From Akkermansia sp. RCC_12PD (GTDB lineage Bacteria; Verrucomicrobiota; Verrucomicrobiia; Verrucomicrobiales; Akkermansiaceae), in assembly GCF_036417355.1 (NCBI RefSeq), contig NZ_CP143889.1, forward strand, positions 2,914,001-2,978,000: a DNA stretch of 64,000 bases, read 5' to 3'. Position numbers and translations under genes: made by a program. Position 1 is the first letter of the stretch; every line of letters begins with the position of its first letter. The notes beneath the pieces were generated by a model, which had not been told where the DNA came from, ran no database searches, and worked only from the letters and a program-made list of their open reading frames with translations. Positions 1-64,000 of the stretch are shown piece by piece.

Positions 1-422
1 AAGGTTATGGTGTCCCCTGCCGTCAATCCGCCTAGCTGGACGGAGGATGTCGTGGAACCGCCGGCTCCGGGATTCATGAATGTAGACAGCGCTCCATAGT
101 CGAAAGAACCAAGGGTATTGACCAAGTCCGTCATCGCGGCCTCGTTCTGGTAATAGGCGTAATAAGGGGGGTCTCCTTCTCCGGGAGTGATGGCAGTGAC
201 ATTGGTGTTAAAGAAGTTCCCGCCGCTTTTAACGATTTTAAGCGTGTAGGGAGTACCGTTTCCCGAAGCATCCTGAAGCTGCAATTCAGCCGCGCTGTTG
301 GACGTATACTGATTCATGCCGGGCCTTCCCGTGCCGTCCCTGTACACATCCACCAAGACGGAAGCCGCCTGTGCAAGGGGAAAAAACCCTCCGGCCATAA
401 GTAAAAATAATGTTTTCTTCAT
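1..422 (-). CDS. Secreted protein, N-terminal part (cut by window edge)
   Basis: Reading the minus strand from an ATG at 422 gives an open frame to the window edge, about 140 residues. It starts MKKTLFLLMAGGFF..LAQA, a clear signal peptide, so the product is exported. The visible mature part is rich in Gly, Ser, Thr and Asn and has no motif I recognise. It could be the head of an autotransporter-like or PEP-CTERM-type surface protein, both common in Verrucomicrobiota, but the C-terminus needed to tell is outside the window. Two terminator-like hairpins separate it from scpA upstream, so it probably has its own promoter between about 425 and 510. Confidence 0.75.
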   Translation of the reverse strand, partial: MKKTLFLLMAGGFFPLAQAASVLVDVYRDGTGRPGMNQYTSNSAAELQLQDASGNGTPYTLKIVKSGGNFFNTNVTAITPGEGDPPYYAYYQNEAAMTDLVNTLGSFDYGALSTFMNPGAGGSTTSSVQLGGLTAGDTIT

Positions 423-510
423 GGTTTCCAGCTTTTGTGAAAGATGAAAACAAATGTAGGGATTTTGAATCCGAAACACGTCATAAATACTATTTTTTCA
501 TATTCTTACG

Positions 511-538
511 AAAAAAACACCCCCGTATAGTCGGGGTG
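511..538 (-). terminator. Rho-independent terminator, second of a tandem pair
   Basis: On the minus strand CACCCC/GGGGTG arms (518-523 with 533-538) are followed by seven T. It lies downstream of the scpA terminator and upstream of the leftmost gene, so it either backs up the first terminator or acts in the leader of the secreted-protein gene. Confidence 0.6.
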
Positions 539-634
539 AAGAACCAAGCTCCGCACCTCTTGTTTATTTTTATAACTTTTTATTTTTCATCTTTTCTTGT
601 TGACACCGGATTCAAAATCCGCGTTGAGTAAAAA

Positions 635-662
635 AGAGGCCGGATCAAATGATCCGGCCTCT
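635..662 (-). terminator. Terminator of the methylmalonyl-CoA mutase genes
   Basis: Perfect 13-bp arms (635-647 with 650-662) and, on the minus strand, five or more T after the stem. It sits about 35 bases past the scpA stop codon. Confidence 0.9.
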
Positions 663-695
663 GGTTTTCAATTTGTTCCGCGAACAGCGTTTTCG

Positions 696-2840
696 TTAGT
701 CGGCGTATTGTTCGTTGAGGGCTTCCATGATTTCCTTGGAGGCTTCCGGAATATTCGTACCGGGGCCGAAGATGGCTACGGCTCCGTGTTCCCTGAGGAA
801 GTCGTAGTCCTGGGCGGGAATGACGCCGCCGCAGAAGACCATGATGTCCGGACGCCCCTGCTTCTGGAGTTCTTCCACCAGGGCGGGCAGAAGCACCTTG
901 TGGCCTGCGGCCAGGGAGCTCATGCCGATCATGTGCACGTCGTTTTCAATCGCCATTTTGGCGGTTTCCTCCGGCGTCTGGAAGAGCGGGCCTACGTCCA
1001 CGTCGAAGCCGAGGTCGGCATAGGCGGAGGAGACCACCTTGGCGCCGCGGTCGTGGCCGTCCTGGCCCATTTTGGCAACGAGGATGCGGGGACGGCGCCC
1101 CGTGCGTTCGGCGAAGTCGTCCGTCATCTTGCGGACTTCCTCCACCAGCGGATCTTGACCATAGGATTGTGCGTACACGCCGGTAATGAGTTTAATTGGA
1201 GCTTTGTGCCGCCCGAAGTGCTTTTCCAGGGCGGAGGAAATTTCACCCAGAGAGGCGCGAGCCTTGGCCGCCTTGATGGCGAGGTCAAGGAGGTTGCCTT
1301 CTCCCGTACGGGCGCATTCGGACAGGGCTTCCAGCGCGGCTTCGCACGCAGCGGAGTCGCGTTCAGCACGCAGTTTCTGCAGGCGGGCGATCTGGGCGTC
1401 CCGGACGGTGGTGTTGTCCACTTCCAGAATGTCGATTTTTTCCTCCTGCTCCAGACGGTACTTGTTGACACCGATGATGGGCTCCTTGCCGGAGTCAATG
1501 GCCGCCTGGCGGCGGGCCGCGGCTTCTTCAATGCGCATCTTGGGCAGCCCGGTTTCAATGGCCTTGGCCATGCCGCCGAGTTTTTCCACTTCCTGAAGGT
1601 GGGCCCAGCCCTTGCGGATGAGCTCGTTGGTGAGGTATTCCACGTAGTAGGAACCGCCCCACGGATCGATGACCTTGCAGATGGTGGTTTCATCCTGCAG
1701 GTGGAGCTGGGTGTTGCGGGCAATGCGGGCGGAGAAGTCCGTCGGCAGGGCGATCGCCTCGTCCAGGGAGTTGGTGTGCAGGGACTGCGTATGGCCGCAG
1801 GCGGCGGCCAGGGCTTCAATGCAGGTGCGGGTCACGTTGTTGAACGGGTCCTGCTCCGTGAGGGACCAGCCGGAAGTCTGGGAGTGCGTGCGCAGGGCCA
1901 GGGACTTCGGGTTCTTGGGGTTGAACTGCTTGATGAGCTTGGCCCACAGCACGCGCGCGGCGCGCATCTTGGCCACTTCCATGAAGTAGTTCTTGCCCTG
2001 GGCCCAGAAGAAGGAGAGGCGCGGAGCGAAGGCGTCGATGTCAATGCCGGCCTTGATCCCGGTGCGCACGTATTCCAGGCCGTCCGCAAGCGTGTAAGCC
2101 ATTTCCAGGTCCGCCGTGGCGCCGGCTTCCTGCATGTGGTAGCCGGAGATGGAAATGGAGTTGAACTTGGGCATGTACTTGGAGGTGAACTCAAAGATGT
2201 CCGCAATGATCCGCATGGACGGGTCCGGCGGATAAATGTACGTGTTGCGCACCATGTATTCCTTCAGGATGTCGTTCTGGATCGTCCCGGAGAGCTGGTC
2301 CAGCGTGCAGCCCTGTTCCTGGGCGGCCACGATGTAGAAGGCAAGCACGGGCAGCACGGCGCCGTTCATGGTCATGGAGACGGACATTTTGTCCAGCGGA
2401 ATGCCCTTGAAGAGGATTTCCATGTCCAGGATGGAGTCCACGGCCACGCCGGCCTTGCCCACGTCGCCCACCACGCGGGGGTGGTCGGAGTCATAACCGC
2501 GGTGCGTCGCCAGGTCGAAGGCGATGGAAAGTCCCTTCTGACCGGCCGCCAGGTTGCGGCGGTAGAAGGCGTTGGATTCCTCCGCCGTGGAGAAACCGGC
2601 ATACTGGCGCACCGTCCAGGGACGCGCCACATACATGGTGGCGTAAGGTCCGCGCAGGTTCGGGGCCACACCGGCGGTAAAGTCCAGGTGCAGGCAGTCG
2701 TCATACACGCTCTCGGAATAGGTGGGCGGCACGGGAATTTGTTCATTGGTCACCCAGGTTTCCGTCTGGGTGGCCGGGGACTGGCCGCCGGCCTTGACTT
2801 CTGGATAGGCGGCGGTTGCAAAGTCGGGAATATTGCTCAT
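696..2840 (-). CDS. scpA: Methylmalonyl-CoA mutase, large (catalytic) subunit
   Basis: 714 residues starting MSNIPDF. It interconverts succinyl-CoA and (R)-methylmalonyl-CoA with adenosylcobalamin in the cytoplasm; in gut fermenters this feeds propionate formation. An N-terminal TIM-barrel substrate domain is followed by a C-terminal cobalamin domain carrying the DGHDRG form of DxHxxG near residue 597, whose His is the lower cobalt ligand. Length fits the family (about 710-730). The frame stays open further upstream, but that extension would run into mutA, so the ATG at 2840, 23 bases past the mutA stop, is preferred. It forms a two-gene operon with the small subunit and ends at a strong terminator. 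Also called mutB. Confidence 0.95.
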
Positions 2841-2862
2841 ATGATGAAATTTGGTAAATGGT

Positions 2863-4917
2863 TTAGAGGCCGATCTTGTTCTGAATGGCTTCAATGGTGT
2901 TGTAGCAGTTGGCCCTGACGTGGATGAAGATGTCCACGCCGGCTTCCTTGAACGCTTCCACATGGTCCGCCGGATAACCGGCGAGGGCCACCATCATGTC
3001 CGGCTTGATTTCCCTGAGCGCCTTGCAGAAGGCGGGAACGATTTCCGGATAGGTGTCGTCCGTGGAGCAGATCACACACACGGCGCAGCCGCTTTCCGCG
3101 GCGGCCCTGGCCGCCTCTTCCGGAGTCGGGAAGCCGGACGGGTAAACCACGTCCAGACCGCCTGCGCGCAGGAAGTCGCGGGAGAAGTCCGCACGGGCCT
3201 TGTGCTGGCGCAACGGCCCCATGTTGGCGAAGAAGACCATCGGGCGGGTTCCCTTTTCCTCCACCCAGGCGTCGGCCTTGGCGAGCAGGGATTCAAAGCG
3301 TTCCGCCAGGCGGCGCTTCGGCAGGGCTTCAATTTCCAGCGGTCCGCCGCACTTGCAGTCCGCGCCGGCCGTGAGGGCCTTGTTGATGAGGCAGGTGGAG
3401 AAGCCTTCCTCCGCGGCCTTGCAGACGGAATCCACGCACATTTTCACGTCGGGCAGTTCCACGTCCGCATTCTTGCAGCAGCCGTGGCCCTTGGAGGCGG
3501 AACAGGAGGAGCCTTCCGGCACTTCCAGCTTCTTTTCCACCAGGTTGACGTACTGGTTGACGCCCACGATGGACTGGCGGCGCTGGTCGGCCATTTCATA
3601 CCGCTTGGCGGCCGTGGCGTTCACGCTCTTCTGGATGGAGCCGGACTGAAGGGCCTTGATGATGCCGCCTTCCTTTTCAATTCCCTGGAAGACGTCCCAG
3701 ATTTTCCGGGAGACTTCGTCCGTCAGGTTTTCAATGTACCAGGAACCGCCGGCGGGGTCCACCACCTTGTCCAGGTTGCATTCGCCCAGCAGGATCAGCG
3801 GGCAGTTGCGGGCGATGCGGCGGGAGAATTCGTCCGGCATGCGCACGGCCGCGTCGAAGGGCAGTACATCGATGCTGTCCACGCCGCCCATAATGGCGGA
3901 GAAGGCTTGGGCGGAACCGCGCAGCAGGTTGACCCAGGGGTCCACCTTGGAGAGGGTCCAGAAGGAAGTGCGGGCATGCAGGCTGATTTTGGCGGCTTCC
4001 TCGCTACCGCCGCATTCCTTGACGATGAGGGCCCAGAGTTCGCGCAGGGCGCGGATTTTGGCCACTTCCAGGAAAAGGTTGGCCCCGATGGATACGGTAA
4101 AGCGCATGTGGGCGGCCGCTTCATCCACGGAAATGCCGCGTTCTTCCATGGCGCGCAGATAGGCCACGGCGGTAGCGAGCATGGCTCCCGCTTCTTCAAA
4201 GGCGGAGGCGCCGGAATCCGCATAGGGAAGCCCGCTGACGCCGATGGTCTGGAAGGCGGGCGCATTGGCGATGGCCCACTTGGTCATCACGGCCATCTGG
4301 TCATAATAGGCGCAAATGCCCTTGCCGCCGCAGAGGGAACCCTTCATCACGGCCTTGCCGACCGGGTCGTAGAGAACGCCGCCCCGGAGGCCGGCGGTGT
4401 CGAATCCGGCGGATTTGTACGTGTTCAGGAACATGGAAAGCGTACCCAGGCCGCAGGAGCCGGGAGTGATGTAAACGGGCAGCTTGTCCAGCGGGAGGCC
4501 CTTGAGGGCGGTGTCCCAGGCCGCCTGCTTGCGCAACTTGAGGCCGCATTTGCAGTTGAGCTGGACGTTCACGGCGGTCAGGCCGCGTTCCAGATCGTGC
4601 AGGATTTTGCTGTTGAAGTCTTCCGGAGTGGAGGCGGGAATGCTCTGGGCGATTTCGCAGGGCTTTTCCACATAGCCCAGGGCGCGGGTTCCGCGGCGGT
4701 ACGGGAACTGCCCGGCAGGCATGACGGGAGAGTGCTCGTCCCACTTGTTGTAAATGGGATGCAGCGTGATTCCCTCCACGAGCTTCGTGAAAAGTTTTTT
4801 ATCAAAATCAGCCCCCTTCAAGGCAGCGACGGCTGCCTCACGCCATTCGGCGTATGTGGCTGGTGCGAATTCTCCGAAGTCGATCTCCGGATCCGTTGTT
4901 TTGTTTCCCTTTTGCAT
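2863..4917 (-). CDS. mutA: Methylmalonyl-CoA mutase, small subunit
   Basis: 684 residues starting MQKGNKTTD. It is homologous to the large subunit (TIM barrel plus Rossmann-like C-terminal domain), but the C-terminal domain lacks DxHxxG, reading [11 protein letters not shown] at the equivalent place, so it should not bind cobalamin. This is normal for the non-catalytic subunit of the heterodimer. Odd point: the linker before the C-terminal domain, around 3350-3515, holds eight cysteines including CC and CKC groups. It is first in the operon with scpA. No clear Shine-Dalgarno is seen before the ATG at 4917. Confidence 0.93.
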
Positions 4918-5078
4918 GGCGAAGTCAATGGGTAAGGCCTAATATGTTGGTTTTTAATTGCGCAAACCAGGCCAGATTTAAAGCGCAGAGTTATTTTAGA
5001 AAATCAAATTATAAAGTCCAGCGTGAAAAACACAAGAGGCCCAATGAAGGCGAATTTGCCCTATCACGTTCGGGAAGC

Positions 5079-5107
5079 TTGCAAAAACAGCATAAAAAGA
5101 GTAGATA
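5079..5107 (+). promoter_or_regulatory. Candidate promoter of the envelope operon
   Basis: TTGCAA (5079-5084), 17-base spacer, TAGATA (5102-5107). Transcription would begin only a few bases before the ATG at 5120, giving a very short leader. Judged by eye from the consensus only. Confidence 0.4.
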
Positions 5108-5119
5108 CAGGGTTTAAGC

Positions 5120-7732
5120 ATGCCGACCTCACCTACCGTCAAACTCCCTGTTCAACTAGTCAGGCAGCTCCAGGCATTCCGCCGTCGCCTCAGAACGGTA
5201 AAAATACTGGAAGCTATCTGCCTTGCCGGCCTTGCCGTCATCCTCTCCTATGTGTTTCTGTATGTTTCCGACCGCGTTTGGGAAACACCGCCCACGCTGG
5301 GATGGATTCTTTTCATCTGCGCCGTGGCGGGATTGCTGACCTTCATTCCGTGGTGGAGCTTCCGGTGGGTCTGGCAGCGCAGAACGGCCGCCCAACTGGC
5401 GCGCCTGATCGGCAAAAATGATGCGGCGCTGGGAGACCGCCTGCTGGGGGTCATTGAACTGGACTCCGAAATGTACGGGCACCAATACAGTTCCGAAAAG
5501 CTCAAGGAGGCGGCCATGGAACAGGTGGCACGCGAAGTCGCCGGACAGGACCTGACGGTCAACATCCCCAGGCCGCGGCACAGGATTCTGTTCCTTCTTC
5601 TTTCCATTCTGGTTCTCTGCACGGGCGCCCTGTGCATCGTCAGCCCGGAAGCGGCGGAAAACGCCCTGCACCGCTGGCTTCAACCCTTCAATCCTCCGGA
5701 ACGCTACACCTTCACGCAACTGGATCCCTCCCCCGACACCCTGGTCATCCCCCTGGGGGAAAGCCATGCATATGAACTCAGGCTGGCGGATTCCACCAAG
5801 TCCCGCCCGGAAACCGCTCATTACGTTTTCGGAAACAGGATGCGCCAGCAGGCGAGTCTGGAGGACGGCGTTTACAAAGTACTCATTCCACCTCTCCAGC
5901 AACCGGACAGGCTTGAATTTTCAGCGGGGGACGTCGTGCGCCGCATGCGCATCGTGCCGAAGGCGCGCCCTTCCCTGATCTCCGCCGCGGCCGCGGTGGC
6001 CTATCCGGAATACATGGGGCGTCCGGATGGACGGGAACCGATGAGGGCCGGAGTCGTTTCCGCGCCGGAAGGCTCCACGCTGACGCTGGAGGTTACCGCC
6101 TCCCAGCCGCTGGCTTTCGCCGCCACGCCCCAGGGAAAGCCCCTGCGCGTGGACGGCAGCAAGGTGATCATTCCCTCCATTCTTCTGGGGAAAGATCCTC
6201 AGGAAATAGAGCTGACATGGACGGACCAGGACGGCCTTGACGCCGCGCAGACCGTGAAGGTGCGCCTGGAACCCGTTGAGGACAAGCAGCCCTCCGTCTA
6301 CCTGAGGGGCGGAGAAAACGACCGCCACGTGCTGGAAGACACCAGCATTGAACTGGAAGTGGAGGCCGCGGACGATTTCGGCCTGCGGGAACTGGGCGTG
6401 GAGTGGCAGGGAGAAAAGTCTTTTTACGAGGAAGAAAATCCGGACGGAGAAGCGGCGGCTCCGGAGAAAGCCGGCAAGACCGTTCCGGGACTGCACGGGG
6501 AAAAGGTTCTGGAAACGGGCGATCCGACCCGGACCGGATTGAAGGGAACCTTCCTGTTCCAGGCCAGGGCCCTGAAGCTGTCTCCCCAGCGCGTGGTCGT
6601 CCGCGGATTTACGCAGGACTACAAGCCCGGCGGCAAAAGAGTGTATTCGGAACCCATGGTCATCATCGTCCTTTCCAAGTCGGAACATGCGCAGATGATT
6701 CGCAATGAACTGGAACGCATCGTCAGCGAGCTGGAAGGAATGATCCGCCGCATGGACGCCATGACGGACGAGGCGAAACGCCTGAAAACCCTGGAAGAAA
6801 AGGAACTCAGGAATACGGAGGGCCAGCAGAGGCTCCATGCCCTGGCGGATGAGGAACAGGCCAACCGAAGGGAACTGAATGAATTGATCAACCGGTCCGA
6901 AACGCTGTTCAAGGAAGCCTCCCGCAATACCCAGATCGATCCATCCGGAATGAAGGAGTTCATGAAGGGAATTTCCATGCTGAAACCCGTTCCCGACAGT
7001 GCCATGAAGAACGCCCAGAAAAAATTCCGGGATTCTACAGCGGAGAACAGCACTCCGCAGGAAAGCCGGCAATCCCTCAACGGGGCGGAAAGCGACCACT
7101 CCGACGCCACGCAGGCCTTGAAAGACGCCATGAACCAGCTTTCCAAGTCCGCCCAGGACATGGAAGCCAGCACCTTTGTGGCCAGGCTTCTCCAAGCGGC
7201 CTACAAGGAAGATTTCATTGCCCGCTCTCTCGCCGGCCAGCTCAACACCGTTGTAGGTATGACCATGGAGGAGCTGGACCCCTCCACCCGCCGGGAAATG
7301 GAAACCATTGCCACCCTCCAGAATGCCTCCACACAGGACATAGGCTGGATTCTGGAAGACCTCAATTATTACAAGTCCCGCACGGAGGAACGCATTTACA
7401 GCGACCTGTACAACCAGATGAACGCCTTCTCCCTCCGTGAAAAGCTGGACCTGGTGCACGGAAACATTCTGAACTCCATCACGGCGCAGTCCATTGACGA
7501 ATCCCACCTGTACGCGTCCACCCTGCGCCACTGGGCCAAGCTGATAGACGACTACAAGAAAAGCCGCGGCGGAGGCGGAGGCGGCGGAGGCGGAGAAGAA
7601 GAATCCATTTCCGACGCCGACTTCGAGTTCATGCTGAAAATCATCCGAATGATCCAGCAGGAACAGGACATCCGCATGCGTACCCGCGCCGCAGAAAAGG
7701 AACACCGCAAACTCAACGCACAAACCCCATGA
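5120..7732 (+). CDS. DUF4175-like membrane protein
   Basis: 870 residues. Three hydrophobic segments (about residues 29-49, 60-79 and 154-174) precede a long, probably periplasmic region with beta-rich modules. A charged, helical, probably coiled-coil part follows (about 515-800), then a run of nine glycines near residue 825 and an acidic tail. The arrangement resembles DUF4175-type proteins; their biochemical role is unknown to me. It is the first gene of a six-gene packed run, and its stop overlaps the next start (ATGA at 7729-7732), implying translational coupling. It is possibly a scaffold for the secreted proteins encoded downstream, which is inference. Confidence 0.8.
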   Translation: MPTSPTVKLPVQLVRQLQAFRRRLRTVKILEAICLAGLAVILSYVFLYVSDRVWETPPTLGWILFICAVAGLLTFIPWWSFRWVWQRRTAAQLARLIGKNDAALGDRLLGVIELDSEMYGHQYSSEKLKEAAMEQVAREVAGQDLTVNIPRPRHRILFLLLSILVLCTGALCIVSPEAAENALHRWLQPFNPPERYTFTQLDPSPDTLVIPLGESHAYELRLADSTKSRPETAHYVFGNRMRQQASLEDGVYKVLIPPLQQPDRLEFSAGDVVRRMRIVPKARPSLISAAAAVAYPEYMGRPDGREPMRAGVVSAPEGSTLTLEVTASQPLAFAATPQGKPLRVDGSKVIIPSILLGKDPQEIELTWTDQDGLDAAQTVKVRLEPVEDKQPSVYLRGGENDRHVLEDTSIELEVEAADDFGLRELGVEWQGEKSFYEEENPDGEAAAPEKAGKTVPGLHGEKVLETGDPTRTGLKGTFLFQARALKLSPQRVVVRGFTQDYKPGGKRVYSEPMVIIVLSKSEHAQMIRNELERIVSELEGMIRRMDAMTDEAKRLKTLEEKELRNTEGQQRLHALADEEQANRRELNELINRSETLFKEASRNTQIDPSGMKEFMKGISMLKPVPDSAMKNAQKKFRDSTAENSTPQESRQSLNGAESDHSDATQALKDAMNQLSKSAQDMEASTFVARLLQAAYKEDFIARSLAGQLNTVVGMTMEELDPSTRREMETIATLQNASTQDIGWILEDLNYYKSRTEERIYSDLYNQMNAFSLREKLDLVHGNILNSITAQSIDESHLYASTLRHWAKLIDDYKKSRGGGGGGGGGEEESISDADFEFMLKIIRMIQQEQDIRMRTRAAEKEHRKLNAQTP

Positions 7733-8439
7733 ATACTGTCCGCCTGCCAGTCATTCTTCTGGCCCTTTCGACCTTTTCCCTGCCCTGCCTGGCCACTCCG
7801 GAGGGACAAACGATTTATACCGCCAAGCACAAGGAAACGGCGGAAAAGCTGGCCGTCCAGCAGGACGAGCTTCAGGCGGACACGTCCGACCTCATCATGG
7901 GAGAAACGAATGAGGAAGTGGTCGACCTCCTGAAGAAATGCCGCCATGCCATGAACGACGCCGTGGACCTCCTGGAGAACTACAACACGGGAGGCCCAAC
8001 GCTCGCCGCCCAGTCGGACGTCATTGAACTGATCTACCTGGCAGCCAAGGCCAGAATGAGCATGCCGGGAGGGGGCGCAGGAGGCAAACTGCCCAAATTC
8101 GGAGAAAATGGAATGAAACCGGGCAGCGAGGCCCTGATGAACATGCTCCGGCAGCTCCTTGGCATGGACAGTGAATCCCAATCCATGCAGCAGGGGGAAA
8201 GCGAAGGAGAGGGAACAGGAGAAGGACAAGGAGAGGGCCAGAACAACCGGGGCAACAAACCGGGAAAAGGAGCCGACGGAAAGTCGGATATGGCTTCCTC
8301 CCAGGAAAGGGGAGTTTCCAACCCAGACACGGCGGTGGAAAGCCGCTCCGTCCCCAAATCCACCGGGATGTCTGCAGATGACATGCCCGCCGAATTCCGC
8401 AAGGCGCTGGACGCCTATAACAGAACCCTCCAGAAGTAG
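7729..8439 (+). CDS. Secreted low-complexity hypothetical protein
   Basis: 236 residues with a signal peptide (MNTVRLPVILLALSTFSLP..LA). A helical region of about 100 residues (QDELQADTSDLIMGETNEEV) is followed by a Gly/Glu/Gln-rich low-complexity stretch (repeats of GEG and GQG) and a short helical C-terminus (PAEFRKALDAYNR). That last motif resembles the end of proteins that accompany DUF4175-type genes. I cannot name the function. It overlaps the upstream gene by 4 bases and is 6 bases from the next one, so it is clearly cotranscribed and the products probably work together. Confidence 0.8.
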   Translation: MNTVRLPVILLALSTFSLPCLATPEGQTIYTAKHKETAEKLAVQQDELQADTSDLIMGETNEEVVDLLKKCRHAMNDAVDLLENYNTGGPTLAAQSDVIELIYLAAKARMSMPGGGAGGKLPKFGENGMKPGSEALMNMLRQLLGMDSESQSMQQGESEGEGTGEGQGEGQNNRGNKPGKGADGKSDMASSQERGVSNPDTAVESRSVPKSTGMSADDMPAEFRKALDAYNRTLQK

Positions 8440-8445
8440 CAAAAG

Positions 8446-9459
8446 ATGAACACGCATTCTGCCGGAGCATTTCTGCTATTCTTTTTCTGCGTCCTGACGG
8501 CAGGGGGAGCCGATCCGCGCAGGGATGTGGCTGGCATCATGCCGGTCCGCACGGAAACGGTGCCCGTGCAGGTGGAATCCATGTATCTGAAAGGCCTCAG
8601 TTTTTTACAAAACGCCCAAAAAGCAGACGGTTCCTATGAAGACAATGAAGGAAGGCAGCCGGGCATCATCGGTTTCTGCCTGATGTCCGTTCTCGCCCAC
8701 GGGGACGATCCGAACGCGGGGCCGTACGCCACCATGGTGCGCCGCTGCCTCAACTATATCCTCTCCAAACAGAACAGCGGCTCCGGCTATATAGGTGACA
8801 CCATGTACAACCACGGATTCGCCACCCTGGCGCTGGCGGAGGCCTACGGCATGGTGCGCGACGACCGCATAGGCCCCGCCCTCCAGAAAGCCGTGGCCCT
8901 GACGCTGACCGCCCAGAAGAAGAACAAGACGGGCGGCTGGCGCTATGCTCCGGATTCTACGGATGCGGACAGCACGGTAACCGGATGCCAGATCGTCTCC
9001 CTGTACGCCGCACGGAACGCGGGCATTCCCGTGCCGGACGAGGCTTTTGAACGCGGCCTCAAGTACATGGCCTCCTGCCGCGACAACAAAGGAGGTTACG
9101 GCTATACCGGACCGTCCGGTCCCCGCGTCACCCTTACGGCCATCGGCTCCCTGACCTTGTCCCTGGCCCGCCAGAAGTCGGACCCGTCTTTCAAAGCCTC
9201 CCTGTCCTTCCTGAAAAAAAATCTTAATTACCGGGATTCCTTATATCCATTCTACTTCGAGTACTACATGTCCCAGGCTCTGTTTCATGCAGACCAGCCC
9301 CTCTGGGAAGCCTGGAACCATAAAAACATACGCTACCTCCAGGCATCCCAGACGTCCAACGGTTCCTGGCTGAGCGACAGGGGAAGTTCCTATGCCACCT
9401 CCCTGGCGCTACTTTCAATTGCCTTGAATTACCGTTTCCTGCCCATTTATGAACAATAA
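8446..9459 (+). CDS. Secreted prenyltransferase/squalene-oxidase-repeat protein, copy 1
   Basis: 337 residues with a signal peptide. The mature part consists of alpha-alpha toroid repeats of the prenyltransferase/squalene oxidase type (GGWRYAP, GGYGYTGPSG and similar QxxxGGW-like blocks). It lacks a convincing DxDD cyclase motif, so I do not call it a terpene cyclase; binding or scaffolding outside the membrane is more likely. Residues about 70-265 are nearly identical to the next gene's product. The last bases (ATGAACAATAA) overlap the start of copy 2 by 11 bases, the same geometry as at the end of copy 2. Confidence 0.85.
   Translation: MNTHSAGAFLLFFFCVLTAGGADPRRDVAGIMPVRTETVPVQVESMYLKGLSFLQNAQKADGSYEDNEGRQPGIIGFCLMSVLAHGDDPNAGPYATMVRRCLNYILSKQNSGSGYIGDTMYNHGFATLALAEAYGMVRDDRIGPALQKAVALTLTAQKKNKTGGWRYAPDSTDADSTVTGCQIVSLYAARNAGIPVPDEAFERGLKYMASCRDNKGGYGYTGPSGPRVTLTAIGSLTLSLARQKSDPSFKASLSFLKKNLNYRDSLYPFYFEYYMSQALFHADQPLWEAWNHKNIRYLQASQTSNGSWLSDRGSSYATSLALLSIALNYRFLPIYEQ
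8658..9240 (+). repeat. Direct repeat, unit 1 (core of tandem gene copy 1)
   Basis: About 583 bases matching 9673-10255 at a constant offset of 1015. From about 8813 to 9240 I count only two substitutions; a short patch near 8783-8812 is clearly divergent. Confidence 0.9.
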
Positions 9460-10474
9460 GCACACCCGCACTCTTTCCATGAAAAAAGCCTTTTGTTTCC
9501 TGTTGATTGCCTTGGGAATGGCGATCATGCCGCAGTCTGGGATGGCCCAGTCTTCCCTGCGCACGTCTTCCCCGGTGCCTCCACAGGTGGAGCTGATGTA
9601 CGTCAAGGGGCTCAGATACCTCCAGAACGCCCAGAAAACGGACGGCACCTATGAAGGCACCTACGGCCAGGAGCCGGGCATCATCGGTTTCTGCCTGATG
9701 TCCGTTCTCGCCCACGGGGACGATCCAAATGCGGGGCCGTACGCCACCATGGTGCGCCGCTGCCTCAACTATATCCTCTCCAAACAGAACAAAAGTTCCG
9801 GTTACATAGGAGATTCCATGTACAACCACGGATTCGCCACCCTGGCGCTGGCGGAGGCCTACGGCATGGTGCGCGACGACCGCATAGGCCCCGCCCTCCA
9901 GAAAGCCGTGGCCCTGACGCTGACCGCCCAGAAGAAGAACAAGACGGGCGGCTGGCGCTATGCTCCGGATTCTACGGATGCGGACAGCACGGTAACCGGA
10001 TGCCAGATCGTCTCCCTGTACGCTGCACGGAACGCGGGCATTCCCGTGCCGGACGAGGCTTTTGAACGCGGCCTCAAGTACATGGCCTCCTGCCGCGACA
10101 ACAAAGGAGGTTACGGCTATACCGGACCGTCCGGTCCCCGCGTCACCCTTACGGCCATCGGCTCCCTGACCTTGTCCCTGGCCCGCCAGAAGTCGGACCC
10201 GTCTTTCAAAACCTCCCTGTCCTTCCTGAAAAAAAATCTTAATTACCGGGATTCCTCCTACCCATTCTATTTCGAGTATTACATGTCCCAGGCCCTTTTC
10301 CATGCGGATCTGGACATTTGGAAGGAATGGAATTATAAGAATATGCGGTATCTGGGCGCTTCCCAGGCGCCCAACGGCTCCTGGCTGTCCGACTATTCCC
10401 CGGCCTATTCCACGTCCGCCGCCCTCCTCTCTCTCGCTCTCAACTACAGATTCCTGCCCATTTATGAAAAATAG
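9449..10474 (+). CDS. Secreted prenyltransferase/squalene-oxidase-repeat protein, copy 2
   Basis: 341 residues from the ATG at 9449, which overlaps the end of copy 1 by 11 bases. An alternative ATG at 9479 (MKKAFCFLLIALGMA) would give 331 residues and a tidier signal peptide. The toroid-repeat domain is the same as in copy 1, with divergent signal peptide, N-terminal linker and last 50 residues. The coupled start at 9449 is preferred because the junction with the following gene (10464/10474) has exactly the same layout. A divergent exported end on a conserved core suggests two related subunits or binding partners rather than plain redundancy. Confidence 0.85.
   Translation: MNNKHTRTLSMKKAFCFLLIALGMAIMPQSGMAQSSLRTSSPVPPQVELMYVKGLRYLQNAQKTDGTYEGTYGQEPGIIGFCLMSVLAHGDDPNAGPYATMVRRCLNYILSKQNKSSGYIGDSMYNHGFATLALAEAYGMVRDDRIGPALQKAVALTLTAQKKNKTGGWRYAPDSTDADSTVTGCQIVSLYAARNAGIPVPDEAFERGLKYMASCRDNKGGYGYTGPSGPRVTLTAIGSLTLSLARQKSDPSFKTSLSFLKKNLNYRDSSYPFYFEYYMSQALFHADLDIWKEWNYKNMRYLGASQAPNGSWLSDYSPAYSTSAALLSLALNYRFLPIYEK
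9673..10255 (+). repeat. Direct repeat, unit 2 (core of tandem gene copy 2)
   Basis: Partner of 8658-9240, offset 1015. Near-identity including third codon positions points to recent duplication or ongoing gene conversion. Confidence 0.9.
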
Positions 10475-11906
10475 GATACGCTTTGCACTCCTCCTGGCCC
10501 CCGCCTGCCTGCTGCACGCGTGGGCGGTCCCTACCGTCGATGTGGTGATGGAAGACAATTACCGCCTCCGCGGAGAAATCGTCTCTTTCGGGAAACAGGG
10601 GCTGGTTATTAGGCACCCGTCCGTGCGCCAGAACGTCTCCATTCTGCCCTCGGAAATAAGAGCCGTCTATTTCACGGATACTGCCCCTCCCGACCTGCGG
10701 GCCAGGGACAAGATTTTCATCTCCACGGGACACCGGGACATCATTCCGTGCAATATCACTTCCATCTCGTCTGACAAAGTGAAGTACCGGGATATGTTCG
10801 GCACCTACCGCTCCATTCCGCGCAGCCAGGTGGCCGGCTTCCGCCTGGGAACTCTCCAGCAGAAGGGATTCTGGCAGGAGCCCCTGGTATTTGACAACAG
10901 CTGGCTTCATTCCGGAGACAATGAGAACGACTACCGCATCCAGTCCGGAAGAAAACTGATGAATGCCATGAACCCGAAGCTGGACGGAGACAAGTACCAT
11001 TACAAGTTGTCCAACGGCAACTATCCTACCTGGGTGCCACTGTACAAGAGCATCGGGCTGGACCCTTCCTCCTTCACCTTCCGAATCGCCCTGACAATGG
11101 ACGGCAGCAGTGACCGCTCCGGCATTGTCTTCTGCTTCGGCGGCAAGGAAAACGTCACGTTCAGGTCCAACTCCGGCAGCAGCCTCAACAGGCTCATGCT
11201 CAGCATTGCCCCCGGCAAATGCACGTTGCTGAGAGAGCAGAAATCCGGTATCCTCCTTTTGGGAGAGGTGGACATTCCGGCCCCGAAAATGACGGCGGGG
11301 ATAGATATCAGGCTGACTTCCTCCCGGCACGAGAACAATGAACAGGTTTACGAACTGCTGGTGGGGGACATGCCGCCCAAGCTGATCAAGGATCCCTCCC
11401 CTCCCGAACAGCAGCTGGAAGGGGACGCCTTCGGACTCCAGATGGAAGGGCATATCTCCCTGACCATCTCAAAGCTTCAGCTTTCCGCCATTTCCCTGAG
11501 CGCCAAGGCCCTGACCAAGAACGGCAGCCAGGGGACGGATCTGGTCGTGACGAAGGAGGAGGACGCCATTCCCGGCTCCGTCAACAGCTATAATGACAGG
11601 GACAAAATACTGAACCTCTCCACGGATAAGGAATATCCCGGCGTTCCAAGGGAGCTCTCCATCCCGGCCAGATACCTGGACACGGTCTTTTTCGCGGAAC
11701 CGGAAAAACAGGATGTCGTCCGGGATGAAGCCCGCCACAGCATCCAGATGAAAGACGGTTCCCGCCTGCACGGCGACATCCGGAGCATCGACTCCGGAAA
11801 GGTCGTTCTTCAGCATTCCCTGCTGGGCCAGGTTTCCCTGCCGCTGAAAAACATTATCCGCGTGGAATTCCTGAATTCCGCCCAACCCTCCCGCTCCACT
11901 CCCTGA
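10464..11906 (+). CDS. Secreted protein with small beta modules and a LamG-like middle
   Basis: 480 residues from the ATG at 10464. Upstream in-frame codons lie inside copy 2, and the following residues MKNRIRFALLLAPACLLHAWA form a signal peptide. Repeated modules of about 45 residues follow the pattern x-G-D/S-x-L-x-G-x-I..V-x-L..G-x-V-x-LP..I..V-x-F. They lie near residues 25-70, 80-120 and at the C-terminus (DGSRLHGDIRSID...LPLKNIIRVEFL). Between them is a beta-rich region (about 130-330) that looks like a LamG/concanavalin-type fold. Function is unknown. It overlaps the preceding gene by 11 bases. Confidence 0.82.
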   Translation: MKNRIRFALLLAPACLLHAWAVPTVDVVMEDNYRLRGEIVSFGKQGLVIRHPSVRQNVSILPSEIRAVYFTDTAPPDLRARDKIFISTGHRDIIPCNITSISSDKVKYRDMFGTYRSIPRSQVAGFRLGTLQQKGFWQEPLVFDNSWLHSGDNENDYRIQSGRKLMNAMNPKLDGDKYHYKLSNGNYPTWVPLYKSIGLDPSSFTFRIALTMDGSSDRSGIVFCFGGKENVTFRSNSGSSLNRLMLSIAPGKCTLLREQKSGILLLGEVDIPAPKMTAGIDIRLTSSRHENNEQVYELLVGDMPPKLIKDPSPPEQQLEGDAFGLQMEGHISLTISKLQLSAISLSAKALTKNGSQGTDLVVTKEEDAIPGSVNSYNDRDKILNLSTDKEYPGVPRELSIPARYLDTVFFAEPEKQDVVRDEARHSIQMKDGSRLHGDIRSIDSGKVVLQHSLLGQVSLPLKNIIRVEFLNSAQPSRSTP

Positions 11907-11908
11907 CA

Positions 11909-13348
11909 ATGAGCCCGACCATGAAACAAACCCGCCTGTTGTTCCTGTCCGCCAGCGCCCTTCTGGCCGCAGTCCACTTCCCCGCCTCGCGCGCGGAAGG
12001 CGTCATCACGCTCAAATCCGGAGAAAGCCTGCCCGGACAGATAGGAACCCTGCAGGGCCAGTACCTGAACATACAGTCCAGAATCCTTTCCCGCCCGGTG
12101 GATATCAAGTTGGAGGAACTGGACCAAATCACCTCTTCCGTGCCCCTGTCCGTTCCGGAACAGTTTTCCATCATCAGGCTGGAAAACGGTGACGAGTTAT
12201 ACGGCACGCTCAAATCCCTGGACTCCGAAAGCCTTCAATTGGAAACCTCCTGGGGCGGACTGCTTCCCGTCAACAGAAGCCACGTGCGGTACATCGGCTT
12301 CGACAAGCAGAAAGCCTATCTGCGCAATGCCACGGCATCCCTCCAAGGATGGACATCCACAGGCAATAGCATGCTGCCGGAATGCCGCAACGGCTCCTGG
12401 ATCATGCGCGGCTCCAACAATACGGAACTGCAAACCAAATTCGACATGCCGTCCCGGCTGCATGTCCAATTCTCCGTTTATCACACCAATTCTTTCCGAG
12501 TCCATGTCTTCCTGTGGAACGACGCTAATTCCCAAAACAAGGTGGAACTGACCGTTTCCCTGGAAAAGGCGGAGCTGATCAAGATCAGCTCCGGTTATCA
12601 CAAGACCATAGGAAGAGTCAAAAGGCAGACAGAAAGGAACTGGTACGCTGACAAGGGGATAAAGCGTTCCGACGTGCAGTTTTACGCAGACCGGGAAAAA
12701 GGGAATTACTACCTTTACCTCAACGGGAAACAGATCGCCCGGTGGGAAGAAGGCAAGGAATTGCAGAACATCTTTGACAACGAGGAAGCCGATGAGAAGG
12801 AAGAAGCCGGAAAAGATGCCAAAACCCGCGAATTCAAGCCCGGCAACCACTTTGGCATCCGCGGCTACGATTCCCAGAACATGGCCCTGACCAACATGAA
12901 CGTACTGGAGTGGAACGGCGCCCTCCCCTATCCTCCGGAGGAACAGGACATCGTCGGTAAATACGATAGGGAATCCTCCACGGACAAGGTGATGCTGGTG
13001 AACGGGGACGTACTCCGCGGCAGCATTTCCCTTCAGGAAGACGGCAGAATCCGTGTCAAGTCCGGCCTTTACGACGTCATGGTGCCGACCTCCAGGGTGC
13101 GTTCACTGAACCAGAAGAAGGAAGATGAGAAAAAAACGGCGCAGGACAATTCCGACGTGCGCGTTTTTCTGGCCGACCAGAGCATCGTTTCCATCAGACT
13201 GGACGCCGTCAGGGACGGCCGACTGGAGGGGCATTCCTCCGCACTCGGCAAAGTCAGCATCCCTATCCAGTCCTTGCGGAAAGTCCTGTTCAATCTCCAG
13301 AGTCCGGAACTTAAAAAACAGCGTGAAAATCCGTTCCTCGGCAGGTAG
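11909..13348 (+). CDS. Secreted protein with repeated small beta modules, paralogue
   Basis: 479 residues from the ATG at 11909; a second ATG at 11921 (MKQTRLLFLSASALLAAVHFP) also gives a good signal peptide. It repeats the module of the preceding protein at least four times: LKSGESLPGQIGTL, ENGDELYGTLKSLD, VNGDVLRGSISLQ and the C-terminal VRDGRLEGHSS..IPIQSLRKV. A beta-rich central domain (about 150-320) contains a Lys/Glu-rich loop. It starts 2 bases after the previous stop and is the last gene of the operon. Duplication and divergence of the neighbour is the likely origin. Role unknown, presumably in the envelope. Confidence 0.82.
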   Translation: MSPTMKQTRLLFLSASALLAAVHFPASRAEGVITLKSGESLPGQIGTLQGQYLNIQSRILSRPVDIKLEELDQITSSVPLSVPEQFSIIRLENGDELYGTLKSLDSESLQLETSWGGLLPVNRSHVRYIGFDKQKAYLRNATASLQGWTSTGNSMLPECRNGSWIMRGSNNTELQTKFDMPSRLHVQFSVYHTNSFRVHVFLWNDANSQNKVELTVSLEKAELIKISSGYHKTIGRVKRQTERNWYADKGIKRSDVQFYADREKGNYYLYLNGKQIARWEEGKELQNIFDNEEADEKEEAGKDAKTREFKPGNHFGIRGYDSQNMALTNMNVLEWNGALPYPPEEQDIVGKYDRESSTDKVMLVNGDVLRGSISLQEDGRIRVKSGLYDVMVPTSRVRSLNQKKEDEKKTAQDNSDVRVFLADQSIVSIRLDAVRDGRLEGHSSALGKVSIPIQSLRKVLFNLQSPELKKQRENPFLGR

Positions 13349-13433
13349 CTGCTTTTCGGGGAAAAAGGCTGCATGGTACACCCTTCCTTGCTACTCCGAC
13401 GCGAAAAAACGTTACGGAGCAGTGCCGGAAAAC

Positions 13434-14240
13434 CTAATTCCCCTCCATCTCCTCCGCACGACGCACGGCTCTTTTCACGGCCTGAATCCACGCATTGCGG
13501 AAGCCGCATTCATCCAGCGCATTCAGGGCGGCAATCGTGGTGCCGCCGGGGGACGTGACAGCATCTCGGAGAGCCATAGGATGTTCTCCCGTCTGTTCCA
13601 CCATCAGGGCGGATCCGAGCATGGTGCCGGCGGCCAGTTCCAGGGCCGTTTTCCTGGGCAGGCCCATGGCCACTCCGGCATCGGAAAGGGCGTCCAGGGC
13701 CGTGAACATGTAGGCGGGACCGCAGCCGGAAATGGCGGAAACGGCGTTCATCCGGGATTCCTCCACCTTGAAAACGGAGCCGCAGCCGGACAACAGGCGG
13801 CGAGCCGCTTCTTCATCCTCATCCGTGACGGCTGTTCCCGTACTGTAGGCAATGACCCCGGAAAGCACCATGCATGGGGTATTGGGCATGGCGCGCACGA
13901 TTCGCGTTCCATCGCTGGCGCAGGCTTCCATGTCATCCAGGGAAATGGCGGCGGCTATGGATATCAACAGCGGCAGCTCTGCGCCGCGCTCGGAGAGGGA
14001 GGAGATAAGAGGCAGAATTCCATGCGGTTTCACAGCCAGGATAAGAACTTCCACCGCATCCGCCGCGACTGCCTCCGTGGGCGCCTCATGAACGCCGGGG
14101 TATTCCTCCTGAAGGGCCTGCACGTTTTCATGGTGGTGGTCGTACACCCAGACTTCTTCCGGAACCACTGCTCCGGCTTTCAGCATGCCCCTCAGCAGGG
14201 CTCCGCCCATTTTTCCCAGTCCAATGATACCTGTTTTCAT
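13434..14240 (-). CDS. proC: Pyrroline-5-carboxylate reductase
   Basis: 268 residues starting MKTGIIGLGKMGGALLRGML, the N-terminal NAD(P)-binding GxGxMG signature. It catalyses the last step of proline synthesis, reducing 1-pyrroline-5-carboxylate. The C-terminal dimerisation region carries the family pattern DAVTSPGGTTIAAL (residues about 225-240), and SGCGPAYMFT near residue 170 is also typical. Length fits the family (about 265-280). It is convergent with the envelope operon, with an 85-base gap and no obvious terminator. Probably monocistronic. Confidence 0.95.
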   Translation of the reverse strand: MKTGIIGLGKMGGALLRGMLKAGAVVPEEVWVYDHHHENVQALQEEYPGVHEAPTEAVAADAVEVLILAVKPHGILPLISSLSERGAELPLLISIAAAISLDDMEACASDGTRIVRAMPNTPCMVLSGVIAYSTGTAVTDEDEEAARRLLSGCGSVFKVEESRMNAVSAISGCGPAYMFTALDALSDAGVAMGLPRKTALELAAGTMLGSALMVEQTGEHPMALRDAVTSPGGTTIAALNALDECGFRNAWIQAVKRAVRRAEEMEGN

Positions 14241-14328
14241 GATTGAAGATTTTTTAAGGTCAAAAACACAAGAGATTTATAGAAAATAAAATACTGGTTA
14301 CGATCATAAAATTGAAAGGGAACGATGA

Positions 14329-14901
14329 TCAATTCCCTTTGCAGAAGCAGCCTTCCACATGGTCATTCACAAAGCCTGCTGCCTGGAAAAAAGCGTAGCA
14401 CATCGTTGAACCGAAGAATTTGAATCCCCTTTTTTTCATGTCCCTGCTCATGGCATCCGACTCGGGAGATGTGGCGGGGATTTGGCTCAGGGTCTTGAAA
14501 TTGTTTACAACAGGCTGCCGTTTCGGGAAGAATGACAAGACATACTTGTAGAAACTGCCAAACTCTTTCTGAATATCCATAAATAATTTTGCATTATTGA
14601 CCGTGCTATTGATTTTCAGCCGGTTTCTGACGATTCCGTCAAATTGCATCAACCGATCGATGTCTTCTGGAGTCATTTGAGCTACTTTCTCCACATCAAA
14701 ACCGTGAAAGGCTTCCCGGTATCCTTCGCGTTTCCGGAGGATAGTAATCCAGGCTAATCCCGCCTGGGCGCTTTCAAGTACCAGAAATTCAAACAGGATC
14801 TTGTCATCCGTAACGGGTTTTCCCCATTCTTCATCATGGTATTTTACATATAGTTCGTCTGTTCCTGCCCAGCCGCAACGTGCATTGATGATGTCTTCCA
14901 T
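14329..14901 (-). CDS. tag: DNA-3-methyladenine glycosylase I
   Basis: 190 residues from MEDIINARCGWAG. It removes 3-methyladenine from alkylated DNA in base-excision repair. The zinc ligands known for this family are visible: Cys in RCGW, His in KYHDEEWG, and the C-terminal His and Cys in NDHVEGC. QAGLAWITIL and KREGYREAF are family motifs. The open frame continues far upstream, but that part is out-of-frame sequence of the permease gene, so the ATG at 14901 is used. It ends the same transcript as the ABC permease (11-base gap). Confidence 0.93.
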   Translation of the reverse strand: MEDIINARCGWAGTDELYVKYHDEEWGKPVTDDKILFEFLVLESAQAGLAWITILRKREGYREAFHGFDVEKVAQMTPEDIDRLMQFDGIVRNRLKINSTVNNAKLFMDIQKEFGSFYKYVLSFFPKRQPVVNNFKTLSQIPATSPESDAMSRDMKKRGFKFFGSTMCYAFFQAAGFVNDHVEGCFCKGN

Positions 14902-14912
14902 ACGTCTCCAGG

Positions 14913-15839
14913 TTAAAATTCCTTTTTTCTGAACAGCCATGCGGCCAGCGTCATATGAAAGACGAAGTAGCCCAGCGTAATCAGCGCCAGACTGCCGAAG
15001 AGGGAAAGGGGAATTACCTGCCCGTTCAGGGCGGAATCCGTCACGGAATAAATCTGGAAATTCGGAAAAATGAGGGAGAAGAGCTTGCCGCCCATTACCT
15101 CCCACCAGGACAGGCCGCCCGTTCCGGAGCCCATCCACATGGAGAGCGCCTGTGTCTGGAACAGGCCCGCCAGATAAACCATGAACGTCAGCAGCGCGCT
15201 GATGATGGTGCCGTTGGTAATGCAGGACATCAGCAGGGTCAAGGAGGAAAGAACCACGAATTCGCACATCATCACGCCCAGTCCCACCTGGACGTTCCAG
15301 GTAGCGCCCTGCAGGCGTATCCTGTCCAGATAAGGCTGCATTTCCTCCACGGTATAACGGCCTTTCAGGGCGGCCATCTGTTCGGCCACGACCGTATCCG
15401 TGCGGAGCCAGAGCACCAGTGTCATGACCGCATCCATCAGTAGCACGGCAATCAGCGTCAGGGCCAGCACCCCCAGCACCTTCCCCATCAGGTAGTCGAT
15501 GCGCGGCACGGGCTTGCACAGGATGGTGTACAGGATGCGGTCCTCCGCATCCTTGGGAATGATCAGCGCCGTGGCGGCCACGCAGAAGAACAGGCCGAAC
15601 ACCCGCATGGCTCCGTACGCCGAGTTTTTCAGCAGGACAAGTTCATTGATTCCCCCCGTTTCCGGCCCCAGCACCTCGCTCAGCCGGAAGGAACTCAGGG
15701 CCAGCAGAGCCAGGGCAAACAGCCCAAGGAAAAGAAACACCTTCATGCGGACCAGCTGCGTGAAGGTGGTACCGGCGATTACGGCCATGCGCCCGGGCGA
15801 AGGTATATAACCGGAGGTAATCCATGCCATGCGGACCAT
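14913..15839 (-). CDS. ABC-2-type transporter permease
   Basis: 308 residues with about six hydrophobic segments: near residues 17-50, 95-115, 130-160, then 205-235, 240-265 and 280-302. The pattern is that of ABC-2 export permeases (for example FCVAATALIIPKDAEDRILYTILCKPVPR, the cytoplasmic loop typical of such subunits). The substrate cannot be told. No ATPase gene is adjacent in this window, so its partner is either encoded elsewhere or missing. The start could be 15839 or the Met at 15830. It is divergent from the gene at 15940 and probably cotranscribed with tag. Confidence 0.8.
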   Translation of the reverse strand: MVRMAWITSGYIPSPGRMAVIAGTTFTQLVRMKVFLFLGLFALALLALSSFRLSEVLGPETGGINELVLLKNSAYGAMRVFGLFFCVAATALIIPKDAEDRILYTILCKPVPRIDYLMGKVLGVLALTLIAVLLMDAVMTLVLWLRTDTVVAEQMAALKGRYTVEEMQPYLDRIRLQGATWNVQVGLGVMMCEFVVLSSLTLLMSCITNGTIISALLTFMVYLAGLFQTQALSMWMGSGTGGLSWWEVMGGKLFSLIFPNFQIYSVTDSALNGQVIPLSLFGSLALITLGYFVFHMTLAAWLFRKKEF

Positions 15840-15939
15840 TTTGCCGGATTCCTCTTTAAATAAAAGAGCTTTTTATTTCATGTGCATGAACTCCTTCCTT
15901 CTTGAAGAAAACGCCGGCGCGTGGTCTCATGGAGCGCAG

Positions 15940-16887
15940 ATGAGTTTACGATCCCAACTGGAAGAATTGCTGCCGGAGCTTTTGCCGTCCGATCCGGCCC
16001 AGGCCATCAAGGGAACCGAACTCATACGCCTGGTACGGCTGAGGCTGGGCGAAGAATATTCCGACGCCTCGCTGCGTTACCATTTTTCCTTCATGGCCTC
16101 CGATCCTGATTCGGAAATCGCCAAGGTAGAGCGCGGCCAGGGCTATTACAGACGCCAGCGGGACCGCGGCGGCAAGTCCGCCGCCAGAGGGCTTCTGCCC
16201 CTGTTTCTGGGGGAAGGAGAATCCGACGCGCTGAATTGCCGCGCCAGGGCTCTGGCGCTGGCCGTGCGGCAATACGATACCACGGGGCGCGGGGTCTTCG
16301 TTTTCAGCACCAGTGAAACGGGCTCCTCCTGGACGAAACCGGACCTGGCCGTCGTGGAATGGCCGGAAGGGGAGTGGGAGGGAAACGCCCTGGTGTTTGA
16401 CAGGAGCGCTCTGGAACGCCGCCGCATGATCGGAGCGCCCATGATGGGCATCCGGGGCGTCTGCGTCGCCTGCATGCCGGAGGGGGAAGAGGCCAGGAAG
16501 GAATTTTTCCGTACCCTGGCCACGTCCCGGTGGGCCCAGTGCGGGGAACTCGTTATCGTCGGAGAACTGCCGGACGACTCCGAATGCGCGGAACTGCGCG
16601 GACTGGCCGCCGAGTTCGGCGTGGGCGTGATCTGCCTGGAAATTGCGGAAGAACGCCTGTGCGAGCTGCCGGGAGCGGAAGAAATTTTCAAGGCAGGGGA
16701 CGAGGAATGCGCCTCGCTTCTGGCGGAGCTCACCCCCATCCGCCTGGCCGCAGGACGCGTGAAAGCCCTGGAAGCGGACACAGGGGAGACACTGGGAGGG
16801 GAATTCGGTGCCCTGTTCGACTGGCTGGCCGCCTGCCTGGAACGCGGAAGCGTGGAGGAGTACGAGTTCAGAGTCTCCTGCTACTGA
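15940..16887 (+). CDS. Hypothetical protein, winged-helix-like N-terminus
   Basis: 315 residues from MSLRSQLEELL, chosen because GGAG sits a few bases before this ATG; the frame is open from 15829, and 15880 is an alternative start. Residues about 20-75 (GTELIRLVRLRLGEEYSDASLRYHF..YYRR) look like a winged-helix or related DNA-binding unit. The rest is an alpha/beta domain with PDLAVVEW and, later, WAQCGELVIVG. This could be a nuclease-like or Rossmann-like fold, but I see no complete catalytic motif. I do not recognise the family. It stands alone between a divergent permease gene and the kinase gene. Confidence 0.7.
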   Translation: MSLRSQLEELLPELLPSDPAQAIKGTELIRLVRLRLGEEYSDASLRYHFSFMASDPDSEIAKVERGQGYYRRQRDRGGKSAARGLLPLFLGEGESDALNCRARALALAVRQYDTTGRGVFVFSTSETGSSWTKPDLAVVEWPEGEWEGNALVFDRSALERRRMIGAPMMGIRGVCVACMPEGEEARKEFFRTLATSRWAQCGELVIVGELPDDSECAELRGLAAEFGVGVICLEIAEERLCELPGAEEIFKAGDEECASLLAELTPIRLAAGRVKALEADTGETLGGEFGALFDWLAACLERGSVEEYEFRVSCY

Positions 16888-16904
16888 ACAAAACAGAGAG
16901 ATTC

Positions 16905-16933
16905 TTGACAGAGAGACCTTATTGAATTAAAGA
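16905..16933 (+). promoter_or_regulatory. Candidate promoter of the kinase gene
   Basis: TTGACA (16905-16910), 17-base spacer, TAAAGA (16928-16933), 25 bases before the ATG at 16958. Confidence 0.55.
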
Positions 16934-16957
16934 TTTTCCCGCCCCCCATTATCCCTC

Positions 16958-18007
16958 ATGGAACAAGAAACTCTGGTTTATCCTCTTGCAGACAATACCG
17001 TCCTGCAAGGCAAATACACGATCCTGAATGTACTCAACGCCGGCGGCTTCGGCATCACCTACCTGGCGCTGGACAATCCGAATTCCCGCTATGTGGTCAT
17101 CAAGGAATGCATGCCTGACGCCTATGCCTACCGGGACATGGAAACGGGTTTCGTCCACCCGCGGGACGAGCAGACCGCCGTCAACTTCGCCCAGAGCATT
17201 TCCAACTCCCGGCAGGAGGCATCCGTGCTGGCCCAGCTCAGCCACCCCGGCGTCGTGCAGGTGTTTGACATGTTTGACGCCAACGGCACCTGCTATTACG
17301 TCATGGAGAATATCCAGGGGCAGACTCTGTTCGATCTGATGGCTGCCATGCACGCTACCGGGCAAAGCATGGAGCCGGCCCGGGCCACGGACCTGCTGTT
17401 CCGCCTGCTGGATATCCTGCACTACCTGCATTCCATGGGCGTGTACCACTGCGACATCAAGCCGGGCAACATCTTCATCCAGCCGGACGGCACACCCAAG
17501 CTGATCGACTTCGGCGCGGTGCGCACCAAGACCCTCCAGCACCAGGGCCTGGTCCAGATCACTCCCGGCTACACGCCTCCGGAATTCTATCCGGGACGCC
17601 GCAGCGAAATCGGTCCCTGGTGCGACATGTACGAACTGGGAGCCACCTTTTACGAATTGCTCACGGGCCAGGTTCCCCAGGCCGCCGACCAGCGTTCCGT
17701 AGTGGACCGCAATCCGAAAGTGACCAGTTATGCGATTCTCCGCCAGACGTACCCGATGAATTTCCTTTCCGGGATAGACAAGGCGCTTTCCCCCGACGAA
17801 CGCAACCGCTTCCATTCCGCCAAGGCATGGCATGACTACATCAACGCCATGGGAGCGGCGGGAACCCTGAAAGCGGGGGGAGTGGCCAGAAAAACCCTTC
17901 CAAAGGCGCAGAAAAAGTCATCCGCCGGGACCGCCTTTCTGATCATCCTCCTCATTGTGGGGGCAGTTCTCTGGGTCTGCTGGAAACAGGGGCTGATCCA
18001 ATTTTAA
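16958..18007 (+). CDS. Hanks-type serine/threonine protein kinase, membrane anchored
   Basis: 349 residues. Kinase landmarks are complete: glycine-rich loop NAGGFG (about 28-32), Lys49 in VVIKE, Glu87 in the C helix, catalytic loop HCDIKPGN (Asp166, Asn171), and DFG at 184-186. The HRD arginine is replaced by Cys, as in non-RD kinases. A hydrophobic segment near residues 325-343 anchors the kinase in the membrane, leaving only about five residues beyond it, so there is no external sensor domain. The next two genes encode exported proteins of unknown function and may be functionally linked. The N-lobe resembles the start of the protein at 47250. Confidence 0.92.
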   Translation: MEQETLVYPLADNTVLQGKYTILNVLNAGGFGITYLALDNPNSRYVVIKECMPDAYAYRDMETGFVHPRDEQTAVNFAQSISNSRQEASVLAQLSHPGVVQVFDMFDANGTCYYVMENIQGQTLFDLMAAMHATGQSMEPARATDLLFRLLDILHYLHSMGVYHCDIKPGNIFIQPDGTPKLIDFGAVRTKTLQHQGLVQITPGYTPPEFYPGRRSEIGPWCDMYELGATFYELLTGQVPQAADQRSVVDRNPKVTSYAILRQTYPMNFLSGIDKALSPDERNRFHSAKAWHDYINAMGAAGTLKAGGVARKTLPKAQKKSSAGTAFLIILLIVGAVLWVCWKQGLIQF

Positions 18008-18121
18008 GTCTTATTCAGACTAAATAGCCCAGAAAAACAAAAGCCTCTTCTGTTTTTACACAAGAGACACAACTTCTTTTAATATTGGAAAATATGCTGT
18101 TTCATTCTATTTTCTGCCTGC

Positions 18122-18592
18122 ATGACAACTATGTTTTCCCGCCTAATATACTATCTCAGTAATAACCGGATTACAATACGGTCTATTTTTCTGGTTCTTA
18201 TTCTATTTTTCCTAGGACCGATAACCCGAGCAGAAGACACCGAAAGCGAATGGGCAGAAGGTCTTGAAATCGTATCAAAGACGGAACTTCATTCCGCAAA
18301 ATTCAACATGGGAATCAGCGAGGATTCCGCAGAAGATGACCTGAAACGCCAAACTATCGGAATTGGAGAAACAATCACCATCAGTTTGGAGGCAAAACCA
18401 ACCTTGATGGGAGATCCTAAAAAACTGGAATGGATCGTTACCGATGAAGAAGGTGCGTTGATTCTTCCTGAAAAAATGAAAGGAATCACATCTTTCGATG
18501 CTCAAGCCAAACCAACAGCAGAAAAAAAACGGACAGGTTACGGTGACAGTAAAAACAGAAGAGGGGTTAGTATCCAAACCGTATTCTCTTAA
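18122..18592 (+). CDS. Exported hypothetical protein, N-terminal part (frameshifted)
   Basis: 156 codons as read. A signal peptide or membrane anchor (IRSIFLVLILFFLGPITRA) is followed by about 110 mature residues. Just after the run of eight A at 18522-18529 the frame runs into 20 unrelated codons and stops. If that run had seven A, or the ribosome slipped back one base there, translation would pass straight into the frame of 18498-19145. The product would then be one protein of about 340 residues. The stretch is visibly AT-richer than its surroundings. Function unknown. See the next entry for the C-terminal part. Confidence 0.65.
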   Translation: MTTMFSRLIYYLSNNRITIRSIFLVLILFFLGPITRAEDTESEWAEGLEIVSKTELHSAKFNMGISEDSAEDDLKRQTIGIGETITISLEAKPTLMGDPKKLEWIVTDEEGALILPEKMKGITSFDAQAKPTAEKKRTGYGDSKNRRGVSIQTVFS

Positions 18593-19145
18593 AATTGTCA
18601 TCCCTGAGGGAGCGAAGGCTAAAAAGCTCCAGGAAGGCCAGGACACTCCTCCTCAAATCCAGGAACAAATGCCGGGAGTCCCCTTTGCTTCAGCCTGGAT
18701 GATTGTCCAATTAACTATTTATCCTCTTGACGTAAATTTCTCAAAAATGAAAATCAAGGAAATAGACGAAGGATATGTCAATTCCCAGCACAATAAAAAC
18801 AATCGTCCACCACATACCCCCAATCCCAAGCCCGTGGAAATTCAACAGACTAAACAGTTTAAGGATGAAATAGCTCTTGATTTGCCGATTACCAAAGATC
18901 AATTAAACATTCTGGACAAGGAAAACCCAATGACATGGGGACACAAATGCTGGTTCAGGTTAGTGCCGGCACAATCAAACGGTAATGATCCGGAGTTGTG
19001 TGCGGGAGCCGTCCGCAGCGTTATGAATTGCAGTATTTCCAAAACAAATAAGGATATTGCAATAGAAATCGATAAATTTCACTCTGAGAAAAATCCGGTC
19101 AAGGTACAAAAAACAACTCCTATTCCAAATAATTTAAATAACTGA
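18498..19145 (+). CDS. C-terminal part of the frameshifted exported protein
   Basis: As read, an ORF from an ATG at 18498, but its first codons overlap the other frame and its true content begins after the A8 run (KKNGQVTVTVKTEEGLVSKPYSLKIV). That joins naturally to the upstream part, like a continuing beta-sandwich domain. It ends TPIPNNLNN, 2 bases before the next gene. It probably has no independent start; whether any full-length product is made depends on slippage or on the state of the A tract. No family recognised. Confidence 0.55.
   Translation: MLKPNQQQKKNGQVTVTVKTEEGLVSKPYSLKIVIPEGAKAKKLQEGQDTPPQIQEQMPGVPFASAWMIVQLTIYPLDVNFSKMKIKEIDEGYVNSQHNKNNRPPHTPNPKPVEIQQTKQFKDEIALDLPITKDQLNILDKENPMTWGHKCWFRLVPAQSNGNDPELCAGAVRSVMNCSISKTNKDIAIEIDKFHSEKNPVKVQKTTPIPNNLNN
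18522..18529 (+). repeat. A8 homopolymer at the frame break
   Basis: Eight A between G18521 and C18530. Seven would restore a continuous frame from 18122 to 19145. Confidence 0.85.
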
Positions 19146-19147
19146 TC

Positions 19148-20248
19148 ATGAAAAGTATTTTTTTCATTTTGCTTGCTCTGGGTATGGCCAAACCAATAAA
19201 CGCCGATCTCGTCAAGATCAAGACCGTTCATCCTGCCCCCATTCATCCAGAGCCTGCCAAGCTCTATCCCGTCAAGCTTGATCCAGCCCTAAAGCCGCCG
19301 TCAGCCTTAAAAAATCTCCCCCTGCAACCTGAAGAATTCAAAGAATTTGATAAATTACTCGGCCAGGGAGATATAAAGAGCTTCTACAATGTAGCTGAGA
19401 AATTATACAGAAAAATCGGTTGTATAGATGAGACTTCCACCAGTAAAGAACTGATTTCATATCACTTGTGGCTCTTCTACTATTTGGGAGCGGCTCCTAT
19501 TGGTTATCAGGATCTGAGTCGTCCTTCCAAGGAAAATATTCCTCCTTTCATCGGTTCCAAAAACGACATTCTGTTAAAGCATTGGATATTTGATTCCATG
19601 CTTTTCCTGGATCATTCAAAGATCGCATCAAAACTTGATATTCGAGAAAGAGAGCTAAATCTTCTTACTGCATCCTATGCTTCATCCTACATCAAGCAGT
19701 TCCGTTCCGTAGCCAATAACGGGTTCAGCGATATATTCCCGACGGAAGACAAGATATTCGGGAGAGAATATATCCGGGGACAGTTCGAAGCGCGCAGACG
19801 TTACAGTGACATGTATGTCACTGCCCAAAACCGTCAGTTAAGTGCAAAATCCAATCTGGAACGCATGGAAAAACTCTGGATGACGGTTCTGATAAAGCAT
19901 TTTCCCAACAGCAAAGCGGACATTCTTAAATTCATACGCATGGCAGGGTACCGGGACGGCGAAATGGTGGATCTGTTTGACAGGACAGTGGGCTGCGGAC
20001 CACAGACAAATTTCATCTACAAGGGATTCCGGAAAAAACGACTTGCGCTAGCACGTCTTTTATCAAAAAAAACGGAAAATACTTTTTTAAATTATCTTTC
20101 TTTAAAAAACAAAGCCGGATCCATGGATCCGGCTTTGTTCATTATTCCAGTAGATCGTAGATTTTTTACAGGCTTTCTCCGAAGTCCTGGCGGTACTTGG
20201 CGGCCAGTTTTTCAGGCCAGTCGCTCTTGGCGCGGAGCTTGCCCATGA
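19148..20248 (+). CDS. Exported hypothetical protein with overrun C-terminus
   Basis: 366 codons as read; signal peptide MKSIFFILLALGMAKPINA. The mature part begins with a Pro/Lys-rich stretch (HPAPIHPEPAKLYPVKLDP), then a helical domain of about 230 residues with no motif I know. The last 60 or so codons run through the tnaA terminator and antisense into tnaA, so they cannot be an evolved C-terminus. An A8 run at 20065-20072 explains this: with seven A the protein would end SKKRKILF at a TAA at 20088-20090, just before the terminator. It starts 2 bases after the previous gene and is probably in the kinase-linked transcript. Confidence 0.65.
   Translation: MKSIFFILLALGMAKPINADLVKIKTVHPAPIHPEPAKLYPVKLDPALKPPSALKNLPLQPEEFKEFDKLLGQGDIKSFYNVAEKLYRKIGCIDETSTSKELISYHLWLFYYLGAAPIGYQDLSRPSKENIPPFIGSKNDILLKHWIFDSMLFLDHSKIASKLDIRERELNLLTASYASSYIKQFRSVANNGFSDIFPTEDKIFGREYIRGQFEARRRYSDMYVTAQNRQLSAKSNLERMEKLWMTVLIKHFPNSKADILKFIRMAGYRDGEMVDLFDRTVGCGPQTNFIYKGFRKKRLALARLLSKKTENTFLNYLSLKNKAGSMDPALFIIPVDRRFFTGFLRSPGGTWRPVFQASRSWRGACP
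20065..20072 (+). repeat. A8 homopolymer before the lost stop codon
   Basis: Eight A between C20064 and C20073. With seven, the frame reaches TAA at 20088-20090. Confidence 0.8.
20104..20139 (-). terminator. Terminator of the tryptophanase-family gene
   Basis: Perfect 16-bp arms centred between 20123 and 20124 (20108-20139), with six T on the minus strand after the stem. It lies 27 bases past the stop at 20166. The plus strand lacks a T run, so it is a weak terminator for the converging gene. Confidence 0.88.
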
Positions 20249-21629
20249 AGAAGCGCAGGACGGGCGGTTCTTCCACGAATTCCAGGCCGCCGATCAGTTC
20301 CCGGTTGTCGTAGAGCCATTTCATCCGGTCCGCCGTGTACTTGACCTGGGACAGCGTGAAGACACGGCGCGGGAAGGCCAGGCGGAGAAGTTCCACATCT
20401 GCCAGAACGTCGTTGCCGTTCTCGTCCCGGACGCTGGAGAGCGTGCCGCGCTCCATGCCTCGCACGCCGGAGGCGATGAAGAAGGCCGCCGCCAGCGCTC
20501 CCGCGGGATAATCCTCCTGCGGAATGTGGGAAAGGAAGCTGCCCGCGTCAATATGGGCGCCCAGGCCGCCCGCGGGAGTCACGCAGGGAATGCCCATGTC
20601 CACCATCTGGCCGATGAAGTATTCAATGAAAGAGGGGCTCTGAGAGATCACCGTCAGGTCCGTGGTTTCATACAGGCCCACGGCCATGGCTTCAATTTCG
20701 CGCACGGAGATGCCGCCATAAGTCAGGAAGCCTTCAAACAGGGGAACAAGATGTTCCATTTTTTTGGCGATGGCGGGATCGTTCGTGCAGATGCCGCCGC
20801 CGCGGGAGGAGGAAACCTTGCGGGCGGAGAAGTACACCAGTTCCGCCAGACTGCACATCGTTTTCAGGATTTCCGCGCAGGAACTGTCCTTGAATTCGTC
20901 CTCCCGCATCTTGATGAAGTAGGCGTTTTCACCGATCAGGGAGGCGTCCAGCACCATCATGATGCCGTGTTCGTCACAAATCTTGCGGATTTCCCGCATG
21001 TTGGCGATGGAGAAGGGCTGGCCGCCAATCAGGTTGGTGGAGGCCTCCATGCGGACAAAGGGAATCTTGTCCGCGCCGTGCCGGGCGATGCAGTCGCGCA
21101 GCTTGTCCGGGTCCAGGTTGCCCTTGAACGGATTGGAGCTGACCGGGTTCACGGCGTCATCCGCCACCAGTTCCTCGATTTTGCCGCCGTTCAGGTCGAT
21201 ATGGGCGTGGGTAGTCGTGAAATGGTAGTTCATGGGGACCACGTCGCCGGGCTTCACGAAGGTGCGGGAAATGATGTTTTCGCAGGCACGCCCCTGGTGC
21301 GCGGGAAGAAGATATTTTTTGCCGAATACATCCTCTACGGCCTTCTTCAGACGGTCAAAGCTCTGGGAACCGGCATAGGCGTCGTCCGCACGGAACATGG
21401 CGGCGATCTGGTTGTCGCTCATCGCGTTGACGCCGGAATCTGTCAGCATGTCCAGATAAACGTCATTCGTACTGAGCTGGAAGGTGTTGAAACCCGCTTC
21501 CCGTGCCGCTTCCAGGCGTCGCTCCACGGGTACGAGGTGCAGCTTTTGGACCACGCGGACCTTGTGCAATTCCAGAGGAATCTGCTCTCCATTGTAAAAT
21601 TTGACAGAGTTGGATGTTTCTGAATTCAT
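20166..21629 (-). CDS. tnaA: Tryptophanase / tyrosine phenol-lyase family enzyme
   Basis: 487 residues. It is a PLP-dependent beta-eliminating lyase; family members split tryptophan to indole, pyruvate and ammonia, or tyrosine to phenol. Recognisable blocks are LLPAHQGRACENI (about 115-128), LIGGQPFSIANMREI and VLDASLIGENAYFI. The expected PLP lysine is in YFSARKVSSSRGGG (about residue 280). The sequence around it differs from the SxKKD of the well-studied enzymes, so substrate choice between Trp and Tyr is open. It converges with the hypothetical gene upstream and ends at a strong terminator. A promoter with a very short leader is likely. Confidence 0.85.
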   Translation of the reverse strand: MNSETSNSVKFYNGEQIPLELHKVRVVQKLHLVPVERRLEAAREAGFNTFQLSTNDVYLDMLTDSGVNAMSDNQIAAMFRADDAYAGSQSFDRLKKAVEDVFGKKYLLPAHQGRACENIISRTFVKPGDVVPMNYHFTTTHAHIDLNGGKIEELVADDAVNPVSSNPFKGNLDPDKLRDCIARHGADKIPFVRMEASTNLIGGQPFSIANMREIRKICDEHGIMMVLDASLIGENAYFIKMREDEFKDSSCAEILKTMCSLAELVYFSARKVSSSRGGGICTNDPAIAKKMEHLVPLFEGFLTYGGISVREIEAMAVGLYETTDLTVISQSPSFIEYFIGQMVDMGIPCVTPAGGLGAHIDAGSFLSHIPQEDYPAGALAAAFFIASGVRGMERGTLSSVRDENGNDVLADVELLRLAFPRRVFTLSQVKYTADRMKWLYDNRELIGGLEFVEEPPVLRFFMGKLRAKSDWPEKLAAKYRQDFGESL

Positions 21630-22022
21630 GAAGGAAAGATTTTAGCAAAATTTCTTTTCCGTGCAAATCAAATTCGACAGGAAGGAAGGCATCCCGCATC
21701 CTGTGACCGGCTGGCAGAAACGGTGCGGGGAGCGGCTTGAAAATGCCTCTATTCCGTAGTGGAGGGAATGGAGGGAGCCGGTTTCAATGGCGGGGAAAAT
21801 TCTTCCGCAGCTCCGCAAGAGGAAATTTACATCCATCCGGGACCATTTCGCGGCACAAACCCCATAAAAACAACATAATATTTTAAAATATAAATATTTG
21901 AAAACATTTTTCACAAATAATTACGCCAATGGATGCGGCGGACAACACCTTGGGACAGGCAGCAATGCCTCCGGGGGAAAATCTCTGGTTCCAGGCAGGA
22001 ACGATACCTATTTTTAAAACCT
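21630..22022. other. Intergenic region between divergent genes, no gene seen
   Basis: 393 bases between tnaA and the M15 peptidase gene. Apart from the tnaA promoter there is an AT-rich block at about 21866-21925 that could hold the promoter for the M15 gene. Short frames here have no coding character. Confidence 0.6.
21639..21666 (-). promoter_or_regulatory. Candidate promoter of the tryptophanase-family gene
   Basis: On the minus strand TTGCAC (21666-21661), 16-base spacer, TAAAAT (21644-21639). Initiation would fall within a few bases of the ATG at 21629, giving a nearly leaderless message. Confidence 0.45.
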
Positions 22023-22616
22023 ATGAAAGAATTATGGAGATTGATTCAACAGAATGTAGGTGTTGACGGGGACGGAATTCCCGGGCCAAAGACGGCGCGG
22101 GCCCTCATGAAGAAGCTGGATATCCAGACTCCAGCCCATGCGTGGCCCAGCCAGGCTGAGGTGCGTTCAGGAAATTCCATGTTCGGCCGCGCAGGAGACG
22201 AAAGTTCCCTGACGAATATCAGACTGCCCTATGTGATGCGCATTGCCTGGGATACGGAGAGGACCGTTTCCACCATGCGCTGCCACAAGATGGTTGCGGA
22301 ATCCCTCACCCGCATTTTCCAGGCGGCGCTGGACCATTACGGCATGGAGAAAATCAGGGAAATGGGCCTGGATTTGTACGGCGGCTGCTTCAACGACCGC
22401 GCCATCATCGGCGGCAAGGCCACGTCCATGCACGCCTGGGGCATCGCCGTAGATATGGACCCGGACAGGAACGGCCTGAACATCCATTCTCCAAACGCCG
22501 TTTTTTCCCGGCCGGATTATGCCGCATTCTGGGAAATCGTGGAAGCGGAAGGGGCTGTTTCCCTGGGCCGTGAGCGCGATTACGACTGGATGCATTTCCA
22601 GTTCGCTACTCTCTGA
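22023..22616 (+). CDS. M15-family peptidase with peptidoglycan-binding-like N-terminus
   Basis: 197 residues from MKELWRLIQQ; earlier in-frame codons from 21933 look non-coding. Residues about 5-32 (QQNVGVDGDGIPGPKTARALMKKL) are a short peptidoglycan-binding-type repeat. The rest carries the zinc-ligand pattern of M15 D-Ala-D-Ala/L-Ala-D-Glu peptidases: SMHAWGIAVDMD (His and Asp) and WMHFQF (His). It cleaves peptidoglycan stem peptides. No signal peptide is seen, which together with the layout resembles phage endolysins, so it may be a domesticated or remnant phage gene. It overlaps the end of the convergent DUF4105 gene by 11 bases. Confidence 0.85.
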   Translation: MKELWRLIQQNVGVDGDGIPGPKTARALMKKLDIQTPAHAWPSQAEVRSGNSMFGRAGDESSLTNIRLPYVMRIAWDTERTVSTMRCHKMVAESLTRIFQAALDHYGMEKIREMGLDLYGGCFNDRAIIGGKATSMHAWGIAVDMDPDRNGLNIHSPNAVFSRPDYAAFWEIVEAEGAVSLGRERDYDWMHFQFATL

Positions 22617-23628
22617 CCGCAGCGGCTTGATCCGCATTCCATCCTTCCTCCCAGCGGCGGCGGAGCCGGTCCCAGCCCTCCCCTTCCCGGCCATGGCCCA
22701 GAAAGGAGCGTTTTTTGAGCTCCTGAAAGCTTTCGCCGGGGAGGTGGAGGAGTTCTCCGCGGTCATAGGCATCCTGGTCGCACATGCCGTTGAAAAGAGG
22801 AGTCCATTGCCAACGGCGCACGCCCAGGTAGTCCTTGAAGGTATCCACCAGTTCCGTCGTGCAGTTGGCCGTTACGGTGTTGTAGTAGCGCGGCCGGGAA
22901 TGGAAGCCGTTGATTTTTTCCACAAAGCCCAGAAAAGCCTTTTTCAGGTCGTCCCTGCCGATGTTGATCCGGTACAGGTACATGTCTTCCTTCCTGTAGG
23001 TGGTGCGCAGGGCGAAGAGGTCTTCCTCGTCCGCCAGGATGTAAATGATATTGAATTGCTTGTAGAGGCCCCGTATGGTTCCCTGCTCCACTCCCTCAGG
23101 CAGGCGCGTTTCCGCGGAAAGGGCCAGGTGCTTCCCGTCCTCAAAGCCGAAGGAGAGCATGGTGTGAGCCACAAATTCCATCCCGTCCCAATGGCTGACG
23201 GCAAAGTCCAGCGTGGAGAGCTTGTCCAGGTCGAAACGGCGCGTGACATAGCGCGCATCAAAGTCCTGTTCCGTGCGGTAGATGAAGTTGCGCACATTTG
23301 TCACGACCACTTCATTTCCGTTGATTTCCACGGAAGGAAGGCGGCTCCAGGAGGGCTGCCATTCCTTGTCGTTCGTGGCCGGGATGCACAGGTAATACAC
23401 CAGAAGGAGGAGCAGAATTCCCCAGGAGGACCACCAGGCAGCCGGATACCGTTTCCGGAAGGCAAAGGCGCAGGCCATTCCGGCTACATACAGCCATACC
23501 AGCACGCAGCCGCCCCATACGTTGTAAAATACCACGCCCGCCGCCCAGAGAGCCACGCCGAACCATGCCGCGTACATCAGGATGCGGGCGGTTGCCGGTC
23601 CGGCACGGCGCAAGGAGGACAGGTTCAT
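22606..23628 (-). CDS. DUF4105-domain membrane protein
   Basis: 340 residues from the ATG at 23628. The frame extends to a GTG at 23673, but that codon lies inside the pheT terminator hairpin, so the ATG is preferred. About three hydrophobic segments in the first 90 residues precede a soluble domain with the DUF4105 pattern (RNFIYRTEQDF, LSFGFEDGKHLALS, YYNTVTANCTTELVDTF with a conserved Asn-Cys). The family is thought to be related to papain/NlpC-type hydrolases, and the Cys here could be catalytic, but activity is not established. It follows pheT on the same strand. Confidence 0.85.
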   Translation of the reverse strand: MNLSSLRRAGPATARILMYAAWFGVALWAAGVVFYNVWGGCVLVWLYVAGMACAFAFRKRYPAAWWSSWGILLLLLVYYLCIPATNDKEWQPSWSRLPSVEINGNEVVVTNVRNFIYRTEQDFDARYVTRRFDLDKLSTLDFAVSHWDGMEFVAHTMLSFGFEDGKHLALSAETRLPEGVEQGTIRGLYKQFNIIYILADEEDLFALRTTYRKEDMYLYRINIGRDDLKKAFLGFVEKINGFHSRPRYYNTVTANCTTELVDTFKDYLGVRRWQWTPLFNGMCDQDAYDRGELLHLPGESFQELKKRSFLGHGREGEGWDRLRRRWEEGWNADQAAAVRE

Positions 23629-23642
23629 GGGAGGAAGCAGGG

Positions 23643-23678
23643 AAAAAGCCGCGCGCTCCGGTTTCCGAAACACGCGGC
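23643..23678 (-). terminator. Terminator of pheST
   Basis: On the minus strand GCCGCG/CGCGGC arms (23678-23673 with 23653-23648) enclose a loop with internal pairing and are followed by five T, 15 bases past the pheT stop codon. Confidence 0.7.
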
Positions 23679-23692
23679 CCGCCGATAAGGAT

Positions 23693-26212
23693 TTATCTGA
23701 AGGAAAGACCTTTCACCTTGTCCGTCAGGGATTTCAACACGCGCTGGTGCGCGGCGTCCACTTCCGCGGCAGTCAGGGTCTTGGCCGGGTCCCGGTACAG
23801 AAAGGTGTAGGCGATGGATTTGCGGTCCGAGGGCAGTTTCTGTCCGGAGGGGTCCGTAAATACGTCAAAGCAGGAGTAGCTGACGAGCAGTTTTTCCCGG
23901 GCGGCTTCAATGGCCTTAACGATGTCCGCATTGGGCGTGGAGAGGGGCAGTTCCATGGCCGCGTCACGGGAGGATCCGGGGAACTGGGGCAGTTCCGCAG
24001 CCTTGACAGGTGCGGTAAGAATTTCCTGCATCTTGCGCAGGTCCAGTTCCGCCACGTACACGGGCTTGTCCAGTCCCAGTTCCCGGCAGCGCGCCAGGGA
24101 CAGGCGGGCGAAGTAGCCGCAGGCCTTCCCGTCCAGCTGCACATCCGCACCCAGGGCGGCCTGCTCACGGGGTTTGGCAGGCGTCAGTGTGAAGCGGCGA
24201 CCGGGGGCCAGAACTTCCATCACGGCCAGCAAGTCTTCAAAGGAGGACTGCTCCGGCCTGGGGTCCGCCCAGGAGCGGGGCGACCTGTCCCCGGAGATCA
24301 GGATACCGAGCGTGTCTGTTTCAATGTCCCTGCCCTTGCCGCCGCCCGTATTGCGGAACACGCGGCCCAGTTCAAAGAAGCGCAGCACGGAAGCGCCCTG
24401 GTTGCTGTTGCGCACGGCTGCGGCAATCAGGCCGGGAGTGTGAGCCGGGCGCAGGACGGAATGGTCTTCGCTGAGCGGAAGGGCCACGCGGATGATGTCG
24501 CCTTCCTGAAGGGGACGCACCGGCAGGGCGTCCTTCACCTGGGCGATGGAGCCGTCCGCAGACTCGGAAGCGATGAGCTTGATGGTCTGGGTTTCATAGA
24601 AACCCAGAGCGGCCAGCTTCCGGCGCAGGCGCATCTGGAAATTATAGGCCGCGTCTACCGGGGATTCCGGCACGAAGGGGCCGCAGAACCGGGAGGGAAT
24701 GCCGTCCAGCCCGAAGACGCGGACGATTTCCTCCAGCAGGTCGCAGGAACGGGTGAGGTCCAGGCGGTGGGGGGGGATCAGCCAGTATTCCGGGGCGTCC
24801 GGAACCTGCATCAGGCCCAGCCCCGTCAGGATGCGCGCTCCTTCCTCATGGGAAATGGAACCGCCGGAAATCTGGTCCAGGGCCTTCCAGGGAAGCTTCA
24901 CGAAGCCCAGTTCATTGGTCACCGTGGCGCCCTTCCCCTGTTTCAAGGACGGAAAAATGGCGGTGGGACCGTCCGGATGTCCGCAGGAAGGCATGCACTC
25001 ATGGGCGGGATTCGGCACGGGAGCCCCGGCCACATACGTTTTGGAGGCCGTGCCGCCCGCCAGCCGGAGGATCAGTTCCACGGCGCGCACGGAACCGCGC
25101 AGGACATTCCAGGCGGAAGTACCGCGTTCAAAGCGGTAGGAGGAATCGGAAGAGAGGGCCAGCCTGCGGGACGTGGCGCGCACGGAAGAAGGCTTGAACC
25201 AGGCGGATTCCAGAATAATGTCCGTAGTGGCGTCCGTCACTCCGCTTTCTTCCCCTCCCATCACGCCGCCGATGGCAAGCACCTTGCCGGACTGGTCCGT
25301 GACGACCAGATCCGTACAGTTGAGCGTGTATTCCTGGCCGTCCAGAGCCTTGAAGGTTTCTCCTTCATAGGCGGTCCGGGTGACGATGCCTCCCTGCACT
25401 TTCGCCGCGTCAAAGGCGTGGAGGGGCGTGCCCTGCTCATGCAGGACGAAGTTGGTGACGTCCACAATGTTGTTGATGGGGCGCAGCCCGATGGCAACCA
25501 AACGTTCCTTCAGCCATTCCGGGCTTTCCTGCACCTTCACGCCGCTGATTTTTACGGCCGTGTAATACGGGTTGATTTCCGGCTGGTCCAGGCGCACGAA
25601 GTCCCCGGCGGGTTCCAGCTCCACTTGGATGTCGTCAATCGGGACGGGGTTGTATCCGCGGCCTGAGATGGCGGCCAGTTCAAAGGCCATGCCGTTGTGG
25701 GAGAGCAGGTCCGGACGGTTGGGCGTCACTTCCACTTCCACGATGGTATCCGCTTTCACGACCTGGGAGATGGGCATGCCCACTTCCAGCGCCTGCGGCA
25801 GTATCCAGAGGCCGTGCTCCTTGTCCGGCAGGCCCAGCTCGGAGGCGGAACACAGCATGCCGCGGGATTCCACGCCGCGCAGCTTGCCCACCTTGATTTC
25901 AAAGTTGCCCGGAAGAACCGCGCCCGGCAGGGCGCAGGGCACCTTGTCGCCCACCTTGTAGTTCTGCGCTCCGCACACGATCTGGTGTAGCGTGCCATCG
26001 CCCACGTCCACCTGGCAGACTTTCAGGCGGTCCGCCTGGGGGTGCTGTTCGGCGGAGGCCACGCGCGCCACTACCACCAGGGGGGAATCCACGCCCTGCT
26101 GGCGGATGTCTTCCACCTCAATCCCGGCAAAGGTCAGCATGTCCGACATTTCGTCCACGCTCAGACCGGCCAGGTCAATGTACTGGGAAAGCCAATTAAG
26201 GGAAATTTTCAT
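23693..26212 (-). CDS. pheT: Phenylalanine-tRNA ligase, beta subunit
   Basis: 839 residues; forms an alpha2-beta2 enzyme with PheS and charges tRNA-Phe. In order: N-terminal EMAP-type tRNA-binding domain (about 40-150, GKLRGVESRGMLCS), B3/B4 editing domain (about 205-400, LPLHAFD-like TPLHAFDAAKV and AIGGVMGGEESGV), B5 domain, catalytic-like core (DLLEEIVRVFG), and C-terminal anticodon-binding FDX domain (CFDVFTDPS near 785). Length is normal for the long bacterial form (about 800). It starts 18 bases after pheS and ends at a hairpin terminator. Confidence 0.97.
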   Translation of the reverse strand: MKISLNWLSQYIDLAGLSVDEMSDMLTFAGIEVEDIRQQGVDSPLVVVARVASAEQHPQADRLKVCQVDVGDGTLHQIVCGAQNYKVGDKVPCALPGAVLPGNFEIKVGKLRGVESRGMLCSASELGLPDKEHGLWILPQALEVGMPISQVVKADTIVEVEVTPNRPDLLSHNGMAFELAAISGRGYNPVPIDDIQVELEPAGDFVRLDQPEINPYYTAVKISGVKVQESPEWLKERLVAIGLRPINNIVDVTNFVLHEQGTPLHAFDAAKVQGGIVTRTAYEGETFKALDGQEYTLNCTDLVVTDQSGKVLAIGGVMGGEESGVTDATTDIILESAWFKPSSVRATSRRLALSSDSSYRFERGTSAWNVLRGSVRAVELILRLAGGTASKTYVAGAPVPNPAHECMPSCGHPDGPTAIFPSLKQGKGATVTNELGFVKLPWKALDQISGGSISHEEGARILTGLGLMQVPDAPEYWLIPPHRLDLTRSCDLLEEIVRVFGLDGIPSRFCGPFVPESPVDAAYNFQMRLRRKLAALGFYETQTIKLIASESADGSIAQVKDALPVRPLQEGDIIRVALPLSEDHSVLRPAHTPGLIAAAVRNSNQGASVLRFFELGRVFRNTGGGKGRDIETDTLGILISGDRSPRSWADPRPEQSSFEDLLAVMEVLAPGRRFTLTPAKPREQAALGADVQLDGKACGYFARLSLARCRELGLDKPVYVAELDLRKMQEILTAPVKAAELPQFPGSSRDAAMELPLSTPNADIVKAIEAAREKLLVSYSCFDVFTDPSGQKLPSDRKSIAYTFLYRDPAKTLTAAEVDAAHQRVLKSLTDKVKGLSFR

Positions 26213-26230
26213 ATCTGGATAAGGTAAGAT

Positions 26231-27256
26231 TTATTGGAATTGGGCGAGGAAGCGCACATCGTTTTCAATCAGGGCACGGATGTCCCGGATGCCCCAGCGG
26301 ATCATGGCCAGGCGGTCCAGGCCGATGCCGAAGGCGAATCCGGTCAGCCCCGTGTAGCGGGCCTGGACGCCGGGTTCCAGCCCCAGCTCGCGGTCCACGG
26401 CTTCAAAGACATTCGGGTCCACCATGCCGCAGCCGGCGATCTCCACCCAGCGCGGTTCCTGGCCGTCCACCTTCAGCTTCACGTCAATTTCAAAGCTGGG
26501 TTCCGTAAACGGAAAGAAATGGGGGCGGAAGCGCACTTCCGTATCGGAACCGAAGAGGGCGCGCAGGAAGTATTCCAGCGTTCCCTTGAGGTCACCCACG
26601 GAAACGTCCGTATCCACATACAGCCCTTCAAGCTGGTTGAAGGCGGAAAGGTGCGTGGCGTCAATCTCGTCCCGGCGGTAGGCGGAGCCTGGGGAAATCA
26701 CGCGCACAGGGGGCGTCTGCTTCTCCATGGAACGGATCTGGACGGTGGAGGTATGCGTGCGCAGCAGCTTGCCGGAATCAAAGTAAAATGTGTCCTTTTC
26801 ATTACGCGCCGGGTGGTCCGCCGGAGTGTTCAGCGCGTCAAAGCAATGGAACTCATCCTCAATCTCCGGGCCATCCGCCAGCGCGAACCCCATGCGGCGC
26901 AGAATGCCGATGGCCTCGTCCCGGACGATGGTCAGCGGATGCAGCCCCCCAAGCGGGAGGGAACGTGCAGGAAGGGTCAGGTCCACACCGGCTACGGCCT
27001 CCCTGTCCGCCAGGGCCTGGACTTCCACGAGCTTGGCGTCCAACGCTTCAGTAATCGCCTTGCGGGCGTCGTTGAGCAGCTGGCCTACGGCGGGTTTTTC
27101 CTCCCGGGGCACGTCCTTCATGCCCGTCTGGGCCATGGTCAGCTCCCCTTTTTTGCCGAGGATGGCGACGCGGACATCTTCCACGCCACGCCTGTCAGAC
27201 ACCTGGGCGATGCGCGCCAGGGCGTCCCGTTGAATGCGTACGATCTCTTCCTTCAT
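26231..27256 (-). CDS. pheS: Phenylalanine-tRNA ligase, alpha subunit
   Basis: 341 residues, a class II aminoacyl-tRNA synthetase catalytic subunit. It has an N-terminal coiled coil, then motif 2 (RVISPGSAYRRDEIDATH, about 190-207) and the C-terminal motif 3 (FAFGIGLDRLAMIRWGI, about 310-326). The block FRPHFFPFTEPSFE is a family signature. It is first in the pheST pair. The 160-base leader before the ATG can form two hairpins and contains a possible short leader peptide with three Phe codons, so attenuation control is conceivable. Confidence 0.97.
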   Translation of the reverse strand: MKEEIVRIQRDALARIAQVSDRRGVEDVRVAILGKKGELTMAQTGMKDVPREEKPAVGQLLNDARKAITEALDAKLVEVQALADREAVAGVDLTLPARSLPLGGLHPLTIVRDEAIGILRRMGFALADGPEIEDEFHCFDALNTPADHPARNEKDTFYFDSGKLLRTHTSTVQIRSMEKQTPPVRVISPGSAYRRDEIDATHLSAFNQLEGLYVDTDVSVGDLKGTLEYFLRALFGSDTEVRFRPHFFPFTEPSFEIDVKLKVDGQEPRWVEIAGCGMVDPNVFEAVDRELGLEPGVQARYTGLTGFAFGIGLDRLAMIRWGIRDIRALIENDVRFLAQFQ

Positions 27257-27263
27257 AAAATTT

Positions 27264-27379
27264 GACGGGCAATAGATTACCCGTCCTCCCCGCCAGCGTC
27301 AAGTCCTTCGGACGGCGGGGTAGCTCCAAAAAACAAAAGGACCGGACCGGAAATGTGAAGGAACAGCACCCCTCTCCAT
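27264..27379 (-). promoter_or_regulatory. pheST leader with hairpins and possible leader peptide
   Basis: Minus strand, upstream of pheS: an ORF of 26 codons from 27379 to 27299 contains three Phe codons (SHFRSGPFVFW). Its end overlaps a hairpin with CCCCGCC/GGCGGGG arms (27288-27294, 27314-27320). A second hairpin (27264-27269 with 27280-27285) lies just before the ATG. Neither stem is followed by a clean T run, so a classical attenuator is not proven. Confidence 0.35.
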
Positions 27380-27418
27380 CTAATACCTAATCCTTAATAT
27401 TAATGTCTCCCTGAAAAA

Positions 27419-28603
27419 TTACACGTATCCCGGCTGGGCGGACATGCGGCCGGAAATCATGCCGAGCACGCAGAAAAATGTATAAACCAGGCAGAATGGC
27501 AGAAAGGAACCTTCCTGATGCAGGAAGGAGGTGAACAGCAGGCTCAGGAGGGCGCCCATAGTAAAGCCGATTCCCTGGGACATGCCGGAAAGCCTGATTG
27601 ACTCGGAGGGAGTCCGGGCGCGTTCCACCATCAGAGCCATCCCGCGGCTGAACACGGTTCCCGTCGCCAGGCCGAACAGAATAGCCATCCAGAGAGCCCA
27701 GTCCAGCGGAAGATAAAGAATGCCCCAGCAGGAAAGGGCCGCCAGCGCCATGGCCATCACGATGAGCAACCCCCGTCCTCCCGTGGCCTTCTCCAGTGCG
27801 TGCGCGGAAAGCGTGGCGGGAAGTTGGGCGAACATGGCTACGGAAAGAATGAACCCGGCGTCCACGTAGCTCATGCCGCGCTGCCTCAGGAAGATGGGAA
27901 TCCAGGTATAAAAGAAGTAGGCAGCCCCCACGCGGCTTAAATAAAAAATGGTGACCTGCCATGCCTTGCTGCTGTGCAGCAGATTGTGTCCGGAAGACGC
28001 CGGATCGCGCGAAAGCATGCCGACCGGATGCTTGAGGAAGTAGGCGCCCCATACCAGCATTCCCAGCAGAATGGGAATAATCCACACCCCCAGGCCGAAA
28101 CGCCAGCCGCCCAGCATATTGGAGATGGGTACGGACAAGCCGGAGGCCACCGCGCTCCCCACCCCGATCATCGCGCTGTAAACGCCCATCATGGCGGAAG
28201 CGTGGTCCGGGAACTGGTGCTTGATCAGTCCGGGAATGGCCGCTCCGGCAATCCCCATGCCCAGCCCCATCAGAACCATGCCGCCGTACAGGCCCGCCAC
28301 ACCGTCCCAACTGCGCCAGAAAATGCCCGCCACCGCCAGAAGCTGGAACCAGAAGATGATTTTCCACGGAGTCATCCAGCGCGCGACGCGCGGAGAAATG
28401 GGAGCGGCCACCCCCAGCACAAACACGGGCAGCAGAGCGAACAGCCCTGAATTCTCCAGGGAAAGCCCCATATCCTTTTCAATCGTCCCCAACAAAGGAT
28501 CGGGAGAATCAAACCCGGTGCGCAGGTTGAAGCAGACAATCAGAAAAGCCGCCAGCAACAGTACTTTGCCTTTCATAATCCCAGAAGAATCCGTCTTATC
28601 CAT
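27419..28603 (-). CDS. MFS transporter, CynX/NimT-like
   Basis: 394 residues with 12 predicted membrane helices and the major-facilitator pattern (GLGMGIAGAAIPGLIKHQFP near residues 118-138 and a similar loop in the second half). The N-terminal FNLRTGFDSPDPLLGTI resembles the cyanate/2-nitroimidazole transporter branch, where such proteins start with a conserved NLR motif. The substrate is unknown. It is divergent from the rclC-like gene, and the intergenic region holds a long perfect hairpin. It lies upstream of pheS on the same strand, 162 bases away. Confidence 0.85.
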   Translation of the reverse strand: MDKTDSSGIMKGKVLLLAAFLIVCFNLRTGFDSPDPLLGTIEKDMGLSLENSGLFALLPVFVLGVAAPISPRVARWMTPWKIIFWFQLLAVAGIFWRSWDGVAGLYGGMVLMGLGMGIAGAAIPGLIKHQFPDHASAMMGVYSAMIGVGSAVASGLSVPISNMLGGWRFGLGVWIIPILLGMLVWGAYFLKHPVGMLSRDPASSGHNLLHSSKAWQVTIFYLSRVGAAYFFYTWIPIFLRQRGMSYVDAGFILSVAMFAQLPATLSAHALEKATGGRGLLIVMAMALAALSCWGILYLPLDWALWMAILFGLATGTVFSRGMALMVERARTPSESIRLSGMSQGIGFTMGALLSLLFTSFLHQEGSFLPFCLVYTFFCVLGMISGRMSAQPGYV

Positions 28604-28643
28604 CCCATGTTATACAGCATCCCCGCCGCTTGCGTTCAAAACG

Positions 28644-28687
28644 CGTTTCCCGGCAGGGAATCCGTTTTTGCCGCCTGCCGGGAAACG
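28644..28687. repeat. Long perfect inverted repeat between divergent genes
   Basis: 14-bp arms (28644-28657 with 28674-28687) and a 16-base loop containing TTTTT. It lies between the starts of the MFS and rclC-like genes, so it is not a terminator of either. It could be an operator, a leader structure or a palindromic repeat. Confidence 0.75.
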
Positions 28688-28794
28688 GAAGCCTCCCTTT
28701 TTCCAGCCCGTGCGGCATTACGGAAATTAGAGAAAATTATTTGAAATTAGAATAATTCTCTTGACCTTGATACCTTCCTTTACTACGAGGAGAT

Positions 28795-29421
28795 ATGTTT
28801 ACTTTACATTCATCTCCTGAAAAATGCCTTCATTATGCCGAACAATTGCAGAAACTGGGCATCAATTTCATCAGAGTGGCCATTTTTATCGTATTCGCTT
28901 GGATCGGCGGCCTCAAGGCCTTTCAATATGAAGCGGACGGCATCGTTCCCTTTGTGGCCAACAGTCCGATGATGAGCTTCTTCTACAACAAGGAGGCTCC
29001 GGAATACAAGCAGCACATGAACAAGGAAGGCGCCGTGGTGCCGGAAAACATCGCCTGGCACAAGGAGAACAACACCTACGGCTTTTCTTATGGGCTGGGA
29101 GTTTTGATCGTTTCCATCGGCACGCTGGTGCTGCTGGGCCTTTTTTTCCCGAAGGTGGGCCTGGCGGGAGACTGCCTGGCAATCATCATGACTTTCGGCA
29201 CCCTGTCCTTCCTCATCACCACGCCGGAAACGTGGGTGCCCGACCTTGGAGGGCCGAACCACGGTTTTCCTTACCTGAGCGGGGCCGGACGCCTGGTGAT
29301 CAAGGACATTGTCATCCTGGCCGGTGCAGTCACGCTGCTGGGGACGGATATCAGGCGCATTCTTAAAGCGCGCCTCGGCTGCGCGGCAGGGGAAAAATCC
29401 TGCAGCCGCCGGAACGACTAA
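28795..29421 (+). CDS. rclC: RclC/YkgB-like inner membrane protein (DUF417)
   Basis: 208 residues with four hydrophobic segments (about 22-42, 98-120, 128-146 and 170-190). IRVAIFIVFAWIGGLKAFQYEADGIVPFVANSPMMSF is the family's N-terminal block; GRLVIKDIVILAGA near the end is also typical. In enterobacteria the homologue helps survival of reactive chlorine stress; whether that holds here is inference. A strong Shine-Dalgarno (GAGGAG, 28787-28792) precedes the ATG, unusual in this window. An imperfect AT-rich inverted repeat at about 28730-28760 could be an operator. No rclR-type regulator lies nearby. Confidence 0.82.
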   Translation: MFTLHSSPEKCLHYAEQLQKLGINFIRVAIFIVFAWIGGLKAFQYEADGIVPFVANSPMMSFFYNKEAPEYKQHMNKEGAVVPENIAWHKENNTYGFSYGLGVLIVSIGTLVLLGLFFPKVGLAGDCLAIIMTFGTLSFLITTPETWVPDLGGPNHGFPYLSGAGRLVIKDIVILAGAVTLLGTDIRRILKARLGCAAGEKSCSRRND

Positions 29422-29832
29422 CTTTTCATACCTCGTTCCTGTTTCATCCCGCCCTTGCCGAAAGCCGGGACGGGAATTTTCTTTTCCACGGAAAGGAGTC
29501 ATAAACAGATGCCAGGACGGTTTTTTAGAGAAAGAAGCCGTTTCCGTCCCTGGGACAGTACGCCTGATCAGATTCTGCCGGGCAGCGAACGACGCAGTCA
29601 CGGCTCCCTTGTGTCCCGGACATCCCATGAATGGCTGATTCCTCCCCTTCTCAAATTCACGGGCCTTTCCCATCACTGATTCATGGCCCCCGTCAACACG
29701 ATGGCCGGTTTTCAGGTATTCATAACAGGCTGAAAAAACACGTTTCCCCTTCTCCGGTCTATCCTCTCCATGAAAAAGCGCCGCCGTTCCTTCCGGAACG
29801 GCGGCGCCAGAACACGCTAACCTCTTAAGATA
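29422..29832. other. Gene-free stretch between convergent genes
   Basis: 411 bases. It contains an imperfect GC-rich hairpin at about 29448-29472 followed by a T-rich stretch (possible rclC terminator) and the M60-gene terminator at its right end. Short open frames here look non-coding. Confidence 0.6.
29773..29807 (-). terminator. Terminator of the M60 peptidase gene
   Basis: Perfect 13-bp GC-rich arms (29778-29790 with 29795-29807), loop TTCC, and five T on the minus strand (29777-29773). It lies 26 bases past the stop. Confidence 0.93.
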
Positions 29833-31704
29833 TTATTTGGTTGGCCTCTTTCCATATACCAGGGTGCGCTTGCCGTCCCATGAGACAGCCTCAATCCTGG
29901 TAGAGCCTTCCGGATATGTCACCGTTGTGGAGGAATTGTCCTTGGAGTCCGTGCCGACCATCGTCGCGCGGACCAGTTCATTATCCTTGTAGGTTTCAAA
30001 TACGACGACGTTTTTCCATACGTCATGGGAAATGATGCGGCGGTTGCCCTGCTCCGTAATGCCCTGATTGTAGGAACCGCGGACGGGGAGACGGTTTTTG
30101 TAGGCCTCCACACTGTTGACGGAGATGTAGTAGATGACCGGGCTTTCCGGCTTTTTGTACTTTCTGGCGTAGGCGACCAGGTTCCTGCAATCCGCTTCCG
30201 TGATGGTCATCCGGGCGCAGGTGTAGTCGTCCAGTTCCTGGTCAATAGGCTTGAGCATCCCGGTTTTCCGGAAGAAATCCGTCAGGTCCTGCCGGGAAAC
30301 GTCGCATGCGTTTTTCATGAACGCCAGCTGGAGTTCACCATCCTTCTTGCCTCTGGTATCCATCTTGATGGCCTTGTAGAAGATGTCCGGATAAAAATCC
30401 GGATTCCCCTTGCCGGCCACCTTGAAATAAAGTTCCAGCTGCCACAGGGGGGCCAGCTTTACGAAGTGGTCATGCACCATCGGGCGGTTGTCGCCGCCGG
30501 AACGCTTGTCCGGGCCGCCCTGGATGAGCCAGTTTTCCCCCTTCACGATGCCGTTGTTCAGATACGCATTGAAACGGCCGCCAATCATATTTCCGTCGCC
30601 GCCGTTGATCCGTTCATGCTCCAGGCGCATGCTGGTGGGATTCAGCATGTAATTTACGTAGGCGGAATAAATGTTGTTGGTCACTTCCCCGGTAGAAACC
30701 CATTTCATCGCGGGCCGCACCTGGTTGACATGGCCGAATTCGTGGGCGATGCCCCAGGCGCTGCCGGGAATCTTGTCCGGATTGGCCACTTCCTTCATCG
30801 TTCCGTTGTGGAAGGCGGCGCCCGTGCCGTCCGCGTGCATGAATCCCTGCCAGATCACGCGTCCGAACATTCTGTTCTTGGGAAGCATCTTGTACTTGTA
30901 CAGGCCCATGATCTGCTGTTCCATGCCGATGATCTTGTCGTACAGGGCGATCAGTTCCTCACCCTTGTCCGGGCAGACCTGCCTGAGCTCCTCCACCGGG
31001 TACACCAAGTGGACGCGGCTGCCCACGATGTCGATAACCTCCGTCGGGGAGTTTTCCAGCATCTTCTTCCAGTCGCTGTTCTTGTGCACGCCGCCCACGA
31101 AAACGCCGTTCACCTTGCCGGAGGGAATGGAGACCTTCACCTTTCCGGCTTTCTTGTAGTTGGGCGTGAAGTATTCGATATAGCCCAGCCCCTTGTTCTT
31201 GGCCTTGAAAATGTTGACGCCCGCCTTCAGCGGGTAGGAACTGCGGCCCCCGCCGCGCCCGAAGTTCTGGATGACCAGGGAAAGCTTTTCATCCTTGGGG
31301 TCTCCCATGATGACCAGCACGTCCTCTCCTTCTTCAAAGAAAATGCCCGTGGGGTTTTCAAATTTGCTGTACTGGCTGGTGCGCAGGCGGTCCGCCAGGT
31401 CCTTCACCGGTTCGTACGGTTCCGCCAGCATAGTGCGGGACTTGCTGTCGTACTTCTTGTCCGCCATCTGCTGGGCGATCCGGCGCACAAAGGGGTCGCG
31501 GATTTTCGCAATCCGGTCACGGTTCACGGCGGGCTTCAGCGCCACCATGAATTCATTCGTGAAGACATTGGAATCCAGCGCCTTCAGACCTTCTTCCGTA
31601 ATGGGAGGCTGCTGAACCTCCTGGGCCGGGAGCATGCCGCCTCCCAGCCATCCGCAGACGGCCAGCAGAAGACACCCTTTTTTGAAAAGCTGTGAAAGCA
31701 TCAT
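29833..31704 (-). CDS. Secreted M60-family metallopeptidase (putative mucinase)
   Basis: 623 residues; signal peptide MMLSQLFKKGCLLLAVCGWL..PAQ. The gluzincin motif HEFGH is at residues 321-325, with a downstream Glu in TGEVTNNIY as likely third zinc ligand. M60 (enhancin-like) enzymes of gut bacteria cut glycoproteins at O-glycosylated Ser/Thr, and characterised Akkermansia members degrade mucin. A beta-rich N-terminal region (about 115-235) precedes the catalytic domain. The same frame stays open to 33225, but that extension is antisense to htpG and ignored. It is divergent from htpG and ends at a strong terminator. Confidence 0.92.
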   Translation of the reverse strand: MMLSQLFKKGCLLLAVCGWLGGGMLPAQEVQQPPITEEGLKALDSNVFTNEFMVALKPAVNRDRIAKIRDPFVRRIAQQMADKKYDSKSRTMLAEPYEPVKDLADRLRTSQYSKFENPTGIFFEEGEDVLVIMGDPKDEKLSLVIQNFGRGGGRSSYPLKAGVNIFKAKNKGLGYIEYFTPNYKKAGKVKVSIPSGKVNGVFVGGVHKNSDWKKMLENSPTEVIDIVGSRVHLVYPVEELRQVCPDKGEELIALYDKIIGMEQQIMGLYKYKMLPKNRMFGRVIWQGFMHADGTGAAFHNGTMKEVANPDKIPGSAWGIAHEFGHVNQVRPAMKWVSTGEVTNNIYSAYVNYMLNPTSMRLEHERINGGDGNMIGGRFNAYLNNGIVKGENWLIQGGPDKRSGGDNRPMVHDHFVKLAPLWQLELYFKVAGKGNPDFYPDIFYKAIKMDTRGKKDGELQLAFMKNACDVSRQDLTDFFRKTGMLKPIDQELDDYTCARMTITEADCRNLVAYARKYKKPESPVIYYISVNSVEAYKNRLPVRGSYNQGITEQGNRRIISHDVWKNVVVFETYKDNELVRATMVGTDSKDNSSTTVTYPEGSTRIEAVSWDGKRTLVYGKRPTK

Positions 31705-31878
31705 GATTATAAAGTAATACTGGTGAGTTTGCGGAATTGTTTCAAGGAAAATTCCCCGCCGGACCGCCGGACCGGAAAAAAACCGGATTGTGTGACATGG
31801 GATGACGCCCAAAATGTTAAAAAGTGTCCACCCTCTTGACGGCTCTTCTATAATGGTGCCCGCAACACATTTTTCCAT

Positions 31879-33720
31879 ATGAATACAGAAACACATCAAT
31901 TTCAGGCGGAAGTCCGGCAGCTGCTGGACATTGTCATCAATGCCCTTTACAGCGACCGCGAGATTTTCGTCCGGGAACTCGTCTCCAACGCTTCGGACGC
32001 CCTGGAAAAACTGCGCGTGAAACAGTTGACGGACTCCAACATCTACCAGCCGGACAAGCCGCTGGAAATCAGCATCACCACGGACAAGGACAACAAGACC
32101 ATCACTATCGCGGACACCGGCATCGGAATGGCGGAAGCGGACCTGGTGGAAAACCTCGGCACCATCGCGCACTCCGGCACCAAGAAGTTCCTGGAGGCGC
32201 TGAAGCAGAAGCAGGAAGGCGGAACCGACCTGATCGGCCAGTTCGGCGTGGGGTTCTACAGCTCCTTCATGGTGGCGGAACAGGTGGAAGTGTTCACGCA
32301 TTCCCATGAACCGGAAGCCGCCTCCCTCCGCTGGGTATCCGAAGGCCGGGAGGGCTATTCCATTGAAACGCTGGACGAGCCCCTGGACCGCGGCACCCGC
32401 ATCGTCATCCACCTGAAGGAGGAATACGCGGAGTTCTCCCAGGATTACCGCGTGAAGGAACTGCTCCGCCGTTATTCCAACTTCGTGGCCTTCCCGATCA
32501 ATTTCAACGGGGAGCACATCAACACCGTGCAAGCCATCTGGTCCAAGTCCAAATCCGACGTGAAGCCGGAGGAATACAACGAATTTTACCAGTTCATCTC
32601 CCACACGGACGAGAAGCCCCTTTCCTACATGCATTTCAGCGCGGACGCGCCCATCATGCTCCATTCCCTGCTCTTCATTCCGCGGCGGAATCCGGAAATG
32701 TTCGGCTTCGGCCGCGTGGACCCCAACGTGTCCCTGTACTGCAAGCGCGTGCTGATCGACGCGAAACCGGAAGGGCTGCTGCCCGACTGGCTGCGCTTCC
32801 TGAACGGCGTGGTGGACAGCGAAGACCTGCCCCTGAATATCTCCCGTGAAATGCTCCAGGACAATTCCCTGGTGCGCAAGATCAGCGACATCATCACCAA
32901 GCGCTTCATCAAGCATCTGGAGAAGCTCGCCAAGGACGAAAAGGAAACCTACAAGGAATTCTACGCCCAGTTTTCCCGCTACCTGAAGGAAGGCGTGGTG
33001 ACCTCCTGGCCGAACAAGGAATCCCTGGGCAAGCTGCTCCGGTTTGAATCCACCGCCACGGACCCGGGGGAAACGACCTCCTTCCAGGAATACATCACCC
33101 GCATGAAGGAAGGCCAGACGGCCATTTACGCCCTGACCGGCCCCTCCCGCGCCCATCTGGAAAACAGCCCGTATCTGGAAGCCTTCAAGGCACGCGGCTA
33201 TGAAGTGGCCTTCTTCACGGACCACGGGGACGAATTCGTACTGGATTCCCTGTCCAGCGTGGACGCTAAGCCCGTCACGATGATCGACCGCGCGGACGTG
33301 GAACTTCCTGAACTGGAAACGGAACGGAAGGACGCCCTGCCGCAGGAGGAAGCCGCCGCCCTGGAGGAATGGCTGAAAGAACTTTATCCGGACAAATTTT
33401 CCAAGGTTACCCTGGGCAAACGCCTAGTCAGCGGTCCCGCGGTGGCCCTGCAGAGTGGCAACGACATGGGGCCGGAAATGAGGGCGTACATGAAGGCCAT
33501 GGGGCAGGAAGTTCCGGAAAGCCATCCCCAGCTTGAATTGAACCCCTCCAATCCCCTGGTCAAGAAACTTTCCGTCCTGCGGACGGAGAACCCGGAACTG
33601 GCCCAGATGGTCGCGGATCAGATCGCGAACACGGCCCTGCTCCGCGCCGGTATGCTGGACGACCCCGCCGTGCTCGCCCAGTCCTCCCAGACGCTGATGG
33701 AACAGCTTCTGCTGAAGTAA
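31879..33720 (+). CDS. htpG: Chaperone HtpG (Hsp90 family)
   Basis: 613 residues. The N-terminal GHKL ATPase domain shows EIFVRELVSNASDAL (about 27-41), IADTGIGMAEADLV, GTIAHSGTKKFL and GQFGVGFYSSFMVAE. The middle domain has LYCKRVLIDA..LLPDWLRFLNGVVDSEDLPLNISREML, a family hallmark. The C-terminal dimerisation domain follows. The MEEVD tail of eukaryotic forms is absent, as usual in bacteria. It is an ATP-dependent cytoplasmic chaperone. TATAAT at 31849-31854 may be a -10 box, without a good -35. A hairpin terminator follows the stop. Confidence 0.97.
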   Translation: MNTETHQFQAEVRQLLDIVINALYSDREIFVRELVSNASDALEKLRVKQLTDSNIYQPDKPLEISITTDKDNKTITIADTGIGMAEADLVENLGTIAHSGTKKFLEALKQKQEGGTDLIGQFGVGFYSSFMVAEQVEVFTHSHEPEAASLRWVSEGREGYSIETLDEPLDRGTRIVIHLKEEYAEFSQDYRVKELLRRYSNFVAFPINFNGEHINTVQAIWSKSKSDVKPEEYNEFYQFISHTDEKPLSYMHFSADAPIMLHSLLFIPRRNPEMFGFGRVDPNVSLYCKRVLIDAKPEGLLPDWLRFLNGVVDSEDLPLNISREMLQDNSLVRKISDIITKRFIKHLEKLAKDEKETYKEFYAQFSRYLKEGVVTSWPNKESLGKLLRFESTATDPGETTSFQEYITRMKEGQTAIYALTGPSRAHLENSPYLEAFKARGYEVAFFTDHGDEFVLDSLSSVDAKPVTMIDRADVELPELETERKDALPQEEAAALEEWLKELYPDKFSKVTLGKRLVSGPAVALQSGNDMGPEMRAYMKAMGQEVPESHPQLELNPSNPLVKKLSVLRTENPELAQMVADQIANTALLRAGMLDDPAVLAQSSQTLMEQLLLK

Positions 33721-33744
33721 CCCAGCCGGAGGTTCATCCCTTCA

Positions 33745-33776
33745 AGCCGCTTCCCGCCATCCGGGAGCGGCTTTTT
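33745..33776 (+). terminator. Terminator of htpG
   Basis: Stem AGCCGC..TCCCG / CGGGA.GCGGCT (33745-33772, one bulged T) followed by five T. Confidence 0.85.
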
Positions 33777-33792
33777 ACTACCCTTCCCCACC

Positions 33793-34620
33793 ATGGCTCA
33801 AGGCGCAAAAATTCCCCGGCACTTCCTGTTCCTGAAACTGGCATATGAAACGGCCATGTGCCTGCTGGCCCTGGTGGCCGTCACGCTGGCCGCCATCGAC
33901 CTGACCTCCGGAGCCGCGGAATGGGAAGTCACCGTGGACCGTGTCATTTACTGGATATTCGTCCTGGACTACGTCACCCGTTTTTTCCTCAGCCCCTCCA
34001 AATGGCTCTTCATGAAAAGCCACGTCTGGGACCTGCTGGCCATCATCCCGTTCGATTCCCTGTTCCGGCTGTTCCGCTTTGCCAAACTGGAAGAGATCCT
34101 GCGGCTCGCCAGGTACCTGGACCTGTTTTCCTACTCCATGCGGTTCTCCGCGCGCATCCGGCGTTTTTTCAATACGAACGGATTCAAGTACATCTGCATT
34201 GCCGCGCTGACCATTATCCTGCTGGGGGCCGTAGGCATCCATCTGGCGGAGGGCATGAGCCTGTCCAACGGCATTTGGTGGTCCTTCGTCACGGCCACCA
34301 CCGTGGGCTACGGAGACACCTACCCAATCACCACGCCGGGCAAGTTTCTTGCGGTCTTCCTGATGATTACCGGAATCGGCTTCGTGGGGACGCTCACCAG
34401 CACCATTACTTCCTTCTTCCTGCATACCCACGCAGGGGAAGAATTGCCATACCGGGAGGAAGTGATTGAAGGTATCAAGGAAAAGCTGGACCACCTTTCC
34501 TCCATGTCCGATGAAGACATAGACACTCTGGCGGCCATGCTGAAGGCCCTGAAGCACGATCAGCACTCCTTCTCCGAGCCTGAAACGCTTCCGGAAACGC
34601 ATGCGGACGGTTCAAAGTAA
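33793..34620 (+). CDS. Voltage-gated-type potassium channel
   Basis: 275 residues with six membrane segments in the first 210. A basic S4-like stretch (RLFRFAKLEEILRLARYL and following Arg residues, about 93-130) precedes the pore loop with the K+ selectivity filter TTVGYGD (about residues 173-179). A cytoplasmic tail with a coiled-coil-like segment (EGIKEKLDHLSSMSDEDIDTLAAML) may help tetramers form. It probably conducts K+ across the inner membrane; gating by voltage is inferred from the S4 charges. It starts 16 bases after the htpG terminator, so it should have its own promoter, though none is clear. Confidence 0.92.
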   Translation: MAQGAKIPRHFLFLKLAYETAMCLLALVAVTLAAIDLTSGAAEWEVTVDRVIYWIFVLDYVTRFFLSPSKWLFMKSHVWDLLAIIPFDSLFRLFRFAKLEEILRLARYLDLFSYSMRFSARIRRFFNTNGFKYICIAALTIILLGAVGIHLAEGMSLSNGIWWSFVTATTVGYGDTYPITTPGKFLAVFLMITGIGFVGTLTSTITSFFLHTHAGEELPYREEVIEGIKEKLDHLSSMSDEDIDTLAAMLKALKHDQHSFSEPETLPETHADGSK

Positions 34621-34725
34621 CGACTGACAAAAATCCGTCTGGCATTACGCGCGCAAAGACGGACAATCTTTCGCGTTTGGGGCGTTCGCGCCCGCTTTCC
34701 TTTCAACCAGCCGCCTTTCTCTGCC

Positions 34726-35832
34726 ATGCCAGCCACCAGCCCTCCCCGCGCCTGGGCCGAAATCGACCTCGGAGCCATCCGCCACAACCTGAACGTCGTC
34801 AAGCAGGCGGACAAAGGGGAATATTACATGCCCGTGGTGAAGGCGTCCGCCTACGGCCACGGTCTGGAACAAGTCTGCCGGGCACTGGACGCGGAGGGGA
34901 TCGCCTTCTTCGGCGTCGCGAACGTGGGGGAGGCACGGCGCATCAGCCAGGCGGGCTGCCGCACGCGGCCGTACATCCTGGGCCCCTCCTTCCCGGAGGA
35001 GCGGGAGGAAATCGTGCTGAACGGCTGGCGCTCCTTCATCTCCACCATGGAAGAAGCCGTGCATTACAATTCCCTGGCACGGCTGTACGGGAAAACGCTG
35101 CCCATTCATATTTCCGTGGACACAGGCATGGGCCGCGGCGGGTTCCTCCCGGACCAGCTTGAAGAACTGCTCTCCCGCCTGGGGGAACTGGACAGCCTGT
35201 ACATGGAAGGACTGGGCGCCCACCTGCCCTGCGCGGACGAGGACCGGGAAACCACCCTGGAGCAGATAGCCTGCTTTGAACGGATGGCGGCCCGCATCCG
35301 GGAAAGACTGCCGCTGGAATTCTGCCACCTGGCCAACAGTGCCGCTTCCCTGGATTACGATATTCCCTCCAACAACCTGTGCCGCCCCGGCCTGGTCCTG
35401 TACGGCTTTTCCCCCATTCCCTCCCCATGGGAAGCGCAGTTGAAGCCTGCCATGTCCCTCTTTTCCCGCCTGACCGTGGCGCGCACCCTGCCGGCAGGCC
35501 ACGGCATTTCCTACGGGGGCACCTTCGTGACGGACCACCCCACGAAGGTGGCGACTGTGGGCATCGGCTATGCGGACGGCTATTTGCGTTCGCTGGCCCA
35601 CAAGGGAGCGCGCGTCATGGTGGAAGGCATTTCCTGCCCCCTGCTGGGCCGCGTCACGATGGACCAGATCATGGTGGACGTCAGCCGGGTGCCCAGCCCG
35701 GAGCCCGGCATGACCGTGGAAATCATGGGGCCGAACATTCCCGTGACGGAATTGGCGGAAAAGGCGGGCACGATTTCCTGGGAAATATTCACGGGCATCG
35801 GCCCGCGCGTCCCCAGGCATTACACGCACTGA
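34726..35832 (+). CDS. alr: Alanine racemase
   Basis: 368 residues. It interconverts L- and D-alanine with PLP, supplying D-Ala for peptidoglycan. The PLP lysine is Lys39 in VVKASAYGHG; GTFVTDHPTKVATVGIGYADGY (about 265-286) carries the second catalytic tyrosine; LCRPGLVLYGFSP and RVTMDQIMVDVS are family blocks. Length is typical (about 360-380). It lies 105 bases downstream of the channel gene and is followed by polA after about 200 bases. Confidence 0.96.
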   Translation: MPATSPPRAWAEIDLGAIRHNLNVVKQADKGEYYMPVVKASAYGHGLEQVCRALDAEGIAFFGVANVGEARRISQAGCRTRPYILGPSFPEEREEIVLNGWRSFISTMEEAVHYNSLARLYGKTLPIHISVDTGMGRGGFLPDQLEELLSRLGELDSLYMEGLGAHLPCADEDRETTLEQIACFERMAARIRERLPLEFCHLANSAASLDYDIPSNNLCRPGLVLYGFSPIPSPWEAQLKPAMSLFSRLTVARTLPAGHGISYGGTFVTDHPTKVATVGIGYADGYLRSLAHKGARVMVEGISCPLLGRVTMDQIMVDVSRVPSPEPGMTVEIMGPNIPVTELAEKAGTISWEIFTGIGPRVPRHYTH

Positions 35833-36031
35833 TTTTTCCGGAGCGCCGGATAAACCGCCCTTCCGGATGAAAACCGCGCCCCCGCGCGGCGCACGCCCCG
35901 GAAAGGCATTCCATCCTCGTCCGGCCGGACCTTGCGCCGCCATAAGGCTTGCGGTATGCCGTCCATCCGGAAGGCACAAGCCGCATTTAACTGTCGCCAC
36001 CTTCCGGCCGGAATGGTACATTGGCGCAGAA

Positions 36032-38854
36032 ATGACTGAATCCACTCCCAAGCGCCTTTTCATCCTGGACGGCATGGCTCTGGCATACAGGGCCCACTTC
36101 GCCTTTTTCTCCAATCCCATCCGCAATTCCAAGGGAGTCAACACATCAGCCGTTTACGGCTTTGCCAACACGCTGCTGTCCATTCTGGAACAGGAGCACC
36201 CCACCCACATCGCGGCCTGTTTTGACACCTCGGCCCCGACGGCCCGCCACAAGCTCTACCCTGAATACAAGGCCAACCGGGAATCCATGCCGGAAGAGCT
36301 AAGCGTTCAGATTCCCATCATTTTCAGTCTTCTGGAAGCCATGAATATTCCCATTCTGCGCTATGAGGGATATGAGGCGGACGATACGATAGGCACGCTG
36401 GCACGCATCGCGGACGATACGAAGGAGTTCCACACCTACATGGTTTCCCAGGACAAGGACCTGGGCCAGCTTATTTCCCCCTCCTGTTACCTGTGGCGGC
36501 CCGGCAAGCGCGGCAACGACCACGAGGTGATTGACCTGGAAAAGCTCAAGGAACAATGGGGCATCGAACGGGCGGAGCAGGTGATCGACATCCTGGCCCT
36601 GATGGGCGACAGCTCCGACAATATTCCGGGTCTGCCCGGCGTGGGGGAGAAAACGGCCAAGCTGCTGATCGGGGAATTCGGCTCCGTGGAAAACCTGCTG
36701 GCAAATACGGACAAGTTGAAAGGAAAGCGCAGGGAGATCGTGGAGGAGAACGCCGCGCTGGCAACCCTTTCCAAGGAGCTTGCCACCATTGACAGGAACG
36801 TGCCCCTGACCGTAACCCTTGACGAGCTTGTCAAGAAGGAGCCCAGGCCGGACGAACTGCTGAGCCTCCTTCAGGAACTGGAGTTCCGCGCCATGCAGGC
36901 CAAGCTGTTTGGCAGGAAGGTTCCGGCCGCCAGAGCGTCCGCCCCCCTTCCCGCAGACGATTTGTTCGCTCCCGCCCAGCCGCGGGAGGCTTCCGTCACG
37001 GCCGCCCCGCCTCAGCAGACGGGAACGGGACAGATGGAATTGTTTGAAGAGCGCCAGCTGAAAACCGTGGACGACATCAGGCACGAATACATCATCGCGG
37101 ACACGAAGGAGGCCCGCGACGCCATGATCGCGGAACTGAACAGGCACGATTCCTGGTGTTTCGACACGGAAACGACGGGTCTGAATCCGATGACGGACAC
37201 CCTGCTGGGCGTCTCCTTCTGCGCCGAACCCCACAAAGCCTGGTACCTGCCCGTCTCCGGTCCGGAAGACCTGGAAGCGGTGAGGCCCCTTTTTGAAGGC
37301 TCCGCGGAAAAAATCGGCCACAACCTCAAGTTCGACCTCCAGGTGATGCGCGCCCACGGCATCCACGTATCCGGCCCGTTTTTCGATACGATGCTGGCCC
37401 ACGCGCTAATCGCGCCCGGCATGAAGCACGGCATGGACATTCTGGCGGAATCCCTGCTGCAGTATTCCACCATCAAGTTGAGCGACATTGCCCCGGCGGG
37501 GGCCAAAAAACGGGAACTGGACACGAAGAATATTCCCGTGGAAGTGATGGGCAGGTATTCCGCGGAAGATGCGGACGTCACCCTTCAATTGTCGGCCATT
37601 CTGAAGAAACAGGTAGCGGACAGCGGCATGCAGGAATTGTTCCGCACGGTGGAACTTCCCCTGCTGCCGGTGCTCGCAGACATGGAATTCACGGGCATCC
37701 GTGTTCTTCCGGAATCTCTGGAAAAAGCTTCCGTCAAGGTGGGGGCCATCATTGAGGACCTGCGCACAAAGATCGAGACGGCCGCGGGCCACCCGCTCAA
37801 CCTGAATTCCCCCAAGCAGCTCGGCGATTTCCTTTTCGGGGAACTGGAGCTGGTGAAGAAGCCCAAAAAGACGAAAACCGGGCAGTTCGTCACGGATGAG
37901 GAAACCCTTTCCGCCCTGGCGCCGCTCCATCCCGTCGTGGAAGACATCCTGGCCTACCGGGAAAACATGAAGCTGAAGAGCACCTACCTGGACGCCCTGC
38001 CCAAGTACATCTGCCCGAAGGACGGCCGCATCCACACCCAGTTCCACCAGATGCTGACGTCCACGGGACGGCTGGCCTCCCAGGATCCCAATCTGCAGAA
38101 TATTCCGGTACGGACGGAACAAGGGCGGCTGATCCGCACGGCCTTTGTTCCCGCCTCCGGTGAATACACCATGCTTTCCGCGGACTATTCCCAGATTGAG
38201 CTGCGCATCATGGCCGCCATGTCCGGAGACCCTGCCATGTGCGAGGCCTTCAAGGAAGGCCGGGACATCCACACGGAAACGGCCTCCCGCGTGTACGGCA
38301 TTCCCCGCGACCAGGTGGACGCAGTCATGCGGCGCGCGGCCAAGACAGTGAACTTCGGGATTATCTACGGCATTTCCGCCTTCGGGCTCTCCCAGCGGCT
38401 GGGCTGCCCCCGCAGCGAGGCCGCCACCCTGATTGAAAATTACTTCCTTCAATTCCCAGGCGTCAAGACCTTCATGGAAGACCTGGCGCACCAGGCGGAA
38501 CAGAAGGGATATGCGGAAACTCTCCTGGGGCGCAGAAGGATCATCCCGGATATCAATTCCGCCAACAGGACCATCAAATCCGCCGCGGAACGCACCGCCA
38601 TCAATGCCCCCATCCAGGGAACTGCGGCGGACATGATCAAGATTGCCATGATCAATGTGGACAAGTTGCTGGAAGGCACCCGGTCCCGGCTTATTCTCCA
38701 AATTCACGACGAATTGCTGGTGGACCTGCACAAGGAGGAAACGGACCTTATTCCCCGCATTGAGGCGGCCATGACGGGCGCCCTGCCCCTGCCCAACGGC
38801 GTCCCCATCCTTGTGGAAGCCAGAACGGGGGACAACTGGCTGGAAGCCCACTAG
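36032..38854 (+). CDS. polA: DNA polymerase I
   Basis: 940 residues from the ATG at 36032 (MTESTPKRLFILDGMALAYR); the frame is open from 35867, but the first 55 codons look non-coding. Three domains: 5'-3' nuclease (about 1-300; SQDKDLGQLI, LMGDSSDNIPGLPGVGEKTA), 3'-5' proofreading exonuclease (about 345-540) and family A polymerase (motif A LSADYSQIELRIMA, motif B RRAAKTVNFGIIYGISA, motif C QIHDELL). The exonuclease DxE motif FDTETTG is intact, so proofreading should be active, unlike in some bacterial PolA. It fills gaps in repair and removes RNA primers. Confidence 0.97.
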   Translation: MTESTPKRLFILDGMALAYRAHFAFFSNPIRNSKGVNTSAVYGFANTLLSILEQEHPTHIAACFDTSAPTARHKLYPEYKANRESMPEELSVQIPIIFSLLEAMNIPILRYEGYEADDTIGTLARIADDTKEFHTYMVSQDKDLGQLISPSCYLWRPGKRGNDHEVIDLEKLKEQWGIERAEQVIDILALMGDSSDNIPGLPGVGEKTAKLLIGEFGSVENLLANTDKLKGKRREIVEENAALATLSKELATIDRNVPLTVTLDELVKKEPRPDELLSLLQELEFRAMQAKLFGRKVPAARASAPLPADDLFAPAQPREASVTAAPPQQTGTGQMELFEERQLKTVDDIRHEYIIADTKEARDAMIAELNRHDSWCFDTETTGLNPMTDTLLGVSFCAEPHKAWYLPVSGPEDLEAVRPLFEGSAEKIGHNLKFDLQVMRAHGIHVSGPFFDTMLAHALIAPGMKHGMDILAESLLQYSTIKLSDIAPAGAKKRELDTKNIPVEVMGRYSAEDADVTLQLSAILKKQVADSGMQELFRTVELPLLPVLADMEFTGIRVLPESLEKASVKVGAIIEDLRTKIETAAGHPLNLNSPKQLGDFLFGELELVKKPKKTKTGQFVTDEETLSALAPLHPVVEDILAYRENMKLKSTYLDALPKYICPKDGRIHTQFHQMLTSTGRLASQDPNLQNIPVRTEQGRLIRTAFVPASGEYTMLSADYSQIELRIMAAMSGDPAMCEAFKEGRDIHTETASRVYGIPRDQVDAVMRRAAKTVNFGIIYGISAFGLSQRLGCPRSEAATLIENYFLQFPGVKTFMEDLAHQAEQKGYAETLLGRRRIIPDINSANRTIKSAAERTAINAPIQGTAADMIKIAMINVDKLLEGTRSRLILQIHDELLVDLHKEETDLIPRIEAAMTGALPLPNGVPILVEARTGDNWLEAH

Positions 38855-38950
38855 GAATTTCCCGGCGACAAGGGGCGCACGATACAGCCCCCGGTCCGCG
38901 CCGGATTTTTGAATTGACGAATGCCGCCGCATGGCGGATTCTTCCGAATC

Positions 38951-40993
38951 ATGCATTCATCATCTCTTCCGGCGCTTGCCCTGACTGCCTGTTCCTGCAT
39001 CTGCCTTCAAGCCGCGACGGCCTCCGTAACGTACCCGGGAACAGCGCCCGGCGCGGCGGCAGCCCACCGGGAGGGGGATGTCTACAGCTTGAGCAATAAT
39101 GTCCTGACCGCTTCATGGAAGGTTTCCGGCAACAGGCTGGTTCCTATGGGAATCGTAAATAAAGAACGGCCCTCCGGGGCGGAGAATGCAGTCCCCAGAG
39201 AACAGGCTCCGGAGTTATTCCGTCTTTCCACGGAGAAGGAAGATTACAATCTCCCCTCCTCCCGGTTTGTGATGGAGGGGGCTCCCTCCATAAGCGCCCT
39301 GAAAGGGAGCGACGCCAGTCCCCGGCTGGGGGAACGGCAGGAAGGAGCTGTGGTTTCCGCCATTTTCAGGGATAAAAAGAGCGGGGTGACGGTCCATTGG
39401 AAAGCGGAATTGAGGGAGGGTTCCTCCTACGTCAAGGAAACCTACAGGATTGAAGCGTCCAAGGATGTGGATTTGAAGAAAATCCAACTGATTGATTTGA
39501 AGGACCCCACCTTGGCCGTGAAAGGTTCCGTGCCGGGCAGCCCCCTGGTCAGCGAGAGGGAAGGCACGTTTGCCGGAATTGAACTTCCCGTAGCCAGGGC
39601 TCAGGCCGGAGGAGGAACGGGGACCGTCGGGTTTGACTGCAACCTTCCCATGGGCAGCGGAAGTGTCCAGACATTTACCACGGTGCTGGGCGTATGGCCG
39701 GAAAACCAGTTGCGCCGCGGCTTCCTTTATTATCTGGAGCGGGAACGGGCGGCGCCCTACCACCAGTTCCTGCATTACAACGGCTGGTATGACGACGGCC
39801 TGGACCCCACGGAGAAAACGCTGGTCAAGACAGCCGGAGAATACGGGAAGGAGCTGGGAGCGCGCCATGTCAAACTGGACGGCTTTGTGCTGGATGACGG
39901 GTGGGATGACGTCAACGAAGACCTCTGGCAGCCATCCACCAAAAAATTCCCGCACGGGTTCGGCCCCGTAGTCAAGGCGGTGGGCAGGATTCCTTCCAGC
40001 TTCGGCATCTGGATTTCTCCGCTGGGAGGGTATTTCGGCCCGGAAAAGAGGGTGCAGCACGCCAAGGACAAGGGCATCCTGCCCGAGGACGCCGCAGGAT
40101 TCGACCTTTCCTGCCCCAAGTATTACGAATGGTTTAAAAAACGCTGTTCCGACCTGATGAAAAAGGACAAGGTGACCTACTTCAAATGGGACAAGGCCGG
40201 AGACGGCATCAGCCCCCACTTCATGGCCCTTCTTTCCATCGCCAGCGAACTGCGCCGGGAGAATCCCCGCCTGTTCATCAACACGACGGTAGGCACCTGG
40301 CCCTCCCCCTTCTGGCTCAACCATGTGGATTCCACCTGGCGCAGCGGCACGGCGGATGTGGGCTGGACCGGGAAGGGAAATGACCGCGAGCAGTGGATCA
40401 CGTTCCGCGACGGGGCCTGCTACAACGTCATTGTCAAGCCCGGTCCCCTTTATCCCCTGAACTCCATCATGCACCACGGCATGGTGCTGGGTACCAAGTT
40501 CCAGGCGGAGCGCGTCAGCAAGGGAGAAGACGGCAAGCAGGACAACAGGGACCTGAAGAACGACGCCCGCATTTATTTCGGCTCCGGAGCCAATCTTCAG
40601 GAGCTTTACCTCACGCCGTCCATGATGGACAAAAAGGCGTGGGACGACATCGCGGACGGAGCACGCTGGGCGCGGCGCTTCCAGGACATCCTGGCCGATG
40701 TGCACTGGGTGGGCGGTAATCCGAATCGATTGGAACCCTACGGCTATGCGGCCTGGAGTCCGCAAGGATGTACTTTGGCCCTCCGTAATCCGGACGACCA
40801 GCCGCGAACGATCGTCCTGGACGCCGCTACCGTCTTTGAACCGGTGAAGGGAACGCCTGCCGTTTTTTCCATGAAAGCCTCCTATCCGGACCAGCGTGTT
40901 AAAACGTTGAAACTGGAACAGGGCAAGCCGGCTTCTCTGGAGCTTCAGCCCTTTGAAGTGCTGGTGTTCGACATGAGGACGGACAGACACTAA
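38951..40993 (+). CDS. Secreted GH36-like alpha-glycosidase (putative alpha-galactosidase)
   Basis: 680 residues from the ATG at 38951, giving signal peptide MHSSSLPALALTACSCICLQA; the frame is open from 38921. A beta-sandwich N-terminal region (to about residue 250) is followed by a TIM barrel. The barrel contains HYNGWYDDGL, KLDGFVLDDGWDD, the probable nucleophile Asp in YFKWDKAGDG (about residue 415) and a second candidate acid in GTADVGW. A small beta C-terminal domain ends the protein. This matches the melibiase/GH36-type layout; alpha-galactosidase or alpha-N-acetylgalactosaminidase activity is plausible and would suit mucin glycan use, but specificity cannot be read from sequence. Confidence 0.82.
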   Translation: MHSSSLPALALTACSCICLQAATASVTYPGTAPGAAAAHREGDVYSLSNNVLTASWKVSGNRLVPMGIVNKERPSGAENAVPREQAPELFRLSTEKEDYNLPSSRFVMEGAPSISALKGSDASPRLGERQEGAVVSAIFRDKKSGVTVHWKAELREGSSYVKETYRIEASKDVDLKKIQLIDLKDPTLAVKGSVPGSPLVSEREGTFAGIELPVARAQAGGGTGTVGFDCNLPMGSGSVQTFTTVLGVWPENQLRRGFLYYLERERAAPYHQFLHYNGWYDDGLDPTEKTLVKTAGEYGKELGARHVKLDGFVLDDGWDDVNEDLWQPSTKKFPHGFGPVVKAVGRIPSSFGIWISPLGGYFGPEKRVQHAKDKGILPEDAAGFDLSCPKYYEWFKKRCSDLMKKDKVTYFKWDKAGDGISPHFMALLSIASELRRENPRLFINTTVGTWPSPFWLNHVDSTWRSGTADVGWTGKGNDREQWITFRDGACYNVIVKPGPLYPLNSIMHHGMVLGTKFQAERVSKGEDGKQDNRDLKNDARIYFGSGANLQELYLTPSMMDKKAWDDIADGARWARRFQDILADVHWVGGNPNRLEPYGYAAWSPQGCTLALRNPDDQPRTIVLDAATVFEPVKGTPAVFSMKASYPDQRVKTLKLEQGKPASLELQPFEVLVFDMRTDRH

Positions 40994-41038
40994 CGCATGG
41001 GCCGCCGGCCTCTGAACACTAATTAAATATATATCTAA

Positions 41039-42148
41039 TTAAAGAACCAGGGCATCTCCGTCCTGGAATTCCGGAATGGTCACCAGGGCTTTTCCGTCTT
41101 TCAACGCCACCACCTGCACCTTGCGCTCCTGCATTCCTGTCGGAGTCTTTACCTGGATGGAGCTCCCATCCCTGAAGGCGACTGAAGGAATCCAGACGGA
41201 GCCGGGAACATTTATCTTCATTTCCACCTGAAGAGCCATGTTGACGGGAGCAACCTGCCATTCCGCCACGTGGGATTCATTCGGGTCCAGGGCGGCGATC
41301 AGGATGGCGGAATTTCCGGTAGGGTCCAGGGCGGAATCCACCGCCGTGACGCGGCCGCGCCATTGCAGAAGCTTCCCGTTTTTCAGCGTGCAGGAGGCCG
41401 TCAGGGGCACCCTCACCCTGCCCTGTTCGTCCCTGGGCAGGGCGGAAAATTCTTCCAGCGGCACGGGAATGCGGATCATCCGCTCCTGAAGAGGGATGAT
41501 TTTCCCCACCGTCTGGCCGGCCACCACGCGTGAACCCAGCCCCACGGAGCATTCCACCACCTGGCACGTATAAGGAGTGTGGAGAACCGTATCCCGCAGG
41601 GCCTGTTCCGATTCCTCCACATACGCCTCCGCGGCGTTCAGCCGGGCATTCACGGCGCGCCTCTGCGGCACGCGGAGGACCAGCTCGGAGTCCCGGCCGC
41701 TTTTGGAGACGGAACTGTACGTTTTTTTGACGGCTTTCAATGCCTCCGCCTGTTCCGTGGACACGTCCAGGCGCGCCTGTTCCAGTTCCGCCTGAGCCTT
41801 GGCCAGCCTGGCGCGGTATTCAAACTTTTCCAGCTCCACCAGGGGAGTCCCCTTCAGGATGATTTCTCCGGGCCTGAACAGGGAGTGCACCTTGTCCACC
41901 TTGCCGGAAACACCGGGGGAGAGCATCGTGAGGTGTGCGGCCTGCACCAAGCCTCGCGTCGTAATTTCAAAGGAATTATCCTGCAATTGCAGGGGGAGAA
42001 TGGAGCGCTGCGCCGTCTCCGTCCCGCTGTCTGCGGATTCCGTTGTTTCCGGCTCCGTCACAATGGCCGTCCCTATCAAAAGGACGGTGATCCCCAGGCC
42101 TACGCCTATGGACAACCATGTTCCCTTTTTTTGGGGAGCTTCGCTCAT
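41039..42148 (-). CDS. HlyD-type membrane fusion (periplasmic adaptor) protein
   Basis: 369 residues from MSEAPQKKGTW; another ATG at 42157 would add three residues. A single membrane anchor (about 12-33) is followed by a barrel-sandwich hybrid half (SPGVSGKVDKVHSLFRPGEIILKGTPLVELE), a coiled-coil hairpin (about 125-195), the second half of the sandwich and a beta-barrel domain. Such adaptors link inner-membrane RND or ABC pumps to an outer-membrane channel. No pump or TolC-like gene is adjacent, so the partner is unknown. It follows the YbjN-like gene with a 28-base gap on the same strand. Confidence 0.87.
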   Translation of the reverse strand: MSEAPQKKGTWLSIGVGLGITVLLIGTAIVTEPETTESADSGTETAQRSILPLQLQDNSFEITTRGLVQAAHLTMLSPGVSGKVDKVHSLFRPGEIILKGTPLVELEKFEYRARLAKAQAELEQARLDVSTEQAEALKAVKKTYSSVSKSGRDSELVLRVPQRRAVNARLNAAEAYVEESEQALRDTVLHTPYTCQVVECSVGLGSRVVAGQTVGKIIPLQERMIRIPVPLEEFSALPRDEQGRVRVPLTASCTLKNGKLLQWRGRVTAVDSALDPTGNSAILIAALDPNESHVAEWQVAPVNMALQVEMKINVPGSVWIPSVAFRDGSSIQVKTPTGMQERKVQVVALKDGKALVTIPEFQDGDALVL

Positions 42149-42176
42149 GAACAGCATTGCGAGAGGGAAGCCGCCT

Positions 42177-42632
42177 TTACTTGGGATATTCCGTTTCCAT
42201 GATGTGGGAGTAGGCTTCCGCCGTTTCCACAGCCACGGTTTCAATGTTCTTCATCAATTGGGCGAACTGGGCTTCGCTAAGATCCATTCCCTCCAGTACA
42301 AAGGACTGACGGTAATAAACGTACCCGCTGTTGGGGTCCAGCTGGAAGGCGCCGGCGGTCTGGTCCGCATTAAGTTCACTCAGGATGATGCTGACTTCCA
42401 CCCGGCGGCTTTCGGGGACCTTGGCGGCGAAGAGGACGTCAATGACCAGCGTTTCCGGATGTTCGATCATCGTGTACAGAAGGCTCACGGGCGTGAACGT
42501 GTCACAGGGAACGAACGCAATGCCCGTTCTGATTTCATGATTGTCCGCGGAGGTGATCCATTCCGTCTCTTCCCCTCTCTTTCTGAGAACGGTATACACA
42601 CGGTCCAAAAGGTTGAGCTGCTGGTTTTCCAT
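42177..42632 (-). CDS. YbjN-like small protein
   Basis: 151 residues, cytoplasmic, no signal or membrane segment. It weakly resembles the YbjN / type III secretion chaperone-like fold: SELNADQTAGAFQLDPNSGYVYYRQSFVLEG is the family's central pattern, followed by an amphipathic helix (EAQFAQLMKNIETVAVETAEAY). The homology is judged by eye and could be wrong. It is upstream of the adaptor-protein gene in the same transcript; the reason for that pairing is unclear. Confidence 0.75.
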   Translation of the reverse strand: MENQQLNLLDRVYTVLRKRGEETEWITSADNHEIRTGIAFVPCDTFTPVSLLYTMIEHPETLVIDVLFAAKVPESRRVEVSIILSELNADQTAGAFQLDPNSGYVYYRQSFVLEGMDLSEAQFAQLMKNIETVAVETAEAYSHIMETEYPK

Positions 42633-42954
42633 ATTGAAAATTGTTTACAGGAGGGTTTATTTGCAAAAGCGCGAGAAAAGTTGCACGCCCGTTTACTGGT
42701 TTCCAGATTACTGGCATCCTCCAGATTCGTCAAGCTCTCCTGACGCAAAGATATTGAAAAACAATGTATGTATTCGGCATCGGAGGCCGGGTGTTCCGGG
42801 CGCTCCCTCCCTGAAGCGGAGGCGCGCGCGCCGGATTTCCACCTCATCCGTCATGCCGCGCCCATGCCGGAAAAAAAGGGAGCGGGAGCCTTCCGGTCCC
42901 GCCCCGCATGGAGAGCCTGCTCTCCGTCACCAGTTAACCGCCGGCGGCTCTCTC
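42633..42954. other. Intergenic stretch, purB side
   Basis: 322 bases with no credible gene. It carries the purB terminator near its right end and should contain the promoter of the YbjN-like gene at its left end, where I see no strong consensus. Confidence 0.6.
42871..42902 (-). terminator. Terminator of purB
   Basis: Minus strand: GCGGGA/TCCCGC arms (42902-42897 with 42887-42882), 9-base loop, then TCCC and seven T (42877-42871). Confidence 0.75.
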
Positions 42955-44379
42955 TTAAAGAATGTCTCCCGGCGTGTAACCCGCACCGGAGGGGAACCTG
43001 TCCACCAGGTCCGCCACCATGCCCTGGAACGCTTCCACCTGGGCGTCCGCCATGCCGATGGCGGCGGAATTGGCGTCAAAGATTTCCTGGAGGGCGGCCC
43101 GGTCAATGCCCAGGCGGCCGTCTTCCGCCAGGCGGTCCAGCAGGTTGTTTTCCGAAATCTTTCCGGCGCGCAGGTCGTTGGAGACGGCTACGGCATGTTC
43201 CTTGATGACCTCATGGGCGGTCTCGCGGCCGATGCCGCGCTTGACGGCTTCCATCAGAATGGTGGTGGTCATCAGGAAAGGCAGGTAGCGGCGAAGTTCC
43301 GCGGCCACCACGGCTTCATAAACGCCCATCTGGTTCAAAACGGTCAGGAAGGTTTCAAACAGGCCGTCGGCGGCATAGAAGGAATCCGGCATCACGACAC
43401 GGCGCACCACGGAGCAGGACACGTCCCCTTCGTTCCACTGGTCGCCTGCCAGGCCGGAGATCATCATCAGGTAGCCTTTCAGGATGACATGGAAGCCGTT
43501 GACGCGTTCGCAGGAACGGGCGTTCATCTTGTGGGGCATGGCGCTGGAGCCCGTCTGCCCTTTGGCGAAGCCTTCCGTAGCCAGTTCATGGCCGGCCATC
43601 AGGCGCAGGGTCTTGGCAAAGGAGGAACAGCCGGAGGTCAGCTCCACCAGGCCGGAAACCACGGAAAAGTCAAGGGAGCGGGGATACACCTGCCCCACGT
43701 TCATCCATTTGGCGGGAATGCCCAGATGGGCGCACACCCGGTCCTCCAGCTCCAGCACGCGCGAGGCATCCTTCCCAAAGAGGGAGAGCTGGTCAAGCTG
43801 GGTGCCCACGGCGCCTTTCAGGCCGCGGACGCTGTAGCGGTCCATGATGGAAATCCAGGAACCCAGGCCGTGAACGATATCCTCCCCGAACATGGCCACG
43901 CGCTTGCCCATGGTGGTGGTCTGCGCGGCTACGTTATGCGTGCGTCCGGCCAGGGCCACGTGCTTCCATTGTTCGGAAAGCGCGCTCATGCGGTTCAGCA
44001 CGGCCACGGCCTTGTCACGGATGATCTGCATGGATTTCCATACCTGGAGCTGCTCCACGTTTTCCGTCAGGTCGCGGGAGGTCATTCCCTTGTGGATGTG
44101 CTCGCATCCGGCCAGGTCGCAGAATTCCTCGATGCGTGCCTTCACATCGTGGCGGGTGACGCGTTCGCGGGCATCGATGGAAGCCAGATTCACCTGGTCC
44201 TTCACCCGTTCATAGGCTTCAATCACGCCATTCGGAATATCCAGCCCCAGGTCTTTCTGGGCCTTCATTACGGCAATCCAGAATTCGCGCTCCAGAACGA
44301 TGCGCCCTTCGGCGGACCAGATAGATTTCATCGCCGGAGAGGCGTACCGCTCCGCCAGAACATTGGGAATCACGCTCAT
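42955..44379 (-). CDS. purB: Adenylosuccinate lyase
   Basis: 474 residues. It belongs to the fumarase/aspartase superfamily and performs two purine-synthesis steps, cleaving SAICAR and adenylosuccinate with release of fumarate. The superfamily signature GQTGSSAMPHKMN (about 279-291) with the catalytic Ser loop is intact; EHIHKGMTSRDLTEN (about 92-106) and GRTHNVAAQTTTMG (about 146-160) carry the other active-site residues. Length fits the larger purB group. It is monocistronic, with a terminator downstream and a 16-bp palindrome about 40 bases before the start. Confidence 0.95.
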   Translation of the reverse strand: MSVIPNVLAERYASPAMKSIWSAEGRIVLEREFWIAVMKAQKDLGLDIPNGVIEAYERVKDQVNLASIDARERVTRHDVKARIEEFCDLAGCEHIHKGMTSRDLTENVEQLQVWKSMQIIRDKAVAVLNRMSALSEQWKHVALAGRTHNVAAQTTTMGKRVAMFGEDIVHGLGSWISIMDRYSVRGLKGAVGTQLDQLSLFGKDASRVLELEDRVCAHLGIPAKWMNVGQVYPRSLDFSVVSGLVELTSGCSSFAKTLRLMAGHELATEGFAKGQTGSSAMPHKMNARSCERVNGFHVILKGYLMMISGLAGDQWNEGDVSCSVVRRVVMPDSFYAADGLFETFLTVLNQMGVYEAVVAAELRRYLPFLMTTTILMEAVKRGIGRETAHEVIKEHAVAVSNDLRAGKISENNLLDRLAEDGRLGIDRAALQEIFDANSAAIGMADAQVEAFQGMVADLVDRFPSGAGYTPGDIL

Positions 44380-44419
44380 GTCAACAAATGTGTATTATGC
44401 AGGTTAAAAAATGGTGAAC

Positions 44420-44435
44420 CGTCATGATCATGACG
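44420..44435. promoter_or_regulatory. 16-bp perfect palindrome upstream of purB
   Basis: CGTCATGATCATGACG, perfectly self-complementary, ends about 40 bases before the purB ATG (44379). Position and symmetry suggest a repressor or activator site, but I do not recognise the motif and it does not match the PurR box. Confidence 0.4.
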
Positions 44436-44639
44436 AACAGGAAAAAAGCAAGCACTTTCCCCTCTTCCGGCGCAGGAAAGGAAGGGCGCAAACCGGGCAC
44501 CTTCCATTCTCCGGGCTTACGCTCCTCAGGGAACTTTCCCGTCCGGAATCCGCTCCCTTCCATAAAATGGGGGAGGCATCCCGCAGGAGGATGTCCTCTT
44601 TTTATCGGGCCAACGAAAAAACACGGGACGCCGCTCCTT

Positions 44640-45701
44640 CTAATACTGCTGCACCGGGGAGGAAGGAAGAGGCTGCTCCCCCTCCTCTCCCGCAGACAGG
44701 CAAAGGAGTTCCGCACGGTGCAGGCACTTGATCCACAAGGAGGCCTCCGACAGGGGGAAACACAGGGAATCGCTCAATGCCTCCACGCGTTTGAAAGAAT
44801 CCTCCCTTTCATAAGGATCAAGTTTGTCCAGGCGCGCAGCCAGGGGCTCCAGCCACGGAAGCGGTTCATGGCAGACCAGGGGCAGGTCACAACCAGCCTT
44901 CAACGATAAAAAAGCGGCTTCGTCCGGGGCATACTGGCCGGCAATGGCCCCCATGCACAGGTCGTCCGTAAACACCACCCCCCGAAAGCCGAGGCGCTCC
45001 CTCAGCATTCCGCCGATCACCCGGCAGGACAGGGTGACGGGAAATTCCGCGTCAATCCGGGGGAGCATGATATGGGCGGACATGATGCCGGGAAGCTCCG
45101 GACACAGGGCCAGAAAAGGTAGCATGTCCGTCTCGAACAGCTCACGTTCATCCAGGTCAATCGCCGGGAGGCTGAAATGGGGATCCGCCTGCGCACGGCC
45201 CATGCCGGGAAAGTGCTTCCCGCAACTTTGGATGCCGCCCCTGCGGAGGTTGGAGGAATACACCCCGGCGTAGGAAATCACGTCCTGGGCATTGTTTCCC
45301 CAACAGCGTCCGGGGAGGGCGTTGGCGGCGCCGGGATCGTGGCAGATGTCCAGCACCGGGGCAAAGTTCATGTTCACGCCCAGGCAGCGGAGGGCCAGCG
45401 CCGTCACGGAAGCCAGCTCCACCACGCCGGAAAAATCACCGTTCCGCGCCAGGGAAGAAGGGGAAGGCAGGTTCAGACCGAGAGCGGCCGTCCGCACCAC
45501 CCTGCCCCCTTCCTGGTCCACGGCGATGACGGGATGGTGATTGCTCAATTCCCTTAGCCTTGCCGCCAGGCGCCTGACCTGCTCTACGGATTCCACATTC
45601 CGGGAAAACAGGACGAAGCCCGCGGGCTGGAAACGGCGGATGGCCGCTTCTTCACCTGCGTTCAGATCAGGACCGTCGATGCCGATCAGGACGGGAAGCA
45701 T
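44640..45701 (-). CDS. nagZ: Beta-N-acetylhexosaminidase, GH3 (NagZ-like)
   Basis: 353 residues, no signal peptide, so probably cytoplasmic. GH3 enzymes of this group remove GlcNAc from muropeptides during wall recycling. Visible landmarks: FVLFSRNVES, AVDQEGGRVVR (about 82-92), the KHFPG loop with D-P-H at the place of the usual D-S-H acid/base pair, and the nucleophile Asp in GVVFTDDLCMGAI (about 245-257). The usual GHG after KHFP is GMG here, a departure near the active site. It starts 13 bases after pyrE and is surely cotranscribed. No convincing terminator. Confidence 0.9.
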   Translation of the reverse strand: MLPVLIGIDGPDLNAGEEAAIRRFQPAGFVLFSRNVESVEQVRRLAARLRELSNHHPVIAVDQEGGRVVRTAALGLNLPSPSSLARNGDFSGVVELASVTALALRCLGVNMNFAPVLDICHDPGAANALPGRCWGNNAQDVISYAGVYSSNLRRGGIQSCGKHFPGMGRAQADPHFSLPAIDLDERELFETDMLPFLALCPELPGIMSAHIMLPRIDAEFPVTLSCRVIGGMLRERLGFRGVVFTDDLCMGAIAGQYAPDEAAFLSLKAGCDLPLVCHEPLPWLEPLAARLDKLDPYEREDSFKRVEALSDSLCFPLSEASLWIKCLHRAELLCLSAGEEGEQPLPSSPVQQY

Positions 45702-45714
45702 GGCAGGCGCAGGC

Positions 45715-46284
45715 TTACTTGCCCAGCAGGGAAGATCTGGTAAACAGGGCGTACACGGGAATGCCGCGCGCTTCGATCGCCTGGCGGCCTCCTTCCTCCC
45801 GGTCCATCAACACCAGCGCGGCAGCCACTTTGCCGCCTTCCGCCTCAATGGCGTCAATGGCCTTTAGCGTGGAGCCCCCGGTGGTGATCACGTCGTCCAC
45901 GACAAGAACCGTATCTCCCGCCTGGAAATTCCCTTCGATGCGGCGTCCGCGTCCGTGGTCCTTCGGTTCCTTGCGCACGGTGAACACCTGGAGCTTTTTG
46001 TCGGCCCCCTCCAGCGCGCTGGTCATTCCCACGGCCAGGGAAATGGGGTCCGCCCCCATGGTCATGCCGCCGATCGCCGCAATTTCCGGAAAGCGGGGGA
46101 GAATCTCCTCCCGGACAAGCTTCCAGCCCAGGGAACCCACCAGCGTGGCGCCCACGGGGTCCAGGGCGGTCATGCGGCAGTCCACATACAGGTCGGACAC
46201 CTTGCCGGATGCCAGAGTGAAAGTGCCCGTGCGCACGGATTTTTCAAGAAGGATGCTTTTCAGAAGGTCGTATTGCTCGTTCAT
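45715..46284 (-). CDS. pyrE: Orotate phosphoribosyltransferase
   Basis: 189 residues from MNEQYDLLKSILLEKS; the frame is open to 46401, but the extra codons cross the promoter region. It joins orotate to PRPP in pyrimidine synthesis. The PRPP-binding motif VLVVDDVITTGGST lies at about 122-135, and the flexible loop RKEPKDHGRGRRIEG near 100-114 is typical. It is divergent from the L,D-transpeptidase gene, with a 129-base shared intergenic region, and is first in a pyrE-nagZ operon, an odd mix of nucleotide and wall-recycling functions. Confidence 0.95.
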   Translation of the reverse strand: MNEQYDLLKSILLEKSVRTGTFTLASGKVSDLYVDCRMTALDPVGATLVGSLGWKLVREEILPRFPEIAAIGGMTMGADPISLAVGMTSALEGADKKLQVFTVRKEPKDHGRGRRIEGNFQAGDTVLVVDDVITTGGSTLKAIDAIEAEGGKVAAALVLMDREEGGRQAIEARGIPVYALFTRSSLLGK

Positions 46285-46361
46285 GGCGGAGTATGGTGAA
46301 GTGATTGGGCCGTGTATATCAAATCCGCCCGCAATAAGCAACGGATAACAGTATGCAAATC

Positions 46362-46390
46362 TTGACAAAAGAGCGGACAGGGCCCATAAC
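46362..46390 (+). promoter_or_regulatory. Candidate promoter of the L,D-transpeptidase gene
   Basis: TTGACA (46362-46367), 17-base spacer, CATAAC (46385-46390), 23 bases before the ATG. Confidence 0.45.
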
Positions 46391-46413
46391 CTGCCTGTCA
46401 ATTTCCCGTTCCC

Positions 46414-47061
46414 ATGAAACCCGGCATACTGGCACTAGCATCCTTCGGTATCATCTTCGCCTCCTGCACTCAGTACAACAGGCCGCCCCTTTTTGATAAA
46501 ATTGCGGACAGAGTACGCGGCAACGGGCAGAAAGACGCTTATCTGGCAGGCGTCGGCTCCACGGCGGGCGTCAATACGGAAATCCCGCCGGAGGCACGGC
46601 TGGGCCAGGGTTACTGGGACAAGCCCGCCGGCATTCAGGGCGAACCCCACATCATCATTGACCTCAAGCAGCAGAAAGTCTTCTACTACGTGGGAGCCAC
46701 GCTGGTAGGAATTTCCCCCATGTCCTCCGGCAAGGAAGGGTACGGCACCCCCAAGGGGACCTACAAGATCATCCAGAAGGACGCCAACTACAAGTCAGGT
46801 ACCTACGGGGTACTGCGCAGCCGGGCGACCGGGGCCGTCGTAAACAGCGACTACAACGCCAGAGCCGGTTCCACGCCTGCGGGAACCTACTTTGACCCGG
46901 CTCCCATGCCCTACTGGATGCGCATCACGGGAGGCTACGGAATGCACGTGGGCTTCGTGACCGGGTACCCGGTCAGCCACGGGTGCGTGCGGCTGCCTGC
47001 GGATATGGCCAAGACCTTCTTTGAAAACACGCCTCTCGGCACCAAGGTAACCATCCGCTGA
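46414..47061 (+). CDS. L,D-transpeptidase (YkuD) lipoprotein
   Basis: 215 residues. A short signal sequence ends in a lipobox (IIFASC), so Cys17 should be lipidated and the protein held in the outer or inner membrane facing the periplasm. The YkuD catalytic motif is complete: MHVGFVTGYPVSHGCVRLP, with His, Ser-His-Gly and the nucleophile Cys near residue 192. Such enzymes make 3-3 peptidoglycan cross-links or attach proteins to the wall. Given the odd class A PBP at 60977, L,D-cross-linking might matter here (inference). A modest hairpin terminator follows. Confidence 0.92.
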   Translation: MKPGILALASFGIIFASCTQYNRPPLFDKIADRVRGNGQKDAYLAGVGSTAGVNTEIPPEARLGQGYWDKPAGIQGEPHIIIDLKQQKVFYYVGATLVGISPMSSGKEGYGTPKGTYKIIQKDANYKSGTYGVLRSRATGAVVNSDYNARAGSTPAGTYFDPAPMPYWMRITGGYGMHVGFVTGYPVSHGCVRLPADMAKTFFENTPLGTKVTIR

Positions 47062-47127
47062 CCGTTCCTGCTCCGCCCTCCGGCAGACAAACCGGTGGCG
47101 GGAAGGGCTCCCTTCTCTTCCTTCATT

Positions 47128-47152
47128 TTCCGCCGGATGCCGGAAGTTTTTT
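47128..47152 (+). terminator. Probable terminator of the L,D-transpeptidase gene
   Basis: Short stem TTCCG/CGGAA (47128-47132 with 47141-47145) followed by G and six T. Confidence 0.5.
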
Positions 47153-47188
47153 AAGACACAGGATGAGTGTAACTTCCGCATTCCGGCA

Positions 47189-47217
47189 TTGACAAATGGG
47201 GGTGTACTTTATTTAAT
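47189..47217 (+). promoter_or_regulatory. Promoter of the 971-residue membrane protein gene
   Basis: TTGACA (47189-47194), 17-base spacer, TTTAAT (47212-47217), 33 bases before the ATG at 47250. This is the best consensus match I saw in the window. Confidence 0.65.
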
Positions 47218-47249
47218 ATATAAGGCTTTGATTTTTCTACCCCTTAATC

Positions 47250-50165
47250 ATGACAAACCAGCAAATTTCCCCTTTGCCGCCCCATTTCAACGCAGGCAGC
47301 TATAAAATTACAGCCGTTCTGGAAAACGGGCCGGACTATTATTTATACCAGGCCGTGTCCCCGGAAGGGCAAACGGTGCTGATGCGTGAATTCTGCCCCG
47401 CCGGACTGGCCACCCGCGACATGGTCAGCGGCAACCTGACCGTTTCCCCGGAAAACCAGGCGCAATTCGACCAGGCGCGGGAAGCCTTTGAAGCCCGCTG
47501 CTCCGTGAACGCCCAGGGAAAACTGCGGGGGTTCGGCACCGTCTTCTTCGTTTATCCGGCGGTTCCGGCTCAGGAACAGCCTCCCGTGGCGGCGGTAGCG
47601 CACGCCCAGGCCCTGCGCCCGGCCAAAAAAACGCAGCCGCAAATCCGCAAGCCCATAGCCGGAACAGCCGTTCCCAGGGCCCCGCTGCCCAAATTGAAGA
47701 AATCCGGCGGCTTCCCCGTCATCACGGTCATCGTCACCGGGATGCTGGCCCTGTTTGGATTCCTGGGATACCAGATTCTCAAGGACAAGGAGGCGCCCCT
47801 TGCCCCGAAGATTGAAACACCCGTGGTGGCGGCGCCCAAGCCCAAACCCAAGCCCGAGGCTCCCAAGCCGGAACCGGTCATCGTGGAACCGGAGCCGGAA
47901 CCCGAGCCCATCGTCGTGGCGCCGGAACCGGAGCCGGAACCTGAAGAGCCGGCTCCGGACCTCTCCCCTTCCCCGGAAGTCATCGCCATGGAAAAGGCAA
48001 TCCGGGAAGAGGCCCTGGCATCCAAAGGGAAATTCACGGAAAAGCTTCTGGATAAATATCCCTACTATGCGGAAGCCTACGTGCGCGATTACGTGAAAAA
48101 GCGCGGCGGCTCCTTTTCTCCCGAATTTGAAAAATGGCTGAAGAACACGAAGACCAACCGTGAAGTCTTTGCGATGTTCTATCCGCCGGACCCCAGCGTA
48201 GCCACGAACGTCGCGATCATGGTGGATGAGCTGGGACTGGAAATGACGGAAAAGTACAACCAGCTCGTCCTGGCCTTCGCCGTGGGACGCCGTGAATTCG
48301 GCATGGGCGCCTTCGACCTCACCCAGCAGGGCCGCTACATCGACGCCCTGGGCAAGCTCAGGGAATTCAAGAACTCCGGCATCATGACCTCCCCCGCGGA
48401 CCTGTACTGCGCGGGCAAGCCTCCCGTCAACTGGTACGGTTCCTCTCCGCGGATGGTGGACGAGGAACTCTATAAAAAGGTGGAGACTTATCTGGACAAC
48501 AAGAAAATAACGACCAAGCAAGCCTGGATCAACAAGTACAACACTGTCTCGGAAATCGGGGACGAAGGCATTACCCAGGGCAACATCGCCGCATTCCTTC
48601 ATGAATACATGTACCGCCACAACCAGTTGAGGCGCAAGCGCGATCCGTTCCCCACCCCCGTGGAATTCTTCACCTACCTGGTGGACAAGTACGAAAACTG
48701 CAGCAAGTTGCGGGATGTAGACCGCAAACGGGTGGAATGGACCGGGGTTTCCCTGGAAGGGACGCCCTGGCCGGCCATGATGGCTCTTTCCGAAACGCGG
48801 CCCCTGCGGGAATGCGACAGCGTATGGGAACGCTACATGGGCCATCGCGGCCCGACGCGCCTGTGGCTGTACGGTCCCTACCGCATGGACGACGACAAGG
48901 AGCCCCCCATCCTGTTCAGCTTTGACCCGGATCCCGAATGGTCCCGTGAATCCAACGAACGCAAGCTGCATGAAGGCGGCGTCTGCGGCACGATGTCCCT
49001 CATTTCCCGCAATTCCCAGATTGCCCGCGGCATCCCTGCCGCCCCGGCGGGCCAGCCCGGCCACGGCAACCTGATGACGACCAACTTCGGCGGCAACGGC
49101 TGCTGGCTAAGCGTAGGCCAGAGCGTAGACACCCTCAAGGCCACCACAGGCTTCTGGTACCTGCGGGACTCCAAGGCGGCGCGCACGGGCAACGCCGAAT
49201 ACCAGTCCGGCCTGGCCCTGTCCATGAACATCGACTATGAAAAATTCATCGGCAGCCGCTTCGCCATGAACGTTTACAAGCTGGCGGGAGGAAACTCCTC
49301 CGCGGAATCTTCCGGAGAGATTGCGTCCAACGCGCTTCCGCAGGAATTTACCAAGACAGCCATGAGGACCATTATTAAGGACAATCCGTTCTATACGGAA
49401 GCCTGGTACACGCTGTTCCAGACGGAGCCGCAGGACCTCATGGGCGCCAGAAAAATGGTGGAGGAAGTGCGTGAAGCCCTGCCGGACGGCATGGGGATCA
49501 GAAAACTCTGGAAAACGCGCAAATACGTTTCCTCCGTGGGCCGTGGCGACAAAAAGGGCAAGGACATCCTGGCCAATCACACCAAGGAATACGTCAACGT
49601 GCTCTGCTCCGTGATTCTGGAAAACGCCCTGAAACAGGACAACGAATACAAGACCTTCCAATGGGCGGAACTCATGTCCTGGCTCAAATCCGAATCCAAG
49701 GACAACTCCTATCCGGAACCGAAGGCCGCCTACCAGATCGCCTACGCCAAGGCTCAGGGAACCGACCGGCTCAAGAGAACGGTGGACCGCGGCTTCAAAA
49801 AAGCAGTCAATTTCTACCGGGACGACAGCAACGCGCTGGCCGCTCCGAAAGACGTGGACCAGCAGGACATGTCCTTCTCCCTGGACGCCCTGTGCATGGT
49901 GCTCCCCAAGGACGAGCTGATCCCCTGGATGAAGGAAATGCTGGACACCTGCCCGGATGGCTTCAAGTACAAGCCCAAGAACAAGAAGGAAACGAAAATC
50001 CACCCCTTCTACAGCGCCCTGACCAAAAACTACATGTCCCTGGTTGACGGCTCGGAGAAATCCCGCATCAAAGGGGAAATGAAAAAGGCTTCCGAAAACA
50101 TCCTGAACCTCTCCAACAATAAGGGAGAAGGAAAGGAATCTTCCGGCCGCCGCCGGAGACGCTGA
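47250..50165 (+). CDS. Large membrane protein with a kinase N-lobe-like cytoplasmic end
   Basis: 971 residues. Residues about 16-80 align by eye with the N-lobe of the kinase at 16958: SYKITAVLENG against KYTILNVLNAG, and VLMREFCPAGLATRD against VVIKECMPDAYAYRD, with the ATP-binding Lys replaced by Arg. No catalytic loop or DFG follows. A membrane helix lies at about 155-175, then a linker rich in PKPKP and EPEPEP (about 185-232) that would span the periplasm. A roughly 700-residue external region of unknown fold ends in a basic SSGRRRRR tail. Probably a pseudokinase-derived anchor or receptor. hemW follows 12 bases later. Confidence 0.82.
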   Translation: MTNQQISPLPPHFNAGSYKITAVLENGPDYYLYQAVSPEGQTVLMREFCPAGLATRDMVSGNLTVSPENQAQFDQAREAFEARCSVNAQGKLRGFGTVFFVYPAVPAQEQPPVAAVAHAQALRPAKKTQPQIRKPIAGTAVPRAPLPKLKKSGGFPVITVIVTGMLALFGFLGYQILKDKEAPLAPKIETPVVAAPKPKPKPEAPKPEPVIVEPEPEPEPIVVAPEPEPEPEEPAPDLSPSPEVIAMEKAIREEALASKGKFTEKLLDKYPYYAEAYVRDYVKKRGGSFSPEFEKWLKNTKTNREVFAMFYPPDPSVATNVAIMVDELGLEMTEKYNQLVLAFAVGRREFGMGAFDLTQQGRYIDALGKLREFKNSGIMTSPADLYCAGKPPVNWYGSSPRMVDEELYKKVETYLDNKKITTKQAWINKYNTVSEIGDEGITQGNIAAFLHEYMYRHNQLRRKRDPFPTPVEFFTYLVDKYENCSKLRDVDRKRVEWTGVSLEGTPWPAMMALSETRPLRECDSVWERYMGHRGPTRLWLYGPYRMDDDKEPPILFSFDPDPEWSRESNERKLHEGGVCGTMSLISRNSQIARGIPAAPAGQPGHGNLMTTNFGGNGCWLSVGQSVDTLKATTGFWYLRDSKAARTGNAEYQSGLALSMNIDYEKFIGSRFAMNVYKLAGGNSSAESSGEIASNALPQEFTKTAMRTIIKDNPFYTEAWYTLFQTEPQDLMGARKMVEEVREALPDGMGIRKLWKTRKYVSSVGRGDKKGKDILANHTKEYVNVLCSVILENALKQDNEYKTFQWAELMSWLKSESKDNSYPEPKAAYQIAYAKAQGTDRLKRTVDRGFKKAVNFYRDDSNALAAPKDVDQQDMSFSLDALCMVLPKDELIPWMKEMLDTCPDGFKYKPKNKKETKIHPFYSALTKNYMSLVDGSEKSRIKGEMKKASENILNLSNNKGEGKESSGRRRRR

Positions 50166-50177
50166 GTTCTCCGCCCC

Positions 50178-51287
50178 GTGCATCTTTACGTCCACATTCC
50201 CTTCTGCCACCGCATTTGCCCGTACTGTGCGTTTTTCAAGCACACGCCGGCTTCCACGGACATGAAGCTCTTCATCCGTGCGCTGGCGCGGGAGGCGGAA
50301 GCCCGCGCCGCAGCGCTGTCAACCAGGCGCGGCGGCGAGGCTTCCACGCTCTACTTCGGAGGAGGGACGCCCTCCATGCTGTCGGACACGCATCTGGGGA
50401 ACCTCATGGAATCCCTGGATAGGCTGATCCCCGTGGACAGCCTGGACGAATTCTCCTTTGAAGCCAATCCGGCCACCTTTACGGAAAAAAAAGTCCGCTT
50501 CTGGCGCAGCCTGGGCATGAACCGCGTTTCCCTGGGCGTTCAATCCCTGGACGCCCGCATCCTGCGCCTGCTGGGCCGGGAACACACGCCGGAACAGGCC
50601 CTCCGCTCCGTGGACATGCTCAACAACGCCGGAATGCCCCACGTCAACATGGACCTTATGTTCGCCATTCCGGGGCAAAGCCTCTCCGTCTGGGAAAATA
50701 CGCTAAAGGAAGCCGTTCGGGCCGGAACGGACCACATCTCCGCCTACAACCTCACCTATGAGGAAGATACGGAATTCTTCCGCAGCCTGTCCCGCGGAGA
50801 AAAAATCCAGGACCCGGACGAGGACGCGGCCTACTTTGAACTGGCGGAAAACATTCTGGAAGCCGCGGGAATGCGGCATTATGAAACCTCCAATTACGCC
50901 AGGGAAGGCGCGCGGTCTCCGCATAACATGGCCTACTGGAAGGGGGAGGACTATGTAGGCATCGGCCCCGGCGCGGTCAGCACCATCGACGGCGTGCGCT
51001 ACTCCAACACACGGAACACGGAAACCTACATCCGCACCACACTGGAAAACGGCCTGCCGGAATCCGAACGGGAACCCGTCACTGCGGAAGACTACCGCCT
51101 GGAGCGCATCGCCCTGATGCTCCGTACGGACGAAGGGCTTCCTTTGAAATACCTTCTGCCGGAAGCCCTGCCCCTGCTGGAACGTTACCGTTCTCTGGAA
51201 CTGGCGGACGTCTCCGCGGAACAATGCCTCATCCTGAAAGGCCGCGGCCGCCTGCTGGTGGACGCCATCGCCGCGGAATTGTGCTGA
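50178..51287 (+). CDS. hemW: Radical SAM heme chaperone HemW
   Basis: 369 residues from a GTG start at 50178. The radical-SAM 4Fe-4S motif is Cys10, Cys14, Cys17 (PFCHRICPYCAF), spacing CxxxCxxC. TLYFGGGTPSML (about 55-67), NRVSLGVQSLD and YNLTYEEDTEF are family blocks. Earlier annotated as oxygen-independent coproporphyrinogen III oxidase-like; characterised homologues insert heme. The second Cys typical of true HemN (CxxCxC form) is absent, favouring HemW. Probably cotranscribed with the preceding gene. Confidence 0.92.
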   Translation: MHLYVHIPFCHRICPYCAFFKHTPASTDMKLFIRALAREAEARAAALSTRRGGEASTLYFGGGTPSMLSDTHLGNLMESLDRLIPVDSLDEFSFEANPATFTEKKVRFWRSLGMNRVSLGVQSLDARILRLLGREHTPEQALRSVDMLNNAGMPHVNMDLMFAIPGQSLSVWENTLKEAVRAGTDHISAYNLTYEEDTEFFRSLSRGEKIQDPDEDAAYFELAENILEAAGMRHYETSNYAREGARSPHNMAYWKGEDYVGIGPGAVSTIDGVRYSNTRNTETYIRTTLENGLPESEREPVTAEDYRLERIALMLRTDEGLPLKYLLPEALPLLERYRSLELADVSAEQCLILKGRGRLLVDAIAAELC

Positions 51288-51707
51288 GCTGAAAATTAAT
51301 CCCGGCAGCAAGGAGGAAAAAGGAGCTGTCTTCTGCATGCTGAATAAAATAATTCCATGTAAATCAACGGCATGAATTTGAAAAAACAGCCACGCATACA
51401 AGTATTTTCTTGACCTCTGATAGAAATTGTATTCCTGCTCTCATATAAACAGGAAAATGTTTCCATGAGCTCTCCCATGAACATTCCACTCGTTTGCTGT
51501 TTAACCGAATTTATCCTCATGCCGCAAACCTTTGCCTTTCAATTATCCCGATCTCATCTCCCAACATCTGAAGAGCATCTCCGGTCTTCACTATTCTGTC
51601 CTATACAGAAGCTGCATGGAGACAAATTATTCCCGCTGCCAATACAAAAGGGATTTGATGCGGTAGAAGGGCTGCCGATTCCATAAACCATTTCAATCAA
51701 TAACTAA
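51288..51707. other. AT-rich gene-free stretch
   Basis: 420 bases, visibly AT-richer than its surroundings. TTGACC at 51410-51415 could be a -35 box, but no good -10 is in register. A 73-codon frame at 51465-51686 has poor coding character and no family resemblance. A promoter for the gene at 51708 should lie here. Confidence 0.55.
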
Positions 51708-52349
51708 ATGATGAAAAATATAAAAAACATCGCCCTCATATACGCCTTGTTCCTGTATTGTTCCGCATGCTACGGAGATATTTTTAAAATCAACAGAATA
51801 GAACAGGAAATATTGGATTCGGATCCTGAAGTATTGAAAAATCTTTCCTATGATCCGCCAGGCCAGGATTTGCTCTCCAATGAACAAAACAGGAAAGCGT
51901 GGCAAACCTTCGTAAAAACCTATGAAACGCCCGTCCGCAAGGTTCAGGACTGGTACAATTCCATCGTCGACAAAAAATCCGCCGATGCCGCGGCTGATTC
52001 CTTCAACAAGGACGTTCTGCCTATTCTTAAAAAACTTACAGGATGTTCCGCCGACATGAAAAAACAGGCTCTTGCCATTCCTGCTTCTCCTGAAATGCAA
52101 AAGTTCATATTTCTACGCATTTCTCAATTGCAAGGACGGCTGCTCATTATCTTCCTGCCCATGCAAAATGAAGAAAAATTAAAAGCTGAAACATGTTACC
52201 GCGACAGTGCCAAACTTTTTGAACTTATTCTAGGATTGACATCCCCATCAGCGCTTGAGATTTCAAGGTTTATTGAATCCCGAAACGAATCCGAGGAAAG
52301 CATTGAAGAAGCTTTCAAAGACCCATGGCCGGCATCCCCTCAACCTTAA
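51708..52349 (+). CDS. Exported hypothetical protein
   Basis: 213 residues from MMKNIKN (a second Met at 51711). The signal sequence IALIYALFLYCSACYG ends in a Cys, so it could be a lipoprotein, though the lipobox (CSAC) is only partial. The rest is helical and charged, without motifs I know. Base composition is AT-richer than neighbouring core genes, like the 18122-20248 genes, suggesting an accessory gene. It is convergent with the gene at 52439. Confidence 0.7.
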   Translation: MMKNIKNIALIYALFLYCSACYGDIFKINRIEQEILDSDPEVLKNLSYDPPGQDLLSNEQNRKAWQTFVKTYETPVRKVQDWYNSIVDKKSADAAADSFNKDVLPILKKLTGCSADMKKQALAIPASPEMQKFIFLRISQLQGRLLIIFLPMQNEEKLKAETCYRDSAKLFELILGLTSPSALEISRFIESRNESEESIEEAFKDPWPASPQP

Positions 52350-52438
52350 AGAGCCTTCATAGGGAATACAAATACCCTGCCTAGTCAATCCTGAACTGCC
52401 GCGCCATTTTTTTCAGCCACCAGTCTCGGTGGCGCATT

Positions 52439-53158
52439 TCATCCCGGCTGTTTTCCAGCTTCCTGAGTTCGCTGCCGCGCAGCCCCCCCCTTCATATACT
52501 GTTCGTCCAGCTTGCGCATTTCCTCCCGTGTGTTTTTCCGGAGAGCCTTGTAAAACTGGGCTCCGGTCACCAGAACGCCGTCCGCGCCGCTTTTTCCCAC
52601 CATGCCCATGTAAAGTTTCCTGAGCCTGTTGTAGTCCTCCACCACGCGGTTGTATTTCAGAGCGGCGTACTGGTAGCGTTCCTTCCAGTCTTCCGGACCG
52701 GGATTGACGAGCCGGGACGCCACGGAACCGGGAGGAGGGGAAACTCCCGGCGGAAAGCCGCCGGAAGGCAACGGCGTCAGCGGGGGAGCCTGGGGGACGG
52801 ATTGCGGCTGCCGCGCCGGAATTCCGCTGCCCGTCATGGAGAGGGGAGCGCGCTCCGCCAGCAGGCTGTCCATGCGCACCTGCTCCAGGGATTCCAGCAG
52901 ACGCTCGCGTTCCTTCTGCAGGACTACATTGGATTCCCTTTCCTCCGACAACGATTTTTTCAGCCCCCCCATGCTGCCGGACATTTCCGTATAAACCAGG
53001 GCATACGCTCCGATGCAGCCCAGGAGAAAGCCCAGGCCCAGCATGATTCCCCTTTCCCTCCAAGGCCCCGCCTTCCGTTCCGCAGCCGGGGCCGGATTTT
53101 CCGGTTCGTGCCCGGGGGAAGAGGCCAGATAGTGCTCCAAGGGACCCTCGTCAGGCAT
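52439..53158 (-). CDS. Single-pass membrane protein with coiled coils, frame broken near the end
   Basis: 239 codons as read. Membrane helix at about 38-58; heptad-like coiled coil 65-100 (LKKSLSEERESNVVLQKERE); Pro-rich linker (about 115-150); second helical part. A run of eight G (C8 at 52483-52490 on the plus strand) shifts the last codons to a stop at 52439. With seven, the protein would continue RGSELRKLENSRDEMRHRD and so on to a TAG at 52381-52383, a far more credible helical end. Function unknown; the layout recalls cell-division or envelope linkers. It lies downstream of serS on the same strand. Confidence 0.68.
   Translation of the reverse strand: MPDEGPLEHYLASSPGHEPENPAPAAERKAGPWRERGIMLGLGFLLGCIGAYALVYTEMSGSMGGLKKSLSEERESNVVLQKERERLLESLEQVRMDSLLAERAPLSMTGSGIPARQPQSVPQAPPLTPLPSGGFPPGVSPPPGSVASRLVNPGPEDWKERYQYAALKYNRVVEDYNRLRKLYMGMVGKSGADGVLVTGAQFYKALRKNTREEMRKLDEQYMKGGAARQRTQEAGKQPG
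52483..52490 (-). repeat. G8 homopolymer at a frame break
   Basis: Eight C on the plus strand (eight G in the gene). Seven would restore the helical C-terminus ending at 52381. Confidence 0.85.
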
Positions 53159-53192
53159 GGGCTTGATTCAGGGGGGTGGAAGTGAAAAATCG

Positions 53193-54473
53193 TCAGGGCT
53201 GTTCCGGACGGATGCAGTCCGCGCCGAAGTACGGCACGAGCGCTTCCGGAATGCGGATGGAGCCGTCCGGCTGCTGGTAGGTTTCCAGCAGGGCCACATA
53301 CAGGCGCGGCAGAGCCGTTCCCGAGCCGTTCAGCGTATGGCAGAACTGGTTTTTGCCGTCCGCGTCCTTGTAACGCAGGCGCATGCGGCGCGCCTGATAG
53401 TCCGTGAAGCAGGAACAGGAGGAAACTTCCAGATACTGGCCCTGGCCCGGCGCCCATACCTCAATGTCATACGTCTTGGCGGAGGAAAAGCCCAGATCGC
53501 CCGTGCAGAGTTCAATCACCCTGTAGTGCAGCCCCAGCTTCTGGAGGATGGATTCCGCGTGGCTGCGGAGCACTTCCAGTTCCCGGAAGGAGTCTTCCGG
53601 CTTCAGTATCTGCACCAGCTCCACCTTGTCAAATTGGTGGATGCGGATCATGCCGCGGTTGATGCGTCCGGCGCTCCCCGCCTCCCGCCGGAAACAGGGC
53701 GTGTACGCGGCCATTTTAACGGGCAGGTCGCTCTCCTGGAGAATGGTGTCCCGGTACAGGTTGGTCACGGGGACTTCCGCCGTGGGGATCAGGAACATCT
53801 GCTGGTCTTCCGTCCCGTACATGTCTTCCTCGAACTTGGGAAGCTGGCCCGTGCCTTCCATGCACTCGCGCTTGACGATGAAGGGAACGCCTACTTCCTG
53901 GTAACCGTTCTCCACCGTCTGCGTATTCAGCAGGAAGTTGATCAGGGCGCGTTCCAGACGGGCGCCCGCGCCGCGGTACACCACAAAGCCGGAGCCCGTA
54001 ATGCGCGTGCCGTCCTCAAAAGAGATCATCCCCAGCCCGGCGGCCAGTTCCACATGGTCCTTCGGGTTGTCAATGGCGGGCTTTTCACCCCACACCTTGA
54101 TTTCCGGATTGGCCGTTTCATCCGCCCCAACGGGGCATTCCGCGTGCGGCAGGTTGGGAATGTTCATCAGCAGGGAAGCTAGCTGAGCGGAACTTTCTTC
54201 CGCCGCCAAGTCCAATTCCCGGATGCGTTCTCCGATTTCGCGCACGCGCGCTTCCATGGAGGAAGTGTCTTCCCCCTTCTTTTTGAGCATGCCGATCTGC
54301 TTGGAGGTGGCATTGCGCTCGGATTGCAAAGTCTGTTTTTCCGTTTCTGCATTACGGCGCGCTTCGTCGCAGGCCAAAACGTCATCGACAAGTTTCCACG
54401 CGTCGCCGCTGCGGGGCTTCAGGCGCGCTTTCACTTCCTCCGGATTTTCTCGTATTACACGGATATCGAGCAT
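53193..54473 (-). CDS. serS: Serine-tRNA ligase
   Basis: 426 residues from MLDIRVIRENPEEVK, the standard SerRS beginning; an upstream in-frame Met at 54491 is ignored. N-terminal coiled-coil arm (about 25-110) binds the long variable arm of tRNA-Ser. The class II catalytic core shows motif 2 (TPCFRREAGSAGRINRGMIRIHQF, about 255-278) and motif 3 (LNGSGTALPRLYVALLE, near 385). It charges tRNA-Ser and also provides Ser-tRNA for selenocysteine where used. Followed after 34 bases by the coiled-coil protein gene. Confidence 0.97.
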   Translation of the reverse strand: MLDIRVIRENPEEVKARLKPRSGDAWKLVDDVLACDEARRNAETEKQTLQSERNATSKQIGMLKKKGEDTSSMEARVREIGERIRELDLAAEESSAQLASLLMNIPNLPHAECPVGADETANPEIKVWGEKPAIDNPKDHVELAAGLGMISFEDGTRITGSGFVVYRGAGARLERALINFLLNTQTVENGYQEVGVPFIVKRECMEGTGQLPKFEEDMYGTEDQQMFLIPTAEVPVTNLYRDTILQESDLPVKMAAYTPCFRREAGSAGRINRGMIRIHQFDKVELVQILKPEDSFRELEVLRSHAESILQKLGLHYRVIELCTGDLGFSSAKTYDIEVWAPGQGQYLEVSSCSCFTDYQARRMRLRYKDADGKNQFCHTLNGSGTALPRLYVALLETYQQPDGSIRIPEALVPYFGADCIRPEQP

Positions 54474-55098
54474 AACGCGCACAGCTTGCACTTCTTCCCT
54501 CCCCCAGGCAAGCCAAATGAACGGCCCTCAACAGAAAAATGCCATCCGGTTCCAAATGCCGCCAAGACACACGCCACATGCTTTACAACCTGTATGTTGC
54601 ACGGCTTCCGGGTTTCTTCCGGCAAAACTCACGACAGTGGAATATGCGTGATTCCCGGCTACGGAGCATTTGACGAGGCGCCTCCGGAAAGACCGTTGAT
54701 TTTTATTCAACCGCCATTCCCATGCCTTTTCCCTGTAGGATGGGCGGCATGCAAGCCAACACTCCAATTCCACAAACCGGGGCATTTTCTTTCTCCAGAG
54801 CGATTTCCGGAGCATGCTCCGGAAATCGTTCCCTCGACCCCTAAAACCGCCAGAATGCCGTGGGGAGGTTTGGCTGAAAGCGCAAAGGTCCGGCTGATCG
54901 TTTTCACGCCGGAAGCCGTCCTCCTTCCAGTGGGTTCCATCCGGAACGACAGTATTTTATGGACACTTCGCACTCCGTTTCCGTCCGGAAAACGTCCCCA
55001 GCACAACGCGCTCCATCCTGATTGGCGGCAGACTAATTTACGTCCGGTTTCATTTGTCCTTGAAGAGACCGAAGGCAAAAGGCTAGTGTAGAAACACT
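54474..55098. other. 625-base region without a convincing gene
   Basis: Lies between divergent serS and the alcohol dehydrogenase gene. Long open frames on both strands here run antisense into serS or lack family resemblance. The notable element is the 28-bp palindrome at 54801-54828. A 30-codon frame at 54749-54844 covers that palindrome and is probably chance. Confidence 0.55.
54801..54828. repeat. 28-bp perfect palindrome
   Basis: Arms of 14 bases (54801-54814 with 54815-54828), centre GCATGC, no loop. No T run follows on either strand, so it is not a standard terminator; it could be a binding site or a cruciform-forming repeat. Confidence 0.8.
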
Positions 55099-56205
55099 AT
55101 GCAACAAACCGCTCGCGTAGCTGTTCTGACAGCTCCCAAGACATTTGAAATCCGTGAATACCCCATTCCCTCCATCGGCGACGACGAAATGCTGATCAAG
55201 GTGGAAGCGTGCGGCGTTTGCGGTACGGACGGCCATGAATACAATCGCGACCCCTTTGGCCTCTGCCCCGTGGTGCTCGGCCATGAAGGCACCGGGGAAA
55301 TCGTCGCGATGGGTAAAAATATCACCAGGGATACGGCGGGCAATCCCGTGAAACTGGGGGACAAGATCGTCACCTGCATCATCCCCTGTGGCACCTGTGA
55401 TGCCTGCCTGAACACCCCGGCCCGCACCAACCTGTGCGAAAACGTGGGCGTGTACGGCCTGATGCCCGACGACGACGTTCACCTGAACGGCTACTTCGGG
55501 GAGTACATGGTGGTGCGCAAGGGTTCTACGTTCTTCAACGTTTCCAACATGACCCTGGACCAGCGCATCCTGGTGGAGCCCGCCGCCGTCGTGGTCCACT
55601 CCCTGGAACGCGCCAAGTCCACGGGGCTGCTCAAATTCAATTCCGTGGTGCTCGTCCAGGGCTGCGGCCCCATCGGCCTGCTCCAGATCGCCACGCTCCG
55701 TACGCTGGGCATTGAAACCATCATCGCCGTGGACGGCAACGATTCCCGCCTGGAACTGGCCAGGGAGATGGGCGCTTCCCGCACTTACAATTTTACCCAT
55801 TACGCCGACCTGAACACCCTGCTGGACGCCGTGAAGGCGGACAACGGCGGCCGTCTGGCGGATTTCGTGTTCCAGTGCACGGGCGTCGGCAAGGCCGGGG
55901 CCAACGCCTGGAAGTTCGTGAAGCGCGGCGGCGGCCTGTGCGAGGAGGGCTTCTTCATGGACGGCGGGGAAAGCGTCATCAACCATCATTTCGACCTCTG
56001 CAACAAGGAAGTAACCGCCGTAGGCTCCTGGGTGTATTCCCCGCAGGATTACCCGACCACGTTTGACTTCCTCAAGCGCGCCTACGGAATCGGCCTGCCG
56101 CTGACCAAGCTGATTTCCCACCGCTTCAAGCTGGATGAAATCACGGAGGCTCTGGAAACCAACGTCCAGATGAAGGGCATCAAGATCGCCGTCATTTGCG
56201 ACTAA
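55099..56205 (+). CDS. Zinc-dependent medium-chain alcohol dehydrogenase
   Basis: 368 residues of the MDR family. Catalytic zinc site: Cys in ACGVCGTDGHEYN (about residue 41), His-Glu in VLGHEGTGEI. Structural zinc Cys cluster: CGTCDACLNTPARTNLC (about 96-112). Rossmann fold with VLVQGCGPIGLLQIA (about 180-194), followed by an acidic residue in AVDGND, which favours NAD over NADP. Polyol, threonine or other secondary-alcohol substrates are possible; I cannot choose. It stands alone and ends at a strong terminator. Confidence 0.9.
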   Translation: MQQTARVAVLTAPKTFEIREYPIPSIGDDEMLIKVEACGVCGTDGHEYNRDPFGLCPVVLGHEGTGEIVAMGKNITRDTAGNPVKLGDKIVTCIIPCGTCDACLNTPARTNLCENVGVYGLMPDDDVHLNGYFGEYMVVRKGSTFFNVSNMTLDQRILVEPAAVVVHSLERAKSTGLLKFNSVVLVQGCGPIGLLQIATLRTLGIETIIAVDGNDSRLELAREMGASRTYNFTHYADLNTLLDAVKADNGGRLADFVFQCTGVGKAGANAWKFVKRGGGLCEEGFFMDGGESVINHHFDLCNKEVTAVGSWVYSPQDYPTTFDFLKRAYGIGLPLTKLISHRFKLDEITEALETNVQMKGIKIAVICD

Positions 56206-56234
56206 TCCTTCCCTGTACCTCTCCCCCGCTTCCG

Positions 56235-56268
56235 GGCTGTCGTACTGAAGAGTGCGACAGCCTTTTTT
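56235..56268 (+). terminator. Terminator of the alcohol dehydrogenase gene
   Basis: 12-bp arms with one mismatch (56235-56246 with 56251-56262), loop GAAG, then six T. Confidence 0.92.
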
Positions 56269-56319
56269 GTCCGCTGGAACGGGACCGTACTCTCCTGTGC
56301 CGGAGCGGTTTTCTTGAGG

Positions 56320-56916
56320 TTAATCGTCATCCTGCGGAAACGCGTCTTTCCAGTCCAGAAACTCGTATTCGTCCGAAGAAGCGTTCACCAGCTTTTTCAA
56401 TTCCGGAACCAGCGTATTCAATTCGTTTTCAGCCACATCTTTTTCTTCCCCAAAATAACGGGCCTCATTTCCATAAGCGTCACGGCGCAGGGAATAAATT
56501 CCCCGGAAGGAACCATCGGGATTCAGCCGGGCCTCCACGGCAAACTGGACAAGCTCCCCCGGCCTTCCGTAAAAATCAAATTCATACAGCCAGGTCGCCA
56601 CGGAGCACCACACGCCCTGTTCCACATCGTCCCACGGATCATTTTCTTCATCGTCGCCATCTTCCCTCCGGGGCAGACCTTGTTCATACCATTCGTTGAG
56701 CATGTGGAACAGGTTCAGGACAGCCCCCCGATCCCGGACAGTAATCCGGCATCCCCGTTCATCCACCGTTTCCGCAAGGCAGTCAACCATTACTTCCCTG
56801 CAATCTTCCTTCATCCGGCAAAGAAAACCGGGAACCCATTCCGGCTGCGGCTCCGTTTGCCAAGTTTCCGGTTTCCGAATAGCACATCCTGATGATTCCC
56901 AGGGAAACAGGGACAA
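56320..56916 (-). CDS. Hypothetical acidic cytoplasmic protein
   Basis: 198 residues, no signal peptide or membrane segment. It is strongly acidic in the middle (EDGDDEENDPWDD) and at the end (FPQDDD). The central part (WCSVATWLYEFDFYGRPGELVQFAVEARLNPDGSF) looks beta-rich. I recognise no family or active-site motif. It is flanked by a strong terminator on the left and lies 150 bases from the amidase gene, which is on the same strand upstream. Coding character is reasonable, but support is only an open frame of normal codon use. Confidence 0.62.
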   Translation of the reverse strand: MSLFPWESSGCAIRKPETWQTEPQPEWVPGFLCRMKEDCREVMVDCLAETVDERGCRITVRDRGAVLNLFHMLNEWYEQGLPRREDGDDEENDPWDDVEQGVWCSVATWLYEFDFYGRPGELVQFAVEARLNPDGSFRGIYSLRRDAYGNEARYFGEEKDVAENELNTLVPELKKLVNASSDEYEFLDWKDAFPQDDD

Positions 56917-57067
56917 TTTGCCTCCACGGCACCGCCTTGCGCAGGTTCGCCACTACCTTGCGCACATGAAGAAGCCGTTTCATAACCGATAACGTTTCTT
57001 CAGGGAAGCGCCCGGGAGGGGAGCGGACCGCAAAGGGCAAAAACTTTCAGTACGGACTTTCAATATC

Positions 57068-57925
57068 CTATTTTCCCCAGCGTTCCGTGATTCCGCCGTA
57101 GGAGTCGATGCGGCGGTCGCGGAAGAAGGGCCAGATGCGGCGGTGGTCTTCCAGAGCATCCAGGTCCAGATCCGCGTACAGGATGGTTTCATCACTGACG
57201 GGAGCCTTGGCGACGATCTGGCCGTAATAGTCCGCCACAAAGGACTGGCCCCAGAATTCGCTTTCCCCTTCCGTGCCCACGCGGTTGACGGCGCAGACGT
57301 AGCACCCGTTTGCCACGGCATGCCCGCGCTGGACGGTTTCCCACGCGCAGTGCTGCTGTGCGCCCAGCAGGGGCTTTTCTTCCGGCAGCCAGCCGATGGC
57401 CGTGGGATAAAAGAGTATTTCCGCCCCCTGCATGGCGGTGAGGCGCGCCGCTTCCGGATACCACTGGTCCCAGCAGATGAGTACGCCGATGCGGCCGAAT
57501 TTGGTGTCGAACGCCTTGTAGCCCAGGTCTCCGGGCGTGAAGTAGAATTTTTCCTCGAATCCCGGGTCCTGCGGAATGTGCATTTTACGGTACATGCCCA
57601 GGAAGGCTCCGTCCGCGTCAATCACCCAGGCGGTGTTGTGGTAGAGGCCGGTGGCACGCTTTTCAAAGCCGGAGGCCACGATCACCACGCCCAGTTCCGC
57701 CGCCAGCTTTTGATGCGCAGCCGTCAATTCCCCGGGAACCGGTTCCGCCAGGTCGAACAGTTCGCATTCCTCCGTTCTGCAGAAGTATTCCGTGGTGAAG
57801 AGTTCCTGGGTGCAGATGATCTGCGCCCCGTTCGCGGCGGCCTCCCGGATGGCGGCTTCCGTTTTCTCCTTGTTCACGGCGGGCCGGGCGTCTGCGGACA
57901 ATTGAATGAGTGCGATTTTCGGCAT
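57068..57925 (-). CDS. aguB: N-carbamoylputrescine amidase
   Basis: 285 residues of the nitrilase superfamily. The catalytic triad is visible: Glu41 (CTQELF), Lys114 (YRKMHIP) and Cys151 (LICWDQWYPE). The surrounding blocks PGFEEKFYFTPGDLGYKAFDT and QQHCAWETVQRGHAVANG are typical of the AguB branch, which converts N-carbamoylputrescine to putrescine, the last step of the agmatine route to polyamines. No agmatine deiminase gene is adjacent in the window. Length fits the family (about 285-300). Confidence 0.93.
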   Translation of the reverse strand: MPKIALIQLSADARPAVNKEKTEAAIREAAANGAQIICTQELFTTEYFCRTEECELFDLAEPVPGELTAAHQKLAAELGVVIVASGFEKRATGLYHNTAWVIDADGAFLGMYRKMHIPQDPGFEEKFYFTPGDLGYKAFDTKFGRIGVLICWDQWYPEAARLTAMQGAEILFYPTAIGWLPEEKPLLGAQQHCAWETVQRGHAVANGCYVCAVNRVGTEGESEFWGQSFVADYYGQIVAKAPVSDETILYADLDLDALEDHRRIWPFFRDRRIDSYGGITERWGK

Positions 57926-58028
57926 GCCTCTTCCTTACCCTGTTTGTCCCCGCATTCCAAGCAGGGAAAATGCGCGCGACGCAATTATTTGATGGAAAAC
58001 ACGCTAAAAAGTGCTATGAATCCTCAAT

Positions 58029-59033
58029 ATGGAACCAGCCAACCCCTCCCTGCCCGCCGACGACGTAGCCGCCATTGACCGTCTCGGCACCATTTACAAG
58101 GAACTCTCTGCGGAATTAAGCAAGGTCATCATCGGCCAGCAGCGCGTCGTGGAACTTTTGAGCATCGCCCTGTTTTCCCGGGGCCACGCGCTCCTCATGG
58201 GCGTGCCCGGACTGGCCAAGACCCTGCTGATCAGTTCCGTGGCCAAGACCCTGGACCTCAGCTTCAACCGCATCCAGTTCACCCCGGACCTGATGCCCGC
58301 GGACATCACGGGCACGGATATCATCCAGGACGATTCCGCGGGCGGAAAACGCCAGTTCGAATTTATCAGGGGCCCCGTCTTCGCCAACATCGTGCTGGCG
58401 GACGAAATCAACCGCGCCCCCGCCAAGACCCAGTCCGCCCTGCTGGAAGCCATGCAGGAGCGCCGCGTTACCGTGATGGGCCGCACCTTCACCCTGCTTC
58501 CCCCCTTCTTCGTGCTTGCCACCCAGAACCCCATTGAGCAGGAAGGCACCTATCCCCTGCCGGAAGCCCAGCTGGACCGCTTCATGTTCCTGATTGAAGT
58601 GGATTACCCCACGGAAGACGAGGAAATGCGCATCGCCCGGGAAACTACGGGCAACCGCAGCGAGGAACTGAAGCACATCCTTTCCGGGGACGAAATCATC
58701 TTTTACCAGGACCTGGTGCGGCGCGTCCCCGTGCCGGAACATATTTACGAATACGCCGTGAAGCTGGTGCGCTCCACCCGCCCCTCCCTGGACACTTCCC
58801 CGGAATGGGTGAAACAATACGTAGCCTGGGGCGCAGGCCCGCGCGCCGTGCAATTCCTGATCCTGGGCGCCAAGACGCGCGCCGCACTCCAGGGCAGCTA
58901 CATCGTCCGCAAGGAGGATATCGACGCCATTGTGGAACCCGTGCTGATGCATCGCGTGGTCACGAACTTCGCCGCGGAATCCCAGGGCATCACGCCGCGC
59001 AAGGCCGTTGCCCGACTGGCCGCGGAAGTCTGA
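58029..59033 (+). CDS. MoxR-type AAA+ ATPase
   Basis: 334 residues. Walker A GVPGLAKT (58-65), Walker B VLADEINRAP (about 119-128), sensor 1 in LATQNPIEQEGTYPLPEAQLDRF (about 162-184), C-terminal lid. MoxR proteins act as chaperone-like ATPases that mature partner complexes, usually with vWA/DUF58 proteins. The next gene, 38 bases downstream, encodes exactly such a partner, so the two form the standard MoxR-DUF58 pair. BatA/BatD-type genes that often follow are absent here. Confidence 0.95.
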   Translation: MEPANPSLPADDVAAIDRLGTIYKELSAELSKVIIGQQRVVELLSIALFSRGHALLMGVPGLAKTLLISSVAKTLDLSFNRIQFTPDLMPADITGTDIIQDDSAGGKRQFEFIRGPVFANIVLADEINRAPAKTQSALLEAMQERRVTVMGRTFTLLPPFFVLATQNPIEQEGTYPLPEAQLDRFMFLIEVDYPTEDEEMRIARETTGNRSEELKHILSGDEIIFYQDLVRRVPVPEHIYEYAVKLVRSTRPSLDTSPEWVKQYVAWGAGPRAVQFLILGAKTRAALQGSYIVRKEDIDAIVEPVLMHRVVTNFAAESQGITPRKAVARLAAEV

Positions 59034-59071
59034 CGCGGCGGAACACATTCACCCCTTTTCCCCGACTGTTC

Positions 59072-59980
59072 ATGTCCACGAAGTACCTGAACCACGACCT
59101 GCTTTCCCGCCTGGGCAACCTCCCCCTGGAGGCGCGCCAGAGCATGGCGGGGAACGTGTCCGGACGCCACAGGAGCGCCAACCGCGGCTCTTCCGTGGAG
59201 TTTGCGGAATACCGCAAGTATGTGGCGGGCGACGACACGCGGCGCCTGGACTGGAAGGCCTACGCCCGCTCGGACCGGTATTACATCAAGGAGTTTGAGG
59301 CGGACACCAACCTGCGCGCCTACATCGTCATGGACCTTTCCGGCTCCATGAACTACCACCCGGAACAGGTGGAGTCCAAATACATGCGCGCATGCAGGCT
59401 GGCCGCCAACCTGGCCTACATCGGCATCCGGCAGGGGGATGCCGTTGGGCTGAGCTTTTCCCAGCAGGGGAAGGACAGCGCCGCGCTGCACATTCCCGCC
59501 TCCCGCCGCCCCGCCCACCTGAACGTGCTCATCAGCCAGATGGACACGCACCATCCCCGCGGGGAGACTGTCCTGGCGGAGACGCTGCACGAACTGGCGG
59601 AGCGCGTGAGCCGCCGCGCCCTGATCCTGATTTTCTCAGACCTGTTCACGGATACGGCCGAACTCAAAAACGCCATGCGGCACCTCCACTTCCGCAAGCA
59701 CGACGTGGCCGTATTCCATCTGGTGGACCAGCTGGAAATAGATTTCGACTTCGACCGCCCCATCCGCTTCGTGGACATGGAAGGGGGCGGCTCCCTGATT
59801 ACGGAACCGGACCTCATCGCGGACGAGTACCGTACCATCGTCTCCAATTATCTGGAAGAAACGAGAAACATCTGCACGGACATCAACGCGGACTACCGCC
59901 TGGTCCGCACCGGGGATTCCCTGGAATCCGTGCTGACGGGATTCCTGATGGGCCGCCAGAAGAAGAAGGCGGGGAGGTAA
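59072..59980 (+). CDS. DUF58-domain protein (vWA-like), MoxR partner
   Basis: 302 residues from MSTKYLNHDLLSRLGNLP; the frame is open from 58805 inside moxR, but the ATG at 59072 matches the family start. SVEFAEYRKYVAGDDTRRLDWKAYARSD (about 40-70) is the DUF58 signature, and the metal-site-like DLSGSM follows at about residue 93. It ends in a basic GRQKKKAGR tail. A binding module working with MoxR is likely; the client complex is unknown. It lies 38 bases after moxR and 87 before pth. Confidence 0.92.
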   Translation: MSTKYLNHDLLSRLGNLPLEARQSMAGNVSGRHRSANRGSSVEFAEYRKYVAGDDTRRLDWKAYARSDRYYIKEFEADTNLRAYIVMDLSGSMNYHPEQVESKYMRACRLAANLAYIGIRQGDAVGLSFSQQGKDSAALHIPASRRPAHLNVLISQMDTHHPRGETVLAETLHELAERVSRRALILIFSDLFTDTAELKNAMRHLHFRKHDVAVFHLVDQLEIDFDFDRPIRFVDMEGGGSLITEPDLIADEYRTIVSNYLEETRNICTDINADYRLVRTGDSLESVLTGFLMGRQKKKAGR

Positions 59981-60067
59981 AGGCGGCGGCGCTGTCTCAC
60001 GGAACGGTTGATTGCCGGACGCAATGGAGGCAGGATGGCCCGCGCGTGTTCCCGGACGGGTTCCGCC

Positions 60068-60670
60068 ATGTTCATCATTCCTGTTTTTCCCACCGTGGAC
60101 GTTACTCCCAAAATCATCGTGGGCCTGGGCAATCCGGGCAAGACCTATGAGAATACCCGGCACAACGCGGGGTTCATGGTTGCGGACCGCCTGGCCGCCC
60201 ACTGGGGATGCGTGTTCAAGGCGGACAAACAGCGCAAGTGCGAACTGGCGGCAGGTCCCGGCGTACTGCTGGTGAAGCCGGACACGTTCATGAACGAATC
60301 GGGCCTCTGCGTAGGGCCCATGATGCGCTTCTTCAAGCTGGACCCGCGCAGCGTGTTCGTCATTCATGACGAGGTGGATTTTCCGCTGGGCGTCATCAAG
60401 CTCCGGGAGAAGGGTTCCGCGGGAGGCCACAACGGCCTCAAGTCCCTGATCGCCCACATGGGCACGCAGGAGTTTCCGCGTCTCCGTTTCGGCATCGGGC
60501 TTCCCCGCGGCAAGGGGGAAATGACGGGCCATGTCCTGGGAAAATTCCGCCCGGAGGAACGGGAGCTTCTGGACGTCATGGTGGCCAAAGCCGCGGATGC
60601 CGTCCTGTACACCATGCAGCACGGGCTGACCAAGGCGGGCAATATCTTCAATGCCGTGCAGGATGTGTAG
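60068..60670 (+). CDS. pth: Peptidyl-tRNA hydrolase
   Basis: 200 residues from MFIIPVFPTVDVTPK; the frame begins at 60008, but the first 20 codons look non-coding. It releases peptides from stalled peptidyl-tRNA. Family motifs: IIVGLGNPGKTYENTRHNAGF with catalytic His32, KPDTFMNESG (about 75-84), and HDEVDFPLGVIKLREKGSAGGHNGLKS (about 100-126). The protein starts about a dozen residues longer than typical Pth, so the real start could be internal, although no nearer ATG exists. Confidence 0.94.
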   Translation: MFIIPVFPTVDVTPKIIVGLGNPGKTYENTRHNAGFMVADRLAAHWGCVFKADKQRKCELAAGPGVLLVKPDTFMNESGLCVGPMMRFFKLDPRSVFVIHDEVDFPLGVIKLREKGSAGGHNGLKSLIAHMGTQEFPRLRFGIGLPRGKGEMTGHVLGKFRPEERELLDVMVAKAADAVLYTMQHGLTKAGNIFNAVQDV

Positions 60671-60976
60671 AAGCGTCTTTCCATCGTCCGCCGCCCTTCA
60701 ATCCCAGTCCTGCTCCGGCCCGAACGCCGCAAGTCCCAGTGTCCGTTGAAATTCTCTTAAGAACAGAGAACAGTTTTTTCCAAAAAGCAGGTGCGGCTGC
60801 GGCCACATCGCCGCCCCGCCGCGGCAAAGGCCCGCGACCATCCGGACGCGGAAAGGAGAATGGCGCGGGCACGCATCTTTTTCACCTGCCAACAGTGTAT
60901 GGTATTGCTAAACAAACCGGAATCCGGTAAGCTTTTTCACACGTTTTTTCCTCAGGACAGACCCTGCTACGTATTC
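60671..60976. other. Intergenic stretch between pth and the PBP gene
   Basis: 306 bases with the weak pth terminator at 60752-60779 and a small ACCGGA/TCCGGT inverted repeat at 60916-60928. The PBP frame is open through part of this (from 60791), but these codons look non-coding. Confidence 0.6.
60752..60779 (+). terminator. Probable terminator of pth
   Basis: Stem TTCTCT/AGAGAA (60752-60757 with 60765-60770), then CAG and six T. The stem is AT-rich, so it is weak. Confidence 0.5.
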
Positions 60977-63502
60977 ATGGCTGAATTAAATTCACAGGCT
61001 CCGCGCAGACACACCCAGGCAAACAAAAGGCGGCATCCCAAGACCAAGCCACGGAACCGTTTCCGGGGTTTTGTCAAAAAATTCGTCGCTTGGTGCCTCG
61101 TTCTGGCCCTGATCGGCGGCGCTGTGGGGTACTTCGGCTTCATGGCCGCCTGGAAGCGCTACGACAACTGGGCCGCGGAGTTTGACCTGGAACGCATCAA
61201 CGACGTGGAGAAGCCGAGCATTATTTTTGACCGGAACGGGGAGGAAATAGGCCGCATTTACGTGGAAAACCGCAGTTATGTGACGCTGGATAAAATTTCC
61301 CCCGCCATGATCAACGCCCTGGTCGCCCAGGAAGACTCGCGCTTCTGGGAACATCCGGGCTACGATTTCCTGGGGATTCTGAGAGCGGCCAAGGAATACG
61401 CCAGCAACAGCGGGGAGGCCAACCAGGGTGCCTCCTCCATCACCCAGCAGCTTGCCAGAAACGCCTACGACCTGAAAAACAGGGCCAAGGCGCGGAATGA
61501 AGGAAGCTTTGGCCGCAAGTTTGTGGAAATAGCCCTGGCGCGGCGCATCACGGAACGGTACAGCAAGGAACAGGTGCTGGAGTTTTACATCAACCGCGTA
61601 TACTTCGGCAGCGGGTTTTACGGCATAAGATCCGCCTCCCTGGGGTACTTCGGCAAGGAACCAGCGGACCTGACTACGCGGGAGGCCGCCTCCATTGCCG
61701 CCCTGATCAAGAACCCGAACGGCCTGTCCCCCCTCAACAACAAGGAGGGCAACCTGAAATGGCGCAACCACGTGCTCAACCGCATGGCCAGGGAAAAATA
61801 CATTACTCCGGAAGAAGCGCAACGGCTTTCCTCCATGGACCTGGGCCTCAACCCCAAGCCACTGAAACGCGGGGTCTCCCACATTTACGACCGTATTTAC
61901 GCGGAAATCACCGCCTATCTGGGCGAGGAGCGCGTCAACGCCGCCGGCCTGAGGATTTACACCACCATTGACAAGAAACTTCAGGACGCTACCGGGAAGG
62001 CCCTGTCCCAGGCGCTGGAAAACATTGAAAAACGCCCGGGGTACAGCCACCAGAAAGCCGAGGACTACGACCGCTTCTCAGGCACCAAGCCCCGCTATCT
62101 GGAAGGAGCCGTGCTGATGGTGGACAACCAGTCCGGCGCCGTCCTCGCCTATCACGGAGGCCGCAACCACACGAACCGCCAGTACGACGTCATCAAGGAA
62201 GGAGCGCGCCCCACCGGCACGGCCATCCTGCCCTTTCTGTACGCCGCCGCCTTTGACACGGGCAAAAGCCCCGTCACCCGCATCCTGGACGACGCCATCG
62301 ACAACCGCCTGACCGGTATCGGCGGATCGGAAGGAATCCTGGGAGAATGGGGGGCGGAAAACTCCAGGAACCGCTATGAAGGCATGATCACCGCCCACCG
62401 CGGCCTGGCCGCCTCCAAGATAGCCGCCTCCCTGCGCATGGGCATGGACATGGGAACGGCCCCCTTCATCAAGAAACTGGCGGACTTCGGCATCCGCAAA
62501 CCAGTCCGGGAAGCGGGAAGCACGGAGGTAAACCCGGTTTACCGGCCCAAGATTTTCGTGGGAACGGAACCGGCCTCCCTGACGGAAATGACGCTGGCCT
62601 ACACCGCCATTCCCAACGGAGGCTCCCGGCCGGAAAACATCTATTACCTGGACAGGATAGAAGACGAGGACGGACGGCTGATCTGGGAATCCACCCAGGC
62701 CATTGAAACCAGAAACAACGCCCAGGTCCGGAAAGGAGCCGCCTCCACGGCCACCGCCTTCCAGCTTCACAATATTCTGCACTCTTCCCTGAAAAACGGT
62801 TCCGCCCAGCGGGTGGCGGACAGCCTGCCCGCGAATTTCAAAGGCGGTGTCAAGACCGGCACCACGTACGACTTCGGGGACAACTGGCTGTTCGGTTATG
62901 ACGACCGGGTGACCTGCGGCATCTGGATCGGCTTCCTGGAAGGGAAAAAGCCCATTTACAACGGCGCCTTCTCCTCGGATACCTGCGCCTCCATCCTGGG
63001 AACGGCCTTTAAGGAATCCGAACGCCTGTTCCCAGCCGGGGAACTGGTCCCCCCGCCCAGCGTGGAGCGCGTGGAAATCTGCCTGACGACTGGAAAGCGG
63101 GCCACCCACAGCTGCTACGACATTGACCCGGTGGACAAGAAATACCGCCGCCACACCATGTTCGAATACCTCCGCAAGGGGGATTCCAGCCTCCCCTTCT
63201 GCGACTTGCACGGAGAAGACCCTGCCGCGCCGTCCTCCCCCTTCACGGCGCAGAACCGTATTCTTCCCCTGCCTCCCATCCTGCCTGTCAAGCCCATCCT
63301 GATAGGGGACGATCCCTACCACACGGAATTGAACCAGGGACCGCCCAACCGCAATTTCGAACTGCTGGGCACCAATGAAAACGTGCCGGAGGCGCAGGCA
63401 CTTTCCTCTGATCCCGTCGCTCCAGACCATGCGGACACGAGCATCACGCTGCCCGCTCCCAAGCCCATCGCCATCCCGGTTCCGGAATTCATCCACCTGT
63501 AA
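60977..63502 (+). CDS. Class A PBP with intact GT51 and degenerate transpeptidase domain
   Basis: 841 residues from MAELNSQAPRR. Basic cytoplasmic tail, membrane helix (about 37-55), GT51 glycosyltransferase (about 80-260) with catalytic Glu119 in EDSRFWEHPG, GASSITQQLARN (151-162) and RRITERYSKEQVLEFYINRVYFG, all normal. The transpeptidase domain (about 375-680) keeps KTGT (626-629). But the SxxK site reads T-A-I-L (415-418), losing both the serine and the lysine, and the SxN motif reads S-K-I (480-482). It should polymerise glycan but not cross-link it or bind penicillin covalently. A long Pro-rich C-terminal tail follows. It lies downstream of pth. Confidence 0.9.
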   Translation: MAELNSQAPRRHTQANKRRHPKTKPRNRFRGFVKKFVAWCLVLALIGGAVGYFGFMAAWKRYDNWAAEFDLERINDVEKPSIIFDRNGEEIGRIYVENRSYVTLDKISPAMINALVAQEDSRFWEHPGYDFLGILRAAKEYASNSGEANQGASSITQQLARNAYDLKNRAKARNEGSFGRKFVEIALARRITERYSKEQVLEFYINRVYFGSGFYGIRSASLGYFGKEPADLTTREAASIAALIKNPNGLSPLNNKEGNLKWRNHVLNRMAREKYITPEEAQRLSSMDLGLNPKPLKRGVSHIYDRIYAEITAYLGEERVNAAGLRIYTTIDKKLQDATGKALSQALENIEKRPGYSHQKAEDYDRFSGTKPRYLEGAVLMVDNQSGAVLAYHGGRNHTNRQYDVIKEGARPTGTAILPFLYAAAFDTGKSPVTRILDDAIDNRLTGIGGSEGILGEWGAENSRNRYEGMITAHRGLAASKIAASLRMGMDMGTAPFIKKLADFGIRKPVREAGSTEVNPVYRPKIFVGTEPASLTEMTLAYTAIPNGGSRPENIYYLDRIEDEDGRLIWESTQAIETRNNAQVRKGAASTATAFQLHNILHSSLKNGSAQRVADSLPANFKGGVKTGTTYDFGDNWLFGYDDRVTCGIWIGFLEGKKPIYNGAFSSDTCASILGTAFKESERLFPAGELVPPPSVERVEICLTTGKRATHSCYDIDPVDKKYRRHTMFEYLRKGDSSLPFCDLHGEDPAAPSSPFTAQNRILPLPPILPVKPILIGDDPYHTELNQGPPNRNFELLGTNENVPEAQALSSDPVAPDHADTSITLPAPKPIAIPVPEFIHL

Positions 63503-63516
63503 TACGCTCTTTCCCC

Positions 63517-64000
63517 ATGTCATCCCTTCCCCAGGATACGGTAGCCTGCTCATGCCCGGCATGCGGCAATCTTTTTGCCGTCAAGACTTCCTTCCTGGGC
63601 CGTCAGGTCAGGTGCCCCGTCTGCAGCTCCATCATTACAGCCGCCCGGGACGTAAAACAGCCGGAAACCGTATCAAAAGCAAGGCAAGATAAAGAGACAA
63701 CGCCATCCGGACCGGAAACGGAAGAAGAAAAACACCCACGCCCCCCGGTTTCCGAATATCTTCCTTCACCGCAAAAGAAGACGGATGTGCGGAACATCCC
63801 CCGGTCCAGAAAAGCGCCTTCCGCACCGGAACGGAACACCACGAAAATCCGCAAGCGTGGGGAACGGAAAGAAGAATCTCCGGCCATCGCCACGGCAGGC
63901 ACCTCCGCCCTGGCGCAAGAATTGCCCGAATACAATTCCCCCTCAGGCGGAACTGCCGGGGAGAAGCGCAAAACCACCTGGCATATCTGGCTGTTTATCT
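63517..64000 (+). CDS. Zinc-ribbon protein, N-terminal part (cut by window edge)
   Basis: Open frame from the ATG at 63517 to the window end, 161 codons. Residues about 11-36 hold two CPxC pairs (SCPACG and RCPVCSS), a small zinc ribbon of the type found at the start of PVC membrane proteins. A long charged, Pro- and Lys-rich linker follows, then the beginning of a hydrophobic segment (TWHIWLFI) at the edge. It starts 14 bases after the PBP stop and is probably cotranscribed. Function unknown. Confidence 0.78.
   Translation, partial: MSSLPQDTVACSCPACGNLFAVKTSFLGRQVRCPVCSSIITAARDVKQPETVSKARQDKETTPSGPETEEEKHPRPPVSEYLPSPQKKTDVRNIPRSRKAPSAPERNTTKIRKRGERKEESPAIATAGTSALAQELPEYNSPSGGTAGEKRKTTWHIWLFI

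Follow-up and report, generated by a model that had tools for sequence, protein, structure and literature searches.

The half-kinase and its locus

Why would a membrane protein carry the N-lobe of a protein kinase when no C-lobe follows it? The question is raised by a gene for a 971-residue protein of Akkermansia sp. RCC_12PD, located in the window (the whole 64,000-nucleotide stretch of contig NZ_CP143889.1 that was analysed). A sequence-only reading of the window had noticed that the beginning of this protein resembles the N-lobe of an intact kinase encoded at 16958 (hereafter, the 16958 kinase) and had suggested that the truncated domain could be a partner or substrate anchor of that kinase. 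We refer to the protein and its relatives as half-kinases. The features discussed below are as follows (window coordinates, strand, and the evidence for each feature).

16958..18007, + strand: candidate partner, intact PpkA-like kinase (Pfam Pkinase, E-value = 2.5e-35; shares its 15 genomes, out of 76, with the half-kinases)
17912..17929, + strand: KKSSAG juxtamembrane motif of the 16958 kinase (motif comparison)
46414..47061, + strand: upstream neighbour, L,D-transpeptidase (YkuD; Pfam, E-value = 1.5e-19)
47250..50165, + strand: half-kinase gene, 971 amino acids (open reading frame list; 12 near orthologues, that of the window included, are free of internal stops)
47271..47564, + strand: kinase N-lobe without C-lobe, residues 8–105 (kinase-only HMM, hhalign, AlphaFold2, Z-score against PpkA)
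47376..47420, + strand: beta-3 motif V-x-x-R-E-x-x-P-x5-R-D, V43–D57 (alignments)
47565..47708, + strand: juxtamembrane segment, residues 106–153 (sequence; dN/dS 0.20)
47697..47711, + strand: KKSGG, directly N-terminal to the membrane helix (differs by one residue from the KKSSxG-like pattern in the 16958 kinase)
47709..47777, + strand: membrane helix, residues ~154–176 (hydrophobicity; dN/dS 0.027)
47778..47969, + strand: PKP/EPEP linker, residues 177–240 (sequence)
47970..50162, + strand: external domain, residues 241–971, mostly helical (AlphaFold2 model of residues 236–971, pLDDT 83.8)
48975..49115, + strand: GGVCG...GIP...PGH core, which includes C579 and H605 and consists of a helix and three strands, possibly transglutaminase-like (alignments, model, weak Pfam match)
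50178..51287, + strand: downstream neighbour, radical SAM protein (Pfam Radical_SAM)

The membrane helix, the PKP/EPEP linker, and the large external part are present as originally described, with ~730 residues after the linker. The complete protein matches no Pfam family at E-values up to 10, and a comparison with NCBIfam gave nothing near a cut-off. The downstream radical SAM protein is presumably HemW-like; by gene order, a similar gene also lies 3' of a half-kinase gene in genomes G144 and G148. No type VII secretion component was recognisable among the ten nearby open reading frames (ORFs) that were scanned.

Homology to kinase N-lobes

The likeness of the N-terminus to the 16958 kinase is real and, by profile methods, extends over residues 8–105, more broadly than the residues 16–80 initially proposed. 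The homology to kinases is visible by profiles only, as a BLASTP comparison of the 971-residue protein with the 16958 kinase alone is not significant (E-value = 0.10); a phmmer search of the protein against the PDB returned nothing useful. An HMM built from 11 kinases and no half-kinases scores the window segment at 36.1 bits, compared to 6.9 bits for the best of 2000 shuffles of that segment (1564 of which were reported), and gives all 20 half-kinases at least 13.1 bits. The profile–profile comparison that the sequence-only reading had proposed as a check, carried out with hhalign on 13 half-kinase N-termini and four kinase N-lobes, yielded a probability of 96.8 and an E-value of 2.5e-10. In a PDB search with the 13-row half-kinase profile, the kinase domain of PpkA was the best match (E-value = 0.006), and one designed protein was also retrieved (E-value = 1.4). 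Residues 8–105 are homologous to the N-lobes of PpkA-like Ser/Thr kinases.

Residues 1–111 are modelled as a five-stranded sheet with one helix, the fold on which the original proposal had been staked (AlphaFold2; pLDDT 88.1, pTM 0.79; input of 20 half-kinase rows and no kinase rows). The strands comprise residues 18–26, 30–36, 42–48, 90–94, and 97–103, the helix comprises residues 67–84, and two further short strands are found at residues 54–56 and 63–65. In a Foldseek search, two PpkA entries rank at the top (best E-value = 1.9e-5, query TM-score 0.78). VIA-align likewise identifies the N-lobe fold of PpkA-type Hanks kinases (PDB 5hnv and 5x1r), with a Z-score of 14.0 and an rmsd of 1.9 over 105 aligned residues for 5hnv and a Z-score of 10.0 for the top row that is not PpkA. 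The N-lobe is thus nearest to PpkA, and the chain exits the fold after beta-5 with no C-lobe, which supports the label of half-kinase.

The motif that drew attention to the protein, V-x-x-R-E-x-x-P-x5-R-D at V43–D57, has the counterpart V-x-x-K-E-x-x-P-x5-R-D in the 16958 kinase, and the ATP-binding beta-3 Lys is Arg in the 971-residue protein, as had been read. When 10 half-kinases are aligned jointly with kinases and pseudokinases, the GxGxxG loop and the VAIK Lys are both gone from all 10 half-kinase rows (the position of the Lys is occupied by Arg or, in two other rows, by His or Ile), and a segment of ~10 residues that covers HPxIV is absent. The alpha-C Glu is replaced in nine of the 10 rows, by Arg in the window protein, whereas L068 has a Glu at this position. 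When the half-kinase ORFs were searched by pattern beyond the N-lobe, neither HRD nor DFG was found, in agreement with the reported lack of a catalytic loop. E47, F48, P50, and R56, as well as the alpha-C Phe and a Gly-Thr turn, are invariant among 20 half-kinases. These retained residues look structural, and binding of ATP by the N-lobe is unlikely.

Comparison with known kinases and pseudokinases

Compared to PpkA, the half-kinase has neither a C-lobe nor the glycine loop and the VAIK Lys, and it has a large external domain. Of the features of Hanks-type kinases (PF00069), it has the N-lobe fold and lacks the Pfam domain, the glycine loop, the VAIK Lys, the alpha-C Glu, HRD, and DFG. It is a pseudokinase in the sense of kinase homology with catalytic residues lost, and it departs from pseudokinases in that it does not keep both lobes. 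The bacterial pseudokinases encountered in the literature consulted have a whole kinase domain. EssB/YukC and MviN resemble the half-kinase in having a kinase fold without catalysis and differ from it in retaining the whole kinase domain (PMC12599244, available part). EssB/YukC is a membrane protein with a cytoplasmic pseudokinase that serves as a scaffold (same source), and the order of its parts matches that of the half-kinase in a comparison of layout, with the orientation of the half-kinase presumed. Receptor kinases of the PknB/PrkC type share with the half-kinase a kinase fold, a membrane helix, and an external domain, whereas the half-kinase has no catalytic lobe and Pfam finds no PASTA domain in it. 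In the likely split HipA of Legionella, an N-lobe is likewise encoded without a C-lobe; there, the C-lobe is the adjacent gene, whereas none was found for the half-kinase (PMC9758233).

Distribution, origin, and selection

Of 76 Akkermansia genomes searched, 15 contain strong half-kinase matches (E-value below 1e-25). These matches number 29, of which 16 belong to the 971 type of the window and 13 to a longer 1480 type. Thirteen of the 15 genomes carry both types, and the 1480 type is absent from G144 and G100; the 1480-type gene of G178 is read in two frames. Proteins of the 971 type diverge down to 42–45 per cent identity. No genus other than Akkermansia gave a half-kinase match at E-values up to 1e-6 among 244 genomes of the family (16 genera) or 387 genomes of the phylum (197 genera), both sets being drawn from larger groups; because these searches used half-kinase profiles, N-lobe-only proteins from other kinase lineages could be missed. 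Weak matches to the half-kinase profile (E-values of ~1e-11 to 1e-2) were, where inspected, kinases, pseudokinases with remains of a C-lobe, and fragments. Short N-lobe ORFs in three genomes were considered as further half-kinases and rejected: those fetched from G173 and G157 sit at a contig end, and that of G150 belongs to an interrupted kinase, in which the glycine loop and the Lys are still present.

A phylogenetic tree built from 45 N-lobes places its 13 half-kinases on one side of a branch with a support of 100/100 and six pseudokinases among the kinases. Since the half-kinases are one clade in this tree, a single origin followed by duplication is likely. The half-kinase branch has a length of 1.75, and therefore the parent kinase cannot be named from the tree. 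By these computations, half-kinases are a single clade restricted to some members of the genus Akkermansia, and their N-lobe descends from PpkA-like Ser/Thr kinases.

The dN/dS ratios (Nei–Gojobori) for the 971 type (12 orthologues) are 0.217 for the N-lobe, 0.200 for the juxtamembrane segment, 0.027 for the membrane helix, 0.192 for the linker, and 0.124 for the ectodomain, so that the N-lobe is the least constrained of the five parts and evolves faster than the ectodomain. The corresponding values for the 1480 type (11 orthologues) are 0.093, 0.300, 0.236, 0.345, and 0.105. The N-lobe of the 16958 kinase has a dN/dS of 0.074 among nine of 12 orthologues, which were filtered for CDIKPGN (three with CDIKPSN were left out). 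The N-lobe of the half-kinases is under purifying selection, which is strongest in the 1480 type. A special constraint on the membrane helix of the 971 type was considered and rejected, given that 148 of 949 windows of the same length are as low in pN and that the helix of the paralogue is at 0.236.

Two unrelated ectodomains

The half-kinase N-lobe heads two unrelated ectodomains. The paralogue with its other ectodomain, like the single clade, its restriction to part of one genus, and the Cys/His core of the external domain, goes beyond the sequence-only reading. The 1480-type paralogue in the same genome (G000:C1, ~2626–2631 kb) has an ectodomain composed of PDZ and DUF6288 (PF19805; E-value = 3.8e-37, 128.9 bits versus a cut-off of 26.3). 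Searches of the genus by ectodomain only retrieved 16 full-length 971-type proteins and 13 DUF6288 proteins, and the N-lobe is present on all 29 genes. Weaker relatives that share the GGVCG core alone are without the N-lobe, even inside the genus (L057–L062, one of them from G100). When 82 ORFs of at least 300 amino acids were scanned for the N-lobe (the window protein and 81 ORFs taken from 31 loci that hold ectodomain relatives), the window protein was the sole match; this check is a sample, as 14 DUF6288 loci were taken from 100 genomes with matches. Many of the ectodomain relatives without an N-lobe start with an apparent signal peptide, as judged by eye.

In the AlphaFold2 model of the external domain, C579 of the GGVCG motif starts a helix and H605 of the PGH motif sits before a strand, an arrangement that we take to be the anatomy of transglutaminase-like enzymes. 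Both residues are invariant in a 17-row and an 18-row alignment of the core, of which only the invariance of the His is a free observation, because many rows were selected by GGVCG (rows of the 18-row alignment were chosen by GGVCG and then GxP, with a second G144 protein dropped, and PGH was no criterion). Pfam Transglut_core matches weakly in one of the 18 core segments (E-value = 0.015). Searches with the whole external domain gave an unrelated best match in Foldseek (E-value = 0.08) and, in VIA-align, a best Z-score of 7.7 that falls on the C-terminal helices, away from the core. A core profile retrieved the periplasmic protein 4fgo from the PDB at an E-value of 2 only, behind a chance match at 0.16. 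As these fold searches returned no trustworthy match, it is the anatomy on which the idea rests, and the core is perhaps transglutaminase-like.

The 16958 kinase as a candidate partner

The sequence of the 16958 kinase shows an HCDIKPGN loop and a membrane helix at the C-terminus, and it contains no ectodomain. In architecture, which is all that was compared, it resembles YabT, a kinase that likewise has its membrane helix at the C-terminus and lacks an external sensor (PMC6333020). Co-occurrence, which had been suggested as a check, fits a pairing of the two genes: among the 76 genomes, orthologues of the 16958 kinase (at least 53 per cent identity) are found in exactly the 15 that hold half-kinases. 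The match in G148 crosses one stop, and a 348-amino-acid ORF with a membrane helix is present there; G145 carries an HCD kinase that is more distant (47 per cent) and no half-kinase. The shared distribution carries little weight, because the 15 genomes may belong to a single clade and because a second kinase of the same genome (near 2297377) is distributed similarly, with likely relatives, by length only, in 12 of the same 15 genomes. The half-kinase and 16958 kinase genes are 29 kb apart in the window and at least 150 kb apart in G063, G047, G119, and G038.

The two proteins also resemble each other just before the membrane helix. The pattern [KR][KR][SAN][SGA]xG in this position occurs in 18 of 237 distinct TM-like segments drawn from 507 ORFs of the examined loci, namely, in 11 half-kinases and seven 16958-type kinases. 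A 400-kb sample of the same genome, taken together with the window, yields 353 TM-like segments, of which three match, one being that of the 16958 kinase. Both counts are from ORFs picked mechanically, spurious ones included, and the pattern was drawn after viewing the sequences, whose rows are related. The 971-residue protein of the window misses the motif by one residue, its nearest 971-type relatives carry KKSGGF or KRSGGF, and the G144 kinase fails the motif. Some other kinases score better than the 16958 kinase with the half-kinase profile, and these are without the juxtamembrane motif. A role of the N-lobe as partner or substrate anchor of the 16958 kinase would fit both the distribution and the motif, each of which is explicable by shared descent; taken together, they would favour docking of the N-lobe to that kinase.

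What the N-lobe may do

We tentatively favour the reading that the N-lobe docks, in a non-catalytic manner, to an intact kinase, most likely the 16958 kinase, because a stand-alone N-lobe is what N-lobe pairing needs. N-lobe dimers activate PknD and PknB allosterically (PMC3601408, in the part available), and residues specific to the MviN pseudokinase family are described as clustering at the N-lobe pairing interface (PMC12599244, available part). By the predicted topology, the half-kinase N-lobe would sit in the cytoplasm as a docking piece and, like the N-lobes of PknB and PknD, would engage an intact kinase through pairing of N-lobes, so that the state of the periplasmic domain could be coupled to kinase activity. 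The 16958 kinase, with its membrane helix and no ectodomain, would be the best candidate partner, and sensing and catalysis would then reside on separate proteins.

The same N-lobe could instead be a leftover whose sole role is to cap the membrane helix on its cytoplasmic side, in a once secreted protein that acquired a kinase N-lobe, a juxtamembrane segment, and a membrane helix. The checked ectodomain relatives do manage without an N-lobe, many of them with an apparent signal peptide by eye, and in the 971 type the N-lobe, at 0.217, is the least constrained of the five parts. However, the N-lobe is kept on 29 of 29 ectodomains in the genus, down to 42–45 per cent identity in the 971 type, and N-lobe and ectodomain are equally constrained in the 1480 type (0.093 versus 0.105); such a passive anchor is possible, if doubtful. 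Alternatively, the N-lobe may join 971-type and 1480-type proteins to each other, with no kinase involved. Both types are found in 13 of the 15 genomes, the two genes are at most ~4 kb apart in L045 and L047, and N-lobe dimers are described for bacterial kinases and for the MviN pseudokinase (PMC12599244, available part), but G144 and G100 have no 1480 type, and we regard mutual pairing as unlikely.

The half-kinase might also be a substrate, with the 16958 kinase recognising the N-lobe or the basic KKS motif and phosphorylating the juxtamembrane Ser of that motif. This would be in keeping with the basic residues and Ser that precede the membrane helix in both proteins; basic residues are, however, expected before a membrane helix anyway, and G100 has KKAGAG, without that Ser, which leaves phosphorylation quite unlikely. 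A C-lobe from a separate gene could complete the fold, in the manner of the likely two-gene HipA of Legionella with its separate N-lobe and C-lobe (PMC9758233, available part). We set this composite kinase aside as highly improbable, since the glycine loop and Lys are gone and PF00069 matches in the same genome (E-values up to 1) include the N-lobe in eight of eight cases (five by profile range and three by eye) and reveal no orphan C-lobe, although a very divergent one could escape. Finally, loss of the C-lobe through a broken gene or an assembly error might be suspected in a genus that has kinase genes with internal stops, but the same architecture is stop-free in 12 near orthologues and, at greater divergence, in G144, G100, and G148, and dN/dS is low (0.09–0.22 for the N-lobe). 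This conservation across orthologues refutes a pseudogene, and there is hardly any chance that the C-lobe was lost in this way.

Implications

Beyond docking itself, we put forward, as a speculation that is more doubtful than probable, that Akkermansia has split receptor kinases: a kinase without an ectodomain would provide catalysis and would be switched, through N-lobe pairing and the shared juxtamembrane motif, by co-receptors that have only an N-lobe and whose periplasmic domains are exchangeable. The available part of the review on bacterial pseudokinases names no N-lobe-only family (PMC12599244). We found neither an N-lobe-only transmembrane family nor work on an Akkermansia pseudokinase in the open-licence literature. 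One paper on IRAK3 reportedly uses the phrase 'lacks the C-lobe'. In a common gut bacterium, a conserved N-lobe-only family that heads two unrelated external domains would imply that an N-lobe by itself can be maintained for a non-catalytic function, and N-lobe pairing, described for the self-activation of kinases, would become directly testable as signalling in trans. If the split arrangement is true, it would be a modular, non-catalytic means for one kinase to take several inputs.

Kinases and pseudokinases of Akkermansia genomes

PpkA-like kinase sets are large in some Akkermansia genomes. With the window kinase (intact, PpkA-like, with a membrane helix and no ectodomain) as the query and a threshold of E ≤1e-40, matches numbered at least 27 in G124, 17 in G165, 16 in G161 and 13 in G173, all of these counts being lower bounds. 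Genomes other than that containing the window also encode pseudokinases that retain remains of the C-lobe (loci L069, L070, L080, L081 and L086). HRD is absent from these proteins, the VAIK lysine is replaced by Arg or Tyr in four of them, and some immediately adjoin intact kinases.

The window's own genome carries further kinase-like genes:

G000:C1:2326079-2326756 (L004), further PpkA-like kinase gene, with an internal stop
G000:C1:2109692-2113117 (L008), 580-aa protein with a degenerate kinase domain
L006 and L007, two closely alike kinase-like proteins of 408 aa each

The internal stop of the L004 gene falls inside the C-lobe. Kinases of approximately 547 aa in G028 and G144, which have no stop of this kind, may be its relatives. 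The 580-aa protein has a membrane helix; inspection by eye showed no HRD and suggested that its C-terminal part is similar to a discoidin domain. One of the 408-aa proteins adjoins a protein that appears VWA-like by eye, an arrangement similar to that of TerY-P modules.

Half-kinases and the GGVCG family

G144 carries two 971-type half-kinases (N-lobe, membrane helix and ectodomain) and lacks the 1480-type, PDZ-DUF6288 paralogue:

L053:4710-10549, tandem pair of 971-type half-kinases

Genes of the GGVCG family, which shares the Cys/His core of the 971-type ectodomain, adjoin a gene for a protein of approximately 405–430 aa with a similar start in four of the six loci read (L057, L059, L061 and L062); the two proteins possibly constitute a conserved pair.
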